Assembly: GCF_001684965.1 (NCBI RefSeq)
Contig: NZ_MAYG01000001.1
Span: 3,224,001-3,288,000, forward strand
Direction of reading: 5' to 3'
Origin: Chryseobacterium arthrosphaerae
GTDB lineage: Bacteria; Bacteroidota; Bacteroidia; Flavobacteriales; Weeksellaceae
Length of the DNA stretch: 64,000 bases
In this document: in pieces, positions 1-64,000 of the stretch
How the letters are laid out: each line of letters starts with the position of its first letter
Position numbering within the stretch: position 1 is the stretch's first letter
Notes under the pieces: model-generated
The model's database searches: none
What the model was told of the DNA's origin: nothing
What the model saw: only the letters and a program-made list of their open reading frames with translations
Made by a program: the position numbers and the translations under genes

Positions 1-1
1 T

Positions 2-1258
2 TCAGTGGGTATTCTGGGAGATCTTCAGGGGCCTAAGCTAAGAGTAGGTGTTGTAAAAGAAGGTTCGTATCTGAATCCCGGGGATGTTCTTACTTTCACC
101 AATGAAAAGATGGAAGGAGACTCTACCAAGGTGTATATGACCTATCAACAGTTTCCTCAGGATGTAAAAGTAGGGGAAAGAATCCTTATCGATGACGGTA
201 AGCTGGTATTGGAGGTTACCGAAACCAATGAAGTAGACACTGTAAAAGCTAAAACGATACAGGGGGGGCCTCTAAGTTCTAAAAAAGGAGTGAACTTACC
301 TAATACACAGGTTTCTCTTCCTGCACTGACAGAGAAGGATATTCAGGATGCCAACTTCATGCTTGACATGGAAGTGGACTGGATCGCCCTTTCTTTTGTA
401 CGTCATGCTCAGGATATCATTGACCTGAAAGAATTGATCGCCGGACACCCGAACGGTAAATTCAAAACTCCGATTATTGCAAAAATTGAAAAACCTGAAG
501 GGGTAAAAAATATTGACGAAATCCTGTTGGAATGCGACGGACTTATGGTTGCCCGTGGTGACCTTGGTGTAGAAGTTCCGATGGAGGAAGTTCCTGCCAT
601 CCAGAAAAACCTGGTAGAAAAAGCAAGATTCTACTCCAAGCCTGTAATCATTGCTACCCAGATGATGGAAACGATGATCAACAGCTTAACGCCAACAAGA
701 GCGGAAGTAAATGACGTAGCAAACTCCGTATTGGATGGAGCGGATGCGGTAATGCTTTCAGGAGAAACTTCTGTAGGTAGATATCCGGTACAGGTGGTAG
801 AAAACATGGCTAAAATTGTGAAAAACATTGAAACCACCCATTTCTACCAACACAAGAACGAACCGATCGAAAAAGACTACAACTGTATCGATGAACGATT
901 CATTACGAACAGGGTATGTCTTGCAGCGGTAAGAATTGCCAAAACAACGAACGTTTCTGCAATCGTTACGCTAACGCATTCAGGATATACGGCTTTCCAG
1001 CTTGCCGCACACAGACCTAATTCCCACATCATTGTATACAGTGGTAACAGAAGAGTAATTACGATGCTGAACCTTCTTTGGGGTGTTCACGCTTATTATT
1101 ACGATATGAAAAAATCTACCGACGAGACCATCATCCAGGTGAATATGTTAACGCATAATTACGGTTATATTGAAACCGGAGATTTCGTAATCAATATCAA
1201 TGCGACTCCATCGTATGAAGGTGGAAAGACAAATACTTTGAGACTGACGACGGTATAA
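2..1258 (+). CDS. pyk: Pyruvate kinase (5' end outside window)
   Basis: Converts phosphoenolpyruvate and ADP to pyruvate and ATP, the last step of glycolysis, in the cytosol. The frame is open to the window edge, so roughly the first 60 residues of a ~480-residue enzyme are missing. Visible motifs are the barrel segment GILGDLQGPKLRVG, the active-site stretch IAKIEKPEGVKNIDEI with its catalytic Lys, the metal-binding GLMVARGDLGVE, and PTRAEVNDVANSVLDG. The C-terminal regulatory domain is complete and ends NTLRLTTV. The stop codon lies inside a tandem 7-base repeat, and a strong terminator follows about 60 bases later. The family assignment is secure; only the N-terminus is unseen. Confidence 0.96.
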   Translation, partial: SVGILGDLQGPKLRVGVVKEGSYLNPGDVLTFTNEKMEGDSTKVYMTYQQFPQDVKVGERILIDDGKLVLEVTETNEVDTVKAKTIQGGPLSSKKGVNLPNTQVSLPALTEKDIQDANFMLDMEVDWIALSFVRHAQDIIDLKELIAGHPNGKFKTPIIAKIEKPEGVKNIDEILLECDGLMVARGDLGVEVPMEEVPAIQKNLVEKARFYSKPVIIATQMMETMINSLTPTRAEVNDVANSVLDGADAVMLSGETSVGRYPVQVVENMAKIVKNIETTHFYQHKNEPIEKDYNCIDERFITNRVCLAAVRIAKTTNVSAIVTLTHSGYTAFQLAAHRPNSHIIVYSGNRRVITMLNLLWGVHAYYYDMKKSTDETIIQVNMLTHNYGYIETGDFVININATPSYEGGKTNTLRLTTV

Positions 1259-1297
1259 GCAATAAGCAATAAGCAATAAGCAATAAGCAATAAGCAA
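1257..1297. repeat. Tandem repeat of the 7-mer AAGCAAT, 5.9 copies
   Basis: Five perfect AAGCAAT units and a partial sixth begin within the pyk stop codon and run into the 3' untranslated region. The run ends about 24 bases before the terminator hairpin. It is a simple-sequence tract that could vary in copy number between strains. Confidence 0.9.
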
Positions 1298-1320
1298 AGT
1301 TACTTTTGTCAAAGCATATA

Positions 1321-1355
1321 AAAAACTCCCGGAAATTGAATTTCCGGGAGTTTTT
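1321..1355. terminator. Bidirectional rho-independent terminator after pyk
   Basis: Perfect 15-bp inverted repeat (AAAAACTCCCGGAAA paired with its complement) with a 5-base loop. It is A-rich on one side and T-rich on the other, so it can end transcription from pyk and from the convergent aldehyde dehydrogenase gene. Confidence 0.9.
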
Positions 1356-1376
1356 ATTTTTTATATGTGGTAATCC

Positions 1377-1442
1377 TGTCATTCTGAACAAAACGGGGTG
1401 AAGTGAAGGATCACTGAGAGTCTTTGAGTCTTCGGAATGACA
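1377..1442. repeat. REP-like imperfect inverted repeat (TGTCATTCTGA ... TCGGAATGACA)
   Basis: The 11-base arms at 1377-1387 and 1432-1442 are complementary apart from one position and enclose about 44 bases. The sequence TGTCATTCTGA followed by GAAG-rich sequence resembles dispersed intergenic repeats of many Bacteroidota genomes. Only this copy was noticed in the window, so the dispersed nature is inferred. Confidence 0.5.
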
Positions 1443-1459
1443 TTACAATGATATAAGCT

Positions 1460-2752
1460 TTAATTGCCTACAATTGTCTTTGCGGTTACAAACTCTTTTA
1501 AAGCCAGTAAAGAAAGCTCCGTTCCGTATCCTGAAGCCTTTGACCCTCCAAACGGAAAACGCGGGTCAGAACTGGTCATTCTGTTGATATTGACTGTTCC
1601 GGATTCAAGGTTATCAATAAAGAATAGCTGACGGTCTTTATTTTTTGTCCATACAGAATTGGAAAGCCCGAAAGGAATATCGTTGGCAATCTGTAATGCC
1701 TCCTCATCATTTTTGGCAGTCATGATCATGCCAAGAGGGCCGAAAAGTTCTTCTTTCAAGATAGGGTTCCCTTCCTGAACTCTGATCAGTCCCGGTTTAA
1801 ACTCGTTTTCCGAAACCCTTTCCAAAGGAATAATGATTTCAGCACCATTTTCCAGGGCCCTGTTGAACTGGGCTTCCAGCTCATCAGCAAGATCCGGCCT
1901 TGCCATTCCGGCCAGCTTGGTTTCTTTATTAAGTGGATCTCCTATTTCATATTTTTTATATTCTTCAATGAAGATGGGTAAGAACTGATCTTCAATATTT
2001 TCATCAATGATAAATCTTTTTGCAGCCGTACAGGTCTGGCCACAGTTTTGAAGCCTGGATTTTACTCCTGCTTTTGCAGCTGCTTCAAGATCCGCATCAT
2101 CAAAAATGATAAATGCATCACTTCCACCCAATTCAAGTAAGGATTTTTTGATATTTAAACCTGCTATTGAGGCTACTTCTCCTCCTGCTTTTCCACTCCC
2201 TGTAAGGCTCACTCCTTTTACCGCATCATGCTCAAGGATTTCTTTTACGACTTTGTGCCCCACTTCAAGATTCTGGAAAATACCTTCCGGAAAACCTGCT
2301 TCCAAAAGAACTTCTTCGATGGCGTTTCCACTTCCGAAACAAATTGAAGCATGCTTCAAAACCACTGTATTTCCGGCCAACATTGCCGGAACAGCAAATC
2401 TCAATACCTGCCAGAAAGGAAAGTTCCATGGCATAACACCAAGAATAACCCCTTTCGGAGCGTAATGTACTTCAGAGTAAGCAAATTCGGATTCAACTTT
2501 TTCAGGTTTTAAAATATTTTCTGCATCGGCATAATAGTGCATCATCAAAGCACATTTCTCTACCTCAGCAATTGATTCCGAAATCGGTTTATTCATTTCT
2601 GTAGTAATGATCCTTCCAAATTTCTCTGAATTATTTTTTAAAATTTCTGCTGCTTTTGCAATTAACTTCTGCCTTTCCTCAAACGGCACTTTTCTCCATA
2701 CTGAAAACGCTTTATCTGCTTTAATAAGCTTGCTTTCAATTAATTGTTCCAT
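1460..2752 (-). CDS. NAD(P)-dependent aldehyde dehydrogenase, succinate-semialdehyde dehydrogenase-like
   Basis: Oxidises an aldehyde to the carboxylic acid with NAD(P)+ in the cytosol. The 430-residue protein covers the short GabD-type family (usually about 455). Landmarks are the PWNFP substrate/cofactor motif with Asn110, the LELGG motif with general base Glu207, and the catalytic cysteine Cys241 in NCGQTCTAAKRF. PFGGSKASGYG near the C-terminus is also typical. The wording resembles succinate-semialdehyde dehydrogenases, but the substrate cannot be read from sequence. It is transcribed towards pyk and shares its terminator. The neighbouring hut genes make a role in amino-acid breakdown possible, but they are not obviously co-transcribed. 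Confidence 0.88.
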   Translation of the reverse strand: MEQLIESKLIKADKAFSVWRKVPFEERQKLIAKAAEILKNNSEKFGRIITTEMNKPISESIAEVEKCALMMHYYADAENILKPEKVESEFAYSEVHYAPKGVILGVMPWNFPFWQVLRFAVPAMLAGNTVVLKHASICFGSGNAIEEVLLEAGFPEGIFQNLEVGHKVVKEILEHDAVKGVSLTGSGKAGGEVASIAGLNIKKSLLELGGSDAFIIFDDADLEAAAKAGVKSRLQNCGQTCTAAKRFIIDENIEDQFLPIFIEEYKKYEIGDPLNKETKLAGMARPDLADELEAQFNRALENGAEIIIPLERVSENEFKPGLIRVQEGNPILKEELFGPLGMIMTAKNDEEALQIANDIPFGLSNSVWTKNKDRQLFFIDNLESGTVNINRMTSSDPRFPFGGSKASGYGTELSLLALKEFVTAKTIVGN

Positions 2753-2889
2753 AATATAATTTCTGTTTTAAATTCAGCTAATGAATTTATAAGCGCTTTT
2801 ATTTTAAAAGCACGGTGAAATCAGCAAATTCCATTCCTTAAGGGTCAATAAAATAATGATTTTCTCTATCGGAAGAATATAGCTTTATC

Positions 2890-3813
2890 TTAAATCATCA
2901 GCCATTCATTTACCAGACATGCTGCCAGTCTTGCCGTCCTGTCCTGAAGGTCAAATGACGGGTTCACCTCAGCGACATCCAGCGCAACCAGTTTTTTATT
3001 TTTTAAGATATGTCTGTAAAAATGCATAAAGGTTGCGTCTGCAAAGATACCATTATATGCTGAAGCGGAAACCCCCGGAGCGATAGAAGCATTAAAAACA
3101 TCCATACAAATGGTGAGATAAGCAAAATCTACGGAGTTGAGCAGATCATCAATACGCTGATAAATGGATGCGAGGTTCTCGAAAAACAATTCATCTGCCA
3201 GGATATATTTCATCCCATACTGATGGGCCGTATCAAAAAGTTTCAGGGTGTTTGAATTTCTCTGGATCCCGATGTGAAGGGAATTGATCGGTCCTTCCTG
3301 AGCAATCTGCCAGAATCCCGTTCCTGAGCTCGGCCCTACTCCTTTTTCCGGCTGCCTGTTGTCAAAGTGGGCATCAATATTGATAATTCCGATCTTTTGT
3401 TCCGGAAAGGCTGTTTTAATGCCTAAATAATGAGCATAAGTCACTTCGTGTCCGCCTCCTAAAACAAGAGATTTTCCTCCTTTTAAAAGTACTTTTGAGA
3501 CATTTTTGGCAAGGTTGTTCTGGGTATTTTCCAGGTTGCCGTCTTCACAGGTAATGTTTCCAAAATCCAGCATTGAAAAGTCAGGAAAAATAACCGGAAA
3601 ATTTGACATGTTTTTCCTGATGATATCCGGGGCATCTTTTGCTCCCAGACGGCCTTTATTTCTCCTCACTCCTTCATCTACCGCAAAACCATGCAATACG
3701 AAATCGTCCGTTGAAATATTATCGTAATTCTGTTCTTCCTTTACTCTCTGAAATAGCCTGTGGAAAAGAAGTTCTTCTCCATCTAATCTACCCTGCCAAA
3801 TATTCTGAAACAT
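2890..3813 (-). CDS. hutG: Formimidoylglutamase (ureohydrolase family)
   Basis: Hydrolyses N-formimidoyl-L-glutamate to glutamate and formamide, the final step of one histidine-degradation route. The 307-residue protein shows the manganese-site motifs of arginase-type hydrolases: GGGHEVTYAHY, INIDAHFDNR and the HutG-style CMDVFNASIAPGVSA, where agmatinases have DxDxxDP. The imidazolonepropionase gene hutI, which makes the preceding intermediate, lies about 1.4 kb upstream on the same strand, and this supports HutG over agmatinase or arginase. A 276-base gap containing a terminator separates it from the DUF695-like gene, so it is probably transcribed independently. hutH and hutU are not in this window. 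Confidence 0.85.
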   Translation of the reverse strand: MFQNIWQGRLDGEELLFHRLFQRVKEEQNYDNISTDDFVLHGFAVDEGVRRNKGRLGAKDAPDIIRKNMSNFPVIFPDFSMLDFGNITCEDGNLENTQNNLAKNVSKVLLKGGKSLVLGGGHEVTYAHYLGIKTAFPEQKIGIINIDAHFDNRQPEKGVGPSSGTGFWQIAQEGPINSLHIGIQRNSNTLKLFDTAHQYGMKYILADELFFENLASIYQRIDDLLNSVDFAYLTICMDVFNASIAPGVSASAYNGIFADATFMHFYRHILKNKKLVALDVAEVNPSFDLQDRTARLAACLVNEWLMI

Positions 3814-4025
3814 AATTTTAAAAATTCAATTTAGTCACATCATTATATCCTTGTAAAGCTAACTAATATTGTTTAGATAAAAAAGTGCCTTCCACAGATT
3901 ATGCAAAGAATTCAGTGTAAATACGATAGATTGCTTTTATACTTTATCTGGATTGGCATTGCAGATGATCAACCTGTTTTTTTTAACAACCCAACCATAT
4001 AGGTTTCTGAGATCCGGAAAAAATA

Positions 4026-4054
4026 AATGTGGAAGAACTTTTTTCTTCCACATT
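4026..4054 (-). terminator. Terminator after the DUF695-like gene
   Basis: Perfect 12-bp inverted repeat (AATGTGGAAGAA and its complement) with a 5-base loop, 36 bases past the stop codon. On the minus strand it is followed by a T-rich run. Confidence 0.8.
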
Positions 4055-4089
4055 CCTGTATTTTAGCGCTAAGACAGTGATCAACCTGC

Positions 4090-5166
4090 CTATACAGCGT
4101 TATTATAATATTCAAAAAACTGCCAGTATTTATCTTTAAAAATCCTGAATGACATTTGATATTCCGGATTGCTCTGTTTTATTTTCTGGAAAACCTTAGC
4201 AATCTGCCTGAAGTCTTTTCCTGCAAAAAAGCTTTCCTTGACATTATCTGCACTTTCTCTTCCTATATACAGGTATCCTGCTTCTTTCAGCTCTTCAACG
4301 GCTTTATCTTCGATATCACTCAGCTTTTCAAAATCTTCTTTTTCAGGAAGGCCGTCATTATTATCTCCGTTATAATGGGCTTTAATAACCGAAATCCACG
4401 GATAAGAAGCTTTTGCATCAAATTGCAATAATGGAAGATTCATACAGGCTATAAGCGGTCTCTCATTATCCAGCTGAGCCCTCAGGATTGAAAACTCATC
4501 TTCGGCTTCAGCTCTCTTTACACTTTTATACTTTTCTGTAAACTCTCTCTCCCGCCATGACAGGAAATCTTTTAGTTTTTCAACAGGAACCAGCTCTTTC
4601 TCCGCATGCTCTTTTCCTACCACGGTAAAGGTATCAATCTGTGTTGCAAAATTCAGTTCACCCAAAAAGCTGTCCAGAAAAATACAGACTCCCGTTGTAA
4701 TGGCATTTTTGTTTTCGGCATTTCCATCGTACACAAAGACAAGATCAATTTCATCCGGATATTTTTCCTGCTCCCTGGAATAGAAGAAGATATTGTCTTT
4801 GGTAAACTGATAACCATCCATCGTGATATTCACTTTATTGACATCCATTGCCGGCTTTAGCGCTGTAAATTTCCAGTGTTCCAGTACCGGAGCTGCTGCA
4901 ATAAGTTCTTCGGCAAAAACAATATTCTTTATTTGCCCTTCAACGGTAATAATCAGCTCTGCAGTGGAATGATCGAACATTCCTGCCAGGAAATAATATC
5001 CTTCATTGACCTGTCTGAGTTTAGGAGAAATGACATCAAAAAAGTCCTTCTCAATGGATTCCTGACCACCTTCTTTAACGACATGATAAAAGTTTTTTTC
5101 CATCGTTACAAACCAGTCCCAAAATTCTTTATAATCCAGCTTTTGTTTATTCTCTTTTTCTTCCAT
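4090..5166 (-). CDS. DUF695-like domain protein of unknown function
   Basis: A 358-residue soluble protein with no signal peptide or membrane segment. Residues from about 230 to the end (RPLIACMNLPLLQFD, PWISVIKAHYNG, NDGLPEKEDFEKLSDIED, YLYIGRESADNVKESFFAGKDF) resemble the DUF695 family, which has no assigned activity. The first ~220 residues are a separate acidic region with alternating strands and helices that I do not recognise. The start codon lies 20 bases downstream of the hutI stop codon, so it is very likely co-transcribed with hutI. Nothing in the sequence shows a catalytic site. A link to histidine metabolism is only inferred from position. Confidence 0.7.
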   Translation of the reverse strand: MEEKENKQKLDYKEFWDWFVTMEKNFYHVVKEGGQESIEKDFFDVISPKLRQVNEGYYFLAGMFDHSTAELIITVEGQIKNIVFAEELIAAAPVLEHWKFTALKPAMDVNKVNITMDGYQFTKDNIFFYSREQEKYPDEIDLVFVYDGNAENKNAITTGVCIFLDSFLGELNFATQIDTFTVVGKEHAEKELVPVEKLKDFLSWREREFTEKYKSVKRAEAEDEFSILRAQLDNERPLIACMNLPLLQFDAKASYPWISVIKAHYNGDNNDGLPEKEDFEKLSDIEDKAVEELKEAGYLYIGRESADNVKESFFAGKDFRQIAKVFQKIKQSNPEYQMSFRIFKDKYWQFFEYYNNAV

Positions 5167-5186
5167 ACTCAGAAAGGCTTTATTAT

Positions 5187-6413
5187 TTAATCAATACGGT
5201 TTCCGTTAATATAAACATGTTCAGCTTTAAGGCTTCCCTGGCTGTACAGTACATTCTGGAAGTTATTGGTTTTGAAAGTTACAAAATCAGCTTTCTTACC
5301 CGGTTCCAGTTTTCCTCTGTCTTCCAGATTAAGGGCATAGGCCGCACGGAAAGTCATCCCGGCCAATACTTCAGCAGTAGTCAGCTTCTGGAAAGTAGCC
5401 AGAATAGAGGCCTGGGTAATCAGATTTCCCATCGGGGCAGATCCCGGATTCCAGTCACTGGCAATGGCTACGATTGCTCCGGCATCCAATAATTTCCTTG
5501 CCGGTGTAAATTTTTCGCCCAATCCTAAGCTTGCTCCCGGAAGTGCTGTTGCTACTGTATCGGATTCTGCCAAGAACTCTATATCTTCATCAACGGTTGC
5601 CTCAAGATGGTCTGCAGATTTTGCTCCAACTTCTACGGCGATTCTGGAACTTCCCGGTGTAAACTGGTCTGCATGAACAGTAATCTCAAAACCTAAATCT
5701 TTAGTTTTAAGTAAAAATTCTTTACTTTCTTCAGGCTGAAATGCTGATTTCTCAATAAAGATATCCACACGCTTAGCCAGATCTTCTTCTTTTACTTTCG
5801 GTAAAATCTCCGTAAGAATGTAATCTAAATATTCAGGGTTATTTCCTTCAAAATCTCTTGGTTTTAAATGAGCGGAAAGACAGGTCGGAACTAAAGTAGC
5901 TTCAGTAGATTCCTGTGCCTTTTTGATGATGCGGAGCATTTTCAGTTCGTTTTCCACATCCAGGCCATAACCGCTTTTTACTTCAATCGTGGTAATTCCA
6001 AGATCAACAAGGAAACCGATTCTTTCCAATAATATTTTCAGCAGTTCTTCCTCCGATGCATTCCTGGTATGCTGTACAGAGCTCCAGATGCCACCACCGC
6101 TTTCTGCAATTTCCAGATAGGTTTTCCCTGCATTACGCATTGCAAAATCATTCGCCCTGTTTCCTCCGAAGCAGATATGGGTATGTGAATCTACAAAAGC
6201 AGGAAGAATAACCTGATCTCCTTCAATTGTTTCGATTTCTATTCCAGGATTTTCTGTCTTTAATGTTTCAAAATTTCCGGTTTTCTGAATGGTATTATCG
6301 GCAACTACAATTCCTCCGTCGGCAATCACTTCCAGTTGTTCGTCAGTAAGTTTTCCTCTTAATGGTAAGTTGGCAAGTGTCACAACCTGCCTGAATGGTC
6401 CTATTAATTTCAT
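5187..6413 (-). CDS. hutI: Imidazolonepropionase
   Basis: Hydrolyses 4-imidazolone-5-propanoate to N-formimidoyl-L-glutamate, the third step of histidine degradation, in the cytosol. It is a 408-residue amidohydrolase, matching the usual family length. Metal ligands His77 and His79 lie in PAFVDSHTHICFGG. IEVKSGYGLDVENELKML, the later HADQF segment and ASDWNPGSAPMGN are characteristic of HutI. It is the first gene of a probable two-gene unit with the DUF695-like gene and supplies the substrate of the nearby HutG. It is divergent from ruvB across a 256-base gap. No clear -7 element was seen on its strand. Confidence 0.95.
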   Translation of the reverse strand: MKLIGPFRQVVTLANLPLRGKLTDEQLEVIADGGIVVADNTIQKTGNFETLKTENPGIEIETIEGDQVILPAFVDSHTHICFGGNRANDFAMRNAGKTYLEIAESGGGIWSSVQHTRNASEEELLKILLERIGFLVDLGITTIEVKSGYGLDVENELKMLRIIKKAQESTEATLVPTCLSAHLKPRDFEGNNPEYLDYILTEILPKVKEEDLAKRVDIFIEKSAFQPEESKEFLLKTKDLGFEITVHADQFTPGSSRIAVEVGAKSADHLEATVDEDIEFLAESDTVATALPGASLGLGEKFTPARKLLDAGAIVAIASDWNPGSAPMGNLITQASILATFQKLTTAEVLAGMTFRAAYALNLEDRGKLEPGKKADFVTFKTNNFQNVLYSQGSLKAEHVYINGNRID

Positions 6414-6642
6414 TTATTTAGGCTAAAGGTTAGAAGATGAACTGTTTATTTTAATACTTTATTATTTTCCGGCATATTGAATAATCCGGACGGTATTAAT
6501 TTCACAGCACAAACTTTTATTATTCCTCTCAAAAATACTTAAAATATCTCAATTGGTTATATCCTGCCCTATGATATACTTTATACCTTTATCCCCTTCC
6601 TCTCTTTTCTCGATCTCCCTTTCAATCTTAGTCTAAATTTCC

Positions 6643-6650
6643 TATCTTTG
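6643..6650 (+). promoter_or_regulatory. Promoter -7 element of ruvB (TATCTTTG)
   Basis: Exact match to the Bacteroidota -7 consensus TAnnTTTG, 20 bases upstream of the ruvB start codon. No good TTG was found at the -33 position. Confidence 0.6.
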
Positions 6651-6669
6651 AGGTAAATGAAATGAATTA

Positions 6670-7692
6670 ATGCCAGATTTTTTACATCCAGATAAAGAAA
6701 ACTACTCACGAGAGGAGCTGATGCAGGAAGAGCAGATCCGTCCCCAGAGCTTTAAAGATTTTGCGGGACAAAGAAAAACGCTGGAAAATCTTGAGGTTTT
6801 TGTAACGGCTGCCAAAAGACGTGGTGGTGCGCTAGATCATGTTTTATTACACGGTCCGCCCGGACTTGGAAAAACAACCCTGGCGAATATCATTGCCAAT
6901 GAGCTTGGTGTCAACTGCAAAATTACTTCCGGTCCTGTACTGGATAAGCCGGGAAGTTTAGCAGGCTTACTGACCAACCTTGAAGAAAATGACGTTCTTT
7001 TCATTGATGAGATCCACCGTCTTTCTCCGGTTGTGGAAGAATATCTGTACTCTGCTATGGAGGATTACAAAATCGATATTATGCTGGAAACGGGTCCCAA
7101 TGCCAGAAGTGTACAAATCGGGCTGAATCCTTTTACATTGGTAGGTGCTACTACCAGAAGCGGAATGCTCACCAAACCTATGCTTGCCAGATTCGGAATC
7201 CAAAGCAGGCTTGAGTACTACTCTATTGAGCTTTTATCTGTGATTATTCAGCGAAGCGCAAGGGTACTGGGAGTTGCCATCTATGAAGATGCGGCGATAG
7301 AAATTGCAAGAAGAAGCCGGGGAACGCCCAGAATTGCCAATGCACTGCTGAGAAGGGTTCGGGATTTTGCAGAAATTAAAGGGAATGGAGAGATTGAGAT
7401 CAAAATTACCAAATATGCATTGGATTCGTTAAATGTAGATGAGTTCGGTCTGGATGAAATGGACAATAAGATCATGCGTGTGATGATTGAAAACTTCAAA
7501 GGAAAACCGGTAGGTATTTCTGCTCTCGCCACTTCCATTGGGGAAAATCCGGAAACGCTGGAAGAAGTATATGAACCGTTTTTGATTCAGGAAGGGTTTA
7601 TCATCAGAACTCCGAGAGGAAGAGAGGTGACTGATAAAGCCTATCAGCATTTAAGTATTTCAAGGCCTAAAAATCCGGGCGAACTATTTTAA
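6670..7692 (+). CDS. ruvB: Holliday junction branch migration helicase RuvB
   Basis: Hexameric AAA+ motor that drives branch migration of Holliday junctions with RuvA during recombinational repair. The 340-residue protein has the usual length. Walker A is GPPGLGKTT (residues 62-70), Walker B is DEIHRL (113-118), sensor I lies in [21 protein letters not shown], and the C-terminal winged-helix domain contains [15 protein letters not shown]. The ATG start agrees with a TATCTTTG element 20 bases upstream. It precedes a PaiB-like gene by 65 bases. ruvA and ruvC are not nearby, as is common in Bacteroidota. Confidence 0.98.
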
Positions 7693-7757
7693 TTAAGCAG
7701 TTCAGGGATACTGATTCAAAGTTTTGAGTGTAAGATTTTAAAAGAGAGTTATTATTT

Positions 7758-8375
7758 ATGTTTGTTCCTAAATTGTACCGAAGTGAAGATATGGATGTGA
7801 TGAGAGAAATTATTAAAGAAAATTCTTTTGCACTACTCATTTCTTCTGTTGATAAAATACGTGCTACTCATTCCATGATGATGCTGAACGAAAATGATCC
7901 GGAAAATGTTTATATTGAGACTCATATTTCAAGAGTAAACCCACAAGCCAGAACTTTAAAAAACGGTGATGAGGTTTTATGTGATTTTTTGGGTTCCCAT
8001 GCTTATATTTCCAGCAGCTGGTATGATCACATCAATGTTTCTACATGGAACTATGAGGCGGTACAGATCTATGGAAAAGTGGAACTTATGAACCATGATG
8101 AGCTGTACGCTCATTTGGAAAAATTAACCTCAAAATATGAAAATTTCCAGCAGTGCCCGGTGATGGTGAAAGATATGGGAAAAGAGTTTGTGGAAAAAGA
8201 AATGAAAGGCGCTTTTGGAATGAAGATACTTCCTACCGAAATATTTATCAAGCAGAAACTCTCTCAGAACAGAAAAGAGAATGACTTTCAAAACATCATT
8301 TTACATCTTGAAGAGTCTGCTGATGATAATGCAAGGAAGATTGCTGAAAAAATGAAATTAATAAAAAAGAAATAA
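7758..8375 (+). CDS. PaiB-like FMN-binding split-barrel protein
   Basis: A 205-residue protein of the PaiB family, named after a Bacillus subtilis regulator of sporulation and protease genes. Family members adopt a flavin-binding split-barrel fold, and their biochemical role outside Bacillus is unclear. Seen in the sequence are the opening MFVPKLYRSED, the motif THISRVNPQARTL, the signature GSHAYISSSWY (residues 75-85) and NVSTWNYEAVQIYGKV. There is no helix-turn-helix, so direct DNA binding is not evident. It lies between ruvB and the hydrolase gene at 8389, 13 bases from the latter, and is probably co-transcribed with it and coaE. Confidence 0.85.
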   Translation: MFVPKLYRSEDMDVMREIIKENSFALLISSVDKIRATHSMMMLNENDPENVYIETHISRVNPQARTLKNGDEVLCDFLGSHAYISSSWYDHINVSTWNYEAVQIYGKVELMNHDELYAHLEKLTSKYENFQQCPVMVKDMGKEFVEKEMKGAFGMKILPTEIFIKQKLSQNRKENDFQNIILHLEESADDNARKIAEKMKLIKKK

Positions 8376-8388
8376 TCAAAATATACAT

Positions 8389-9255
8389 ATGAAGCTATAT
8401 CCAATACAATGTGGAAAATTTAAACTGGACGGCGGTGCCATGTTTGGAGTCGTCCCAAAGAGTCTGTGGGAAAAAACAAATCCGGCAGACGAAAAAAACC
8501 TGATCGAGCTTGGAACCCGCTCTTTGCTTATTGAAGACGGAAAAAAACTGATTCTTGTAGATTGCGGATTGGGCAACAAACAGGATGATAAGTTTTTCGG
8601 GCACTATTCTCTATGGGGAGATGATAACCTTGATAAAAATTTAAAGAAATATGGGTTTGTAAAGGAAGATATTACCGATGTATTCCTTACCCACCTTCAC
8701 TTTGACCATTGCGGTGGAGCTATAGAGTGGAATGATGACAGAACAGGATACAGGCCGGCGTTCAAAAATGCCAATTTCTGGACCAACGAAAACCACTGGA
8801 AATGGGCAACGGAACCTAATGCAAGAGAAAAAGCCAGCTTCCTTAAAGAAAACATCATGCCTATGCAGGAAAGCGGACAGCTGAACTATTTACCGCTTCC
8901 AACAACAGGAAATTATGGTTTCGCTCCCGATCTGAAAATGGATGTCATTTTTGTAGACGGACATACGGAAAAGCAGATGCTTCCAGTTATTCAGTACCAG
9001 GAAAAAACAGTGGTTTTTGCAGCAGACCTTATTCCTACTGCAGGACACATCAACCAGGTGTATGTAATGGGATATGATACAAGACCGCTTTTAACACTGG
9101 AAGAAAAAGGAAAATTCCTTAAACAATGTATCGATAATGAATACCTTCTGTTCTTTGAACATGATGCTCACCATGAGCTGGCAAGTCTTAAGATGACAGA
9201 GAAAGGAGTAAGACTGGATGAGACATTCAGCTTTAATGATGTTTTTGGATATTAA
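8389..9255 (+). CDS. Metallo-beta-lactamase-fold hydrolase
   Basis: A 288-residue soluble MBL-fold enzyme. The metal-binding signature is THLHFDHCGG (His102, His104, Asp106, His107). A further His is present in FVDGHTEKQMLPV, an Asp in FAADLIPTAGH, and a terminal His in FFEHDAHHE. The layout resembles quorum-quenching lactonase-like and alkylphosphonate-hydrolase-like MBL proteins of about 280 residues, but the substrate is unknown. There is no signal peptide. It sits 13 bases after the PaiB-like gene and 9 bases before coaE, so the three are likely one transcript. Confidence 0.85.
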   Translation: MKLYPIQCGKFKLDGGAMFGVVPKSLWEKTNPADEKNLIELGTRSLLIEDGKKLILVDCGLGNKQDDKFFGHYSLWGDDNLDKNLKKYGFVKEDITDVFLTHLHFDHCGGAIEWNDDRTGYRPAFKNANFWTNENHWKWATEPNAREKASFLKENIMPMQESGQLNYLPLPTTGNYGFAPDLKMDVIFVDGHTEKQMLPVIQYQEKTVVFAADLIPTAGHINQVYVMGYDTRPLLTLEEKGKFLKQCIDNEYLLFFEHDAHHELASLKMTEKGVRLDETFSFNDVFGY

Positions 9256-9264
9256 TTTTAAAGT

Positions 9265-9891
9265 ATGGAAGAATTACATTCAGAGGCACAGCAGGCAGAG
9301 CCGCCCGCACCCAAGATCATAGGCCTTACAGGAGGAATCGGTTCAGGTAAAACCACAGTAGCTCATTTTATTGAAGAATTTGGTTTTCCGGTATATTATT
9401 CGGATGACAGGGCAAAAGCCATTGTCAATGAGAGCGAAGATCTTAAGATAAAAATCAAAGAACTCCTGGGCGAAGAATCATATGATAAAAATGGCCTCTA
9501 TGACAGAAAGTTTGTTGCGGGGAAAGTTTTCAGTAATCAGGATCTGCTTGAGCAGTTAAATGAAATCATTCATCCGGCTGTACGGATAGATTTTGAGGAC
9601 TGGGTAAAGAAACAAACCAAATACCTGGTTTTCAAAGAAACAGCATTGTTGTTTGAGCTGAAACTTAACAGGCAATGCTACAAATCTCTTCTGGTAACTG
9701 CTGAAGATAATATCAGGATCAAAAGGGTTATGGACAGGGATAATAAAACTTACCGTGAAGTACAGGCAGTGATGGAGAAGCAAATGTCTGAAAAAGATAA
9801 GATCAAAATGGCAGATTGCATTATCTACAACAATACCAATCTGGAAGAATTAAAAGAAGAGACTGAAAAAGTCATCTTTGCAATTGAATAA
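9265..9891 (+). CDS. coaE: Dephospho-CoA kinase
   Basis: Phosphorylates the 3'-hydroxyl of dephospho-CoA, the last step of coenzyme A synthesis. The 208-residue protein has the P-loop GGIGSGKT (residues 23-30) within KIIGLTGGIGSGKTT and the typical LVFKETALLFE segment and VMDRDNKTYREVQAVMEKQM lid/base region. The ATG at 9265 is the only in-frame start before the P-loop. It gives an N-terminal extension of about 15 residues (EELHSEAQQAEPPAP) compared with most CoaE proteins. It is the last gene of the probable ruvB-coaE run and is followed by a strong hairpin terminator. Confidence 0.95.
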   Translation: MEELHSEAQQAEPPAPKIIGLTGGIGSGKTTVAHFIEEFGFPVYYSDDRAKAIVNESEDLKIKIKELLGEESYDKNGLYDRKFVAGKVFSNQDLLEQLNEIIHPAVRIDFEDWVKKQTKYLVFKETALLFELKLNRQCYKSLLVTAEDNIRIKRVMDRDNKTYREVQAVMEKQMSEKDKIKMADCIIYNNTNLEELKEETEKVIFAIE

Positions 9892-9893
9892 AC

Positions 9894-9927
9894 AAAAACT
9901 CGTTAGAATAATTTCTAACGAGTTTTT
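9894..9927. terminator. Bidirectional terminator between coaE and the convergent T9SS protease gene
   Basis: Perfect 15-bp stem (AAAAACTCGTTAGAA and its complement) with a 4-base loop, flanked by A and T runs on both sides. Confidence 0.92.
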
Positions 9928-9983
9928 TTAATAATAAGGTGCAATCAATTTTCTATTCTGAAAGCTCTTACGGTCTAAGGAGC

Positions 9984-12900
9984 TTACTCTTTAATGAATT
10001 TTTTCTGTACAGTTTTACCATTGTCATCAATGTCGATCACATATACCCCATTGATAAGCTTACTGACATTAATCTGGTTATTCAGCAGAATTCCTTCTGC
10101 GATCACCTGCCCTACTGCACTATAGATCTTATATTTTGCTCTTTTGCCAATATTTTTCACATACAATACAGAACTTACCGGGTTAGGATAAATCAGGATA
10201 TCATCCTGATTGAGAGGATTGGAAATAACGTTTTTGGAAATTCTCACAGAATAGTCTTCTACTTCCCCATTCTTAAAACTAAGACAGTTCACCGGAACTC
10301 CGTCTCTTTCCATAGCTACTCTCATTACCACGTATTTGTAGTCGGTCATACTTACAAAAGCATCTACAGGTACATTGAATTTTCCTGATACCGGGCTTGT
10401 TGTATTAGGAGGTGAAGTAAATACCCTCTCGTTCACATCAAATTCTCCGTTTCTGTTGAAGTCAATCCAGACTGCAATTCCTTCATTGTAAGTATTTCCT
10501 GTCCATTTTTTCTCAATAATGATTTCATTATCCACAGATCCCTGAATCAGTTCTATGAATGTTTCAGGAACTCCTGTATAATCGGTATAGGTAGATGCCC
10601 CGGATTCATTTTCCATTATTTTCTTACCATTCGGCTTCACTGTAACTTTAGAAATATGTTCCCCTACTGAACTTCCTGAAGACATTCTACAGTAGGTCAC
10701 GGTAGGTGTGGTAAAGTAGTAAGGTGGTGTAAAGGTGCCGGGAATACCATTACAGATGTTGGCAACCTGCATTTCATATTTCGTAAGTTCAGATAATCCG
10801 GTCAGGGTATAATTATTGGTAGCAACCTGAATATTTGTCCAGCCTGGAATTCCTACTTTTCTGTATCGCAGAAGATAAGTAGCTCCTGGGAAAGGATCCC
10901 ATTGAATAACTGCTGATGTAGGCAACAGCTGGGTAATGGTAAGTCCCGGAGGAGGAAGTTCACAGGTTCTCTCTGTAGTAAATATTACAGGGTTTGAATA
11001 AGAGTTCCAGATAGTCTCTGCCGGACACTGGCTGGCAATCTGTACTTCATAGGCTGTGTACGGATCAAGGCTGCCAAGAGTATAGGTATTGGCCGGTGCT
11101 GCAGGCAGATCGATTTCCGGATTGGGCCATCCTGTACTTCCTACTTTTCTCCATCGCATTTTATACTTTACTCCTGTCACACTTGGTGCCCAGGTAATCA
11201 GGGCTGAGTTTGTGGTAATGCTGCTGACCGTTACTCCCGGAGGTTCAGGATCACATCTTGTTGTAAATACTACGACCGGTGTGAATGTTCCTAAAGATAT
11301 TCCGCAGTTTGCCGCAATTTTAACTTCATAGGTAGTAGAAGGTGACAGGTTATTCAGGGTATAAGGTATGCTGGTAACATAAATATCCGTCCATGCTGCA
11401 GCCCCCTGCACCCTATACTGTAAAAGATAAGTAATATTATCCGCTGCTGCAGTCCAGTTGATAACAGCAGAATTATGAGTTACTGTATTCACTCCGAATC
11501 CGGTAGGTGTAGCAGTACTGCAGGGTCTTAATCTTACGGCATAATCCTCCACTTCACCATCTGTGATATTCTGGCACATTACAGGCGCGCTTGTTCTTCG
11601 TAAAGCCACTCTCATGGTTGTTGTCAATGGTCCTGAATAAGCATTTGAAGGAACATCAAACATTGCGGTAACCGGTGTATTGGAACTGGCTGCTGAAATT
11701 AGAATTCTTTCAGCGTTATCAAATTGCCCGTCCCTGTTAAAGTCGATCCAGGCTGTAACGGCTGTATTTGATGTTGCACCGCTCCACCCTTTAGCTACTG
11801 AAATTTTATTATTTACTGATCCGGTTTCTAAGGTGATCAGGGTGGCAGGGGTGGTATAATTGGTGTAATTATTCTGTACAGAAGTATTATTCATTACAGC
11901 CAAAGCAGGGTTGACAGAAGTTACAGTTACATTTGAAATATGTTCATTTGTTCCTGTACCTGTCATAGGACAATAGGTTAATACCGGTGTTGTAAACTGT
12001 TGTGAAGGAGAGAATGCTCCTTGGTTATTATTACATATTGTTGACACCTGAACTTCATATTGCGTCTGTTCTGTAAGGCCTTGAATGGTATAGTTATTTC
12101 CCGGAGGCAACACAGGATTTATAGTCGTCCATGCTGTTGTTCCTACTTTTCTGTATCTTAATATATAAGTGGCTCCTGCCGTAGTAGCCCATGATACATT
12201 GGCAGAGGTTGGTGTCAGATTGGTGATGGTAATATTAGAAGGTGCTGCGGTGGTACATGTCGGCAAATCGATAAGTTTAACAGCATAATCTTCTACTTCA
12301 CCATTGGCAAAAGATCCGCAGACAGCCGGACTGCTTATATCTCTCATAACGACCCGCATCCTTGTGGTAAGAGGCCCTGAATAAGCTGTTGCAGGCACCG
12401 GAAATGTAGCCGTTACAGGAGTTACCTGGTTATTGGCTGCATTAAGTACCCTCTCTGTTGTTTCGAATGTCCCGTTCTTGTCAAAATCTATCCATACGCT
12501 TACAGCCTTATTACTCATCGTTCCCGGCCAGAATTTTGATACTGAAACCGTATTATTACCAGTCCCCCGGACCAGGGTTATTAATTTGGTAGCATCCGCT
12601 GAATAATCGGTATAATTATTAGCTCCGGAGTTATTGCTCATGGTGTAAGAGCTTGTAGCTGCTACCGTGACATTTGAAATATATCCATTATTGGTATTCG
12701 TAGAAGTAGCCGTACAATAAGGAGTCATAAACACTGTGGATGCCGAAAAGTTTCCGGTTACCCCAGAACAGATATTGGCGATCTGAACTTCATAATGAGT
12801 ACCTGCTGTAAGTCCTTGCAGTGTTGTCGTATTAACGGTTGGATTGGGGTTAACCGTTATCCATGCAGTAGCTCCCGCTACACGGTACCGTACTATATAA

Positions 12901-14966
12901 GTTGCATTAAAGGAGGCATTCCAGGTTATAGTGGCTGTTGTTTGTGTAGTAGCTGTCACTACAATTCCTCCCGGAGCATTAGTATTACAGATTGGCAATG
13001 TACTTATCGGAGCGCTTCCAATAGCATAAAATACGTTATTAAGAGCACTTACTCTGATTTTTGCAGTACCTCCTACAGTAAGCGGAAAAGGACTGAAATC
13101 CAGCGCTTCGGATCCGTCATTAGGTGTTGAAGCTGTCACTACATTCCAGGTAACGCCATTATCTGTAGTAAAATCAATTTTTACATTAGGAGCATTATAG
13201 GGTGCTGCATTGGTATTCACAACATCCCAGACTACGTTAGTGGGTCCGTTATTATAAACAGTTGTAGGGTTCACTTTAAACGGTCCGTTATTTCCAACAA
13301 TAATTGTCTGGGTTGCCGACTGTGTCTGTTGTTCTGTGGAAACAGGATTGTTGTCACGCACAGTCACTGTAAATCTGGTTGTTCTGGCCACTGTAGACAC
13401 GGCCTCCCATAGATTATTTGAATTATTTAAAACACCTGCCAGAACAGAACTGAGTCTTGGAAAATACCGTGTAGGGCTATTGGATGGTGCAATTGATCTG
13501 AAAGACGGTCCGGATGCCGTATTCCCTAAATTATTCGTATTAATCACTTCATTCGCTATATCTACTTCCTCCCAGGTATACGTCATTGGATCATTCTCCG
13601 CATCAGTAGCTGATGCTGTCAGGACAAAAGCTGTCCCTTTTGGAATATTATAAGTAGGCAATGCCCCGATTACTGGCGGCGTATTGGTAATCTGTGTTTC
13701 TATATCACAGGTTTTACTAATCAGGTTGGCCTGAATGTCTCTTATATTGGTTGTATTAAAATAAGGATCTGAATGTGGCTGAACATCAGTATTTGCTCCT
13801 GTAACACCTGCGTAGCCCATAATGGTAGACCCTGAACCCGGTTCAACACTTGTTGCAGAACCTAATTGAGGAGCGTCATAAGAAAAACTGTGTATTCCTC
13901 CCAGCTGATGTCCTATCTCATGGGCAACAAAATCAATATCAAAATTGTCTCCTACCGGAGGATTATTGCCTGGAGAAGTCCAGCCTGAACCTTTATCTTT
14001 TCCTGCAGGTGTCAGATTATCCCGGCATATGCAGCCGATACATCCGGCGTTTCCACCGGCGCCCGGCGGAGAAAATAAATGTCCGATATCATAATTTGCA
14101 TTACCTACGGTTGCGGTAAGAACATTCTGAACCTGAGAATTCCAGCCCACGATACCGTTCTGGGTTCCGTTTTCAGTTGCGGAATAGGGATCCGTGTTTG
14201 CATTGGTATATATCAGACTTGGAAAATTCTGTAAATTTAAATGAAGAGCAAAGTCTTTTTCATAAACTCCATTGATCCTTGTAAGCGTTGCATTCATAGC
14301 AGCCAATGCTCCGGCTACAGTTCCTCCGTGATACTGGGTATATTCACCACACACACTCAGTGCTAATCTCAATGTTCTGTATTTCCGGTCAGATGATTTT
14401 CCAAAATTTGTCACCTGATTCGTAAAAGACTGCCCCTGCTGATGTAGCTTTTCTATCTCAAGTTTATCACTTTCCTCTTCTCCGGTTGAGCACACAAATC
14501 CGGATTTCCCTCCTTTTGTTTTAGGATAAACCCTATAAACAGTTTTAGCGGTATTCGCAGGTTCTATAAATTCGGATCCTTCGCCGGTGATAATCATAGA
14601 CTGAAAATCATGAGGTGCTAAGCTAAACCTCAGGTATTTGCCAGGGTCATCAATTCCTACTCCTACGTAGGAGCCAAGCTGATATTGTTCTGCCAGCTCT
14701 TTCACCACAACCGGAAAACTGTAGACAGAAAATTTTTCAATTTTCCCGTTTAAAGTAGGTAAAGATATGATCACAGGTTTTGCATTTTTGCCTGTTTCCT
14801 GCGCATTCTTCAATTGAGATTTTAGCAGTGAAATGTCTAAAGAGTAATAGCTGTCATTGGGCAAGCCATCTCTGATGAGTTTTCCATCGGGTGCTGCAGG
14901 GGTCCATTGTGCATGAGCCATTGCGAACAAACAAAGGAAAAAGAAAGAAATAAAAGTTTTATTCAT
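9984..14966 (-). CDS. Secreted reprolysin-like metzincin protease with FN3 and GEVED domains and T9SS sorting domain
   Basis: A 1660-residue exported protein. Residues 1-19 form a signal peptide (MNKTFISFFFLCLFAMAHA). A prodomain-like region follows, with a lone cysteine at 159. The zinc site HEIGHQLGGIHS is at 349-360 with the metzincin Met-turn STIMGYAG at about 380-387, so it is a zinc endopeptidase. Beyond the protease domain are a PKD/cadherin-like segment, repeated fibronectin type III modules (ending in TxYEVQIAxxC-type strands) and three GEVED domains (GEVEDYAVKL, GEVEDYAVRL, GEVEDYSVRI). The end (IYPNPVSSVLYV ... KKFIKE) is a type A T9SS sorting domain, which implies export across the outer membrane. 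Target proteins are unknown. It is the third of three tandem T9SS genes. Confidence 0.9.
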   Translation of the reverse strand: MNKTFISFFFLCLFAMAHAQWTPAAPDGKLIRDGLPNDSYYSLDISLLKSQLKNAQETGKNAKPVIISLPTLNGKIEKFSVYSFPVVVKELAEQYQLGSYVGVGIDDPGKYLRFSLAPHDFQSMIITGEGSEFIEPANTAKTVYRVYPKTKGGKSGFVCSTGEEESDKLEIEKLHQQGQSFTNQVTNFGKSSDRKYRTLRLALSVCGEYTQYHGGTVAGALAAMNATLTRINGVYEKDFALHLNLQNFPSLIYTNANTDPYSATENGTQNGIVGWNSQVQNVLTATVGNANYDIGHLFSPPGAGGNAGCIGCICRDNLTPAGKDKGSGWTSPGNNPPVGDNFDIDFVAHEIGHQLGGIHSFSYDAPQLGSATSVEPGSGSTIMGYAGVTGANTDVQPHSDPYFNTTNIRDIQANLISKTCDIETQITNTPPVIGALPTYNIPKGTAFVLTASATDAENDPMTYTWEEVDIANEVINTNNLGNTASGPSFRSIAPSNSPTRYFPRLSSVLAGVLNNSNNLWEAVSTVARTTRFTVTVRDNNPVSTEQQTQSATQTIIVGNNGPFKVNPTTVYNNGPTNVVWDVVNTNAAPYNAPNVKIDFTTDNGVTWNVVTASTPNDGSEALDFSPFPLTVGGTAKIRVSALNNVFYAIGSAPISTLPICNTNAPGGIVVTATTQTTATITWNASFNATYIVRYRVAGATAWITVNPNPTVNTTTLQGLTAGTHYEVQIANICSGVTGNFSASTVFMTPYCTATSTNTNNGYISNVTVAATSSYTMSNNSGANNYTDYSADATKLITLVRGTGNNTVSVSKFWPGTMSNKAVSVWIDFDKNGTFETTERVLNAANNQVTPVTATFPVPATAYSGPLTTRMRVVMRDISSPAVCGSFANGEVEDYAVKLIDLPTCTTAAPSNITITNLTPTSANVSWATTAGATYILRYRKVGTTAWTTINPVLPPGNNYTIQGLTEQTQYEVQVSTICNNNQGAFSPSQQFTTPVLTYCPMTGTGTNEHISNVTVTSVNPALAVMNNTSVQNNYTNYTTPATLITLETGSVNNKISVAKGWSGATSNTAVTAWIDFNRDGQFDNAERILISAASSNTPVTAMFDVPSNAYSGPLTTTMRVALRRTSAPVMCQNITDGEVEDYAVRLRPCSTATPTGFGVNTVTHNSAVINWTAAADNITYLLQYRVQGAAAWTDIYVTSIPYTLNNLSPSTTYEVKIAANCGISLGTFTPVVVFTTRCDPEPPGVTVSSITTNSALITWAPSVTGVKYKMRWRKVGSTGWPNPEIDLPAAPANTYTLGSLDPYTAYEVQIASQCPAETIWNSYSNPVIFTTERTCELPPPGLTITQLLPTSAVIQWDPFPGATYLLRYRKVGIPGWTNIQVATNNYTLTGLSELTKYEMQVANICNGIPGTFTPPYYFTTPTVTYCRMSSGSSVGEHISKVTVKPNGKKIMENESGASTYTDYTGVPETFIELIQGSVDNEIIIEKKWTGNTYNEGIAVWIDFNRNGEFDVNERVFTSPPNTTSPVSGKFNVPVDAFVSMTDYKYVVMRVAMERDGVPVNCLSFKNGEVEDYSVRISKNVISNPLNQDDILIYPNPVSSVLYVKNIGKRAKYKIYSAVGQVIAEGILLNNQINVSKLINGVYVIDIDDNGKTVQKKFIKE

Positions 14967-14996
14967 AATTTCTCTTAAAGCTTTGTATTAATCTCA

Positions 14997-15004
14997 CAAA
15001 ACTA
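14997..15004 (-). promoter_or_regulatory. Candidate -7 element (TAGTTTTG) for the 1660-residue protease gene
   Basis: The minus strand reads TAGTTTTG, matching TAnnTTTG, about 30 bases before the start codon. A TTG occurs 16-20 bases further upstream, although that region has several. Confidence 0.5.
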
Positions 15005-15150
15005 AACACTTTAATATCAACAAACAACACATTAGCTAATTTGATTGAAAACTTAGCAATAAAAACTCTAAGTAATTAAAAATATTCATAGTTTTATTGA
15101 AAAATATGAAAAAATTCAAAACACAGTGACTAATTAACTCATCAAAAGAC

Positions 15151-15180
15151 AAAAAAAAGCCCCCATTTCTGGAGGCTTTT
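15151..15180 (-). terminator. Terminator after the 1455-residue FN3/GEVED gene
   Basis: Hairpin of AAAAGCCTCC pairing with a GGGGGCTTTT-type arm on the minus strand, followed by eight T residues, 20 bases past the stop codon. Confidence 0.85.
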
Positions 15181-15199
15181 CTATCTGAAATTTAGTTGA

Positions 15200-18100
15200 T
15201 TATTGTTTGATAAATTTCTTTTGAACAGTTTTACCATTATCATCGATATCAATTACATAAACACCGTTGATCAATTTGCTTACATTGATCTGGCTGTTGA
15301 GTAAAATACCGTCTGCGATCACCTGTCCGGCAGCATTGTAGATCTTATATTTTGCTCTTTTGCTAATATTTTTCACAAACAATACAGAACTTACCGGGTT
15401 AGGATAGATCATGATATCATTCTGATCAAGAGGGTTAGGAGTTACCTGTTTAGAAATTCTTACCGTGTAATCTTCAACTTCCCCATTTTTAAAGCTGGTA
15501 CAGTTTACAGGAACGCCGTCTCTTTCCATAGCCACTCTCATTACTACATATTTGTAATCTGTCATGCTTACAAATGCGTCGGTAGGTACATTGAACTTAC
15601 CTGATACCGGACTTGTTGTATTTGGAGGTGAAGTAAAGATTCTTTCATTAATATCGAACTCACCGTTTCTGTTGAAATCAATCCAAACTGCAATTCCTTC
15701 ATTGTAAGTATTTCCTGTCCATTTTTTCTCAATGATGATTTCATTGTCAGTAGATCCCTGAACCAGTTCAATGAAAGTCTTAGACACTCCGGTATAATCT
15801 GTATAAGTAGATGCACCTGATTCATTTTCCATTACTTTCTTACCATTCGGTTTCACAGTAACTTTAGAAATATGCTCTCCTGTAGAACTTCCTGAAGCCA
15901 TTCTACAATACGTTACCGTAGGGGTTGTAAAATAGTATGGAGGGGTATAATTTCCAGGGGTACCGTTACAGATATTTACTACCTGCATTTCATATTTCGT
16001 TAATTCCGTAAGACCTGTCAATACAAGGTTGTTAACCAATGTAGGAACTTCTGTCCAGCTCGGAATACCAACTTTTCTGTATCTAAGAACATACGTTGCT
16101 CCAGGGAAAGGATCCCATTTGATCTCAGCCGATGTAGGCAATAATTGAGTAATCGTTAATCCCGGAGGTGGAATTTCACATATTCTTTCTGTTGTAAATA
16201 CTTTAGGGTTTGAATATGGATTGATGGTATTTTCTCCGTTACACTTATTGGCAATCTGCACTTCGTATGTAGTAAATGGCTCTAGAGGAGTTGTACTTCC
16301 CAATACATAAGTATTTGCAGGAGGGTTAGGTAAACTAACGTTATTCCAAGTAGTGGTACCTACTTTTCTCCATTGCATCGTATAAGTAGCACTTGCTGCA
16401 AGTGGAGACCACGTAATCAATGCAGTTGTTGGCGTAATGTTCGTTACAGTCACATTCGGAGGAGTAGGATCACATCTTGTAGTGAATGTTGTGATAGGAG
16501 TAGGAGTACCAACAACATCTCCACAAATTGCGGCAATTTCTACTTCATATGTTGTAGCCGGAGTCAATCCGTTAATTGTTAGATTTGGAAAGTTATTCAA
16601 TAATGCAGAAGCATATACCTGAGTCCAGGTTGTAGTTCCCAACACTCTGTATTTTACCAAATAACTTACTCCTGCTCCTGTAATATTAATAGTCACAGAA
16701 TTATGTGCAGGCGTAAATACAGGATTATTTGGTTTGGCATTGCTACAAGGTCTTATTCTAACTCTGTAGTCTTCTACCTCTCCGTCTACAGCATTCTGAC
16801 ACATCACAGGAGCACTTGAACGTTTTGCTACCACTCTCATGGTCGTAGTTAACGGTCCCGTATAAGCTGTTGAAGGAACTGCAAAGGTTGTTGTAACCGG
16901 TGTAGTTGTATTAGCTGCGGAAAGTATAAATCTCTCTGTAGTATTATCAAACTGTCCGTCTCTGTTGAAGTCGATCCATGCAGTTACCGCTACATTTCCT
17001 GTTGCACCATTCCAGCCTTTTGAAACTGAAATTTTATTATTCTGAGAATTAACATCTAAAGTAATAAGGGTCTCAGGAGTTGTATAGCTGATATAGTTGG
17101 TCTGTACCGAAGTATTATTCATTACAGGAACTCCAGGGTTTGAAGAAGTAACGGTTACATTGGAAATGTGATCGTTCGTACCTGAACCTGTCATCTGACA
17201 ATAAGACAACGGTGGCGTCGTAAATGTTACTGATGATGAATAGCTACCTGTAGAAGTTCCGCACTTGGTAGAAACCTGAACTTCATAACTTGTCTGTTCT
17301 GTAAGACCAGGAATTGTATAGTAGTTCTGACCTGCAGGTAAAGTCATCGTCTGCCATGTACCACCAGATGTTGTTCTCCATCTTATGGTATAAGTAGCTC
17401 CTGTGGTTGCTACCCATGATACTGTAGCAGAAGTAGCAGTAAGACTGTTTACCGTAATATTGGTTGGAGCTGCTGTTGTACAGTTCTGAGGATCTATAAA
17501 CTTCACAGCATAGTCTTCCACTTCACCCTGGCTGAATGATCCGCAAGGATCAGAATCATCAAAATAAGTCATGACCACACGCATACGGGTATTCTGAGTA
17601 CCGGTATATGCAGAAGGAAGTACTGTGAAATTAGCTGTTACCGGAGTAGTCGTATTATAAGTAGTATTCAGGATTCTTTCAGTAACGTCAAAAACTCCGT
17701 CTCTGTTAAAATCGATCCAAGCAGAAACTCCATAAGAAGAGGAAGATCCCGGCCAGTATTTGTTAACAGAAATTTTATTGGTATTTCCACCACCTCTTTG
17801 TAATATAACCAGTCTGGTAGGATCTGCAGTATAATCTTTGTAACCGTCAGATGCAGAATTGCTCACCATAATCGGAGCATTGGTTGGTGTAACGGTTACG
17901 TTATTAATATAACCACTTGTAGAGGTATTACCGGTAGGACCTGCCGTACAATAATTAAGAGCAAGTGTAGTAAAGGTCACACTAGGAGAGAATGCTCCTG
18001 TAGCGCCACCACATACTGTAGCCACCTGAACTTCATATTGAGTCTGATCCAATAAGTTCGCCAGTAGCTGGCTGCTCGCTAATGTTGTATTAACGGTAAT

Positions 18101-19567
18101 AGATGTCCATGTAGTTCCTGTTACAGGCTTATATCGCACCACATAAGTTGCACCTATTGCAGGTACCCAGCTTACAACAGCTGTACTTGCCGTAACGTTT
18201 GATACAGCGATATTACTTGGAGGTGCAGTTGAACATGGCTGTAATGCAATAACATTCAATGTAAAGTCTACATAGTTACCGTAAGGTGCAGGACCACACG
18301 AATTGATATTTCCTGAATAGGATGTCGCAGTTCGTACTTTATAAGCTCCCGGTGGTGTGTTTGCAGGTATCGGAATAGTTGCGGTACCTGTTGTAGCATA
18401 ATTTGTTGTCGCCAGGATCGTTTCACCCGGGTCGTTAAAGCTAAGATTATTATTCCAGTCAATCCAAACATAATAATAGAAAGAACTGAAACTGCTAGGC
18501 ATACTACTAGCAAGATTCATCGTTAAAGTAGCTGAAGGTATTGCTGAAAAAGGTGCCGTAGAATTAACATACGCTGTATAAGAATTCGCTGTATAACCTA
18601 AATTTGAAATACCTCCCGTAGTCGTCACGTTGTTCAGATAATACTGAGTTGAGCTGGAACCTCCAGTTGGCGTACAATATGCTGTATGGAAGGAAATAGG
18701 ACCCACCCACCAGCTTTGATTGGCAGCATCACATTTTGCTCTCACCCATATATAATATGTCGTATTGGCAACCAATGGAGAAATCGTTGCACTTGTACCT
18801 GTAGTCACTGTTTGTGATGGAGGTGTTGTAGCTGTAGGAGCTGTACTGGAAGTACTGTAATAAATTTCATACCCTCCCGCAGGTGCAGGATTAGGAGCTG
18901 TCCAGCTGATACCAGCACTTGTAGTGGTAGCGGAGGTTAAAGTGATCACTCCAGGTGGCGGACATGCAGGTGCAGGTCCGAAAGTCATCCTGATATTAGG
19001 TCTCTCCGGGCCTACTGTTCCATCCTGCGTAGGAGGAGTATTATCCCCACGGATATACATATGCTTCGAGGCAGCAGTAGAATAAGTAAAAGCATTTCCT
19101 GCTGTTGTACCCGTTCCGTACCCTCCATAACTGGTCTCTACATAAACCATCATGTTATCTGATCCGTTATAGTAGAAAGGGGTTTGTAATGTTACAGTAT
19201 TCCACCCTGTAGGCATATTATTCAGGGTTCCGTTATACACTAAGGTAGCACCACCAATTGCAGTATCCCAATTTTGTGCTGTAATAGTTGTTACAGTACT
19301 TGCCACAGGTTTCACATAAATCTTTACCGGAAGAGAAAAACTTGTGGATGCTGTAGCATTCCATGCCACAGACAACAAACTTCCTCCAGCAGGAAGATTA
19401 ATTTCTGAAGCAGTATAAAGGGATGCGGATCTTTCAAATCCGTAGTAACCGGCCAAAGGATACCTTTGAGTGCTGGTTCCTGTACCAATCGTAACTGTTT
19501 GTGCCTGTATGAGGAGTCCGAAAACCATACAAAGCAGTGTAATGAACGGCTTAAAGCGCCTGTTCAT
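15200..19567 (-). CDS. Giant secreted FN3/GEVED-domain T9SS protein without a protease domain
   Basis: A 1455-residue exported protein. I start it at the ATG giving MNRRFKPFITLLCMVFGLLIQA, a good signal peptide; an ATG eight codons earlier (19591) is also possible. It begins with a jelly-roll-like region (TQRYPLAGYYGFERSASLYTAS), then alternates fibronectin type III modules with several GEVED domains (for example QGEVEDYAVKF, DGEVEDYRVRI, NGEVEDYTVRI). It ends with a T9SS type A sorting domain (MIYPNPVSSVLFV ... KKFIKQ). No HExxH site is present. The likely role is adhesion or surface binding, which is inference. Its last ~330 residues are nearly identical to those of the 1660-residue protease downstream. 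Confidence 0.85.
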   Translation of the reverse strand: MNRRFKPFITLLCMVFGLLIQAQTVTIGTGTSTQRYPLAGYYGFERSASLYTASEINLPAGGSLLSVAWNATASTSFSLPVKIYVKPVASTVTTITAQNWDTAIGGATLVYNGTLNNMPTGWNTVTLQTPFYYNGSDNMMVYVETSYGGYGTGTTAGNAFTYSTAASKHMYIRGDNTPPTQDGTVGPERPNIRMTFGPAPACPPPGVITLTSATTTSAGISWTAPNPAPAGGYEIYYSTSSTAPTATTPPSQTVTTGTSATISPLVANTTYYIWVRAKCDAANQSWWVGPISFHTAYCTPTGGSSSTQYYLNNVTTTGGISNLGYTANSYTAYVNSTAPFSAIPSATLTMNLASSMPSSFSSFYYYVWIDWNNNLSFNDPGETILATTNYATTGTATIPIPANTPPGAYKVRTATSYSGNINSCGPAPYGNYVDFTLNVIALQPCSTAPPSNIAVSNVTASTAVVSWVPAIGATYVVRYKPVTGTTWTSITVNTTLASSQLLANLLDQTQYEVQVATVCGGATGAFSPSVTFTTLALNYCTAGPTGNTSTSGYINNVTVTPTNAPIMVSNSASDGYKDYTADPTRLVILQRGGGNTNKISVNKYWPGSSSSYGVSAWIDFNRDGVFDVTERILNTTYNTTTPVTANFTVLPSAYTGTQNTRMRVVMTYFDDSDPCGSFSQGEVEDYAVKFIDPQNCTTAAPTNITVNSLTATSATVSWVATTGATYTIRWRTTSGGTWQTMTLPAGQNYYTIPGLTEQTSYEVQVSTKCGTSTGSYSSSVTFTTPPLSYCQMTGSGTNDHISNVTVTSSNPGVPVMNNTSVQTNYISYTTPETLITLDVNSQNNKISVSKGWNGATGNVAVTAWIDFNRDGQFDNTTERFILSAANTTTPVTTTFAVPSTAYTGPLTTTMRVVAKRSSAPVMCQNAVDGEVEDYRVRIRPCSNAKPNNPVFTPAHNSVTINITGAGVSYLVKYRVLGTTTWTQVYASALLNNFPNLTINGLTPATTYEVEIAAICGDVVGTPTPITTFTTRCDPTPPNVTVTNITPTTALITWSPLAASATYTMQWRKVGTTTWNNVSLPNPPANTYVLGSTTPLEPFTTYEVQIANKCNGENTINPYSNPKVFTTERICEIPPPGLTITQLLPTSAEIKWDPFPGATYVLRYRKVGIPSWTEVPTLVNNLVLTGLTELTKYEMQVVNICNGTPGNYTPPYYFTTPTVTYCRMASGSSTGEHISKVTVKPNGKKVMENESGASTYTDYTGVSKTFIELVQGSTDNEIIIEKKWTGNTYNEGIAVWIDFNRNGEFDINERIFTSPPNTTSPVSGKFNVPTDAFVSMTDYKYVVMRVAMERDGVPVNCTSFKNGEVEDYTVRISKQVTPNPLDQNDIMIYPNPVSSVLFVKNISKRAKYKIYNAAGQVIADGILLNSQINVSKLINGVYVIDIDDNGKTVQKKFIKQ

Positions 19568-19743
19568 TTTACCGAGTAAAAATACACTCATATTTTTTAA
19601 AATTTAATAATGAAAACTAGTAAAAGTAGTTATAGATCTTTTGTTTATGGGAGCCAAGACATTTTTGAAATCTCCCTTTTACAGATAAATCTGTAGTAAA
19701 AAAGTAATTTTTTATCTCATACGCTATTATTTTAACAATCACA

Positions 19744-19751
19744 CAAATCTA
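19744..19751 (-). promoter_or_regulatory. Candidate -7 element (TAGATTTG) for the FN3/GEVED gene
   Basis: TAGATTTG on the minus strand matches TAnnTTTG. It would give an untranslated leader of about 170 bases, and no -33 TTG was seen. Confidence 0.35.
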
Positions 19752-19833
19752 ATCATTTTTTCATTATAATATATTCATTAAAGCATTTTTTTTGTAAAAA
19801 TTAAACGATATTTCACTTTATACGTTAAATAAA

Positions 19834-19860
19834 TAAATCCCCGGGGTTGCCGGGGATTTA
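19834..19860 (-). terminator. Terminator after the 991-residue protease gene
   Basis: Perfect 11-bp stem (TAAATCCCCGG and its complement) with a 5-base loop, 22 bases past the stop codon and followed by a moderately T-rich stretch. Confidence 0.8.
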
Positions 19861-19881
19861 CTAAAAATTTAATGAAAAACT

Positions 19882-22857
19882 TTATTTCTTAATGAATTTA
19901 GACCTGATTTGCTCAATGCCTTTATCATCTATTGTAATTATGTATCCGCCTTTAACTAAAGCTGAAACATTTACTTTTCCATTATTGATATTTCCGCTAT
20001 TTACAAGTTGCCCTGCAGCATTATAAATTTTGTAAGCCGCTTTATCTGAAACCTTGGTTATGTTTAAAACGTCAGTTGCAGGATTCGGATAAATCTGAAT
20101 ACCATTATTCTTACTATTTGTTTCTGAAGTAGAAAGAGGTGCCGGTGAGATTACCACATTATAATCTTCCACTTCTCCATAAGGCGACTTTATTCCGCAT
20201 GCCCATGTTGCAGGCAGTGAGTATCCTGCATTATTAGCACCCGCAAATAAGGCAAGTACTCTCATTCTTAAAGGTTTTCCTTCAATAGCATCATCCGGAA
20301 TAACCACGGTAGAAGTAACCGGAGCATTCGCAATACCTACAGGGAAATTAAGAACCCTCTCTGAGTTATCAAAAGTACCATCTCTGTTGAAATCTATAAA
20401 TACAGCCATACCATCATAGTCCGGAGCTCCTGTACGACTTAAAGTCACAGATAACGGATAGGTATTCCCTTTTGTTAAATTAATTTGCAGTGCTGTATTA
20501 TTTGTAAAGTTACTGTAACCACTACCAACCTGGGTTGTATTATTGACGTTAGCCAGCGTTACATTTGAAATATGCTCATCAGTACCATTGTTACCTGCTG
20601 CAGTACAATAATTAATAGAGCTTGTAGAGAAATTAACAGATGTAGAATATGTTCCCACTGTTCCAGCACATACTGTAGCTACCTGTACTTCATAGGTAGA
20701 ACCGTCATCAAGATTATTCAAGTTTACAGACGGTACGTTTGTATCTATTTCCGTCCAAACTGACCCTGTAGTCTTTTTATAACGGAATTTGTATGTGGCA
20801 CCGGTATAAGACATCCATGAAACACTTGCTGAACTTGTTGTAATATAGCTCACCACTACATTGGTAGGTGCTGCACTGCTACATGGCGAAAGAGGAGTTA
20901 ATGTTACATTTCCTAATGTATAGAAAACATTTCCAATAGCAGAAACTCTTACCTTAATGGTTTGTCCGCTCAGGGATGCAGGGAAGGTAAAGTTCTCAGA
21001 ACCGTCATTTGGAGTAGAAGCTGCTAAAACATTCCATGTATTTCCGCCATCAGTTGTATAGTCAATTTTAACGTTAGTAACATTATAAGGGGCAGCATTC
21101 GTATTGGCTACAATCCACTGTATTGGTGTCGGTGTATTTACATCGGCAAACTGAGCTGCCAATCTGAAAGGCCCGTCATCTTTTACAATAATGGTCTGCT
21201 CTGCATATTGGGTCTGCTGCTGACTTACCACAGAATTATTATCTCTTACCGTCACGGCAAATTTAGTTGTTCTCGGAACCATGGATACAGACTCCCAGGT
21301 ATTAGATCCGTTATCTAAAACTCCATTCAGTACAGATGAGAATTTAGGGAAATACCTTGAAGGACTTGTAGAAGGTGCTATTGATCTGAAAGATGCTCCT
21401 GAAGAAGTTTTTCCTAAATTACTCTTATTGATAACAAGGTTGGCATTATTAACCTGTTCCCATGTATAAGTCATCGGGTCATTTTCCGGATCGGTTGCAG
21501 AAGCAGTCAATACAAACGCAGTTGCCTTAGGAATACTGTAAGTAGGCAACGCTGCAATAACAGGAGGATTATTGTTAACTGGTGTTTCAATATCACACGT
21601 TTTCTCAAGAAGGTTAGTCTGAACCTGTCTGATACTTACGGTATGAAAATAAGCATCTGAATTTGCCTGTACATCGGTATTAGCACCTGTAATCCCGGCA
21701 TATCCCATAATAGTAGATCCCGAACCAGGCTCCACATTCACCCCACTGCTTTCAAGGCCATGAGAAAAGGTATGGTTAGCTCCCAGCTGATGCCCCATTT
21801 CATGAGCAACATAATCAATATCAAATGCATCCCCTTCCGGCTGCCCATTTGCAGGTGAAGTAAATCCTGAACCTTTAGCGGTATCAGTTGCAGAAGTTGG
21901 GTTTATACAGACACAACCGATACATCCGGCATTTCCACCACCTCCGGAAGCACCGAACAGATGCCCGATATCATAGGCACCGTTACCTACACCAGGAGTA
22001 TTTGTAAGGGTTTGCTGTAACTCAACATTCCAGTTATCCATATCTGCAGCATCAGAATAAGGGTCTGTAGCCGGATCAAAGAAGATAAGTCCGGGAAGAT
22101 CCTGTACATTAAGGTGTAATGCAAAATCTTTTTCAAATACACCATTTACCCTTGTCATTGTTGTACTGATTGCATCCACGGCACCCTGTAAATTTCCACC
22201 ATGATAAATAGCGTATTCAGCAGTAACAGACATGGCAAGCCTCATCGTTCTGTATTTCTTATCTGACATTTTTGAAAAATCATTAACCTGGTTGGTAAAT
22301 GATTTTCCTTTTTCCAGCATTTTATCAATAGCTTTTACCGCAGCAGGACTTTCATTGGTAGTACAAACAAAGCTCTTACTTCCTGTCTGAATTGTTTTAG
22401 GATGAACTCCGTAAACCGTTTTGCCGCTATCTTGAGGATCAATGAACTCATATTGTCCATCCTGCATAATCATTGAATTGAACCCTCTTGGCGAAACAGA
22501 GAATCGAACTGTTCTTGAAGGATCATCAATACTTGCTCCCACGTAAGAACCCAGTTGATATCTGTCAGCCAGTGATTTTACTACAACCGGGAAGCTGTAC
22601 ACATTAAATTTTTCAATTTTACCACTTAAAGTTGGAATAGAAATAACAACAGGCTTGGCATTTTTGCCCATTTCCTGTGCTCCGCTTAACTGAGATCTTA
22701 ATAAATCCAGATCCAGCTTATAATAGCCTCGTACGCCTGTTACAGCTAATTCTCCGGACTTCTGCTTTCTGTCTACTTTAGCAGAGGTGGGCGTCCATTG
22801 TGCAAACGCTGTTCCTCCTACCAAAGCACACATCAAGGTAGTAAGTAGTTTCTTCAT
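19882..22857 (-). CDS. Secreted reprolysin-like metzincin protease with FN3, GEVED and T9SS sorting domains
   Basis: A 991-residue exported zinc protease and a shorter paralogue of the 1660-residue protein downstream. I start it at MKKLLTTLMCALVGGTAFA, a standard signal peptide. A start 18 codons earlier would fall upstream of the predicted transcription start. The prodomain carries a lone Cys165. The zinc motif HEMGHQLGANH is at 352-362 and the Met-turn is in GSGSTIMGYAG. Between them and the prodomain is the cluster CIGCVC (312-317). A PKD-like segment, one FN3 module and one GEVED domain (YGEVEDYNVVI) follow. The C-terminal T9SS domain runs from IQIYPNPATDVLNI to SKFIKK. It is probably the first-transcribed of the three tandem T9SS genes, each with its own terminator. 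Confidence 0.9.
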   Translation of the reverse strand: MKKLLTTLMCALVGGTAFAQWTPTSAKVDRKQKSGELAVTGVRGYYKLDLDLLRSQLSGAQEMGKNAKPVVISIPTLSGKIEKFNVYSFPVVVKSLADRYQLGSYVGASIDDPSRTVRFSVSPRGFNSMIMQDGQYEFIDPQDSGKTVYGVHPKTIQTGSKSFVCTTNESPAAVKAIDKMLEKGKSFTNQVNDFSKMSDKKYRTMRLAMSVTAEYAIYHGGNLQGAVDAISTTMTRVNGVFEKDFALHLNVQDLPGLIFFDPATDPYSDAADMDNWNVELQQTLTNTPGVGNGAYDIGHLFGASGGGGNAGCIGCVCINPTSATDTAKGSGFTSPANGQPEGDAFDIDYVAHEMGHQLGANHTFSHGLESSGVNVEPGSGSTIMGYAGITGANTDVQANSDAYFHTVSIRQVQTNLLEKTCDIETPVNNNPPVIAALPTYSIPKATAFVLTASATDPENDPMTYTWEQVNNANLVINKSNLGKTSSGASFRSIAPSTSPSRYFPKFSSVLNGVLDNGSNTWESVSMVPRTTKFAVTVRDNNSVVSQQQTQYAEQTIIVKDDGPFRLAAQFADVNTPTPIQWIVANTNAAPYNVTNVKIDYTTDGGNTWNVLAASTPNDGSENFTFPASLSGQTIKVRVSAIGNVFYTLGNVTLTPLSPCSSAAPTNVVVSYITTSSASVSWMSYTGATYKFRYKKTTGSVWTEIDTNVPSVNLNNLDDGSTYEVQVATVCAGTVGTYSTSVNFSTSSINYCTAAGNNGTDEHISNVTLANVNNTTQVGSGYSNFTNNTALQINLTKGNTYPLSVTLSRTGAPDYDGMAVFIDFNRDGTFDNSERVLNFPVGIANAPVTSTVVIPDDAIEGKPLRMRVLALFAGANNAGYSLPATWACGIKSPYGEVEDYNVVISPAPLSTSETNSKNNGIQIYPNPATDVLNITKVSDKAAYKIYNAAGQLVNSGNINNGKVNVSALVKGGYIITIDDKGIEQIRSKFIKK

Positions 22858-22883
22858 AATTATTTTTTTAAATTCATATTCAA

Positions 22884-22911
22884 CAAAAATATAAAAACAT
22901 TCACTAAACAA
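22884..22911 (-). promoter_or_regulatory. Promoter of the 991-residue protease gene (TTG, 17 bases, TATTTTTG)
   Basis: On the minus strand a TTG (22909-22911) and TATTTTTG (22884-22891) are separated by 17 bases, the Bacteroidota arrangement. The start codon at 22857 follows 26 bases later, which supports the shorter reading frame. Confidence 0.65.
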
Positions 22912-23091
22912 CGAATTAAATTAAAAATAATTCAGACAAAAAACACAAATAGAAAAAAATACATCATTAATATACAAAATATGGTTATATTTTTATAAAA
23001 AAACAAATACAACATAAAAACATATAATATTTACCATAATTCAACTATATCAAACATTTTCACAACAGAATATTCTATCAAGCCATAACAT

Positions 23092-23120
23092 AAAAAAATC
23101 CCCAGATACAATCTGAGGAT
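23092..23120 (-). terminator. Terminator after the DUF6048-like gene
   Basis: The minus strand reads ATCCTCAGAT, a short loop and ATCTGGGGAT, followed by seven T residues, 23 bases past the stop codon. Confidence 0.8.
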
Positions 23121-23143
23121 CTATTATTTTTATCAATCTGTTT

Positions 23144-23812
23144 CTAAAACTTATACGCAAGATTCCAGGCAAATCCCATGTTGAATTTAGAAGAGCTTCT
23201 ACCAAAGCCCGGTACAATCATAGGAGAGATATCATCCTGTTTGGAAGTGTATACCCAATACCTGGGCTGAAGGTTGACATCAATATAAAAGTTGGAGCTG
23301 AACAACTGTACCCTGCCTCCCAACGTACCTTCAAGCCAGAAAGTTGACTGTGATGAAGAAGGGAAAGCTACAGAAGAATTACTTCCTCCAAATCCACGAA
23401 CGGGAATGGCCATATATTCCTGATTGTAGAATGCCCCGGCAACTTTTCCTCCTACGTAGAATCCATTGAATTCATTCTCCGCATCCTTTGCCAGCATATA
23501 AAATGCACCCAACTTCACAAAAGGGCCGTTTACTTTAGCATCATAACCGTTCTTCTGATAGATATTCTTTTCAAAACCTGCTTCTGCCACAGCATGGATA
23601 TTTCCTTTAACTTTTGAAGAAATAAATCCCTGATACAGTTTCCTGTCTGAAAAGAAACCAACACCGGCATTCAGAGCATCAAAACCAACCATAAAGTTCG
23701 GTTCGTATTTCCAATGTTCTTTTTTTTCTTCTTTTTTATCCTGCTTATCCTGTGCCCAGCTTATTACGCCTAATACACTAAAAAATAAGGTAAAGATTAG
23801 TCTTGTCTTCAT
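23144..23812 (-). CDS. DUF6048-like outer-membrane beta-barrel protein
   Basis: A 222-residue protein with signal peptide MKTRLIFTLFFSVLGVISWA, a charged linker (QDKQDKKEEKKEHWKYE) and a series of amphipathic strands ending in an aromatic terminal strand (FNMGFAWNLAYKF). This is typical of a small outer-membrane barrel. It resembles the DUF6048 family of Flavobacteriia; the function is unknown. It overlaps the upstream lipoprotein gene by 35 bases in another frame, so the two are probably translationally coupled. The pairing with a DUF6452 lipoprotein next to rlmD is, as I recall, conserved in flavobacteria and suggests a joint envelope role. Confidence 0.75.
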   Translation of the reverse strand: MKTRLIFTLFFSVLGVISWAQDKQDKKEEKKEHWKYEPNFMVGFDALNAGVGFFSDRKLYQGFISSKVKGNIHAVAEAGFEKNIYQKNGYDAKVNGPFVKLGAFYMLAKDAENEFNGFYVGGKVAGAFYNQEYMAIPVRGFGGSNSSVAFPSSSQSTFWLEGTLGGRVQLFSSNFYIDVNLQPRYWVYTSKQDDISPMIVPGFGRSSSKFNMGFAWNLAYKF

Positions 23813-24248
23813 TCTCTATTTGGTTTTGTCCTTGTTCCAGACCTGTAAAAGGATCCGGAGTTACTAACTCTGAAGCTAAATTCTCGTAAGATTTTTTAAT
23901 ACCGCATCCCGGAGATACATAGGTTGCCCTGGTAGTATATTTTACTCTTACCTTTGATTCTGGCCCTTTGATTCTGGTTTTAAAATACAGATCTGTATAT
24001 GGCGAATCGTCTACCCTTAAAGGAATCAGCCTTGATTCAACATTCGCAAGTTTTCCCAAATCCACTTTTCCTGAGCCGTAATCCACTGCTACATAAAGAG
24101 TATCTACATTCGTTAACTTTCCTCCTGACTTGAAAGCTACTTTCATTCTTGGAGTTCCCTCCCCGCTTTCGCAGATATCATCATCTCCTCCACAGGAAAA
24201 CAACAGGGCTAAAAAACAGATCGTTATGAGAAATTTAAAATATTTCAT
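23778..24248 (-). CDS. DUF6452-like lipoprotein
   Basis: A 156-residue lipoprotein with a lipobox ending in LLFSC (lipidated cysteine at about residue 19), followed by GGDDDIC. Acidic residues right after the cysteine resemble the surface-export signals of Bacteroidota lipoproteins. The rest is beta-rich (VDTLYVAVDYGSGKVDLGKL, YTDLYFKTRIKGPESKVRVKYTTRA) and contains a CGIKKSYENL segment seen in the DUF6452 family. There is no known activity. It is the first gene of a two-gene unit and its 3' end overlaps the beta-barrel gene. A TAAATTTG element lies at 24306-24313, about 57 bases upstream. Confidence 0.75.
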   Translation of the reverse strand: MKYFKFLITICFLALLFSCGGDDDICESGEGTPRMKVAFKSGGKLTNVDTLYVAVDYGSGKVDLGKLANVESRLIPLRVDDSPYTDLYFKTRIKGPESKVRVKYTTRATYVSPGCGIKKSYENLASELVTPDPFTGLEQGQNQIENEDKTNLYLIF

Positions 24249-24320
24249 CTGTATATTTTTATTTTTTATTGAGTCAGATGGAACTGGCGTTTTATATTAA
24301 GATTTCAAATTTAAATAAAT

Positions 24321-25727
24321 TTATTTTTTCACCAGCAATGCGATGTTCTCCACATGATGGGTTTGCGGAAACATATCTACTGGCAATATCTTCACTACCT
24401 GATAATGGTCTTTCATCAAGGCCAGATCTCTTGCCTGGGTTGCCGAGTTACAGCTTACATACACCACTTTTTCAGGAGAAAGCTTTAAGATCTGCTCTAC
24501 TACTTTCTGGTGCATCCCGTCTCTTGGCGGATCGGTGATCAACACATCTGCTTTCGGATGACTTTCAAGGAACTCATCATTGAAGACATTCTTCATATCC
24601 CCGCAATAGAAAGTACAGTTGGTAAGGCCGTTCAGTTCTGCATGTTCAATTGCTGCATCAATAGCTTCCTGAACGGATTCTATTCCTATTACCTGCTTGG
24701 CATTTCTTGCTACATACTGTGCAATGGTTCCTGTTCCCGTATAAAGGTCATATACTACTTCGTCCCCTTTTAAATCGGCAAATTCAAGGGTTTTTCTATA
24801 CAGTTCCAAAGCCTGCTTATAATTGGTCTGGAAGAATGATTTCGGTCCTATTTTGAACTTTAATCCATCCATTTCTTCCATCAGGAATCCTTCTCCAAAA
24901 TAAACTTCAATATCCAGATCATAGATAGAGTCATTCTGCTTAGGATTGATCGCATACACCAATGTTTTTATCTGCGGGAATTTTTCTAGCAGGAATTCAA
25001 AAAGTTTTTCCCTGTTTTCTTTTTCTTCTCTGTAAAGCTGGAAAAGGACCATCCACTCTCCTTTAGAGTTTTGTCTCATCATTAATGTTCTCAGAAATCC
25101 GTCATGATTTCTCACATCAAAGAAGTCCAGGCCATTTTCTACCGCATAGTTCTTCACTGCCAAACGGATGGCATTGGAAGGATCTTCCTGCAGGAAACAT
25201 TCTTTAAGATCCAGAATCTTACTCCACATTCCCGGAATATGAAATCCTAAAGCATCTTTACTTCCGAAATTTTCTTCGGAACTGATTTCATATTGGGTAA
25301 GCCATCTTGCATTGGAGAAAGAAAACTCCATTTTATTTCTATAAAAATACTGTTCTGCTGATCCCAGGATAGACACTGTTTCAAAATCTTCAATACCTCC
25401 GATTCTTTTGATATTGTTGTATACTTCTTCCTGTTTGAAATCCAGCTGCTTTTCATAGGTCATATTCTGCCATTTGCACCCTCCGCAGGTTCCGAAATGC
25501 ACACACTTCGGTTCTGCTCTGAAAGGAGATTTTTCCAATACTTCCACCGCTTCTCCTTCATAGTATTTGGATTTCGCTTTTTTTACTCTCACATTCACAA
25601 GGTCTCCCGGAATTGCTCCTGAAACCAATACTGTTTTACCGTCTTCCGTTTTACCAATAGCTACTCCTTTTGCACCGGCAGTTAACAGCTTAATATTTTC
25701 AAGAACTATATTTTTCTTCTTTCTCAT
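24321..25727 (-). CDS. rlmD: 23S rRNA (uracil-1939-C5)-methyltransferase RlmD
   Basis: Transfers a methyl group from S-adenosylmethionine to uridine in 23S rRNA. From the N-terminus it has a TRAM domain (LTAGAKGVAIGKTEDGKTVLVSGAIPGD), iron-sulfur cluster cysteines (CVHFGTCGGCKWQ plus a later Cys), a SAM-binding motif YDLYTGTGTIAQY, the DPPRDGMH loop, and the catalytic cysteine in VVYVSCNSATQARDL. The start MRKKKNIVLENIKLL (468 residues) fits the family. In-frame ATGs 9 and 20 codons earlier exist; a TATTTTTG element at 25777-25784 would exclude the earliest. RlmD is the most likely member of this RNA m5U methyltransferase family, though TrmA/RlmC-like specificity cannot be fully excluded. Confidence 0.92.
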   Translation of the reverse strand: MRKKKNIVLENIKLLTAGAKGVAIGKTEDGKTVLVSGAIPGDLVNVRVKKAKSKYYEGEAVEVLEKSPFRAEPKCVHFGTCGGCKWQNMTYEKQLDFKQEEVYNNIKRIGGIEDFETVSILGSAEQYFYRNKMEFSFSNARWLTQYEISSEENFGSKDALGFHIPGMWSKILDLKECFLQEDPSNAIRLAVKNYAVENGLDFFDVRNHDGFLRTLMMRQNSKGEWMVLFQLYREEKENREKLFEFLLEKFPQIKTLVYAINPKQNDSIYDLDIEVYFGEGFLMEEMDGLKFKIGPKSFFQTNYKQALELYRKTLEFADLKGDEVVYDLYTGTGTIAQYVARNAKQVIGIESVQEAIDAAIEHAELNGLTNCTFYCGDMKNVFNDEFLESHPKADVLITDPPRDGMHQKVVEQILKLSPEKVVYVSCNSATQARDLALMKDHYQVVKILPVDMFPQTHHVENIALLVKK

Positions 25728-25787
25728 TCCACAAATTCTATTTTTTCTAATCATGAACCCTTCCGGATTCATTCTGCAAAAATACAA

Positions 25788-25816
25788 TAAAAAAAACCTT
25801 ATCCGAAGATAAGGTT
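25788..25816 (-). terminator. Terminator after the thioredoxin-fold lipoprotein gene
   Basis: 9-bp stem (AACCTTATC and its complement) with loop CGAA, followed on the minus strand by a run of T residues, 20 bases past the stop codon. Confidence 0.85.
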
Positions 25817-25835
25817 CTAACTATGTGAAAGTTTA

Positions 25836-27374
25836 TTATTTTGTTGTAGCCGGTTGAGGATTTGCAGGCTGTGGAGCAGGTTGCTGCGCTGAAGGATCAA
25901 TCTGCAGCTGAGGCTGCTGCATACCCGGATCTACCCTTGGTGCTGAAAGCCCTGTAAGTTTATCCAGAATTGTTACCAGTTCCTGTTCTCCTAAGTTAAC
26001 AAAAGATCTGCTGGCAATTTTACCATCTTTATCAACAATGACAAAGCAAGGTAGTTTGAATCCATATACTCCGTATTTTTTAGCAATATCGGATTCCATT
26101 CCTTTTTCACCGTAAACATTTACTCCCTGAATACCTTTTAATAAAGAATTGCTTGTTTTTACAAACTGATCTTTAGTATCGTCAACGTTGACGAATACAA
26201 AGTTCATTTTAGACTTATAGAAGTTCACCACTTCTTTTAAAACCGGGATTGTAGCTTCACTGATGTAAGGATTCCATGAAGCATAGAAGAATAGCATATA
26301 TGGTTTTCCTTTGTTTTCAGAAAGTTTGTAAGCTTTACCGTCCTGTTTTACCAATGCCGCTTCAGGAGCTGCATCGCCGATTTTAAGTCCTGTAATGGCT
26401 ACCTGCATTTTCAAAAGGTCACTTTTGATAGTAGCATCTTTAATATCCGTATCGATAAGTTTCTTGATCTTGTCAATATTCTTGGCCGGAGTGGTAGGAT
26501 GAATATCTGCCTGAGCCATTACAAATGCTAAAAGATAGTCTTTTGCAGTCTGTGAAAGATCTTTTTTAGTCTTTAAATACTGGGCAAACATTTCTGATGT
26601 TGTAATGTCTTTTTTCCCTTTGCTGTTTGCTTCTGCATACTTCTGGAAATCAGGAGTCATTTTTACTAGAAGATATTGTCTGTAAAGAGGAATTGTTTTC
26701 ACCATTGCATCTTTATCGCTATCTAATTTGGTTTCATAATCTTTAAAAGCCTTGGAAGCTTTGTAAGATGGATTTCCTGACATTGGACCATGAGACATTT
26801 CATAATTCGCAAGAAGGTTCAGAATCGTTACTTTCGCATCGTTCTTCTTCCATTCCAAAAGCGCTCTGCTAGGGTTGTTTTTCTGGGCAAGATCATCAAT
26901 ATTCTTGTTGATGTCAGCTTCTACTTTCTGCATTCCTTTTACAAATGCATTTTCGTCACCTGCCATCAGGGCACCCAGGTTCACTTTATTACCATACTCA
27001 CCTAGGAATTTCTGAGTTGCCGTAAGGAAATCATTATTCTTTTTAGCATCTCCTGTGATAACGTACTCGTTAGGGAAAGTCATTGAATTTCCAGAGATAT
27101 TTACTTTCTGCCCACCTTCAAGATAGATCAGATTTTGTTTGTTGGCATAGTTGATGACGTACATTCCGTCTTTCGGTGCTTCAAAACTTCCAGAGAAGTT
27201 GCCGTCTTTATCTAAACCTATATTAATCAAAGGTAAGGTTCCTACTCCTGAAGCTTCTACAAATTCAATTCTTTCTAATGGTGAACTTCCAGTGATTTTT
27301 CCTTTAACCTCTACTTTTTTTGAACAAGACATCACGAAAGCTGTGATGATAAACAATAAAAGATATTTTTTCAT
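25836..27374 (-). CDS. TlpA/ResA-type thioredoxin-fold lipoprotein lacking the CXXC motif
   Basis: A 512-residue lipoprotein with lipobox FVMSC. A DUF4369-like N-terminal domain (VEVKGKITGSSPLERIEFVEA) precedes a helical middle region. An AhpC/TSA-Redoxin-type thioredoxin domain lies at about 332-480 (IGDAAPEAALVKQDGKAYKLSENKGKPYMLFFYASW). The active-site position where relatives have WCxxC reads ASWNPYISE, so the redox cysteines are absent; the cis-proline loop is KLPCFVIVDKDG. It therefore probably does not act as an oxidoreductase. The tail is rich in Pro and Gln. I chose the ATG at 27374 because the earlier ATG lies inside a TATTTTTG element at 27393-27400. Confidence 0.85.
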   Translation of the reverse strand: MKKYLLLFIITAFVMSCSKKVEVKGKITGSSPLERIEFVEASGVGTLPLINIGLDKDGNFSGSFEAPKDGMYVINYANKQNLIYLEGGQKVNISGNSMTFPNEYVITGDAKKNNDFLTATQKFLGEYGNKVNLGALMAGDENAFVKGMQKVEADINKNIDDLAQKNNPSRALLEWKKNDAKVTILNLLANYEMSHGPMSGNPSYKASKAFKDYETKLDSDKDAMVKTIPLYRQYLLVKMTPDFQKYAEANSKGKKDITTSEMFAQYLKTKKDLSQTAKDYLLAFVMAQADIHPTTPAKNIDKIKKLIDTDIKDATIKSDLLKMQVAITGLKIGDAAPEAALVKQDGKAYKLSENKGKPYMLFFYASWNPYISEATIPVLKEVVNFYKSKMNFVFVNVDDTKDQFVKTSNSLLKGIQGVNVYGEKGMESDIAKKYGVYGFKLPCFVIVDKDGKIASRSFVNLGEQELVTILDKLTGLSAPRVDPGMQQPQLQIDPSAQQPAPQPANPQPATTK

Positions 27375-27681
27375 TTCAATTTTAATATTATACAAAAATA
27401 AGCTTTTTAGGGCTTGCTAATTCATACTGATTATTTTTTTTAAAAATTTTATTACAACCGATCCAAAGGGAGTTTCCAATTACTTTTCAACTATTTTCTA
27501 TCGGTAAAAAAGCCGGCTGAAATGTTTCTCACAATACAATTCAACGACCCTTCAAATATATACTTATTAAATAAAGAATACCAAAGCTTATCAATAAGTT
27601 AACAAATTTTAACAGGAAAATTGTGTTCACAAAAAAATCGCCTCCGAAATGAAGGCGATTTTTTATGTATTTGAATCAATT
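27375..27681. other. Intergenic region between the thioredoxin-fold gene and sdhB
   Basis: About 307 bases without a gene. It holds the sdhB terminator (27633-27663) and the -7 element of the lipoprotein gene (27393-27400). The remaining ~230 bases are AT-rich and show no open frame, repeat or clear structure. Confidence 0.7.
27633..27663 (-). terminator. Terminator of the sdhCAB operon
   Basis: Perfect 11-bp stem (AAAAATCGCCT and its complement) with a 9-base loop and flanking A/T runs, 19 bases past the sdhB stop codon. Confidence 0.92.
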
Positions 27682-28449
27682 CTATCCTTGATCTACAAGA
27701 GCAGCCATGTATTCTCTGTTCATTCTTGCGATATTTTCAAGAGAAATACCTTTAGGGCATTCTACTTCACAAGCACCGGTATTTGAACAGTTACCGAATC
27801 CTTCTTCATCCATAGCCTTCACCATGTTCAGAACTCTTCTCTTCGCTTCTACTCTACCCTGAGGAAGTAAAGCATACTGAGATACCTTAGCTCCGACAAA
27901 CAGCATTGCAGATCCGTTTTTACATGTAGCTACACAAGCTCCACATCCGATACATGCAGCAGCATCCATTGCTTTGTCTGCATCTTCTTTAGGAACAGGA
28001 ATAGCATTGGCGTCCAGGGTATTACCTGAAGTGTTCACAGAAATGAAACCTCCCGCAGCCATTACTCTGTCAAATGCACTTCTGTCTACCATCAAATCTT
28101 TGATAACAGGGAAGGCAGCACTTCTCCAAGGTTCAATAACGATGGTTTCACCGTCTTTGAACATTCTCATGTGAAGCTGACAGGTAGTGATCCCGGTATC
28201 CGGACCGTGCGCTCTACCATTGATGTAAAGGGAACACATTCCGCAGATCCCCTCACGACAGTCGTGGTCGAAAGCGATAGGTTCTTTACCTTCGTTAATT
28301 AAATTTTCGTTCAGAATATCCAACATTTCCAGGAATGAGGAATCTGTAGATACATCTGATATTTTATAGGTCTCAAACTGACCTTTAGATTTATTATTTT
28401 TTTGTCTCCAAATTTTCAGCGTAAGATGTAAGCCTTTTTTTGCACTCAT
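27682..28449 (-). CDS. sdhB: Succinate dehydrogenase/fumarate reductase iron-sulfur subunit
   Basis: Carries electrons from the flavin of SdhA to quinone via three iron-sulfur clusters in respiratory complex II. The 255-residue protein has the [2Fe-2S] cysteines at 64, 69 and 72 (CREGICGMC) with a fourth near 90, the ferredoxin motif [11 protein letters not shown], and the later cysteines in [15 protein letters not shown]. These are the ligands of the [4Fe-4S] and [3Fe-4S] clusters. It is the last gene of the operon, 24 bases after sdhA, and is followed by a strong terminator. The type matches the Bacteroidota/Bacillus branch of the family. Confidence 0.96.
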
Positions 28450-28473
28450 AATGTTATATTTATAGGTTGGAGA

Positions 28474-30486
28474 TTATTTGTAACTTCTAGTTTTAACCTC
28501 GATGTTCTCGTAGATCAGTTCTTCTTTATGCAACACTTCTGCGTTGATATCCGGTCCCTGATATTCCCAAGCTCCGACGTATTTGAAGTTTACGTCATCC
28601 CTTTCCGCCTCTCCATCAGGAGTTGCGTGATCCCAACGGAAGTGACCTCCACAAGATTCTTCTCTGTTGAGTGCATCGATAGCCATTAATTGTCCTAATT
28701 CAAGGAAGTCTGCTACTCTGAATGCTTTTTCAAGCTCAGTGTTCATTCCTTCTCCTTCACCAGGAACTTTTACATTTTTCCAGAAATCATTTCTTACTTC
28801 TTCGATTTCTTTGATCGCTTCTTTTAATCCTTCAGGAGTTCTTCCCATTCCTACTTTATTCCACATAATGTGTCCCAATTTCTTGTGGAAGTAATCTACT
28901 GAATGTGTTCCTTTATTATTGATGAAGAAATCAATTTTATCTTTAATTCCTTTTTCAGCTTCGTTAAACGCTGCTGAATCGGTAGGAATAGCTCCTGTTC
29001 TGATGTCTGCAGAAAGATAATCTGCAATAGTGTAAGGAAGTACGAAATATCCGTCTGCAAGACCCTGCATCAATGCAGATGCTCCCAATCTGTTGGCTCC
29101 GTGATCTGAGAAGTTTGCTTCACCAATTACGAAACATCCTGGAATAGTAGACTGAAGATTATAATCAACCCATACACCACCCATTGTGTAGTGAACTGCC
29201 GGATAAATCTTCATTGGGGTTTTGTAAGGATCATCTGCAGTAATTTTTTCGTACATTACGAATAAGTTACCATATTTCTCCTCAACCCACTTTTTACCAA
29301 GGTCATAGATCTGCTGATCTGTAGGATTGTGAATATGTTTTTCGATAGCGGCTTCTTTACCTTTTTTCATGATCTCTGTAGAGAAATCAAGGTATACCCC
29401 TTCCTGAGTATCATTATTTTCGATTCCGTATCCTGCATCACATCTTTCTTTAGCTGCTCTTGAAGCAACGTCTCTCGGTACAAGGTTACCGAATGCAGGG
29501 TATCTTCTCTCCAGATAATAATCTCTGTCTTCTTCTTTGATATTTTCAGGTCTCAGTTTACCTTCTCTGATGGCTACTGAATCTTCAATCTTTTTAGGAA
29601 CCCAGATTCTTCCTGAGTTTCTTAATGATTCAGACATCAGAGTCAGTTTAGACTGCTGCGTTCCGTGAACAGGAATACAAGTCGGGTGAATCTGTACGTA
29701 GCAAGGGTTTGCGAAGTAAGCTCCTTTCTTGTGAATCTTCCATGCAGCAGAAACGTTTGATCCCATTGCGTTGGTAGAAAGGAAATATACGTTTCCGTAC
29801 CCTCCTGAAGCAATTACTACGGCGTGAGCAGAGTGTCTTTCGATTTCACCTGTTACAAGGTTTCTTGCGATAATTCCTCTTGCTTTTCCGTCTACAATGA
29901 CAAGATCAAGCATTTCGTGACGGTTATACATCTTGATTCTGCCTTTACCGATCTGACGGCTCATTGCAGAATAAGCACCTAACAATAACTGCTGACCTGT
30001 CTGTCCTTTTGCATAGAATGTTCTTTTTACCTGAACCCCACCAAATGAACGGTTATCTAACTGACCGCCGTAATCTCTACCGAAAGGTACTCCCTGAGAA
30101 ACACACTGGTCGATAATATTGGCAGAAACTTCAGCCAATCTGTAAACGTTAGCCTCTCTTGCTCTATAGTCTCCCCCTTTGATGGTATCATAGAATAATC
30201 TGTAAGTGGAGTCACCGTCTCCCTGGTAATTCTTGGCTGCGTTGATCCCTCCCTGAGCTGCAATAGAGTGTGCTCTTCTTGGGGAATCCTGATAGCAGAA
30301 AGCTTTTACGTTATATCCTTGCTCAGCTAAAGTAGCTGCAGCAGAACCTCCTGCCAAACCTGTACCTACAACAATAATATCAATCTTATCTCTGTTGTTT
30401 GGTGCAACAAGGTTCATATGGTCTTTGTGATTTTTCCACTTGTCCTTCAGAGGACCCGCCGGAATTTTTGAATCTAACTTACTCAT
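28474..30486 (-). CDS. sdhA: Succinate dehydrogenase/fumarate reductase flavoprotein subunit
   Basis: Oxidises succinate to fumarate in the TCA cycle at the cytoplasmic side of the membrane. The 670-residue protein is the long Bacteroidota/Bacillus type. The FAD dinucleotide fold is [14 protein letters not shown] (38-51). His73 in [16 protein letters not shown] is the expected covalent FAD attachment. Active-site motifs HPTCIPVHG and [13 protein letters not shown] are present, as is the signature [22 protein letters not shown]. It lies between sdhC (15 bases) and sdhB (24 bases) in one operon. Confidence 0.97.
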
Positions 30487-30501
30487 ACTAGTATATTGAT
30501 A

Positions 30502-31164
30502 TTATTGAGTTATATAATGATAAATTGCGATGATGATGAACCCTGCAGGAATAAGGATTGAATACCATTTTCCGAAAGCTTTGATCACCGGCGTATATTT
30601 TGGATGTCTTGCTCCGATTGACTGGAATGAAGACTGGAAACCGTGAGCTAAGTGTAATCCCAACAATACAAAAGAGATTACATATAAAGCTACTCTCCAG
30701 AGATCAGCAAACTTCTCATGAAGTTCCGGCCAGAAACGTTCTGCATCAGGAGTTAATCCATCTACATACTTGTAAGTAATTTCATGGAACCAGAAATCAT
30801 ATAAGTGAAGCGCAAGGAAAGCCAACACCACTGCTCCGGAAATAATCATATTTCTGGACATCCATGAAGAGTTCACAGATGCATTGTTTGCTGCATACTT
30901 TACCGGACGTGCTTTATTATTCTTGATCTCAAGCACAAATCCCATTACAAAATGGAAAATTACTGCAAAACCAAGAATAGGCTGCATTAAGAACTGCACA
31001 AAAGGATTATAGCCCATGAAGTCAGATGCTGTATTGAATGCATCCTTGTTCAGGACTGATAACAAATTGGTTGTCAAATGCAGTATAAGAAAAATCAGCA
31101 AAAACAGAGCTGATAATGCCATAGCGTATTTTCTACCTATCGTAGAACTCGTTAAACCTGCCAT
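30502..31164 (-). CDS. sdhC: Succinate dehydrogenase cytochrome b subunit
   Basis: Membrane anchor of complex II, binding heme b and quinone. The 220-residue protein has about five hydrophobic helices and belongs to the single-subunit, diheme type of Bacteroidota, Bacillus and Wolinella. Candidate heme-ligand histidines fall in helices ILHLTTNLL (His29), VIFHFVMGF, LALHLYDFW and LLGLHLAHGF. It is the first gene of sdhCAB. A TAATTTTG element at 31188-31195 on the minus strand lies 23 bases upstream. Confidence 0.93.
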   Translation of the reverse strand: MAGLTSSTIGRKYAMALSALFLLIFLILHLTTNLLSVLNKDAFNTASDFMGYNPFVQFLMQPILGFAVIFHFVMGFVLEIKNNKARPVKYAANNASVNSSWMSRNMIISGAVVLAFLALHLYDFWFHEITYKYVDGLTPDAERFWPELHEKFADLWRVALYVISFVLLGLHLAHGFQSSFQSIGARHPKYTPVIKAFGKWYSILIPAGFIIIAIYHYITQ

Positions 31165-31187
31165 ATAAGTTTAAATTTGAATTTCCA

Positions 31188-31195
31188 CAAAATTA
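31188..31195 (-). promoter_or_regulatory. Candidate -7 element of the sdhCAB operon (TAATTTTG)
   Basis: Matches TAnnTTTG on the minus strand, 23 bases before the sdhC start codon. No TTG was seen at the usual -33 spacing. Confidence 0.5.
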
Positions 31196-31309
31196 AGAAA
31201 GTTTAACAATATCGAAAAGTGAGAAATCTCACAATTAGACAGTTTGTAATCTTTCTAAATAAGAATTCCACCCGTTATAAATGCAGGAAAACAACTAAAT
31301 TGAGAACCA

Positions 31310-33082
31310 TCATTTCAGATCATAAATCCTATCCCTGAAAACCAATTTCTGTGCTGATGACGGAAGCGTTTTTATTTCGTACCCCTCTATTCTTCTTGAA
31401 GAGCAATAAGGTTTAACAATAAACTGTAATGCTTTATGATAATCTGCTCTGTCTGAAATCCAGAAACAGGCTTTAGCCCCGCTCTTGACCGAGATTACTT
31501 TATTCCTGCCCAAAGTATGGGAAAGTATTTCTTCTTTCCGGTTTTCAAAAGCATTGCTTCCGGTTCTTACCATTAAAAATATTAAAAAAGCCATCGCCAG
31601 TCTTACAGAATTTCTAAAATCAAACTTAAGAATCGCGGGACGTAGCAGATATATCACTGCTGAAACAGACAGGATTTCAATAAGATTCATTGGAATGTTT
31701 TCAAAAAACAAAACATCTGCTTCTGCAAACCAGTGTATCATTTTGAGCAGAACCTGAATAATAAAGTCATAAAGAGTACTGATTAATTCAAAATCAAAAC
31801 CAATCGAAACAAGCGCTGTCATCAGAAAGGAAAATACAATGATCACTTCTGAAAAAGGAACAATAATAAAATTGGCAATAATTGAAATAAAAGAAAACTG
31901 ATGAAAATAATACAGCACCAGCGGAAGAGTCGCCAGCTGGGCAGACAGGGATATCGTAATGGTATTGAACATCAGCTTTTTTAAGTAATGATCCTGTCTC
32001 GGAAAATATTTCAAAAGGGGCTGATTGAGCCAGAAAATCCCCAACACCGCTACAAAACTCAGCTGAAAGCCTACATCATAAAACTGTTGGGTATCAGCAA
32101 CAAGAATGACAAGTGCAGACACAGACAGTGAATGTAAAAGATCCGGCTTCCTTTGAAGCAATACCGACACAAAATATATACTGAGCATCATGCAGGATCT
32201 CAGCACTGAATTTCCAAACCCGATAAAACCAGCAAACAGCCAGATAAAAACCAGGCTGAAAATCACAGTATACTTTCTGAATTTTAAAGGCCCCAAATAC
32301 CCCATCAAAAAGTAAAATATCCCGAAAATAACAACAATATGGGTGCCTGAAATGGCCAGAAAATGAACAAGCCCGGATTTATTGAAATCCTGTACGGTAT
32401 CAGCATCCATTTCCGTTCTGTCTGCAAGAATGATCCCTTTCAGAAATTCTCTGGTTTTCACAGACATTCCTGTGCTGTCAATTTTCTTAAGCACCATAAA
32501 TCTATACTGGCGGAACTTATCGGCAATACTTAAATCCATACGGGCTGCTGAGGAGATTTCTTCCTGAATATAAATCTGGTGCCCAATATTTTTCCGTTTC
32601 AGGTACCTTGCATAATCGAACTGAAAGTCATACTGAGGCGAATGAGGCTGTGTAATAAAAGCATCAGCTTTATAATAATGTGCAAAATCCAGTTCTTTGT
32701 TATTTTTAGGAAGATAAATGACCGCATTAAAGTGATGGTCTTTCAACTGTACAGTACCTTCGTATTTCTTGTACTTTTCATTTGAATTTAATTTCCCGGT
32801 AATCCGAAAAACAACACTGCTCTTTTCTTTATCTACCGGAAGAGAATCTGTCTCAGGGGTATTATAAAAATGAAGGATAATTCCTGCACAAAAAAACAAG
32901 AGACCTGATAAAACAGACCTTACAGAGTGTAAAAAATAAGAATGAAAAAACAGGAGAACCGAAGCTCCAAGCCCTATCAGCATCACCAGATAAATGTAAA
33001 TATCTGCCAATAGTATTTTATCCTGAAAAACGATTCCAAGGATGAAACAAACTGTGAGAATAAGAAGAGGTTGTTTTTGCAA
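31310..33082 (-). CDS. comEC: ComEC/Rec2-family DNA-uptake membrane protein
   Basis: Forms the inner-membrane channel for single-stranded DNA in natural transformation. The 590-residue protein starts with N-terminal hydrophobic helices and a soluble OB-like domain (residues ~90-190). The competence core follows with the characteristic GLVHFLAISGTHIVVIFG and FGNSVLRSCMM segments and many transmembrane helices. A short C-terminal tail follows instead of the metallo-beta-lactamase domain of Bacillus ComEC, a truncation common among Bacteroidota. The gene stands alone between sdhC and a GH99-type gene. Whether the strain is competent cannot be judged from this. Confidence 0.88.
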   Translation of the reverse strand: MQKQPLLILTVCFILGIVFQDKILLADIYIYLVMLIGLGASVLLFFHSYFLHSVRSVLSGLLFFCAGIILHFYNTPETDSLPVDKEKSSVVFRITGKLNSNEKYKKYEGTVQLKDHHFNAVIYLPKNNKELDFAHYYKADAFITQPHSPQYDFQFDYARYLKRKNIGHQIYIQEEISSAARMDLSIADKFRQYRFMVLKKIDSTGMSVKTREFLKGIILADRTEMDADTVQDFNKSGLVHFLAISGTHIVVIFGIFYFLMGYLGPLKFRKYTVIFSLVFIWLFAGFIGFGNSVLRSCMMLSIYFVSVLLQRKPDLLHSLSVSALVILVADTQQFYDVGFQLSFVAVLGIFWLNQPLLKYFPRQDHYLKKLMFNTITISLSAQLATLPLVLYYFHQFSFISIIANFIIVPFSEVIIVFSFLMTALVSIGFDFELISTLYDFIIQVLLKMIHWFAEADVLFFENIPMNLIEILSVSAVIYLLRPAILKFDFRNSVRLAMAFLIFLMVRTGSNAFENRKEEILSHTLGRNKVISVKSGAKACFWISDRADYHKALQFIVKPYCSSRRIEGYEIKTLPSSAQKLVFRDRIYDLK

Positions 33083-33224
33083 TTTCCAATTGTTTATATC
33101 ACCAATTTAGGAAATTAATTGACCGTATACTATCTCTGTAATTACTGGTTAAAAATCATTTAGTGGACAAAACAGCCAATAGAACGCTTGATTTTTTGCT
33201 ATTAAAACAACATTTAAATTCAAA

Positions 33225-34313
33225 TCATTTCCCTTTCAGAAACTTATCCGTCAGTCGCTTCGTTTCTTTGATATAAAACTGCGGATCTTTTCCGTAATCT
33301 TCGTAAGTAAAATCTCCAGATCTTTTAGGAACAGCAGGTTCTATCTGAGTACCTTCATGCCACTCATTGAATGAAGTGATCGCGATAAAATCAGGTTTCA
33401 CTTTAATCGCCGCATCAAACATATTTTCGTAATATTTCCCTCCGTTTCTGTCTTTAAAATTAGCTTCATTCCATGGTCTTATGCGGGTGTCTGAGTAACC
33501 TGGCCCAACGCAAGGAATAAAAATCAGATGATGATCTTTTGCATAATCTGCAAGAAACTTCCAGTTGGCTGCTGTACTCCCGAATACAAAACCTTCACTG
33601 GCAAAATAGGTATAAAAACCGTCAAACCCTGCAGCATCAAAGAATTCAGCATCTTTCTGCTCTACCCACAGTCCGATATACAAGGCATCCAGCGGAGTAT
33701 TTCTAAGTGTTTCTTTTCCTTTTTCTGATAAAATTTCTGCCCATTCTTCTTTAGGAATTTTATAACTGTCATAAACATACAGCAATGGTTTCCCTTCTTT
33801 TTTATAAAAGGCATGATGAGAAGAATATGTTTTGATGAGATAGGCGATCTGATCTTTAAATTCCGTGGTATTTTTGTAAAACGGTTCAATATGGAAGGCT
33901 ATTTTTAAGCCAAAACGGTCTGCAATATCGAGATATTTCCGGGTACTTTTATCAGTAAAGGAATCTTTACCCAGCCAGCTGATCACCACCACTCCTGCTC
34001 CGGATTGCTTAATCATTTTCATATGCTTTTCAATGATGCTGGCATCGTTGGAGCTATAATTCCCCAAGGCCGGATAAAAATTTGCCCCGATATCGTCACC
34101 GCCTTTATAATGCCCGAGATTATTCCATTTCGGGTCTTTCCAGTGAGGAAGAATTTCATGGTTCCAATGTGAATAGCTTCCATCGGTTTCCGGATTTCCG
34201 TACCAGCCATAGTAAAAGATCTGAACCTGATCCCTGCTTTTATCCTGAGCAGAGGTTTTCGAGAATACAAATATAAATACAACAAATAACAGAAACCGGC
34301 TAAAATATTTCAT
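33225..34313 (-). CDS. GH99-family endo-alpha-mannosidase-like glycosidase
   Basis: A 362-residue exported protein with signal peptide MKYFSRFLLFVVFIFVFSKTSA. It opens with QIFYYGWYGNPETDG and contains SWLGKDSFTDK, AFHIEPFY and the C-terminal SFNEWHEGTQIEPA. The glutamates Glu317 and Glu320 in NEWHE have the three-residue spacing of the catalytic pair in bacterial GH99 endo-alpha-1,2-mannosidases. Known members cleave internal alpha-mannosidic bonds in mannans or N-glycans; the substrate here is unproven. There is no T9SS domain or lipobox, so it is likely periplasmic. No other carbohydrate-use genes adjoin it. Confidence 0.85.
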   Translation of the reverse strand: MKYFSRFLLFVVFIFVFSKTSAQDKSRDQVQIFYYGWYGNPETDGSYSHWNHEILPHWKDPKWNNLGHYKGGDDIGANFYPALGNYSSNDASIIEKHMKMIKQSGAGVVVISWLGKDSFTDKSTRKYLDIADRFGLKIAFHIEPFYKNTTEFKDQIAYLIKTYSSHHAFYKKEGKPLLYVYDSYKIPKEEWAEILSEKGKETLRNTPLDALYIGLWVEQKDAEFFDAAGFDGFYTYFASEGFVFGSTAANWKFLADYAKDHHLIFIPCVGPGYSDTRIRPWNEANFKDRNGGKYYENMFDAAIKVKPDFIAITSFNEWHEGTQIEPAVPKRSGDFTYEDYGKDPQFYIKETKRLTDKFLKGK

Positions 34314-34355
34314 AGTAAAAAGTGGATTTAAAATCTCAAAAAACAGTTACGGAAT

Positions 34356-35459
34356 TTATACTTTCAAAATAACATCAGCAGCATGTTCACTGGCCCCTTT
34401 ACCTCCTAATTTTTCCCTTAGAAGACTGTAGTCTGCAAGAACCTGCTGTCGCTTTTCCCCCTCCAGAACCTTTTGAAGTTCACTGACGAGGTTTTTGGTA
34501 TTCAGGTCATTCTGGATCAGCTCTTTCACCACTTCCCTATCCATGATCAGGTTTACAAGTGAGATGTAGTTAATATTTTTAACCAGTCTTTTAGCAATAG
34601 CATAAGAAACTTTGCTTCCACGGTAGCAAACCACTTCAGGAATATCAAGCAGTGCTGTTTCCAGGGTAGCTGTTCCTGATGTGACTAGGGCAGCCTTTGA
34701 GCATCGCAGCAGATCATAGGTCCTGTTAGAAACAAAATGTACGTTATCATCCACATATTTCTCATAAAACTCTTTGGGAAGGCTTGGTGCTCCGGCAATC
34801 ACAAACTGATAGTTTTTAAAATAAGGTCTTACGGAAAGCATGATTTCAAGCATTTTTTCCACTTCCTGTTTTCTGGATCCGGGTAAAAGCGCAATAATTT
34901 CTTTTTCATTGAGTCCGTTTTCAGACTTAAAACCTTCAATACTGATTTCTTTCAGATCCGAAATAGCATCCAGCAAAGGATGTCCTACAAAATGAGAATG
35001 TACGCCGTGTTTACGGTAAAAATCTTCTTCAAACGGAAGAATGACCATCATTTCATCCACATATTTTTTGATGATTTCCACCCGGCCTTCTTTCCATGCC
35101 CAAAGCTGGGGAGAAATATAATATACCACTTTAATTCCCAATTCTTTTGCAAAACGGGCAATCCTTAAATTAAAACCGGGATAATCTACCAGAATCAGCA
35201 CATCCGGTTTATTGTTCTGAATGTCTTCTTTGCAGAATCTGATATTATTCAGGATCGTACGCAGGTTCATTACCACTTCCAGAAATCCCATAAATGCAAG
35301 GTCCCGATAGTGTTTAACCAACGTTCCCCCCTGAGCTTTCATCAGATCACCACCCCAAAATCTGAACTCCGCATCCGGATCTTTCTGTTTTAAGGCTTTC
35401 ATTAAATTACTCCCGTGCAGATCACCGGAAGCTTCTCCTGCAATAATGTAATATTTCAT
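34356..35459 (-). CDS. lpxB: Lipid-A-disaccharide synthase
   Basis: Joins UDP-2,3-diacylglucosamine and lipid X to form the lipid A disaccharide, at the inner face of the cytoplasmic membrane (GT19). The 367-residue protein starts MKYYIIAGEASGDLHGSNL, the family hallmark. It contains FWGGDLMKAQGG, DYPGFNLRIARFAKELGIKVVYYISPQLWAWKEGR and ALLPGSRKQEVEKML, and the nucleotide-sugar site SGTATLETALLDIPEVVCYR. It is divergent from the DUF2480 gene and 42 bases upstream of the GH99-type gene on the same strand. Confidence 0.96.
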   Translation of the reverse strand: MKYYIIAGEASGDLHGSNLMKALKQKDPDAEFRFWGGDLMKAQGGTLVKHYRDLAFMGFLEVVMNLRTILNNIRFCKEDIQNNKPDVLILVDYPGFNLRIARFAKELGIKVVYYISPQLWAWKEGRVEIIKKYVDEMMVILPFEEDFYRKHGVHSHFVGHPLLDAISDLKEISIEGFKSENGLNEKEIIALLPGSRKQEVEKMLEIMLSVRPYFKNYQFVIAGAPSLPKEFYEKYVDDNVHFVSNRTYDLLRCSKAALVTSGTATLETALLDIPEVVCYRGSKVSYAIAKRLVKNINYISLVNLIMDREVVKELIQNDLNTKNLVSELQKVLEGEKRQQVLADYSLLREKLGGKGASEHAADVILKV

Positions 35460-35577
35460 TTCTTCCGAAATCTTATTATTTGTTTTTATGCCTTCAGAAC
35501 CTCAGATGATTCGGGATCATGTGAGATTTCTATGGCAGGGATAGAGAACAAATTAAAATAGATATGATCTTAATTCG

Positions 35578-35585
35578 TAAATTTG
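35578..35585 (+). promoter_or_regulatory. -7 element (TAAATTTG) upstream of the DUF2480 gene
   Basis: Exact TAnnTTTG match. The ATG at 35596 would be within a few bases of the transcription start, so the ATG at 35605 is preferred. Confidence 0.5.
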
Positions 35586-35604
35586 TTCAAAGATAATGAT
35601 AAAA

Positions 35605-36114
35605 ATGTCAGAAGAATTTGAAATCCGAAATAAAGTTGCCGAAAGCGGTCTTATCAATTTTGATCTGTCTACCTTAGTTCCAAAAGGAGAAAGAAAGGGG
35701 ATCGATCTTAAAGATTTTCTGTTTCAGGAAATAATCCTGAAGGAAAAAGATTTCCGTGAAAAGGTAGAAGCCATCAATGCAGACGACTATAAAAACACCT
35801 ATATTTATATCTACAATTCTGTGGATACGATTATTCCGCTTTGGGCTTATTTTGTACTTACTGCCAAACTTACGGATGTTGCCAAAAAGATCGTTTTCGG
35901 GAACCGTGAGGACCTTGAGGTTATTTTGATGCACAACGCCATACAGACTTATGACTTCAGTGATATGACAGGCAAAAGGGTCCTGGTAAAAGGCTGCTCA
36001 GACAAGGAAATCCCTGAAAACGCTTATATAGAACTGGTAGAACAGCTTAAACCTATTGTTAAATCATTGATGTTTGGGGAAGCCTGCTCTAATGTTCCTA
36101 TTGTAAAGAATTAA
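35605..36114 (+). CDS. DUF2480 family protein
   Basis: A 169-residue soluble protein matching DUF2480, a Bacteroidota-restricted family of unknown function. Recognisable parts are GLINFDLSTLVPKGERKGID, IIPLWAYFVLTAKL, RVLVKGCSDKEIPENAYIELVEQLKPIVKSLMFGEACSNVP. A CSDKxIP motif with a conserved Cys and a second Cys in GEACS are visible, but no enzyme signature is known to me. It is followed after 2 bases by the DUF2723 membrane gene, so the two are probably co-transcribed. An upstream in-frame ATG (35596) would add three residues. Confidence 0.85.
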   Translation: MSEEFEIRNKVAESGLINFDLSTLVPKGERKGIDLKDFLFQEIILKEKDFREKVEAINADDYKNTYIYIYNSVDTIIPLWAYFVLTAKLTDVAKKIVFGNREDLEVILMHNAIQTYDFSDMTGKRVLVKGCSDKEIPENAYIELVEQLKPIVKSLMFGEACSNVPIVKN

Positions 36115-36116
36115 AA

Positions 36117-37376
36117 ATGAATAAATATCTATCTGCATTATTCATATTTATTGTCTTTCTGGGAATTTATTATATAGGGAGTTTCACAAAAATTCCTTTT
36201 GCAGATTGTGTAGGATTTGTGCTGACGGCAGAAAAAGAAATCTGGGTACCAACCGCTGATGCGACCAGCCATTTTTTATACAACAATACAGTTATTCTGA
36301 TAAAACTTATCACGGGATTGAATGCGATAGAAGCCAGCCGGTTTGTAGTAGTTACCTCCGGAGCAGCAACGGTTTCTGTGATTTATCTTACCCTTAGAAA
36401 CCTGATCAGAAAAGACTGGGTTGCCGTCACTGCATCTGTTGTGTTCGGGTTCAGCTTTTCTTTCTGGAGAAATGCAGAAATTGTAGAGGTCTACACTTAC
36501 AATACCTTATGGGTAAGCCTTTTTTTCTTTTCTATGATAAAGGTTTTTGCAGAAAATAAAAATAAGTACATTATACTCAGCAGCCTCTTTTTAGGGATTG
36601 GCCTTTGGGTACATATTCAGAATATCCTGCTTATTCCTTCCCTGCTTGTTTTCCTGTTCTATTTCAGGCATGAAAAAAAGTATGTTTATACTTCCCTGCT
36701 TATTTTCATTGTATTATTTTCATCTTTATTCATCGTTAATACAGCACAGGGGTTACCATTAAACTCCCCGTATTCGTCACCTCAGGGAAACTGGGTGGAA
36801 AATTCCTTAAAAAAAGCACCTTTGGAATATGTAAAAGATTTTTTCGTCTCACTGGCTTACCTTGTTCATAACTTTAATCTGTTCGTATTTTTCGGAATAG
36901 CGGGTGTGATTCTGTTGTATAAAGCCCATAGGAAAATGTTCTATGTTTTCTTTACAGGAGCGATCTGTGTCTATGGTTTTTCAACATTCTATGCCGTTTC
37001 AGACAATTATGTTTTCTTTCTCCCCTTTAATGTAATTTTTGCCCTTTCCATAGGCTACGGATTGTCTTCTGTACAATACGCCGGATTCAGAAAATTTTCA
37101 TGGATATGTCTTCTTATCCCTTTAGCATATCTTCTTTCCTACAACATCGTACGGTCTACCCAAAAAGGTAAGGAAATTGATCATTTCAAAAGCTACAAAG
37201 GAGGACTTGCCTATTATTTACTTCCATGGATGTACAATAATTCAGGAATTGTAGGATTTACCCTGGATAAAAAAGAAGCTCCCGAACCTATCGAATGGAT
37301 GACAAGAAGTGCGGAAGAATATATCATGGTTCTGAAGAGCAAAGGATACACTGACGAGCAGATCCGAAAACTTTAA
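36117..37376 (+). CDS. DUF2723-family multipass membrane protein (GT-C-like)
   Basis: A 419-residue integral membrane protein with about ten hydrophobic segments. The family (DUF2723, protein O-mannosyltransferase-like) belongs to the GT-C glycosyltransferase clan. The first loop carries an acidic residue (FADCVGFVLTAEKEIWVPTADATSHFLYN), the position of the catalytic Asp/Glu in GT-C enzymes, and FSFSFWRNAEIVEVYTYNTLW is typical. At 419 residues it is far shorter than the ~1000-residue DUF2723 proteins common in Bacteroidota, so it has only the membrane core. The donor and acceptor are unknown. It begins 2 bases after the DUF2480 stop codon. Confidence 0.75.
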   Translation: MNKYLSALFIFIVFLGIYYIGSFTKIPFADCVGFVLTAEKEIWVPTADATSHFLYNNTVILIKLITGLNAIEASRFVVVTSGAATVSVIYLTLRNLIRKDWVAVTASVVFGFSFSFWRNAEIVEVYTYNTLWVSLFFFSMIKVFAENKNKYIILSSLFLGIGLWVHIQNILLIPSLLVFLFYFRHEKKYVYTSLLIFIVLFSSLFIVNTAQGLPLNSPYSSPQGNWVENSLKKAPLEYVKDFFVSLAYLVHNFNLFVFFGIAGVILLYKAHRKMFYVFFTGAICVYGFSTFYAVSDNYVFFLPFNVIFALSIGYGLSSVQYAGFRKFSWICLLIPLAYLLSYNIVRSTQKGKEIDHFKSYKGGLAYYLLPWMYNNSGIVGFTLDKKEAPEPIEWMTRSAEEYIMVLKSKGYTDEQIRKL

Positions 37377-37400
37377 CAATAATTATGAACTGCAGGTATT

Positions 37401-37428
37401 TTGTAAGGCATATTTTTTGATAACTTTG
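37401..37428 (+). promoter_or_regulatory. Promoter of the DUF937 gene (TTTTG, 17 bases, TAACTTTG)
   Basis: TTG at 37401-37403 and TAACTTTG at 37421-37428 with 17 bases between, an excellent Bacteroidota promoter. The start codon follows 28 bases later. Confidence 0.75.
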
Positions 37429-37456
37429 GTTCACTTAATACTTAACAAACACAAAA

Positions 37457-38110
37457 ATGAGTTTAATTGACCTACTTACAGGGAACACAAGCAACCAGGT
37501 TGCTGAACAGGCTGAAAATAAATTCGGAATCAGCAGAAACCAGGTTATTGCCCTATTGGCTGTAGCTGCCCCTCTTATTATTTCTTACCTTAGAAACAAA
37601 TCTCAGGACGCCAAAGAAGCAGAAGCTTTAAATAATGCTTTAGATAAAGACCATAACGGCAGTATTTTAAATGATCCTTCACAAGTTGAAGCGAGACAGG
37701 CTGAAGGCGGGTCTATCCTTGACCATATTTTTGGAGGTCAAAAAAGCAGTGTAGAAAACCAGTTGTCACAGAATACAGGAATTTCCATTGATAAGATAGG
37801 ACCTATTCTTGCCATGCTGGCACCTGTAGTAATGGGGTATATCGGACAGCAGAAACAGCAGAGCAATGTAGGAGCAGGAGGTCTTGGTGATCTTTTAGGA
37901 GGAATTCTCGGTAATGCATCCAGCCAGGCTCAGGCTCAGCAATCCAACCCTTTAAATGACATCCTTGGAAGTGTATTAGGTGGTGGGCAATCTCAGTCTT
38001 CAGGCAATCCTTTGAATGATATTTTAGGAAGTGTACTGGGTGGCGGTGGAAACCAACAGCAGCAAGGTGGCGGCTTAGGCAGCATTCTTGGAAATATTTT
38101 TGGAAAATAA
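37457..38110 (+). CDS. DUF937 (YidB-like) glycine/glutamine-rich protein
   Basis: A 217-residue protein of the DUF937 family. The N-terminal ~120 residues are helical, with two copies of a short motif (GISRNQVIALLAVAAPLIISYL and GISIDKIGPILAMLAPVVMGYI). The C-terminal half is low-complexity and repeats SNPLNDILGSVLGGG-like units with glutamine runs. There is no signal peptide. The function is unknown; relatives such as E. coli YidB are uncharacterised. It is monocistronic, with a strong promoter and a strong terminator. Confidence 0.85.
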   Translation: MSLIDLLTGNTSNQVAEQAENKFGISRNQVIALLAVAAPLIISYLRNKSQDAKEAEALNNALDKDHNGSILNDPSQVEARQAEGGSILDHIFGGQKSSVENQLSQNTGISIDKIGPILAMLAPVVMGYIGQQKQQSNVGAGGLGDLLGGILGNASSQAQAQQSNPLNDILGSVLGGGQSQSSGNPLNDILGSVLGGGGNQQQQGGGLGSILGNIFGK

Positions 38111-38128
38111 TTAATTTAATTTGTATAC

Positions 38129-38164
38129 AAAAAAGACCGAAGAAAATTTTCTTTGGTCTTTTTT
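38129..38164. terminator. Bidirectional terminator between the DUF937 gene and the THX gene
   Basis: 17-bp stem with one G-U pair (AAAAAAGACC ... GGTCTTTTTT), A-rich before and T-rich after, lying between convergent genes. Confidence 0.9.
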
Positions 38165-38171
38165 ATTGCTG

Positions 38172-38291
38172 TTACTTTTTAGATTTTTCTTCTGTCGCTG
38201 CAAAAGATTTTGAAGCTTTCCTTGGTCTTCTCTTTCCATAGCTTCCGGAATTGATCTTTCCTCTTCTCGATTTTTTGTCTCCTTTTCCCAT
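38172..38291 (-). CDS. 30S ribosomal protein THX (39 residues)
   Basis: A small basic protein that translates as MGKGDKKSRRGKINSGSYGK followed by RRPRKASKSFAATEEKSKK. This matches ribosomal protein THX, a short cationic protein first found at the head of the Thermus 30S subunit and widespread in Bacteroidota. The start MGKGDKK(S/T)RRGKI is diagnostic. It is easily missed by gene callers because of its length. It converges on the DUF937 gene and uses the shared terminator directly after its stop codon. Confidence 0.88.
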   Translation of the reverse strand: MGKGDKKSRRGKINSGSYGKRRPRKASKSFAATEEKSKK

Positions 38292-38493
38292 AGTAATAAA
38301 TATTTGTTGTTATGACGAATTTAGAAAATATGGATTAAAAAGCCAAGAAACCAGGCTGTTAAAATTTTATAAAAAGTAGGAAGGTGGATGCTGGAAGATA
38401 GAAGGGGAATTGCCGGCAGGAATATAATTATCTGACAATTCTAAAAATAATGATTCATATTTTCATTTGATCAATCCTCAGTTTCTATTCCTT

Positions 38494-39888
38494 CTAAACT
38501 TTAATGGTTTTCCATTTTCCTCTTTTAAATAAAACAAATGCAACGATAGTAATCAATGTCTCTGCCGCCGGAATTGAAATAAAGACACCTTTAGGTCCCA
38601 TTTCCAGGTATTTTGAAAGAAAATAAGCCAAAGGAATCTGGAAAAGCCAGAATCCGAAGAGATTCACCCACGTTGGGGTCCAGGTATCTCCTGCCCCGTT
38701 GAAAGCATTGATCATGACCATTCCGATCCCGTAGAAAATAAATCCTGTGCTCATAATGTGAAGGGCATTTTGGGCAAAACTTTTAATCTCCGCCTCCTGG
38801 GTAAAGAAACCGACCAGAAAATTGCTGAAAAGGATAAATATTAAACTGACGGTCAACATGAATATCACATTATATTTTACCGTTTTCATCACAGACTGCT
38901 CAGCTCTCAGCATTTCATTAGCTCCCATATTCTGTCCCACCAGAGTAGAAGCGGCATTGCTCAGCCCCCATGCAGGAAGCATAAAAAACATCATCAGCCT
39001 CAAAGCTGTCTGATAGCCGGCAGAAGCATTTTCACCACCTGTTGTAGCCACGAGTTCTGCAAGGAAAATCCAGCTGCATGAAGCAATCACAAACTGAAAG
39101 ATTCCGGGAGTCGCAATTTTGATAATAGACTGAATCAAACCATAATCCGGTTTAAAATAAGCAAGCCTGATACGGATCTGGGTATCTGCTACCAGCAAAT
39201 GATACAGCTGATAAATTACTCCTATACTTCGTCCTATTGTTGTAGCCAATGCAGCTCCGGTAAGTCCCATTGCAGGAACCGGACCGAAACCTTTTATCAG
39301 GACCGGGCAAAGAATAATGTTGGCAATATTGGCAATCCATAAACTTTTCATAGCGATCGTTGCATTGCCTGCCCCTCTGAAAATACCGTTGATCAGAAAC
39401 AGCAGCATGATAATAGTACTGCTCCCCATCATAATTCTTGTAAAATCTTTCCCATAAGCTGCAGCTTCCGGCCTTGCTCCCATCAGGATAAGAATTTCTT
39501 CAGCGTATATTACTCCCAGTAAACTCAGAACCAATGTGACTGCAACTGAAACCAATAAAACCTGCGCCGCACTTCTGGATGCCTGCTCCGGATTTTTTTC
39601 ACCAATTCTCCTTGCTACCAGGGCTGTAGCCGCCATACTCATTCCGATAGCTATAGAATACATCACAGAAAGCACAGATTCCGTAAGTCCTACCGTCTGA
39701 ATTGCAAAACCGCTTTCTTTCAGATGTCCTACAAAATACAGATCAACCAGTGCAAATACCGATTCCATAGCCATTTCAAGCATCATTGGTATTGCTAAAA
39801 GCAAAACGGCACTTCTGATATTTACCTTTGTGTAATCAGTATCTTCTCCATTAAAGGCCCTCTTCAAAAAATCAAGGTATCGTGTCAT
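38494..39888 (-). CDS. MATE family efflux transporter
   Basis: A 464-residue inner-membrane protein with about twelve transmembrane helices in two homologous halves, as usual for Na+- or H+-coupled multidrug and toxic compound extruders. The first helix reads AVLLLAIPMMLEMAMESVFALVDLYFVGHL, and the repeated pattern LRLMMFFMLPAWGLSNAASTLVGQNMGA matches the second half. Substrates cannot be predicted. It is monocistronic, and TATTTTTG at 39909-39916 on the minus strand may be its -7 element. No regulator adjoins it. Confidence 0.93.
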   Translation of the reverse strand: MTRYLDFLKRAFNGEDTDYTKVNIRSAVLLLAIPMMLEMAMESVFALVDLYFVGHLKESGFAIQTVGLTESVLSVMYSIAIGMSMAATALVARRIGEKNPEQASRSAAQVLLVSVAVTLVLSLLGVIYAEEILILMGARPEAAAYGKDFTRIMMGSSTIIMLLFLINGIFRGAGNATIAMKSLWIANIANIILCPVLIKGFGPVPAMGLTGAALATTIGRSIGVIYQLYHLLVADTQIRIRLAYFKPDYGLIQSIIKIATPGIFQFVIASCSWIFLAELVATTGGENASAGYQTALRLMMFFMLPAWGLSNAASTLVGQNMGANEMLRAEQSVMKTVKYNVIFMLTVSLIFILFSNFLVGFFTQEAEIKSFAQNALHIMSTGFIFYGIGMVMINAFNGAGDTWTPTWVNLFGFWLFQIPLAYFLSKYLEMGPKGVFISIPAAETLITIVAFVLFKRGKWKTIKV

Positions 39889-40059
39889 AATCTTTGTGAT
39901 TTGTATGACAAAAATATTGATTCAAAATTGAATATAACTTTGCATATGAAAAGTTTTAACAGAGGTATATTTGTTAAAAATCTCTTAAAACATGAATCTG
40001 TATTGATAAAATTTATTTAAAAATCAGCCTGATATAGCCTGATAAATCATTTAACTCAC

Positions 40060-40067
40060 TAGATTTG
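40060..40067 (+). promoter_or_regulatory. -7 element (TAGATTTG) of the S41 peptidase gene
   Basis: Matches TAnnTTTG, 15 bases before the ATG at 40083. A second candidate, TAACTTTG, lies at 39935-39942. Confidence 0.45.
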
Positions 40068-40082
40068 GGAAAAATAAATACC

Positions 40083-42263
40083 ATGAAAAAAAACATCATC
40101 GCATTTTTGATGCTACTGCCTTTTATCTACCAGGGGCAAAGTAAAGTTGATAACCTGAGCTTCGAAAGTGTTGAAAATAATCTTCCGAAATCATGGAGCA
40201 TCATTGGAGACAGCCCGGCAACAATTTCTATTGACAATAAAGAAAAACAGGATGGCCAATACTCAGTTCTGGCGCAATCTGCTGAGAAAGGGATGACAGG
40301 GCTTATGTATACACTTCCTGAAAACTACGCCGGAAAAAAGATCACTATTTCCGGTTATATCAAAACAGAAAACCTTACAGACGGATTTGCAGGAATCTGG
40401 ATGCGGATAGATCCCAAAGTCGGCTTTGATAATATGCAAAGCAAAAATATAAAAGGCACAACTTCATGGGCGAAATATGAAACCACTCTTACCCTCTCTC
40501 CCGAAAACTCAAAGAAAATTGTAGTCGGAACTCTTTTTACAGGCAAAGGAAAAGCATGGTTTGATAATATCAGAATCACGATTGATGGAAAAGATATTCA
40601 GGAAGCCACAGCTTTTCAGAAGAAACAGGTGAATGCTGATCTTGACCTTGAATTTGATAAGGGCTCAAAAATCAGCAGTATTGATACCGGCAAAAAGAAT
40701 TTGGAGAATTTAAAAAATCTGGGACTGATCTGGGGATATCTGAAATATTATCATCCCAATATAGCCGAAGGAAAGTACAACTGGGACTATGAGCTTTTCA
40801 GAATTTTGCCTAAAATCTCGGGTGCTTCAGCGAAACAGAGAGATCAGATTCTGACAGAATGGATCAAAGGTCTGGGAACCTTTCAGATTGAGAAATTCAC
40901 CTTCGATACAAAAAACGTAAAAATAGCTCCGGATCTCAACTGGATCACCAGTTCAGGGTTTTCAAAAGAGCTTTCCGATCTTCTTCTTCAGATCAAAGAC
41001 GCCAAAAGACCCAAAGCCAATTATTACGTAGACTTCTATGATGGCGTGGGAAATCCTGATTTCAGCAATGAAAAACCTTATGAAAATGATGCATATCCGG
41101 ATGCCGGTTTCCGTCTCCTTGCGCTTTATAAATACTGGAATATTATTCAGTATTATTTTCCGTACAAAAACCTGATCAAGGAAGACTGGAAAGAAGTGCT
41201 GCCCGAGTTTATTCCCAAATTTGCCGACGCAAAAAATGAAACCGATTATACGCTTGCCGCTTTAGAGATCATCGCAGGAATTCATGACACCCATGCCAAC
41301 ATATGGGGATCCAATAAGGTATTGGACAAATATTTCGGAGCAAGACATGTTCCTGTAAAGCTTACATTCGCAGAGAATAAAGCAGTTGTCAGCAGCTATA
41401 TCAATGATCAGCTTGGTAAAGAATCCGGCCTGCAGATAGGAGACATCATCACAGAAATTAACGGAAAGCCGGTAGACCCTATCGTAAAGGAACTGTTAAA
41501 AATAAGTCCTGCTTCCAATTACCCTACCCAACTGAGAGATATTGCAAAGAAATTGTTGAGAAGCAATTCCGAAACAATGAATATCAAGATTTCCAGAAAC
41601 GGAAAAACAGAAAGCCTGACAGTAAAAACATTTGAACCTAAAGAACTGAATATTAAAAAGGAACAGAAAGATTTCTTTAAAATACTGGATAACCAGACCG
41701 GCTATTTCTATATGGGAAGCGCAGATGGTAAAAAGCTTTCCGAGAGCTTCAGCCAGCTCAAAAATACCAAAGGAATCGTAATCGACTTAAGGAGCTATCC
41801 TTCTGATTTTGTTGTATTTTCTATGGGAAAACTATTAAAAAAAGATTCTTCAGATTTTGTAAAGTTCACCCAGACCACCAACCAGATGCCCGGGCTTTTT
41901 ACATTTACTCCCAATCTTGGCGTAGAGGGGAGCGGAGCTGAACATTATAAGGGAAAAATTGCAATTCTTATCAATGAAACTACCCAAAGTAGTGCCGAAT
42001 ACCACACAATGGCATTCAGAACCGCTCCCAATTCAAAAGTTTTTGGTTCCACAACGGCGGGTGCCGATGGTAATGTTTCAAGAATCCTTCTTCCCGGAAA
42101 TATTTCAACCATGATCAGTGGGATCGGAATCTATTATCCGGACGGAACAGAAACCCAGAGAATCGGAATTGTTCCGGATGTTGAGATTAAACCTACCGTA
42201 GAAGGGATCAAAAATGGTAAAGATGAGGTACTGGATAAAGCTCTTGCGTGGATCAAAAGCTAA
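40083..42263 (+). CDS. Exported S41 (tail-specific) peptidase with carbohydrate-binding-like N-domain and PDZ domain
   Basis: A 726-residue exported protein starting with the signal peptide MKKNIIAFLMLLPFIYQGQS. An upstream TTG frame would begin within the promoter and is not used. Residues ~20-170 form a beta-sandwich like a CBM/galactose-binding domain (SVLAQSAEKGMTGLMYTLPE, WFDNIRITIDGK). A helical linker follows, then a PDZ domain (SGLQIGDIITEINGKPVDPIV) and the S41 catalytic core. The likely nucleophile Ser636 or Ser637 lies in NETTQSSAEYHTMAF, and a glycine-rich loop GSTTAGADGNVSR follows. The substrate is unknown. It has no T9SS domain, so it is probably periplasmic. Confidence 0.87.
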   Translation: MKKNIIAFLMLLPFIYQGQSKVDNLSFESVENNLPKSWSIIGDSPATISIDNKEKQDGQYSVLAQSAEKGMTGLMYTLPENYAGKKITISGYIKTENLTDGFAGIWMRIDPKVGFDNMQSKNIKGTTSWAKYETTLTLSPENSKKIVVGTLFTGKGKAWFDNIRITIDGKDIQEATAFQKKQVNADLDLEFDKGSKISSIDTGKKNLENLKNLGLIWGYLKYYHPNIAEGKYNWDYELFRILPKISGASAKQRDQILTEWIKGLGTFQIEKFTFDTKNVKIAPDLNWITSSGFSKELSDLLLQIKDAKRPKANYYVDFYDGVGNPDFSNEKPYENDAYPDAGFRLLALYKYWNIIQYYFPYKNLIKEDWKEVLPEFIPKFADAKNETDYTLAALEIIAGIHDTHANIWGSNKVLDKYFGARHVPVKLTFAENKAVVSSYINDQLGKESGLQIGDIITEINGKPVDPIVKELLKISPASNYPTQLRDIAKKLLRSNSETMNIKISRNGKTESLTVKTFEPKELNIKKEQKDFFKILDNQTGYFYMGSADGKKLSESFSQLKNTKGIVIDLRSYPSDFVVFSMGKLLKKDSSDFVKFTQTTNQMPGLFTFTPNLGVEGSGAEHYKGKIAILINETTQSSAEYHTMAFRTAPNSKVFGSTTAGADGNVSRILLPGNISTMISGIGIYYPDGTETQRIGIVPDVEIKPTVEGIKNGKDEVLDKALAWIKS

Positions 42264-42330
42264 TTCCCAAACTACCATAGAAAGCATCAGACAACATCTG
42301 GTATTCTTTTATCAGCAAAAAACATATTCA

Positions 42331-42354
42331 AAAAACTTCCTTTCGGAAGTTTTT
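42331..42354 (+). terminator. Terminator after the S41 peptidase gene
   Basis: 10-bp stem (AAAAACTTCC and its complement) with a 4-base loop and a T run. Confidence 0.85.
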
Positions 42355-42379
42355 TTATTTATAAAACCTGCAAAAATCT

Positions 42380-42387
42380 TATCTTTG
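42380..42387 (+). promoter_or_regulatory. -7 element (TATCTTTG) of aspS
   Basis: Exact TAnnTTTG match, 60 bases before the aspS ATG. Confidence 0.5.
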
Positions 42388-42447
42388 CCAACGAAAAATT
42401 CAAGGTTCGGGACTGAACCTTAAACATTGAACTTTAAACAAATAATT

Positions 42448-44202
42448 ATGTTTCGATCACACACCAACGGAGAATTATCTCTGAAAAATCTGAATGAAGA
42501 AGTTACACTATCCGGATGGGTACAGACTATCCGTGATAAAGGATTTATGATTTGGGTAGATCTTCGAGATCGTTACGGAATTACCCAGCTGGTTTTTGAT
42601 CAGGAGCGTTCTTCTGCAGCACTTATGGAAGAGGCTAAAAAATTAGGACGTGAATTTGTGATTCAGGCGACCGGAAAAGTCATTGAAAGAGTGAGCAAAA
42701 ATCCTAATATTCCAACTGGGGAAATTGAAATTTTAGTAGAGAAATTAACGATTCTTAATGATTCACAGCTTCCACCTTTCACGATAGAGGATGAAACTGA
42801 CGGTGGAGAGGAATTGAGAATGAAATACCGTTACCTGGATATCAGAAGAAATCCGGTAAAAGATAAACTGATCTTCCGTCACAAGATGGCTCAGAAAGTA
42901 AGAAATTATCTATCTGACGAAGGTTTCATCGAAGTGGAAACTCCTGTTCTGATCAAATCGACTCCGGAAGGAGCAAGAGACTTTGTGGTTCCCAGCAGAA
43001 TGAACCCGGGACAGTTTTATGCATTGCCCCAATCTCCACAGACTTTCAAACAGCTTCTGATGGTAGGAGGAATGGATAAATATTTCCAGATTGTAAAATG
43101 CTTCCGTGATGAGGATTTAAGAGCAGACAGACAGCCGGAATTCACACAGATCGACTGTGAAATGGCTTTTGTAGAACAGGAAGACGTGATGAATGTTTTT
43201 GAAGGAATGACCAAAACGCTTTTAAAAGATATTACAGGTCAGGAATTCGGAGATTTCCCAAGAATGACTTTTGCGGATGCCATGAGGAAATACGGAAACG
43301 ACAAACCGGATATCCGTTTCGGAATGGAGTTCGTAGAACTGAATGAGCTGGTAAAAGGAAAAGACTTCAAGATATTTGATGATGCAGAACTGGTAGTAGG
43401 GATCAATGTGGAAGGGTGTGCAGAATACACCAGAAAACAGATCGACGAGCTTGTAGATTGGGTAAAACGTCCACAGATCGGAGCTTCAGGAATGGTTTGG
43501 GTAAAATTCCAGAATGACGGAGTGAAGACCTCATCGGTCAATAAGTTCTACAGTGAGGAAGATTTAGCAAAAATCATTGAAAAATTCGGAGCTAAGGAAG
43601 GAGATTTAATGCTGATTCTTTCAGGAAACGAAAATAAAGTAAGGGCTCAACTTTCTGCATTAAGAATGGAGCTTGGTAACCGTTTGGGATTAAGAAAAGG
43701 AAACGAGTTTGCTCCGCTTTGGGTTGTTGATTTCCCTCTATTGGAATGGGATGAGGATACGGAAAGATTCCATGCAATGCACCACCCTTTCACTTCTCCA
43801 AAACCTGAAGATATTCACTTATTGGAAACAGATCCTGGAAAAGCCCGAGCCAACGCTTACGATATGGTTCTGAACGGAAACGAAATCGGAGGGGGATCTA
43901 TCAGAATTTTCGACAGAGATCTTCAGTCTAAAATGTTTGACCTTTTAGGATTCTCTAAAGAAGAAGCTGAAGCTCAGTTCGGATTCTTAATGAACGCCTT
44001 CAAATACGGAGCACCGCCACATGGAGGTCTGGCATTCGGGTTTGACCGTCTGGTAGCGATCCTTGACGGAAATGAGGTCATCAGAGATTATATCGCATTC
44101 CCTAAGAACAATTCCGGGCGTGATGTGATGATTGACGCTCCGGCTCCCATTGCTGATGCACAGCTCGATGAGTTAGAATTAAAATTAGATTTAAAAGCAT
44201 AA
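42448..44202 (+). CDS. aspS: Aspartyl-tRNA synthetase
   Basis: Charges tRNA-Asp with aspartate. The 584-residue protein starts at [15 protein letters not shown]; an upstream in-frame TTG has no support. Domains in order are the OB-fold anticodon-binding domain ([26 protein letters not shown]), the class II core with motif 2 ([25 protein letters not shown]), the bacterial GAD insertion (~280-400), and motif 3 ([17 protein letters not shown]). The insertion marks it as the bacterial type, and it is full length. It is monocistronic, with a terminator directly after the stop codon. Confidence 0.98.
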
Positions 44203-44206
44203 ATTT

Positions 44207-44230
44207 AAAGCGGGGTATTTGCCCCGCTTT
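44207..44230 (+). terminator. Terminator of aspS
   Basis: Stem AAAGCGGGG paired with CCCCGCTTT around a 6-base loop, then a run of T residues. Confidence 0.9.
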
Positions 44231-44235
44231 TTTTA

Positions 44236-44682
44236 TATCCTCAATTACAGAAATCCTCAGTATAGTTCTTGTGAAAATAATATTTATAAGACAGTATTAT
44301 TTGGATTCATAACACCACCTACTTCATTACTCTTTATTAATTTTTTTAACAGAATAAACTTTTATGTTAGTATAAAGTAGTGTTCCGACCTGCATGTCCA
44401 TAAATAGTGAAATAATCTAATTTAATATTTAGTAGTAAAAAATTAAACACAATAAACTAATCAACGAAATAAATACATTTATTAAATAGAAAAACCAACA
44501 AAACAATCATTATATTATGTTATATACAAACATAATCTTTTATTAATATATTTACAGCACACAGCTGGATTATAATGAAGACATTAATCAAAGCTTAGGA
44601 ATTGATTAATTTAATAATCTTTGGGTAGGATAATAATATAGCTGTTCATATTAAAAACTGATCATCAACCAATATAAATAAT
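44236..44682. other. AT-rich intergenic region upstream of the astacin gene
   Basis: About 447 bases with no supported gene. It is strongly AT-rich and contains no exact TAnnTTTG on the plus strand; AATCTTTG at 44607-44614 is the nearest match, about 70 bases before the astacin start codon. No hairpin or repeat of note was seen. Confidence 0.6.
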
Positions 44683-46014
44683 ATGAAAAGCAAACTATTA
44701 CTCTTAACAGGATGCCTTGTTCTGGCACTGAATTCATGTAGATCGGATATTGAAAACGCACAAGCAGATTCAATAGATCAAACAACGACACAGTTGGACA
44801 ATACAAAGATTCACAAATTATTAATTAACGGAAAATACACCTATGTTAATGAAGTAAATGGTGAATATTTTTATGCAGACGATATTACTATTAGCTCCGA
44901 GCAGTTTAATAATTTAAAGATGCAGGCCAACTCCGGAATATCCACAGCAGAAAAAAGTACCATTGTAAGCTCCTTTATTAAGACATGGCCGGATGCCACA
45001 GTCTACTATACATTACCCAGCCAGGGAACTATGAGCACTCAGAATTACAACACGTTCCTTACCAATATCAACAAAGCGTTTGATATGATCTCTTCTCAAA
45101 CCAATATGCAGTTTGTTGAACGTACCAATCAAACAGAATACATCACCTTTACTTATACAACATCCAACAGTTCTCCGCTTGGATGGCAAAAAAACAGAGT
45201 TAACGGTATTAAAATTTATAATATTACTTATCCGGCAATTATTGCTCACGAAGTAATGCATTCTATGGGAATCATGCACGAACAGTGCCGTCCGGACCGG
45301 GACCAGTATATTATTGTAGATGTTAACAAAGCAGTAGAAGGAAGCCGCCATAACTTCAACCTTTACAATGATTATGCAGGACATGGTGCGTTTGATTTCG
45401 GTTCAGTCATGATGTATCAATCTACAGATTTTGCCATAGACCCTAGCCAGCCTGTAATGACTAAGCTGGACGGATCCACTTTTACCAAGCAAAGGACAGG
45501 GTTATCTGCCGGTGATTATGCTGGAATAAATCATTTGTACGGACCTGTAAATGTCAGCTCTGCAATCAACGGAACCTATACAATGACAACAGCATTAGCG
45601 AATGATAAAAATGTAGATATTACCGGAAGTTCCACGACAGACGGCACCAGTATCATTTTATATTCATCTTCTACAGGGAATAACCAGAGATTTACCTTCA
45701 CCAAATCAGATCATGGATATTATATCATCAAATCTATACTGGATCCTACAAAAGTGTTAACCGTAAAAGGTAACGGGACAACAAATGGAACTGCTGTTGA
45801 ACTAAGAACCAATTCCGATGCGGATTCTCAGAAATGGTTATTATTCAATCTGGGAAATAATGGCTTTGGATTCGCTCCCAAGAATGCACCGGCCCTGAGA
45901 TTAGAGGTAAAAGATGGCTTAACGACCAATCTTACCCCTATTGTAATCGGCACTACAAACCAAACAGTTCAGCCCTCTACAAAGCAGCGCTTTATACTTA
46001 CAAAAGTTAACTAA
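44683..46014 (+). CDS. Astacin-family (M12A) zinc metalloprotease lipoprotein with ricin-type lectin domain
   Basis: A 443-residue exported zinc endopeptidase. The signal sequence ends in a lipobox (LALNSC), so it is probably a lipoprotein. A propeptide precedes the astacin catalytic domain, which carries the full motif HEVMHSMGIMHEQCRPDRD beginning at His189 and the Met-turn SVMMYQS. The C-terminal ~150 residues form a ricin-B-type beta-trefoil (NGTYTMTTALANDKNVDITG, NNQRFTFTKSDHGYYIIKS, SQKWLLF). The combination resembles flavastacin of Elizabethkingia, which cleaves before Asp. That specificity is only inferred here. It has its own terminator and a long AT-rich leader region. Confidence 0.9.
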   Translation: MKSKLLLLTGCLVLALNSCRSDIENAQADSIDQTTTQLDNTKIHKLLINGKYTYVNEVNGEYFYADDITISSEQFNNLKMQANSGISTAEKSTIVSSFIKTWPDATVYYTLPSQGTMSTQNYNTFLTNINKAFDMISSQTNMQFVERTNQTEYITFTYTTSNSSPLGWQKNRVNGIKIYNITYPAIIAHEVMHSMGIMHEQCRPDRDQYIIVDVNKAVEGSRHNFNLYNDYAGHGAFDFGSVMMYQSTDFAIDPSQPVMTKLDGSTFTKQRTGLSAGDYAGINHLYGPVNVSSAINGTYTMTTALANDKNVDITGSSTTDGTSIILYSSSTGNNQRFTFTKSDHGYYIIKSILDPTKVLTVKGNGTTNGTAVELRTNSDADSQKWLLFNLGNNGFGFAPKNAPALRLEVKDGLTTNLTPIVIGTTNQTVQPSTKQRFILTKVN

Positions 46015-46031
46015 ACTTTTCCATACAAATA

Positions 46032-46060
46032 AAGAGGTTAGAAATTTATTCTAACCTCTT
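46032..46060. terminator. Bidirectional terminator between the astacin gene and purA-like gene
   Basis: Perfect 12-bp stem (AAGAGGTTAGAA and its complement) with a 5-base loop between convergent genes. Confidence 0.9.
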
Positions 46061-46087
46061 CTTTTATTCTATGCTTCTACTGTAAAA

Positions 46088-47362
46088 TTATTTATTGGTC
46101 AGCTTCAAAATCTGCTCTCTTCCCGGCCCCGTAGAAAGATAGCCTACAGGAATCTCCAGTTCTGCTTCCAGAAATGATAAGAAACTGATTACTTCCCGGG
46201 GCAGTTCAGCGGCATTTTTCATGTTGGAAAAATCGGCGTTCCATCCCTCCATCCATTTCAGTACAGGTCTTGCATTTTCGGGAAGCGTACCGGCGACCGG
46301 GATCATTTCTCCTTCCAGTTCATAATGAGTACAGACCGCTACAGATTTCAATCCGCTCAATACGTCTGCTTTAGTCAGAACAAGCTGAGTAACACCATTG
46401 ATCATTACTGCATATTTCAGTGCCGGAAGATCCAGCCAGCCTATTCTTCGTGGGCGGCCGGTATTGGAGCCGAATTCATTCCCTTTCATTCTGAGATCAT
46501 CCCCAAATTCGTCTAAAAGTTCCGTTGGAAAAGCTCCGTTCCCTACCCTCGTACAATAAGCTTTGGCAATCCCATAAATCTCACCGATCTTTTTCGGTGA
46601 AATTCCTAATCCGCTGCTTGCCCCCGATGCTGTGGTTGAAGAGGATGTTACATACGGATAAGTACCATGATCAATATCCAGCATGGCTGCCTGAGATCCT
46701 TCCGCCAATACTTTTTTACCTTCGGATAAAGCCTTATTGAGATAAATTTCAGTTTCTGTACATGTGAATTTTTTAAGAAAGTCCACGGCCTCAAAAAATT
46801 CTTTAGTGATTTCTTCCAAGGCAGGCAAAACAATCATTCCTCCATCTTCCAGCATCTTATAATCTCTTTCAAGAATATGCTGTGCCCTGCTCTGGAAATC
46901 CGGAGATCCGATATCCCCCACTCTCAGATTCTGTCTTAATATTTTATTGGAATACGCCTGTGCAATCCCGTTTTTTGTCGTTCCAATGGTAGTGTACTCC
47001 GGATTTTCTTCCATAAAAATATCCAGAAGCTTATGCGTAGGCATTACCAGATGAGCTTTTTTAGAAATAATGATATTTTTTTCCGGTTGAACGGTATGAT
47101 CAAAGGCCTGAAGATTCAGGATCTCTTTTTTAAAACTTACAGGATCAAGAACCGTTCCTGTACCAATGATATTCTGTACTTCTTTCATAAAGATCCCCGA
47201 AGGAATCATTTTAAGCGTTATTTTCCGCCCGTTTCTTTCTATGCTGTGCCCAGCATTAGATCCGCCGTTAAAACGCGCTGTAATGTCATAATTTTCACTG
47301 ATAAGATCAATAAACTTTCCCTTACCTTCATCTCCCCACTGCAATCCCAGGACAATATCCAT
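46088..47362 (-). CDS. purA: Divergent adenylosuccinate synthetase
   Basis: Condenses IMP and aspartate, using GTP, to adenylosuccinate on the way to AMP. The ATG at 47362 gives MDIVLGLQWGDEGKGKF, the family start, and 424 residues. An upstream ATG lies too close to the predicted promoter. Retained are catalytic Asp11 in the P-loop, His39 in SNAGHS, HGTYPYVTSSSTTASGASSGLG, GRPRRIGWLDL and LTKADVLSGL. Unusual is residues 127-137, GTTKNGIAQAY, where typical enzymes read GTTxRGIGPAY; STGPGR near the end replaces STGPDR. It may be a second, regulated copy. It is preceded by a 20-base box shared with the Crp/Fnr gene. Confidence 0.85.
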   Translation of the reverse strand: MDIVLGLQWGDEGKGKFIDLISENYDITARFNGGSNAGHSIERNGRKITLKMIPSGIFMKEVQNIIGTGTVLDPVSFKKEILNLQAFDHTVQPEKNIIISKKAHLVMPTHKLLDIFMEENPEYTTIGTTKNGIAQAYSNKILRQNLRVGDIGSPDFQSRAQHILERDYKMLEDGGMIVLPALEEITKEFFEAVDFLKKFTCTETEIYLNKALSEGKKVLAEGSQAAMLDIDHGTYPYVTSSSTTASGASSGLGISPKKIGEIYGIAKAYCTRVGNGAFPTELLDEFGDDLRMKGNEFGSNTGRPRRIGWLDLPALKYAVMINGVTQLVLTKADVLSGLKSVAVCTHYELEGEMIPVAGTLPENARPVLKWMEGWNADFSNMKNAAELPREVISFLSFLEAELEIPVGYLSTGPGREQILKLTNK

Positions 47363-47383
47363 ATTATTTAAAATTTTATAGTA

Positions 47384-47391
47384 CAAAGCTA
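47384..47391 (-). promoter_or_regulatory. -7 element of the purA-like gene (TAGCTTTG)
   Basis: Exact TAnnTTTG match on the minus strand, 21 bases before the start codon and 19 bases downstream of the 20-base box. Confidence 0.65.
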
Positions 47392-47410
47392 GGGAAGATG
47401 AGAAGGGAGG

Positions 47411-47430
47411 CCATTGTCATTTGGCAAAAA
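47411..47430 (-). promoter_or_regulatory. Putative Crp/Fnr operator, copy 1 (purA-like promoter)
   Basis: A 20-base sequence whose core TTGCCAAATGACAA is a near-palindrome (TTGyCA-nn-TGrCAA), as expected for a Crp/Fnr dimer. It is identical to the copy at 48219-48238. Its centre is about 42 bases upstream of the assumed transcription start, a class II activator position. Confidence 0.6.
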
Positions 47431-47504
47431 ACGTATGAGGTTATGACTGATGAAAATATTGATGATTATGAAGCCAGGATTCCGTTCAGATTATTGCTTT
47501 GATA

Positions 47505-47573
47505 AGTTTCGGCTAAAGCCAATGGAATTTTTTGAAACAACAGGAACGGGCTAAAGCCCGTCCTAATTGTATA
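47505..47573. repeat. Dispersed double-hairpin repeat (GGCTAAAGCC family), copy A
   Basis: Two palindromes, GGCTAAAGCC (47511-47520) and ACGGGCTAAAGCCCGT (47546-47561), 25 bases apart. The same arrangement recurs at 59594-59660. It lies between the Crp/Fnr gene and the purA-like promoter. The core motif is familiar from Chryseobacterium intergenic repeats. Confidence 0.75.
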
Positions 47574-47589
47574 TTTATGGGCACATTGC

Positions 47590-48159
47590 TCACAAAATAT
47601 TTCTTCTGATCCTGCTCAGTGATGAAGGGGTAATCCCCAGGTAAGACGCCAGCATAGATTGCGGGACTCTGTTGGCCAGGCCGGGGTAATGGTTTAAAAA
47701 ATGGATATAGCGGGATTTTGCATCCTGATTCAGCATAATGCTCGCCACCTTAAGTTTGTTTTCTGCAACAAAACCATGAATTCTCGCAAATAAAACCGGC
47801 CATATCGTAATTTTCTCTTCCAGGATCTTAAAGGTATTAAGATCTATCACAAGTAATACGGCGTCTGTAATAGCTTCAATATATTCATGGGCAGGAAGCT
47901 GATCAGTAAAGCCCTGGAAATCTCCGATGAACCTTCCTTCATAGATAAAATAGCGGGTAAAATCATCTCCCTGCCTGTTATAATATAAAGACCGGAACAC
48001 TCCTTCTTTTACAAAAGCAATTCTTTGGCTTACCTTTCCTGCTTCTATAAAGGGATCTCCCTTCTGAACGGTTATTTCCTGAATTCCTTTAGCAATCAAA
48101 AGTTCATCCTGTGCATTCAGGATTCCAAATTTTCTGATGTAATTAAAAAGTTCTTCCAT
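47590..48159 (-). CDS. Crp/Fnr-family transcriptional regulator
   Basis: A 189-residue regulator. The N-terminal cyclic-nucleotide-binding-type beta-roll runs from ELLIAKGIQEITVQKGDPFIEAGKVSQRIAFVKEGVFRSLY to about residue 110. A dimerisation helix follows, and a C-terminal winged helix-turn-helix contains the recognition segment PQSMLASYLGITPSSLSRIRR. It has no Fnr-type cysteine cluster, and the phosphate-binding residues for cAMP are not obvious, so the ligand is unknown. I prefer the ATG at 48159; the ATG at 48180 would lie only ~6 bases after the predicted transcription start. The 20-base box upstream of its promoter suggests autoregulation. Confidence 0.88.
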   Translation of the reverse strand: MEELFNYIRKFGILNAQDELLIAKGIQEITVQKGDPFIEAGKVSQRIAFVKEGVFRSLYYNRQGDDFTRYFIYEGRFIGDFQGFTDQLPAHEYIEAITDAVLLVIDLNTFKILEEKITIWPVLFARIHGFVAENKLKVASIMLNQDAKSRYIHFLNHYPGLANRVPQSMLASYLGITPSSLSRIRRNIL

Positions 48160-48191
48160 GTCTTTGCTGTATCCGCCCATTTACGGAAAGA

Positions 48192-48199
48192 TAAAGGTA
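48192..48199 (-). promoter_or_regulatory. -7-like element of the Crp/Fnr gene (TACCTTTA)
   Basis: Seven of eight positions fit TAnnTTTG. It lies exactly 19 bases downstream of the 20-base box, the same spacing as at the purA-like promoter. Confidence 0.5.
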
Positions 48200-48218
48200 T
48201 AAAAGTCGCCCGGAAAAA

Positions 48219-48238
48219 CCATTGTCATTTGGCAAAAA
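48219..48238 (-). promoter_or_regulatory. Putative Crp/Fnr operator, copy 2 (Crp/Fnr gene and ku divergent region)
   Basis: Identical over 20 bases to 47411-47430. It sits in the 148-base divergent region between the regulator and ku. The near-palindrome could act in both directions, but no matching -7 element was found for ku. Confidence 0.6.
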
Positions 48239-48307
48239 GCTTAACAACACGTACCACATAAAGCTCTATCGGCATGTTAATTGCTTGATTTTTAAAAACG
48301 TAAGACA

Positions 48308-49093
48308 ATGAAAGCAATCTGGAATGGCGCCATTGGCTTCGGTTTAGTAAATATTCCTGTTAAGATTTACTCTGCGACGGAGACCAGCAAATTGGACCTT
48401 GATATGCTCGATAAATCCGATTATTCCAACATCCGGTTTAAAAGAGTGAATGAAAATACAGGAAAAGAAGTAAAATGGGAAAACATCGTGAAAGGTTATC
48501 TCATGGATGACAAATATATCGTCTTGGATGAGGAAGATTACGAAGCTGCAAGCCCTGAAAAAACAAAAATCCTTTCTATTGATCAGTTTGTAAAGGAAGA
48601 AGAAGTAGACAGTATTTATTTTGAGACTCCTTACTATTTGGAGCCTCAGAAAAATGGAGAGAGTGCATACAGGCTTTTGTTAAAGGCACTTGAAGAAACC
48701 CAAATGGTAGGAGTAGGCACATTTGTCCTCCGGGAAAGTGAAGCCATTGGGCTGATCCGGCCTTATAAAAATGACATTCTGATTTTGAACCGCCTGAGGT
48801 TTGATCAGGAGATCAGGGATTATTCGGATTTAAAAATACCTGCCCATAAAGCTCCGAAGCCCGCTGAGCTGAAAATGGCTATCAATCTTATTGAACAGCT
48901 TTCTCAGGATTTTGATCCTGCCATGTATAAAGATACGTATTCTGATGATCTATTGAAGATCATCAAGCAGAAAGCGAAAGGTAAAAGCAGTAAAGCCAAA
49001 AAGGCCCTTCCTGCCAAAGAAGGTAAAGTGATTGACCTTATGGCCCAGCTAAAGGCCAGTCTGAACAGTTCCAAATCTAAATCCGCATCGTAA
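48308..49093 (+). CDS. ku: Non-homologous end-joining protein Ku
   Basis: Homodimeric ring that binds double-strand DNA ends and recruits LigD. The 261-residue protein starts MKAIWNGAIGFGLVNIPVKIYSAT, the bacterial Ku signature. It covers the Ku core (DYSNIRFKRVNENTGKEVKWENIVKGY, YFETPYYLEPQKNGESAYRLLLKAL, GVGTFVLRESEAIGLIRPY) and ends in a lysine/serine-rich tail. Its stop codon overlaps the ligD start by one base (TAATG), which implies translational coupling. The usual Bacteroidota ku-ligD arrangement is present. Confidence 0.96.
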   Translation: MKAIWNGAIGFGLVNIPVKIYSATETSKLDLDMLDKSDYSNIRFKRVNENTGKEVKWENIVKGYLMDDKYIVLDEEDYEAASPEKTKILSIDQFVKEEEVDSIYFETPYYLEPQKNGESAYRLLLKALEETQMVGVGTFVLRESEAIGLIRPYKNDILILNRLRFDQEIRDYSDLKIPAHKAPKPAELKMAINLIEQLSQDFDPAMYKDTYSDDLLKIIKQKAKGKSSKAKKALPAKEGKVIDLMAQLKASLNSSKSKSAS

Positions 49094-49698
49094 TGGCTCT
49101 TAAAGATTATCATAACAAACGTAAGTTCGATGAAACCAGCGAACCCAAAGGAAAAACAAAAAAAAGCAAAGACAAACTTATTTTTGTGATTCAAAGGCAT
49201 GCTGCCAGCAGACTTCACTATGATTTCAGGCTGGAAATGGAAGGGGTGCTGAAAAGCTGGGCCGTTCCCAAAGGCCCCTCACTGGATCCAAAAGACAAAC
49301 GCCTGGCAATGATGGTAGAAGATCACCCGTACGATTATAAAGATTTTGAGGGAAATATTCCTGAGGGAAATTATGGAGCCGGACAGGTTGAGGTATGGGA
49401 CAGCGGAACTTATGAACCATTAGATGAAAATTCCAGACTTTCTGATGAAAAGGAACTGCTGAAGGAATTACATGCAGGCTCCTTAAAATTTATCTTGCAT
49501 GGTAAAAAACTTAAAGGAGAATTTGCCCTGGTCAAAATGAAAAATTCTGAAGACAATGCATGGCTTCTGATCAAACATAAGGATGAGTTTGCTGAAAGTC
49601 CTTATGATGCTGAAGAAAACACCTCACCAAAATCTTTGGTCACCCAATTCTTAGAGGAAAAAAAAAGCCTGAAAAAAAGCGGAAAAAAGAAGTCATAA
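49093..49698 (+). CDS. ligD: LigD 3'-phosphoesterase domain (N-terminal part of a split ligD)
   Basis: A 201-residue open frame holding only the phosphoesterase domain of DNA ligase D, which trims 3' ends before joining. The domain motif FVIQRHAASRLHYDFRLEMEGVLKSWAVPKGPS carries the expected His and Asp residues, and GNYGAGQVEVWDSGTYE and KGEFALVKM follow. The frame ends in a Lys-rich tail just before the ligase domain. In the -1 frame the sequence stays open from 49614 into the ligase-polymerase part. A single -1 shift, most simply at the nine-A run 49658-49666, would join the two into an 848-residue LigD. Confidence 0.9.
   Translation: MALKDYHNKRKFDETSEPKGKTKKSKDKLIFVIQRHAASRLHYDFRLEMEGVLKSWAVPKGPSLDPKDKRLAMMVEDHPYDYKDFEGNIPEGNYGAGQVEVWDSGTYEPLDENSRLSDEKELLKELHAGSLKFILHGKKLKGEFALVKMKNSEDNAWLLIKHKDEFAESPYDAEENTSPKSLVTQFLEEKKSLKKSGKKKS
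49659..49666 (+). promoter_or_regulatory. Candidate -1 frameshift site (A AAA AAA G) in ligD
   Basis: Within a run of nine A residues the heptamer A AAA AAA is in register with the phosphoesterase frame (codons GAA AAA AAA AGC). A -1 slip here enters the ligase-polymerase frame directly. An indel error or transcriptional slippage at the same run would have the same effect. Confidence 0.45.
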
Positions 49699-49769
49699 CT
49701 TCGGAAAAACGGTTTCAGAAATTCAATTCCCTGACTAACGAAAAAAAATTAAAATCCTTTATCAGGCCT

Positions 49770-51638
49770 ATGCTTGCGAGACTTTCTGAAGAAGCATTTG
49801 ATGATAAGGACTGGGTTTTTGAAATTAAGTGGGACGGCTACAGGGCTATTGCAGACCTCAGCCGGGATACTCCCCTTTTTTACTCCCGGAACGGCATTTC
49901 ATTCATACCGAAATTTGACAAAATAGCTCAGGATTTCAAACAGCAAAAGCATCAGATGATCCTGGATGGTGAAGTGGTAGCCTATGACGATCAGGGAAAG
50001 CCTAATTTTCAGCTTTTACAGCAAATCGGGGATAATCCCAATCTTGCTCTCGTTTATCAGGTTTTTGACATCCTCTGGCTGAACGGCCATTCCACGGAAG
50101 AACTTCCGCTTATTCAAAGAAAGGAACTTTTAAAAGAGGCACTGGTGGAAACCGATGTCATCAAATACTGTGAACATATTCCGGAAAAAGGTATTGCATT
50201 TTTTGAGCAAATGAAAAAAATGAAACTGGAAGGAATGATCGCCAAACGGGCAGATAGTCAATATGTGGAAAATCACAGAACCAGCGACTGGCTTAAAATC
50301 AAGTTTTCCAATACGGAAGAAGTCATTATCTGCGGATTTACGGAGCCAAGAGGTTCAAGGAAAAGTTTCGGAGCGTTGATTCTTGGAAAGTATATTGACG
50401 GGGAACTGACTTATTGCGGTCATACGGGAACAGGGTTCAATGCTGCTTCTTTACAGGAAATGTACGAAAGGCTCCGGAAACTGGTCATCAAAAGCTCTCC
50501 GTTTACCGATGTTCCTAAAACGAATATGCCTGTAACCTGGACAAAACCTGAACTGGTATGTGAAATCAAATATTCCGAGATCACCAAAGACGGTATCTTC
50601 CGTCATCCGGTATTTATAACAATCCGTGAGGATAAAGAACCTGAACAAATTAACAATTCATCCTTCAACGAAAAACCTAAAGTAATGAAAGCTAAAGCAT
50701 CTTCCAAAAAAACAGAAACTTCCGATAAAGAAAAAGAGATCACTTTAAATAAACATAAAGTGAAACTTACGAATCAGGATAAGGTCTATTTTCCAAAAGA
50801 TGGAATCACTAAAGGAGATGTGATTGAATATTATCAGTCTGTTGCCTCTTATATCTTACCTCATCTGAAGAATCGCCCGCTTTCTCTGAATCGTTTTCCC
50901 AACGGAATTGAAGAACAAAGCTTTTATCAGAAAGATGCAGGTGAACATATTCCGGATTGGATCAAAACTACGGAGGTTTACTCTGAATCGAACGACAAAA
51001 ATATAGACTACATCTACTGCAACGACAAGGCAACCTTAGCCTACCTGAATAATCTAGGCTGCATCGACATGAATCCCTGGAACAGCTCTTTACCGGATCT
51101 GGAACATCCGGATTATCTTGTTTTGGATCTGGACCCTTCCACTAAAAATTCTTTTGATGAAGTGATTGAAACCGCCCTTCAGGTGAATGAAGTTTTAAAA
51201 GCAGCTTCAGTAAAAGGCTATTGTAAAACTTCCGGAAGTACAGGTATTCATATTTACATTCCAATGGGCGGACGTTATGATTTTGATCAGGTAAAAGATT
51301 TTGCCCACATTCTGATGAAACAGGTCAATGAAAAAATACCGAAGATCACCACCCTGGAAAGGAGTCTTCAAAAAAGAGACCCAAAGAAAATTTATCTGGA
51401 TTATCTTCAGAACAGGACCGGGCAAACCCTGGCCAGTGCTTATAGTTTGCGACCTAAACAAGGTGCTTCCGTTTCCATGCCCTTGGATTGGGACGAGCTG
51501 AAGCCGGGATTACAACCTACAGATTTTAACATTCATAATGCGCTGGATAGGATCAAAGAAAAAGGAGATCTATTTAAGCCTGTTTTAGGCAAAGGAATTG
51601 ATATGATGAAGGTACTGGAGTTTTTACAGGGGTCATAA
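49770..51638 (+). CDS. ligD: LigD ligase and polymerase domains (C-terminal part of a split ligD)
   Basis: Seals and fills double-strand breaks with Ku. Counting from the first ATG (622 residues), the adenylation lysine is Lys20 in FEIKWDGYR, so this ATG lies inside the conserved ligase start (FIRPMLARL) and is unlikely to be the true initiation site. Ligase motifs LDGEVVAYD, EGMIAKRADSQY and WLKIKF follow, then an OB fold. From about residue 330 comes the primase-like polymerase domain with DYLVLDLDPS, KTSGSTGIHIYIPMG and DYLQNRTGQTLASAYSLRP. The frame is open upstream to 49614, meeting the phosphoesterase part in a -1 relation. A terminator follows. Confidence 0.92.
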   Translation: MLARLSEEAFDDKDWVFEIKWDGYRAIADLSRDTPLFYSRNGISFIPKFDKIAQDFKQQKHQMILDGEVVAYDDQGKPNFQLLQQIGDNPNLALVYQVFDILWLNGHSTEELPLIQRKELLKEALVETDVIKYCEHIPEKGIAFFEQMKKMKLEGMIAKRADSQYVENHRTSDWLKIKFSNTEEVIICGFTEPRGSRKSFGALILGKYIDGELTYCGHTGTGFNAASLQEMYERLRKLVIKSSPFTDVPKTNMPVTWTKPELVCEIKYSEITKDGIFRHPVFITIREDKEPEQINNSSFNEKPKVMKAKASSKKTETSDKEKEITLNKHKVKLTNQDKVYFPKDGITKGDVIEYYQSVASYILPHLKNRPLSLNRFPNGIEEQSFYQKDAGEHIPDWIKTTEVYSESNDKNIDYIYCNDKATLAYLNNLGCIDMNPWNSSLPDLEHPDYLVLDLDPSTKNSFDEVIETALQVNEVLKAASVKGYCKTSGSTGIHIYIPMGGRYDFDQVKDFAHILMKQVNEKIPKITTLERSLQKRDPKKIYLDYLQNRTGQTLASAYSLRPKQGASVSMPLDWDELKPGLQPTDFNIHNALDRIKEKGDLFKPVLGKGIDMMKVLEFLQGS

Positions 51639-51651
51639 TTAACTGAAATAA

Positions 51652-51677
51652 AAAAGACGGGAAGAATCCCGTCTTTT
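51652..51677. terminator. Bidirectional terminator after ligD
   Basis: 11-bp stem (AAAAGACGGGA and its complement) with loop AGAA, between convergent genes. Confidence 0.9.
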
Positions 51678-51682
51678 ATTTT

Positions 51683-53221
51683 TTATTCCTTGATAAACTT
51701 ATGGGTTGTATTTCCTATTTTCAGATAATAAATACCTTTCTGCAATTCATCTACATTAAGTTTATTGTCTTTAATACCTATTCTTAATATACTTCTACCC
51801 GCTGCATCTGTAATTTCAACATCCAGATTTTTCGTTTGCCCACTATTGATATGAAGAATATTTTTCACAGGATTAGGGTAGATACCTACAGATTCAATCT
51901 TAGAACGTTCTTCCTTAACGGACAATGCATTTGTATTATTCAGAATCTTTGTAATAAGCCCTTTAACCGGAGTCTGATAATTTCCAAATACCATAATTTT
52001 CTGATCAGGGGTTAAAATGGCTGAATTCATATATTCTTTACCATTCAAATCAATATCTACTACACCATTACTACCAAAACCCTGATCAACAGAGCCATCT
52101 GGCTTAAATTTTTTAATAAATTGATTCGTATCCGCTGCATTTCCTGTAGGACTTGCAGTACATATTAAAAATAAATTACTTGCATTGTCTAATAATAAAG
52201 TAGGAAAAAGGATATTAGTATCCACATAATAACTAGTATTATTGTTGTAATATACCTCATTGACAATCCCATTGGTCCCAAAACTATTATCCAGTTCTCC
52301 GTTTTGATCTAATTTCATTAAAGTAATGAGCATTGTCGGTATACCTGCCGCAGAAGAAAAGCTATATATATAAGTATTATTATCTTTACCTGTAGCTGTA
52401 CATAAGTAAGTTACATAATTGGGTATAGGAGTATATGAAACAGGATTATTATTATAAGTTGTGTCCAAAATACCGTCTTCCGAATATCTGGATTTCATAA
52501 AGATGCCATTAAACTTTTGACCAATCAAAACCAATTTTGAATCGTTCTGAACCACTAAACGGCCTGAATCGCTCTCCATTAATAGTATTCCATTATTTCC
52601 GAAGCCCGTATCTATAGAACCGTTTTCATTAAGGCGAAGAACTGCTAATTTCCTCACCTGATTTTCTACTATAGAGCTACATACTAAGACTTTATTAGTA
52701 TTAGTTATTAGCACATTATTAAAATTAAAGAGTCCTGACATTCCAAGATTGCTAACAAAATCATCTAAAATAGTTCCGTCCACCGTTCCATTATTACCAA
52801 ATCCAGTATCGTAAGTTCCATTTTCATTAAGTCTTATCAATTTATTACCTAATAAATCTCCAAGAAGGATTTTTTGATCAGATTGAATACCCATTCTAAG
52901 TAATCTAGAGAGAGGTCCGTAAGGTGAAGGAGAAATAAATAGCGTATTAAAACTATTATCGATTGTTCCATCAGCATTCAATCTCTGAATAACATTGGTT
53001 GTTGTCTGATTATTATTGGGGATACTATAATAAGTTCCACTCACTATAATTTTCTGTTGGGACGTTACAGCTCCTGTTTCATAAATAAATCTATTATTAC
53101 TATTCGGCGTATAAGACACTACTCCATTAGTGCCAAAGCTAGGATCCAGAAATTGATTTTGTGCTTTTACTGAAACAACTGATACTGATATTCCTAAAAA
53201 TAGGAAAAGTTTATTGATCAT
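51683..53221 (-). CDS. Secreted delta-60-repeat protein with T9SS sorting domain
   Basis: A 512-residue exported protein with signal peptide MINKLFLFLGISVSVVSVKA. It carries at least seven delta-60-type repeats, each with the core (L/V/I)D-x-(S/T/G)F-G-x-NGxV, for example LDPSFGTNGVV, IDTGFGNNGIL and VDQGFGSNGVV. These are predicted to form a beta-propeller-like fold. The C-terminus (IYPNPVKNILHINS ... THKFIKE) is a T9SS type A sorting domain. The function is unknown. A TATATTTG element at 53242-53249 on the minus strand lies 20 bases upstream. Confidence 0.88.
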   Translation of the reverse strand: MINKLFLFLGISVSVVSVKAQNQFLDPSFGTNGVVSYTPNSNNRFIYETGAVTSQQKIIVSGTYYSIPNNNQTTTNVIQRLNADGTIDNSFNTLFISPSPYGPLSRLLRMGIQSDQKILLGDLLGNKLIRLNENGTYDTGFGNNGTVDGTILDDFVSNLGMSGLFNFNNVLITNTNKVLVCSSIVENQVRKLAVLRLNENGSIDTGFGNNGILLMESDSGRLVVQNDSKLVLIGQKFNGIFMKSRYSEDGILDTTYNNNPVSYTPIPNYVTYLCTATGKDNNTYIYSFSSAAGIPTMLITLMKLDQNGELDNSFGTNGIVNEVYYNNNTSYYVDTNILFPTLLLDNASNLFLICTASPTGNAADTNQFIKKFKPDGSVDQGFGSNGVVDIDLNGKEYMNSAILTPDQKIMVFGNYQTPVKGLITKILNNTNALSVKEERSKIESVGIYPNPVKNILHINSGQTKNLDVEITDAAGRSILRIGIKDNKLNVDELQKGIYYLKIGNTTHKFIKE

Positions 53222-53456
53222 GATTATTGTTTTATTTTGCGCAAATATAAGGTAATATTGAAGAGGAATGAGAAGAATATTACACTATCCGTTTTGAAAA
53301 ACTGGTCTTAACGAGGGTTTAATGAAACCCAATTTCTGAATCACATAGCGGAAATTCTCTTTTATTTCTTGAACATTATAATCAGCTTATGACCAAGTTT
53401 GAATTTCCAAAGATTATTATCAAATAATATGCATATTGCCCCCTGATTCAGTCCAA

Positions 53457-53489
53457 AAAAAATCCCGCATTCATTAATGCAGGATTTTT
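53457..53489 (-). terminator. Terminator after the MscS-family gene
   Basis: Imperfect stem (AAAAATCC-GCATT paired with AATGC-GGATTTTT) with a short loop, 30 bases past the stop codon. Confidence 0.75.
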
Positions 53490-53518
53490 CAGTATAATTT
53501 AAATTAAAGTTATATCTA

Positions 53519-54364
53519 TTATTGATTATAAACATGTACATCCCTTTGTGGAAAAGGAATTCCAATTCCGGCTTTATCTAAGGCTTCTTTACATTCTATA
53601 ATCAGTTCTTCATTCATTGTCCAGAAATTTTCAGTGGAAGTACTTACTCTCACCGATACATTTACGGCACTGTCTCCAAGTTCTGTTACCACTACCTGTG
53701 GCGCAGGATCCGTAAGTGCGTATTGATTATTTTTAATGGCCTGCATCAGAATATCTTTGGTCAGTCTGAGATCTGCATCATAAGCAATACCGATATCCAA
53801 AGAAGTTCTGCGTGTTCCTAACTGGGTAAAATTGGTAATACTGTTGTTTGAAACGACTCCATTGGGGATAACAATTAACTGATTTTGCGGAGTAACCAAC
53901 TTGGTATGAAAAATATCAATCGCCTGTACGGTTCCCGATACACCGGAATTGGTTGAAATAAAGTCTCCTATTTTAAAAGGTTTCAATAATAAAATAAGAA
54001 TTCCTCCTGCGAAGTTGGTCAGGGATCCCTGTAACGCCAGACCTACCGCCAGACCGGCAGCACCAATCATTGCAACAAATGCCGAAGTTTGTACACCCAA
54101 CTGGGTAACCACTACAATGAAAAGAAGAATATTAAGTCCCCAATTGATAATATTTAGAAGGAAAAGCTGTAATGACGCTTCCATATTACGTCTTTTGAAA
54201 GCTTTCTCAACCAGTTTTTTTATCATTCTGATCATCCACGACCCGATAAGGTAAATCAGTAATGCGGAAATAACTGCTGTAATAACTTTAGGTGCCCATG
54301 AAATAGCTGAAGAGATTAAGGTATCCCAATGCTGCTGAATTTTGTTCAATTCTAAATCGTCCAT
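53519..54364 (-). CDS. Small-conductance mechanosensitive channel (MscS family)
   Basis: A 281-residue inner-membrane channel that opens under membrane tension to release solutes. It has three transmembrane helices; the pore helix region reads VAMIGAAGLAVGLALQGSLTNFAGGILILL, the MscS hallmark with its Gly/Ala zipper. The beta domain follows (PFKIGDFISTNSGVSGTVQAIDIFHTKLVTPQNQLIVIPNGVV). The size matches E. coli MscS (286 residues). It is monocistronic. Confidence 0.94.
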   Translation of the reverse strand: MDDLELNKIQQHWDTLISSAISWAPKVITAVISALLIYLIGSWMIRMIKKLVEKAFKRRNMEASLQLFLLNIINWGLNILLFIVVVTQLGVQTSAFVAMIGAAGLAVGLALQGSLTNFAGGILILLLKPFKIGDFISTNSGVSGTVQAIDIFHTKLVTPQNQLIVIPNGVVSNNSITNFTQLGTRRTSLDIGIAYDADLRLTKDILMQAIKNNQYALTDPAPQVVVTELGDSAVNVSVRVSTSTENFWTMNEELIIECKEALDKAGIGIPFPQRDVHVYNQ

Positions 54365-54669
54365 TTTTTTACTGCTTATATTTATGTTTTTTGTACAATT
54401 GTTCTGATTTTCTCTGACAGAAAAAAAAATGATAGAGAGTAAACGAAATCTATAGTCAAAAAGAAATCCTTCTTCAATCTTTAAGATTAAAGAACGGACA
54501 GGATATATGAAAAATAGCTGATGACGGAAAAGATAGTATCCGTCTTACTCAATGATCATTTTAAAACCGGTCTTACTGAGAAGAAATAATTCCGGACATA
54601 GCATTACAAAAACGATACCGCTTTTACATAATCCATCTATTTTTATTCTTCAGCGGTATAAAATTGTTG
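54365..54669. other. Intergenic region between the MscS gene and the SDR gene
   Basis: About 305 bases without a gene. An inverted repeat of 8 bases (ATACCGCT at 54615-54622 and AGCGGTAT at 54652-54659) near the SDR stop codon, followed by GTTTTTG on the minus strand, could be a weak terminator. No promoter-like TAnnTTTG was found. Confidence 0.5.
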
Positions 54670-55404
54670 TTATGGAAGTTTTGCCGCCAGGCTTTCAGGC
54701 AGCAATCTCAGGATATGATAAATGATCTTCCATTTGAAATCAGGAACAATGGTAAATGAATTTCCGGCGTTGACTATAAATTTTGCTACGTAATCCGGTT
54801 CCATAATCAGTGATTCATTCAATTCTAACCCTGCATTTATTTTTGTTCTGATATAACCGATTACCAGGGCATTGACAATAATTTTACGGGAAGCAAGTTC
54901 CTGCCTTAAACCTGCGAGAAACTGAGTGAATGCTGCTTTTGTACTTCCATAAACAAAATTGCTTTTTCTGCCTCTCACACCGGATAAGGAAGAAAGACCG
55001 ATTATTCTTTCAAGGTTCTTATTGCTGTTATCCATAGCAATAATACTCAGGATCGAAACCCCTCCCATATAATTGACCTCCATCATTTGTCTGGCACCTT
55101 TGAAATCAGTGAGCGCCTGTTGATTATCTACCAGGAAGCCGGCAGCATATACAACGATATGAGGTTTTACAGGAAGTGCAGAATAAAATGCCTGATGGGA
55201 ATCAAAATCTGCAGCATCAAAATATAAAACAGAGACCTGTGAAGGATTGAGTTGATTGGCTGTAATAAAATCTTCCAGTGATTGTGTATTTCTGGAAGCT
55301 GCAATCACATAATAGCCTTTGGAAACATATTGTTTGATACATTGCTTCGCCACATCTGAATTGGCTCCCAGAATAAGAACTGTTTTATTGGTATTTTGAC
55401 TCAT
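54670..55404 (-). CDS. SDR-family oxidoreductase, DprE2-like
   Basis: A 244-residue NAD(P)-dependent short-chain dehydrogenase. The cofactor motif is LILGANSDVAKQC near the N-terminus, with VVYAAGFLVDN in the fourth strand. The catalytic Ser lies in LSSLSGVRGR and the Tyr-Lys pair in YGSTK. The wording resembles decaprenylphosphoryl-2-keto-ribose reductase (DprE2), which acts with a flavin oxidase (DprE1) to epimerise lipid-linked ribose to arabinose. No DprE1 partner or prenyltransferase lies in this window. The C-terminal WKIIYHILRLLPESLAAKLP is amphipathic and may contact the membrane. The substrate is unproven. Confidence 0.75.
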   Translation of the reverse strand: MSQNTNKTVLILGANSDVAKQCIKQYVSKGYYVIAASRNTQSLEDFITANQLNPSQVSVLYFDAADFDSHQAFYSALPVKPHIVVYAAGFLVDNQQALTDFKGARQMMEVNYMGGVSILSIIAMDNSNKNLERIIGLSSLSGVRGRKSNFVYGSTKAAFTQFLAGLRQELASRKIIVNALVIGYIRTKINAGLELNESLIMEPDYVAKFIVNAGNSFTIVPDFKWKIIYHILRLLPESLAAKLP

Positions 55405-55448
55405 AAGGCAAAGATAATTTATTAATGAATAGTATTTCCACTAAAAAG

Positions 55449-55483
55449 GCTGCGGCGGGTGAACTTCGTTCACCCGCCGCAGC
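55449..55483 (-). terminator. GC-rich hairpin terminator after yajC
   Basis: Perfect 16-bp stem (GCTGCGGCGGGTGAAC and its complement) with a 3-base loop, followed on the minus strand by CTTTTTAG. It is unusually GC-rich for this genome. Confidence 0.8.
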
Positions 55484-55502
55484 TAAATATTTTCAGACTG
55501 AA

Positions 55503-55850
55503 TTATTTTTTTTCTTCAGTCTCTGTTTTTTCCGTTGCCTTTGCTTTATCTCCAAAGCGTGCTTCAGTCATTTCTCTTGAAACTGCTGCTTTTTCGAATT
55601 TCAGTTTTCCGGATAATGTTTCGATGACAAAACCGTCGTCCTGAACCTGGGCAATTCTTCCGTGAAGACCTGATGTAAGGACTACTCTGGTTCCTACTTT
55701 AAGGTTTTCCTGGAAGTTTTTTTCCTGCTTCTGTTTTTTCATCTGAGGTCTTATCATCAGAAAATAAAACCCGACGAACATTACTCCCATCATGATCAGC
55801 ATCATTGATGAAGATCCTCCTGGCTGTGCCTGCAAAAATACTGTCAACAT
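55503..55850 (-). CDS. yajC: Preprotein translocase accessory subunit YajC
   Basis: A 115-residue single-pass membrane protein that associates with SecDF at the Sec translocon. A short N-terminal segment precedes the transmembrane helix (MLIMMGVMFVGFYFLMIRPQMKKQKQ), whose FYFLMIRPQ end is diagnostic. A small soluble domain follows (LKVGTRVVLTSGLHGRIAQVQDDGFVIET) and then a charged tail. It is the last gene of nusB-DUF1573-yajC, 9 bases after the DUF1573 gene, and is followed by a GC-rich terminator. Confidence 0.95.
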   Translation of the reverse strand: MLTVFLQAQPGGSSSMMLIMMGVMFVGFYFLMIRPQMKKQKQEKNFQENLKVGTRVVLTSGLHGRIAQVQDDGFVIETLSGKLKFEKAAVSREMTEARFGDKAKATEKTETEEKK

Positions 55851-55859
55851 ATTTTCTGA

Positions 55860-56369
55860 TTATGGTTGAATGTTCGCTGTGAACGTTAATTTAATCGGAG
55901 CTTTTTCTACGTTAGCAAAAACATCAGCATATTTCTGTACGTTTCCGTCAAAGCTTGAAGAATCGAAATGCAGGGTAATCTTACCTTTTTTACCAGGCAT
56001 AATCGGCTCTTTTGTAAAGTCAGGAGCTGTACATCCGCATCCTGGTCTTACTTCAGAGATAATCAATGGATTTTTCCCCGTATTGGTCACTTCATATACG
56101 TGCTCTACCTTATCTCCTTTTTTGATTTTTCCAAAATCGAAATTGCTTTCTGATAAAGCAACTGTAGTAGATGGCTCATTTGAAGTTTTAGCTGTTTCCT
56201 CCACAGGAGCAGCAGGAGTTGCTGTAGAATCAGCAGTTACCGGAGCTCCGACAGCTGTAGAATCTGTAGCTACTGTTTCAGCAGTCTGAGTTTCTTTGTT
56301 TTCTTTTTTACATGAAACCAGCCCAAAACCTATAATAGACAAGGCGATAATTGATAACGTCTTTTTCAT
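55860..56369 (-). CDS. DUF1573-domain lipoprotein
   Basis: A 169-residue lipoprotein with lipobox GLVSC followed by KKENKETQ. A Thr/Ala/Pro-rich linker leads to a DUF1573 immunoglobulin-like domain (FDFGKIKKGDKVEHVYEVTNTGKNPLIISEVRPGCGCTAPDF), in which the GCGCT motif is characteristic. The function is unknown; the fold resembles ASH/MSP domains. It lies 1 base from nusB and 9 bases from yajC, so the three are one operon, an arrangement common in flavobacteria. Confidence 0.9.
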   Translation of the reverse strand: MKKTLSIIALSIIGFGLVSCKKENKETQTAETVATDSTAVGAPVTADSTATPAAPVEETAKTSNEPSTTVALSESNFDFGKIKKGDKVEHVYEVTNTGKNPLIISEVRPGCGCTAPDFTKEPIMPGKKGKITLHFDSSSFDGNVQKYADVFANVEKAPIKLTFTANIQP

Positions 56370-56370
56370 T

Positions 56371-57276
56371 TTATATTCTATTTTGATCTTTACAATATTT
56401 ATCTAAAATACCATTAATGAAGATATTGGAACGGTCTGTAGCAAATACTTTTGCAATTTCGATATATTCATTAATAATAACTCTTGAAGGCGTGAAAGCA
56501 AAATTATCCAATTCTGAAATCGCAGTAGACAAGATAACCTTATCCATTAGGGAAACTCTTTCAAGGTCCCAGTTTTCCAGTCTTTCTTCCAGCTTTTTCT
56601 CGTTGTTTTCCCAATTGTTCAGGGTGTCTTTCAACAGTTTGCTGGCAAAAGTCTTATCATCTTCATCTTTGATCATTTTGATCAGGGTTCTGCTTTCTTC
56701 ATCTTCTCTCAGGAAACCGATTGTTTTCTGTACCATTGAGTTTGAAATATGGATATCGTCATACCATGAAAGTTCCTTATCTCCAAGATAATCATGGAAA
56801 TCATCATTTTCAGCAATATATCTTAAGAACAGTTTTCCAATAAATTTCTGATCTTCTTCAAAAGAATAACCTTCTTCTTTCATGAAATCCTGATAACGTT
56901 TCCCTGCAGTAATTCTTTGGAAAGTCTTTACCAGAAGATCATCATGCATATCCCATTTCAGCTGTTTGTGCTGTCCTGTAAAGAATAATCTTTCAGGATT
57001 TTCTTCCAGCTTCTGCAATACCTGGTTGTTGATGAATTTCTGGTTAGGATTTATATCAGCATCTGTTTTAAGATATTTGTTCTTTCCGATCTCAATCTGG
57101 TGTTCTGCCAGATCTTTCAGGGCCACCAGGAAATTAAGCTGGTAGATATAGAGATAATAGATTTTCTCTATTCCAGCGAACATGTTTTTCTCTAAAACAT
57201 CAAACTTTACAGGATTCTGATAGTAAGAATACACTGTCTGTACTACTTTTTCACGGATTTGTCGTCTTCCTAACAT
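56371..57276 (-). CDS. nusB: Transcription antitermination factor NusB
   Basis: Binds boxA RNA with NusE/S10 to support transcription of rRNA operons. The 301-residue protein is the long Bacteroidota form (E. coli NusB has 139). It opens MLGRRQIREKVVQTVYSYYQ. The conserved NusB core lies in the C-terminal part (WDLERVSLMDKVILSTAISELDNFAFTPSRVIINEYIEIAKVFATDRSNIFINGILDK). The N-terminal extension is helical and of unknown role. It is the first gene of the operon; TATCTTTG at 57299-57306 on the minus strand is its likely -7 element. Confidence 0.94.
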   Translation of the reverse strand: MLGRRQIREKVVQTVYSYYQNPVKFDVLEKNMFAGIEKIYYLYIYQLNFLVALKDLAEHQIEIGKNKYLKTDADINPNQKFINNQVLQKLEENPERLFFTGQHKQLKWDMHDDLLVKTFQRITAGKRYQDFMKEEGYSFEEDQKFIGKLFLRYIAENDDFHDYLGDKELSWYDDIHISNSMVQKTIGFLREDEESRTLIKMIKDEDDKTFASKLLKDTLNNWENNEKKLEERLENWDLERVSLMDKVILSTAISELDNFAFTPSRVIINEYIEIAKVFATDRSNIFINGILDKYCKDQNRI

Positions 57277-57298
57277 TCAAAGAGCTTTTTTATGCGTG

Positions 57299-57306
57299 CA
57301 AAGATA
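57299..57306 (-). promoter_or_regulatory. -7 element of nusB (TATCTTTG)
   Basis: Exact TAnnTTTG match, 22 bases before the nusB start codon. Confidence 0.55.
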
Positions 57307-57350
57307 CAAAATTTAAAATTGATGAAATTCGTAGTGTGATGACATTTTTG

Positions 57351-57358
57351 TAATTTTG
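57351..57358 (+). promoter_or_regulatory. -7 element of the ABC exporter gene (TAATTTTG)
   Basis: Exact TAnnTTTG match. The ATG at 57368 follows only 9 bases later, implying a very short leader. It also excludes an upstream TTG start at 57356. Confidence 0.5.
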
Positions 57359-57367
57359 TCAAACTAT

Positions 57368-59029
57368 ATGAAAGCGCTAAAAACCTTAAACCCTTATTTT
57401 TGGAAACACAAAATACTTTTGTTTTGGGGGGTACTATTTATCATTGCCAGTAATTTCTTTAATATATATAAGGTTCAGTTTGTAGGAAAATCCGTGGATG
57501 AGCTTACCAAAAGCGGAAATCTCGGTTTCAATCAGCAGGTGCTTATCTACGTCGGAATCATTGTGGGATGCTCACTTTTAACCGGATTCTTTACTTTTAT
57601 GATGAGACAGACAATCATTGTTGCCTCCAGAAGAATTGAATATGAGCTTAAAAATAAAATTTACAGGCATTACCAGGATTTATCTTTAACGGATTACAAG
57701 CAGACAACCATCGGAGACCTGATGAACAGGCTCAGTGAAGACGTGGTTGCTGTAAGAATGTATCTTGGTCCCGGCGTCATGTATGTGGCCAACCTCATCG
57801 TTCTGGTTCTGATCACTGCCATTTATATGGTAAAAACGGATGCTTCCATGACTTTATGGACTTTGCTTCCGCTTCCTATTCTATCTTTTGCCATTTATAA
57901 AGTAAGTTCCATTATCAATAAAAAGTCGAAGATCATGCAGAAAAGCCAGTCAGCCATTTCCACCTTTGTACAGGACAGCTTTTCGGGAATCCGTGTAGTA
58001 AAGTTTTTTGCAAGGGAAAAGTATATTGAAAAGAACTACGGAATCAAAGTCACCGACTATCAGAATAAGGCATTGGACCTTGCTAAGACAGAGGCTTATT
58101 TCTTTACCATTATTTTATTTGTTATCGGTCTGCTGAATGTTGCCATTATCTGGATCGGGGGAACCAAATATATTGCCGGAGAATTAAGTATCGGTAAAAT
58201 CGCAGATTTTTTCATGTATATCAATACCCTGATTTTCCCGTTCTCTATGGTTGGCTGGGTAACTTCTGTGAACCAGAGGGCTGAAGCTTCTATGCAAAGG
58301 ATCAATGAATTTATGGATAAAAAATCAGAGATCATTAATACCAATTTCGAGAACTATACGATTAAAGGAGATATTGAATTCAGAAATGTCTCGTATGTAT
58401 ATCCAAATACAGGAATCAAAGCGCTGGATCATTTAAGTTTTAAAATCAAAGCAGGAGAATCTTTGGCCATCATGGGCAAAACCGGAAGCGGAAAGTCTAC
58501 GATTGCTTTACTTTTGTGCAGGCTGATAGATCCTACTGAAGGGGAGATTTTGATTGACGGTAAAAACCTGAAAGACCACAATCTTGATAACTACAGAAAT
58601 TTCATCGGTTATATTCCTCAGGAAAGCTACCTGTTCTCAGATTCCATTGAAAATAATATCGGTTTTGCCATTGATCATCCTTCTCATGAAAAGGTAGTGG
58701 AATATGCTCAGATTGCAGATGTACATAAAAATATTGTTGAGTTTAAAGAACAATATAAAACACTTGTGGGTGAACGGGGCGTTATGCTTTCCGGGGGTCA
58801 GAAACAAAGAATATGTATCGCCAGGGCCTTAATCAAGGACCCGAATATCATTATTTTTGATGACTCTCTGTCTGCATTGGATACTGAAACGGAACAGAAT
58901 ATTCTGGAAAATATTGATAAGAAAATCAGCAATGCCACTTCCATAATCATCACACACAGAGAGTCTAGCGCTCAAAAAGCCGACCAGATCATCAACCTTA
59001 CGGAAATTACCAATTCTGTAACCGCATAG
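57368..59029 (+). CDS. ABC exporter, fused membrane and ATPase domains
   Basis: A 553-residue half-transporter of the MsbA/MdlB-like exporter class, acting as a dimer in the inner membrane. Six transmembrane helices occupy residues ~15-300, including the coupling region SQSAISTFVQDSFSGIRVVKFFARE. The nucleotide-binding domain has Walker A GKTGSGKST, signature LSGGQKQRICIARAL, Walker B NIIIFDDSLSALD and a switch His in IITHRESS. In the usual position of the catalytic Glu after Walker B the residue is Asp (FDD), as in some heterodimeric exporters. The substrate is unknown. It is divergent from nusB. Confidence 0.92.
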   Translation: MKALKTLNPYFWKHKILLFWGVLFIIASNFFNIYKVQFVGKSVDELTKSGNLGFNQQVLIYVGIIVGCSLLTGFFTFMMRQTIIVASRRIEYELKNKIYRHYQDLSLTDYKQTTIGDLMNRLSEDVVAVRMYLGPGVMYVANLIVLVLITAIYMVKTDASMTLWTLLPLPILSFAIYKVSSIINKKSKIMQKSQSAISTFVQDSFSGIRVVKFFAREKYIEKNYGIKVTDYQNKALDLAKTEAYFFTIILFVIGLLNVAIIWIGGTKYIAGELSIGKIADFFMYINTLIFPFSMVGWVTSVNQRAEASMQRINEFMDKKSEIINTNFENYTIKGDIEFRNVSYVYPNTGIKALDHLSFKIKAGESLAIMGKTGSGKSTIALLLCRLIDPTEGEILIDGKNLKDHNLDNYRNFIGYIPQESYLFSDSIENNIGFAIDHPSHEKVVEYAQIADVHKNIVEFKEQYKTLVGERGVMLSGGQKQRICIARALIKDPNIIIFDDSLSALDTETEQNILENIDKKISNATSIIITHRESSAQKADQIINLTEITNSVTA

Positions 59030-59070
59030 CCGTTTCGTTCTCAATTGTTAAATAAATCATAAAAAAAATT

Positions 59071-59099
59071 TTGTGATTAAAAGAATTCTTTTATATTTG
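59071..59099 (+). promoter_or_regulatory. Promoter of the PUR-family gene (TTTTG, 18 bases, TATATTTG)
   Basis: TTG at 59071-59073 and TATATTTG at 59092-59099 with 18 bases between; the start codon follows 29 bases later. Confidence 0.75.
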
Positions 59100-59128
59100 T
59101 TCTTAACAAGATTAAAAAATATCTAACA

Positions 59129-59464
59129 ATGAGTGAATACAAGGAACGCCATGAAAATGAGATTTTCACGAAGGTGTTAAAAGCAGGGAGAAGAACTTAT
59201 TTCTTTGATGTGCGCGAGACGAAAGCAGGAGATTATTATCTTACCATCACTGAGAGTAAGAAGAATTTCGGAGAGAATGGGGAAGCTACATTCGAGAAGC
59301 ACAAAATTTACCTTTATAAGGAAGATTTTAAAAGTTTCCAGGAGATGTTTAATGAGTCCACAGATTTCATCATTAATGAAAAGGGTGAGGATGTAATTTC
59401 AGAAAAACATGACAAAGACTTCAAAAGCAGATCATTCACAATTGATTCTGACGACGAGGTTTAA
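59129..59464 (+). CDS. PUR-family (DUF3276) nucleic-acid-binding protein
   Basis: A 111-residue protein matching the bacterial PUR-alpha-like family (DUF3276), which binds single-stranded DNA and RNA. The PUR-repeat-like core reads EIFTKVLKAGRRTYFFDVRETKAGDYYLTITESKK, with HKIYLYKEDFKSFQEMFNESTDFI following. The acidic C-terminal tail (SDDEV) is typical. It is small and probably abundant, judged from its strong promoter. Targets in Bacteroidota are not known to me. It is monocistronic, with its own terminator. Confidence 0.9.
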   Translation: MSEYKERHENEIFTKVLKAGRRTYFFDVRETKAGDYYLTITESKKNFGENGEATFEKHKIYLYKEDFKSFQEMFNESTDFIINEKGEDVISEKHDKDFKSRSFTIDSDDEV

Positions 59465-59486
59465 AAAAAAGAATATCTAAAAACAC

Positions 59487-59507
59487 AAGCATCTGAAAAG
59501 GATGCTT
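59487..59507 (+). terminator. Terminator of the PUR-family gene
   Basis: 7-bp stem AAGCATC with its complement around a 7-base loop, then a run of T residues. Confidence 0.75.
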
Positions 59508-59593
59508 TTTTTATGCCCTAATCTCAAAACATTTTACATCGTTACTTCAAAATTTCTCCCTTTGGATCAGCAGCATTTCTCATCAACTTATAA

Positions 59594-59660
59594 AGTTTTG
59601 GCTAAAGCCGTTGAATCTTTATTATATTAAAAGAACGGGCTAAAGCCCGTTCCTATTGAT
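59594..59660. repeat. Dispersed double-hairpin repeat (GGCTAAAGCC family), copy B
   Basis: GGCTAAAGCC at 59600-59609 and ACGGGCTAAAGCCCGT at 59635-59650, spaced 25 bases apart as in the copy at 47505-47573. The core and flanks (AAGTTT before, CCTA after) are also shared. It is intergenic, between convergent genes. Confidence 0.75.
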
Positions 59661-59694
59661 TTGATTATTGACACCTTGATTATTCCTTATTTGA

Positions 59695-61977
59695 TTATGG
59701 TATCAAGAAACTGAATAACTGATTTGGCATCTCTTTCTGGCAAGGATCTGCATTTTTATTATTTCTATTATTTACACTATTTGTAACCTTTGCAGAAGAA
59801 AACATTACAATACCTCCATCTTTTCTAAGGGTAACCAATTCATCATTTTGCAAACTTGGATCAAACTTTCCGAAACACATGATATTGTCCTGAACCTGTA
59901 TAGTGGGAAAATTTTCCGCACCATCATTAAACAAACTACTTCCATTTAATTTAAATATCCTATATATTCCCTCAAAGTTTCTATGAGCAACGATCTCTGC
60001 AACTCCATCCGCATCGATATCTCCAACAGCCAACCCTTTCCAGTCTGAAGCCGGACCCCATCCGGTAGACTTCGCAATTTCTGTTAGTAGTCCATTATCG
60101 TCTATATTATAAACATGTATGCCATTTTGCGTACCATCATTAGTATCCACAAGTAAAACAATTTCATCTTTTGTATCACCATCAAGGTTGCCTGATGCTA
60201 CCGCTTTAATTTTAGAATCTGCAGGCAGATTGAGCACATTGGCCTGAACTGATTGAAAGGTACTTCCATTGAACTGATAGACAAAAACTGTTTTATCAAA
60301 ATTTCTGACTGCAACAACATCATCCTTTCCCCCACTAATATAATTTCCGGCAGCAATACCTGCCCATTCCGACTGAGCTCCATATCCTGTATACCTGGAC
60401 TGTTCGACGAGGTTGTTATTTTCAATTTTTAAAATATAAAAACCATTTTCATTAGCATCTGCGTGATCATTTAATGCGATGATCTCGCTTTTACCATCTC
60501 CAAAAAAGTCACCTGCTGCCAGACCTTTCCAATTATTGGAACCACTGTATATTTTATTGTTGGTAACCGGACGAAAGCCTTTATTATAAGGTTCTAAAGT
60601 TTCCATCATTCCATCAATGTTTCGTATGACTACAAATTCCTCCTCATCATCGCCGTCAAAATTGCCCTTTGCAACTCCTCTCCAATCAGAATTTCTTCCA
60701 TATTTATGGTCTGTATTGATGGGAACAATTAAATTCTCAAAATTTGACATCAATGCCAATGTTATAGAAGATTCATCTACCGTTATACTGTCATAATAAT
60801 GTTTAGCAGCCTGCAGATCAGCAACTGTCTGATACAGTGTCTGATCATCATATTGCGATAAATAAAGCCACATGTAAGCAGTATAGGTTCCGTATCTGGG
60901 ACGTGTAGGGGGATTTGGAGGGACTATTTCATCATCCTTTATATCCCAGTTTTCATCATTATAATTGACTCCGTTTTTTATCACTAAAGGAGATATATAG
61001 ATATCTTTTGTAAACGTTTTATAATACGCTACCATATCAGAAATGGTGTAAATAGGAATTCCATCTTTTACAATACCATATTTATTACATTCATAGGGGA
61101 AACTTGCTGTCAGATTAGAATGGGAGATATCTTCCCGTAAAGTATCAAACTTCCAATAGGTCCAGATATTGGAACCCAAAAGAGGATTAAACTGTGTATT
61201 CGCCTTTATAAATTTAGCTATCTTATTTAATTTTTTAAGATATTTCCCCTGATTTCCCTCTTTCGTGGCTCTGTGCATTTGTACCAATACTCTTCCCACA
61301 GCACTTTGCATATTGTAAGGTAAAATAACTTCCGGATAGCTTAATGAATCATTATCTCTTTCTTTATAATATCCTATCGTATCATTAGAATTCACCTCTT
61401 CATACCATTGGTCTTTATGATATTCAAGTGTTTCATCTACCTTTTGTATAAGATCATCAGCAATAATATCGTACGACTTATTCTTGTATCGTCCCTGCAG
61501 TCTATATTTTAAATTCTGAATGGATGGATCAAGCTTAACCATTGCAGCAAATTTAGCCATAGGATAGGTAATATTAGCACTATGAACCAAATGAGAATGC
61601 GCTGGTCCTGAGTTTTGTTTTTTATTATAATAGTTGGTTGACCAGGCAGCACCAGATTCTCCCCGGTAATCATAAATTATTGGTAATCCTAATGTGGGAA
61701 ATCTCAGATCATCCCTTCTGTCAATTGTATTAACAAAGCATTCTATTAAGGTTTTAGCATACGTTGTATCTTTTGTTTTTTCATACATCAATACCAATGC
61801 TTCCATATGAGCGGGTACGGCCCATGAAAACTCAAGTTGATTTGAGCTCGTAGAATGACTCACCCATGTATTGAATCCCTTGGTATCAAACATGCGTTTA
61901 TAATAGGATTGAGAAGTGGGTTGAGAATAAGATTTTATTGCAAATAATACAATGATGATTGCAAAGAGATTTTTCAT
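59695..61977 (-). CDS. Exported protein with helical N-terminal domain and FG-GAP/VCBS repeats
   Basis: A 760-residue protein with signal peptide MKNLFAIIIVLFAIKSYS. Residues ~20-400 are helix-rich with repeated aromatic and acidic motifs (WAVPAHMEALVLMYEKTKD, SGPAHSHLVHSANITYPMAKF, ILPYNMQSAVGRVLVQMHRA). This suggests an alpha/alpha toroid like those of polysaccharide lyases or epimerases, but no specific family is recognised. Residues ~430-730 hold at least five FG-GAP-like repeats with the core (V/A)AxGxxDGDxxxE(I/F)V, expected to form a beta-propeller that binds calcium. The C-terminus has no T9SS sorting domain. The function is unknown; carbohydrate processing is a guess. Confidence 0.8.
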   Translation of the reverse strand: MKNLFAIIIVLFAIKSYSQPTSQSYYKRMFDTKGFNTWVSHSTSSNQLEFSWAVPAHMEALVLMYEKTKDTTYAKTLIECFVNTIDRRDDLRFPTLGLPIIYDYRGESGAAWSTNYYNKKQNSGPAHSHLVHSANITYPMAKFAAMVKLDPSIQNLKYRLQGRYKNKSYDIIADDLIQKVDETLEYHKDQWYEEVNSNDTIGYYKERDNDSLSYPEVILPYNMQSAVGRVLVQMHRATKEGNQGKYLKKLNKIAKFIKANTQFNPLLGSNIWTYWKFDTLREDISHSNLTASFPYECNKYGIVKDGIPIYTISDMVAYYKTFTKDIYISPLVIKNGVNYNDENWDIKDDEIVPPNPPTRPRYGTYTAYMWLYLSQYDDQTLYQTVADLQAAKHYYDSITVDESSITLALMSNFENLIVPINTDHKYGRNSDWRGVAKGNFDGDDEEEFVVIRNIDGMMETLEPYNKGFRPVTNNKIYSGSNNWKGLAAGDFFGDGKSEIIALNDHADANENGFYILKIENNNLVEQSRYTGYGAQSEWAGIAAGNYISGGKDDVVAVRNFDKTVFVYQFNGSTFQSVQANVLNLPADSKIKAVASGNLDGDTKDEIVLLVDTNDGTQNGIHVYNIDDNGLLTEIAKSTGWGPASDWKGLAVGDIDADGVAEIVAHRNFEGIYRIFKLNGSSLFNDGAENFPTIQVQDNIMCFGKFDPSLQNDELVTLRKDGGIVMFSSAKVTNSVNNRNNKNADPCQKEMPNQLFSFLIP

Positions 61978-62202
61978 ATTTAATTAGTTTTTTGGTTCAA
62001 GATATCCTGCAAAGAATTATCTCATGATTGGTTTGTTAAATATAATAGTTTTGATCTCAATTCCCGAAGTCAGTTTAAAACAATCTGAAGAAACCCGTTT
62101 TTCCTATACGGCGTATAAAATTTAAGCGGGGTATGGAAAAAAGTGATTATGAAACACAGAAAAAAAATGAAGTATTTTCTATTCAAACAGATATAAAATA
62201 AA

Positions 62203-62229
62203 AAAGTACACTTTCAAAAAGTGTACTTT
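62203..62229 (-). terminator. Terminator after tRNA-His
   Basis: Perfect 12-bp stem (AAAGTACACTTT and its complement) with a 3-base loop, followed on the minus strand by T-rich sequence, 6 bases after the tRNA. Confidence 0.85.
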
Positions 62230-62234
62230 CTTTG

Positions 62235-62309
<75 letters not shown>

Positions 62310-62344
62310 GTTTTCTGAGTGCAAATATAGGACAATTTCCTCAA

Positions 62345-63064
62345 CTACCAAACAATTCCGTCAAAATTTTTCAAAGAAATTAATCTTTCTGACGTAAAGC
62401 CCTCAGCATAAGTCACTCCCGATAATCTTCCCAAATCCTGTGCACGGTAGGTTAAGCTTTCAAAAAAGTCTTTTGTTGTAATCGGAGTTTCAGGTTCCTT
62501 TGAAGTTGGGTCATAAAACTGGGTTTTGTAGGCCATACATGATGCAATCTTTTTATCAAGAAATTCTGAAATGTCAATAACGAACTCTGGTTTGATATCT
62601 TTCCACTGAATATAATGAAAAACATGCTTGGGCCTCCATACTTCCTGAATCTCTCCCTCCATTACGGTCTCAATTTTTCGCAGTCCGGATAAAAAGCACG
62701 CATCCGACACTAATTTCGCTCCTTTTGCATGATCCGGATGTCTGTCATCAATTGCATTGGCTAAGACGATTTCCGGCCTGTATTTGCGAATCATTTTTAC
62801 GATCCTCATCTGATATTCTTCAGAATTGACCAAAAAGCCGTCTTTCATTCCCAGGTTCTCTCTTGCTGAAAGTCCTAAGATCTTAGCAGCGTCTGCCGCT
62901 TCTGCTTTTCTTGTTTCATCGGTACCCCTTGTCCCCAGCTCTCCTCTTGTAAGGTCTACAACAACACATTTTTTTCCTTCGGCAACCATTTTGGCAATAG
63001 TCCCGCCACATCCCAGCTCTACGTCATCAGGATGTGCTCCAAAAGCAAGTATATCAGTTTTCAT
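62345..63064 (-). CDS. bshB1: Bacillithiol biosynthesis deacetylase BshB1
   Basis: Removes the acetyl group from GlcNAc-malate in bacillithiol synthesis. The 239-residue protein is a PIG-L/LmbE zinc deacetylase. The start MKTDILAFGAHPDDVELGCGGTI carries the AHPDD zinc motif, DLTRGELGTRGT follows, and the third ligand lies in DDRHPDHAKGAKLV. The region FDGIVW at the C-terminus and CMAYKTQFYDP fit BshB1. The ATG at 63064 is chosen; a TATCTTTG element at 63071-63078 lies only 6 bases upstream, so the transcript may be nearly leaderless. bshA and bshC are not in the window. Confidence 0.92.
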   Translation of the reverse strand: MKTDILAFGAHPDDVELGCGGTIAKMVAEGKKCVVVDLTRGELGTRGTDETRKAEAADAAKILGLSARENLGMKDGFLVNSEEYQMRIVKMIRKYRPEIVLANAIDDRHPDHAKGAKLVSDACFLSGLRKIETVMEGEIQEVWRPKHVFHYIQWKDIKPEFVIDISEFLDKKIASCMAYKTQFYDPTSKEPETPITTKDFFESLTYRAQDLGRLSGVTYAEGFTSERLISLKNFDGIVW

Positions 63065-63070
63065 ATAATT

Positions 63071-63078
63071 CAAAGATA
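63071..63078 (-). promoter_or_regulatory. -7 element of bshB1 (TATCTTTG)
   Basis: Exact TAnnTTTG match, 6 bases before the bshB1 start codon, consistent with a leaderless or near-leaderless transcript. Confidence 0.45.
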
Positions 63079-63089
63079 AGTTTAAAATA

Positions 63090-63122
63090 AAAACTTCCCA
63101 AACATTAAGAATGGGAAGTTTT
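63090..63122 (-). terminator. Terminator after the TPR gene
   Basis: 11-bp stem (AAAACTTCCCA and its complement) with an 11-base loop and a T run on the minus strand, 25 bases past the stop codon. Confidence 0.85.
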
Positions 63123-63146
63123 AATATCTATAATTTAAATTTTAAA

Positions 63147-64000
63147 TTACTTATTGATCTCTGCATTTAATTTTACAGCATCCTGGTAAGTAGGATCCAA
63201 CTGTAAAGATTTTGCAACATAATCTTTTGCTTTTGCTATATCAGATTCTTTGCTCATATAAGCTACTGCAAAGTAAGCATATGCAAGAGTCTGCTTATTA
63301 GCTTCCTGATCAGCCGGTTTTACGGTACTGATGAATTTTTCGTAAGCTAATTTTGCTGCTTCATTGTTTCCTGCCTGCTGGTAAGAATATCCCTGGCTGT
63401 AATATGCCGGAGCCCAGTCAGGAAGAAGGGCTGACATTTTCTGCCATGTAAGGATTGCTCCATTCCAGTTTTTAGCATCCTGGTAAGCTGTAGCTAATTT
63501 AAACAGGGCATCAGAATCCTGGCTGTTGGCAGCTACTTGTTTCTTCAGTGCTTCAATGGTAGGGTTTGTAGGTCCTTTATCCGCATCTGCCTGAGAAGCA
63601 CCACCACCTCCAGCGATGTTAGCCAATTCCAGATCCCACTTCATTGTTTCATCTTTTGCCGCTTTTGCAATCGCCACTTTCTGCTGAGATTCAGCCATTA
63701 AAGCAGATTTTTTAGCCGCATCTTTTTCATCTTTTGCTAATCCGGCAGCGATAAGCCCCTGTAATCCCTGGTCAGCAGGCTGGATTCTTGTTTTCTCAGC
63801 CTGAGAAACAAATGTATCCATGTTTTGCTTAGCATCTGCATAGTTTCTGTCAGCATAAGCCTGATAAGCTCTTAATTTGAACTTGATAGGATCTTCAATT
63901 TTATCAAAGATTTTATCTAAAACTGATTTAGAGTTAGCGTAATCTTCGTTTGTGAAATATAATTTAGCAATTTCTAACTGAGTATACGGATCCTCATCGG
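63147..64000 (-). CDS. Tetratricopeptide-repeat protein (5' end outside window)
   Basis: The C-terminal ~284 residues of a larger protein; the frame stays open to the window edge (DEDPYTQLEIAKLYFTNEDY). TPR-like helix pairs are seen in YANSKSVLDKIFDKIEDPIKFKLRAY, SDALFKLATAYQDAKNWNGAILTWQKMSALLPDWAPAYYSQGYSYQQAGNNEAAKLAYEKF and AKDYVAKSLQLDPTYQDAVKLNAE. A Gly/Ala-rich linker lies in the middle (ANIAGGGGASQADADKG). The function is unknown; such proteins usually mediate protein contacts in the periplasm or cytosol. A signal peptide, if any, is outside the window. Confidence 0.85.
   Translation of the reverse strand, partial: DEDPYTQLEIAKLYFTNEDYANSKSVLDKIFDKIEDPIKFKLRAYQAYADRNYADAKQNMDTFVSQAEKTRIQPADQGLQGLIAAGLAKDEKDAAKKSALMAESQQKVAIAKAAKDETMKWDLELANIAGGGGASQADADKGPTNPTIEALKKQVAANSQDSDALFKLATAYQDAKNWNGAILTWQKMSALLPDWAPAYYSQGYSYQQAGNNEAAKLAYEKFISTVKPADQEANKQTLAYAYFAVAYMSKESDIAKAKDYVAKSLQLDPTYQDAVKLNAEINK

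What the first reader, a model, noticed from the sequence alone, without database searches (positions are those of the whole stretch)
47384..48238. Identical 20-base near-palindromic box at the same distance from two -7 elements: a candidate Crp/Fnr mini-regulon with a purA-like gene
Read directly: the 20-mer at 47411-47430 recurs exactly at 48219-48238. Each copy is followed on the minus strand, after exactly 19 bases, by a -7 element: TAGCTTTG before the purA-like gene and TACCTTTA before the Crp/Fnr gene. The core TTGCCAAATGACAA has the dyad TTGyCA-nn-TGrCAA. Known for Crp/Fnr proteins: they bind such dyads, and class II activation works from sites centred near -41. With the start placed about 6 bases after the -7 element, both sites fall near -42. 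Inference: the regulator controls itself and the divergent adenylosuccinate synthetase, and perhaps ku-ligD on the other side.
Basis: partly seen in the sequence, partly recalled or inferred. Interest (0 to 1): 0.75.

Follow-up and report, generated by a model that had tools for sequence, protein, structure and literature searches.

The report
Crp-type regulator with spare purA
A bacterium of the Chryseobacterium group carries a small gene switch that probably controls both itself and a spare copy of a purine-making enzyme through the same DNA tag, and the way this tag varies between related switches points to the amino acid that reads it.

Summary
At up to 3 mismatches the 5.05 Mb genome holds only these two. 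At the fixed spacing the box is kept in 40 of 40 crp and 39 of 40 purA2 promoters (39 named Chryseobacterium loci plus the window; up to 8 of 20 mismatches allowed; one crp box, L032, is a base short). The dyad centre falls at -41.5, the class II position, since TAnnTTTG lies at -12 to -5 in Flavobacterium (PMC9723704, passages).

Regulator and PurA paralogue occur in the same 46 of 246 family genomes. The strongest evidence is covariation in related Crp cassettes: Ser in the recognition helix goes with TTGyC boxes (62, against 0 TTAyC and 4 neither), Gln with TTAyC boxes (8, against 0).

I conclude that the local Crp/Fnr protein binds both boxes and most likely activates itself and purA2. purA2 is co-directional, not divergent. 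Ku-ligD is probably not a target. Two further sites in the genome are not exclusive to this regulator. Signal and role of PurA2 are unknown; binding is untested.

The parts
48219..48238 (-). 20-nt operator of the crp promoter; core dyad TTGCCAAATGACAA at 48222-48235
48192..48199 (-). -7 element TACCTTTA of the crp promoter; predicted transcription start about 48187
   Evidence: spacing rule from PMC9723704; start inferred
47590..48180 (-). short Crp/Fnr-type regulator gene, 196 aa as listed; likely true start MEELF at about 48159
47411..47430 (-). 20-nt operator of the purA2 promoter; core dyad TTGCCAAATGACAA at 47414-47427
47384..47391 (-). -7 element TAGCTTTG of the purA2 promoter; predicted transcription start about 47379
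   Evidence: start inferred
46088..47362 (-). purA2, second adenylosuccinate synthetase paralogue, with an altered aspartate loop GSNTGRPRR

Best explanation
The 196-aa Crp/Fnr-type protein encoded at 47590-48180 binds the dyad TTGyC-N4-GrCAA as a dimer. It does so at its own promoter and at the promoter of the next gene, purA2. Both sites are centred at -41.5 of a Bacteroidota sigma-A promoter (TAnnTTTG/A), so the likeliest action is class II activation: positive autoregulation plus switching on of a spare adenylosuccinate synthetase. Shown by sequence: the two sites, their uniqueness, geometry and conservation, the co-occurrence of regulator and purA2, and covariation of the recognition helix with the box in related cassettes. 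Inferred: binding, activation rather than repression, and the inducing signal.
For: Only pair in the genome. At the fixed spacing to the -7 element the box is kept in 40 of 40 crp and 39 of 40 purA2 promoters (up to 8 of 20 mismatches allowed; the core TTGYCANNTGRCAA is exact in 31 and 39). The 20-nt box carries 1.72 and 1.87 bits per position against 0.42 and 0.36 for the 40 nt upstream. In 40 genomes core plus spaced -7 element is present in 40 and the reversed control in 0. In 246 family genomes, which overlap the named ones, 46 hold the regulator orthologue (59% identity or more), the same 46 hold PurA2 (E up to 1e-135) and all 46 hold the spaced pattern, against 9 of the other 200. In 8 of those 9 it lies beside another Crp/Fnr gene. 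In two genomes of genus g21 purA2 and crp lie in tandem behind one box (L200, L201). Helix position, 77 proteins: S with TTGyC 62, TTAyC 0, neither 4; Q with TTAyC 8, TTGyC 0; 3 rows unreadable and dropped. In the 20 loci chosen by regulator homology alone: S 14 of 15 TTGyC, Q 7 of 7 TTAyC. The label needs 2 changes on the tree of 44 proteins. Predicted fold Crp/Fnr-like. TAnnTTTG at -12 to -5.
Against: No binding or expression data. 9 of 40 crp promoters lack the exact core: 7 have one TTACC half-site (against the Ser-TTG rule for that half), L032 has a dyad one base short, and L037 has a changed half-site. In L039 the purA2 box is exact but one base closer to the -7 element. The counts ask for both half-sites, so mixed sites fall in neither class. 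28 other Crp/Fnr matches lie in this genome, and paralogues elsewhere use the same core. The 8 Q proteins fall in only two clades, and the starred branches alone do not exclude one origin. A site at -41.5 could also block polymerase.
Confidence: 0.8

Rival explanations
1. The same regulator binds both boxes but represses: it sits over the -33 region, shuts both promoters, and is released by a ligand.
For: The box ends 19 nt before the -7 element and so touches the -33 region; autorepression by local regulators is common (established knowledge). Sequence alone does not give the sign.
Against: The -41.5 placing is kept across the 40 crp and 40 purA2 promoters examined, with L032 and L039 off by one base, and recurs in other cassettes. 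Repressor sites need no such exact phasing. By eye no TTTG stands at -33 of the purA2 promoter (box ends CAATGG), which fits an activator-dependent promoter.
Confidence: 0.15
2. The boxes are bound by another Crp/Fnr paralogue, and the local gene is only one of its targets.
For: 28 further Crp/Fnr matches in the genome. Paralogues at about 40% identity in other genomes use the same TTGyC core. The VOC site persists in 3 of 4 genomes that lack this regulator but keep a close VOC gene.
Against: In this genome the 20-mer is confined to this regulator and its neighbour. Spaced pattern, regulator and purA2 go together in 246 genomes, apart from 9 with the pattern alone. Helix-box covariation in the related cassettes points to the local protein.
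Confidence: 0.08
3. The box is only a promoter element or a dispersed repeat without a regulator.
For: It sits at a fixed distance from the -7 element. The 14-nt core without the -7 element is no rarer than its reversed control in many relatives.
Against: Two exact 20-nt copies in this genome; Y/R changes on both half-sites that keep the dyad; the spaced pattern is absent from 191 of 200 family genomes without the regulator.
Confidence: 0.02

Closest known systems
FNR and CRP (CAP) of Enterobacteria, class II activation
   Same: N-terminal cyclic-nucleotide-binding fold and C-terminal helix-turn-helix; 14-nt dyad with TTG as outer bases, as in FNR TTGAT-N4-ATCAA (recalled); dyad centred at -41.5; the helix position that covaries with the third base of the half-site is the CRP Glu181/FNR Glu209 equivalent (residue numbers and their role recalled).
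   Different: Short (196 aa as listed). No cysteine, so no FNR iron-sulphur cluster (read). cAMP-pocket residues not kept. Ser or Gln instead of Glu in the recognition helix. Bacteroidota -7 promoter.
3dn7, Crp/Fnr-like protein of Cytophaga hutchinsonii
   Same: The one sequence match among solved structures at E up to 0.001 with the single protein and the best with the profile; also found by fold.
   Different: The entry titles seen name no DNA site or target; helix TPEYLSE differs from TPSSLSR.
PurA, adenylosuccinate synthetase
   Same: Passes the Pfam and NCBIfam cut-offs; GDEGKGK, NAGH and TKAD motifs present.
   Different: A second copy, 43% identical to the housekeeping one. GSNTGRPRR instead of GATTGRPRR in the aspartate loop in all 44 readable copies; GTTkNG instead of GTTKKG, N in at least 95% of 44 rows.

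Membership tests
Crp/Fnr superfamily | N-terminal cyclic-nucleotide-binding-like domain | tested here: met
   PF00027, 33.9 bits against cut-off 27.5
Crp/Fnr superfamily | C-terminal helix-turn-helix | tested here: met
   No Pfam HTH match, but the model (mean pLDDT 91.9) has H174-181 and H185-195 and Foldseek aligns it with FNR over 196 columns, TMq 0.79; motif LGITPSSLSR
CRP (cAMP-responsive) | cAMP phosphate-binding residues (Glu72, Arg82, Ser83; recalled) | tested here: not met
   CAP chains read GELG...ERSAW where the window protein reads GDFQGFTDQLPAHEY
FNR (oxygen-responsive) | Four cysteines for the iron-sulphur cluster (recalled) | tested here: not met
   No cysteine in the 196-aa protein
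Class II activator promoter | Site centred at -41.5 on the sigma-A promoter | tested here: met
   Centre 29.5 nt before T of TAnnTTTR; TAnnTTTG at -12 to -5 in F. psychrophilum. The start site was not mapped in this species
Class II activator promoter | Transcription rises when the regulator binds | not testable with these tools
   needs mutant or reporter data
Adenylosuccinate synthetase (PurA) | Family profile above curated cut-off | tested here: met
   TIGR00184 442.2 against 395.55; PF00709 499.4 against 27
Adenylosuccinate synthetase (PurA) | Aspartate-loop residues as in characterised enzymes | tested here: not met
   GSNTGRPRR in 44 of 44 readable PurA2 against GATTGRPRR in the housekeeping copy and GTTTGRPRR in two enzymes of the PDB (1dj2, 1dj3); effect on activity unknown

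The most novel reading that the evidence does not exclude
Bacteroidota hold a whole class of one-target cassettes: a short Crp/Fnr protein and its neighbour, each behind the same dyad at -41.5, with the third base of the half-site set by one helix residue (Ser or Thr for G, Gln for A). Many targets are detoxifying oxidoreductases. The purA2 cassette is an inducible, inhibitor-tolerant spare adenylosuccinate synthetase, switched on when the housekeeping enzyme is blocked, for instance by an aspartate analogue made by a competitor.
Probability: 0.2. Interest if true: 0.75.

Novelty: new member of a known kind. Interest (0 to 1): 0.5.

Why it matters
This genome alone has 29 matches to this short Crp/Fnr type; I could not check what is published on their targets. 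Because many such cassettes carry their own answer (one or two copies of the site at a fixed distance from the -7 element), regulator, operator and target can be paired from sequence alone, and a DNA-recognition rule can be read off and tested. It also gives a testable lead on why these bacteria keep a second adenylosuccinate synthetase with a changed aspartate loop.

Tried and rejected
Ku-ligD as target: rejected as likely. tblastn at 1e-10 finds no ku within the 5-kb flank in 13 of 39 loci (a 14th, L030, has only a fragment), yet the crp box stays there.

VOC (glyoxalase-like) gene as a third target (L045; 14 of 40 genomes by pattern, downstream gene checked in 11): not accepted as specific. 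Of 40 regulator-less genomes 15 have a VOC match; 3 of the 4 close ones (70-79% identity) keep an 11-of-12 site with the same geometry, and the other 11 (48-65%) reach at most 9 of 12 (the start in L243 was probably misplaced). It may belong to the L063-type regulator.

DUF2807 lipoprotein as a fourth target (L046; 7 of 40 genomes, gene checked in 5): left open. One search found it in 39 of 40 chosen genomes; of the 30 loci fetched, 11 of 19 regulator-bearing (chosen for lacking the strict site) and 1 of 11 regulator-less have an 11-of-12 site with the geometry.

A box rule for all 29 Crp/Fnr genes of this genome: mostly nothing. Only L049, L056, L063 and L070 gave a strict dyad with the geometry. 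L056 (Gln) and L063 (Thr) fit the rule; L070 (Glu, helix without the Arg) has TTAAG and does not fit in any simple way.

Spread of PurA2 beyond the family: the plasmid collection gave only matches under 60% identity; the large protein database could not be asked.

Literature: only paper searches were answered; I saw both listings and, of PMC9723704, passages only. I make no claim that this regulon is absent from print.

Full report
OBSERVATION. The window lies in a 5.05 Mb genome. The 39 named loci found with the regulator protein, by a search that reaches close relatives only, are all Chryseobacterium. Read on the minus strand, TTTTTGCCAAATGACAATGG stands at 48219-48238 before the Crp/Fnr gene and at 47411-47430 before a purA-like gene; 19 nt later come TACCTTTA and TAGCTTTG. 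At up to 3 mismatches the 20-mer has exactly these two places in the genome. The core TTGYCANNTGRCAA has 4 places (reversed control 1), and all 4 have TANNTTTR exactly 22 nt after the core. Base composition predicts 2.9 strand-hits (about 1.5 places) for the core and 0.004 for the core with the spaced -7 element. In relatives the core alone is no rarer than its reversed control in many genomes, so the spacing to the -7 element is what makes the site specific.

GENES. The regulator has a cyclic-nucleotide-binding domain, a Crp/Fnr fold by prediction (best Foldseek match FNR, TMq 0.79), no cysteine, and lacks the usual cAMP-pocket residues. The neighbour is a second PurA (three PF00709 matches, of 611, 499 and 156 bits), 43% identical to the housekeeping copy. 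Both genes run on the minus strand; 'divergent' is wrong for purA and right only for ku.

GEOMETRY. In Flavobacterium psychrophilum the TAnnTTTG box lies at -12 to -5 (PMC9723704, passages seen). The dyad centre lies 29.5 nt before the T of TAnnTTTR, hence at -41.5, the class II position (class II rule recalled). The start sites here are predicted, not mapped.

CONSERVATION. In all 39 named loci crp is followed by purA2. With the window, 40 crp promoters were scored: 40 have a box at the fixed spacing when up to 8 of 20 mismatches are allowed; 37 have at most 3 mismatches, L005 has 4, L037 5 and L032 6 (its dyad is one base short); 31 have the exact core, 7 have one TTACC half-site. Of 40 purA2 promoters 39 have the box at the fixed spacing, all with the exact core; in L039 the box is exact but one base nearer the -7 element, in a record whose genes are hit in broken pieces. 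Mean information is 1.72 and 1.87 bits in the box against 0.42 and 0.36 in the 40 nt upstream. Genome-wide in 40 genomes the spaced pattern is found in 40 and its reversed control in none.

CO-OCCURRENCE. In 246 genomes drawn from the family (they overlap the named ones), 46 have the regulator at 59% identity or more; 36 further genomes have only matches of 37-44% at E up to 1e-40. PurA2 (E up to 1e-135) is found in exactly the same 46. The spaced pattern is found in those 46 and in 9 others, reversed control 0. In 8 of these 9 it lies beside another Crp/Fnr gene, and in the ninth (L204) before a FUSC-like gene (loci L199, L202-L209). In two genomes of genus g21 the order is box, purA2, crp, with a single box (L200, L201).

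A CASSETTE FAMILY AND A READING RULE. Crp/Fnr proteins about 40% identical to this one stand next to a short-chain dehydrogenase, an aldo-keto reductase or a zinc dehydrogenase; a ketopantoate-reductase-like gene stands beside a more distant one of 29% identity (ten proteins scanned, six of them such neighbours). The dyad stands before the neighbour, before the regulator, or before both (both in 11 of the 21 boxed proteins of the 20 loci), often with a weaker -7 element. Proteins with T-x-S-S-L-S-R in the recognition helix have TTGyC half-sites; proteins with T-Q-Q-S-L-S-R have TTAyC half-sites. Counts over 77 proteins, both half-sites required: S 62 with TTGyC, 0 with TTAyC, 4 with neither; Q 8 with TTAyC, 0 with TTGyC; 3 rows were unreadable because the hit began before an upstream stop (two of them have TTGyC). 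Of the four S proteins with neither, L200 and L201 have their box before purA2 and L199 before its dehydrogenase, outside the stretch scanned; L222_835 showed none. Some of these loci had been chosen for having a box; in the 20 loci chosen by regulator homology only (out of 45 such matches listed), S is 14 of 15 and Q 7 of 7. On a tree of 44 of these proteins the S/Q label needs two changes, so the switch probably happened twice, although the starred branches alone force only one. The residue lines up with Glu in paralogues that bear RETLSR, the position of CRP Glu181 and FNR Glu209, known to read the third base of the TTG half-site (recalled). The 7 crp boxes with one TTACC half-site depart from the rule.

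OTHER SITES. The VOC and DUF2807 sites look like further targets but are not exclusive. A relaxed core (TTGYC-N4-GRCAA with spacing) finds 7 sites in this genome, reversed control 0; over the 44 genomes searched the reversed control has 7 hits in 6 genomes. The 7 sites are the four above, two before tandem VOC genes beside paralogue L063, and one before an alpha/beta-hydrolase-like gene (L284, named by eye). A TTGYCYTRTGRCAAG-type site recurs in most of the 44 genomes (by eye) and may belong to the L063 type of regulator (inference).

PURA2. All 44 readable copies have GSNTGRPRR where the housekeeping copy has GATTGRPRR, and at least 95% of 44 rows have N where the housekeeping copy has the second K of GTTKKG. 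In E. coli these loops hold residues of the aspartate pocket (recalled). The enzyme may therefore be less sensitive to aspartate analogues or prefer another substrate; this is conjecture.

VERDICT. A real, conserved operator pair for a narrow, most likely self-activating Crp/Fnr regulon whose secure members are crp and purA2. Binding is inferred with high confidence, activation with moderate confidence, and the signal and purpose are open. Literature could be searched only in part (answered; seven searches timed out), so I claim nothing about its absence from print.

Noticed in passing
L063 (G000:C1:1796336-1797430): Another Crp/Fnr paralogue (helix TDTSLSR) beside two tandem VOC-like genes, each behind a TTGCC-N4-GrCAAG dyad with the same 22-nt spacing.
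   Followed up: partly
L056, position 1380 (-): Crp/Fnr paralogue with Gln in the helix (TEQSLSR) next to a hydrolase-like gene preceded by TTAACTTAAGTTAA at the class II spacing, in line with the Gln-A rule.
   Followed up: partly
L045:1501-1514 and L046:1501-1514: Two more spaced dyads in this genome, before a glyoxalase-like gene and a DUF2807 lipoprotein gene; conserved in some relatives, the glyoxalase one also without the regulator.
   Followed up: partly
L044 (G000:C12:131024-131986): A third, short PurA homologue (357 aa, about 25% identity to PurA2) of unknown role, near a macro-domain-like gene by eye.
   Followed up: no
window 49093-51638: LigD is split into two open frames (phosphoesterase part, then ligase plus polymerase part) in different reading frames, 677 nt between their starts, as in relatives such as L002 and L008.
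   Followed up: no
window 44683-46014: Astacin-type metalloprotease with a ricin-like lectin domain, convergent to purA2 and present beside it in many relatives; the NCBIfam profile LegP matches far below its cut-off.
   Followed up: no
L204:2225, L113:2001: A TTGCCAATTGACAA dyad with class II spacing before a FUSC-like exporter gene, also in a genome without this regulator (G202).
   Followed up: no
L039: The record of Chryseobacterium sp. E1 is hit in broken pieces for several genes here, which suggests indel errors in that assembly.
   Followed up: no
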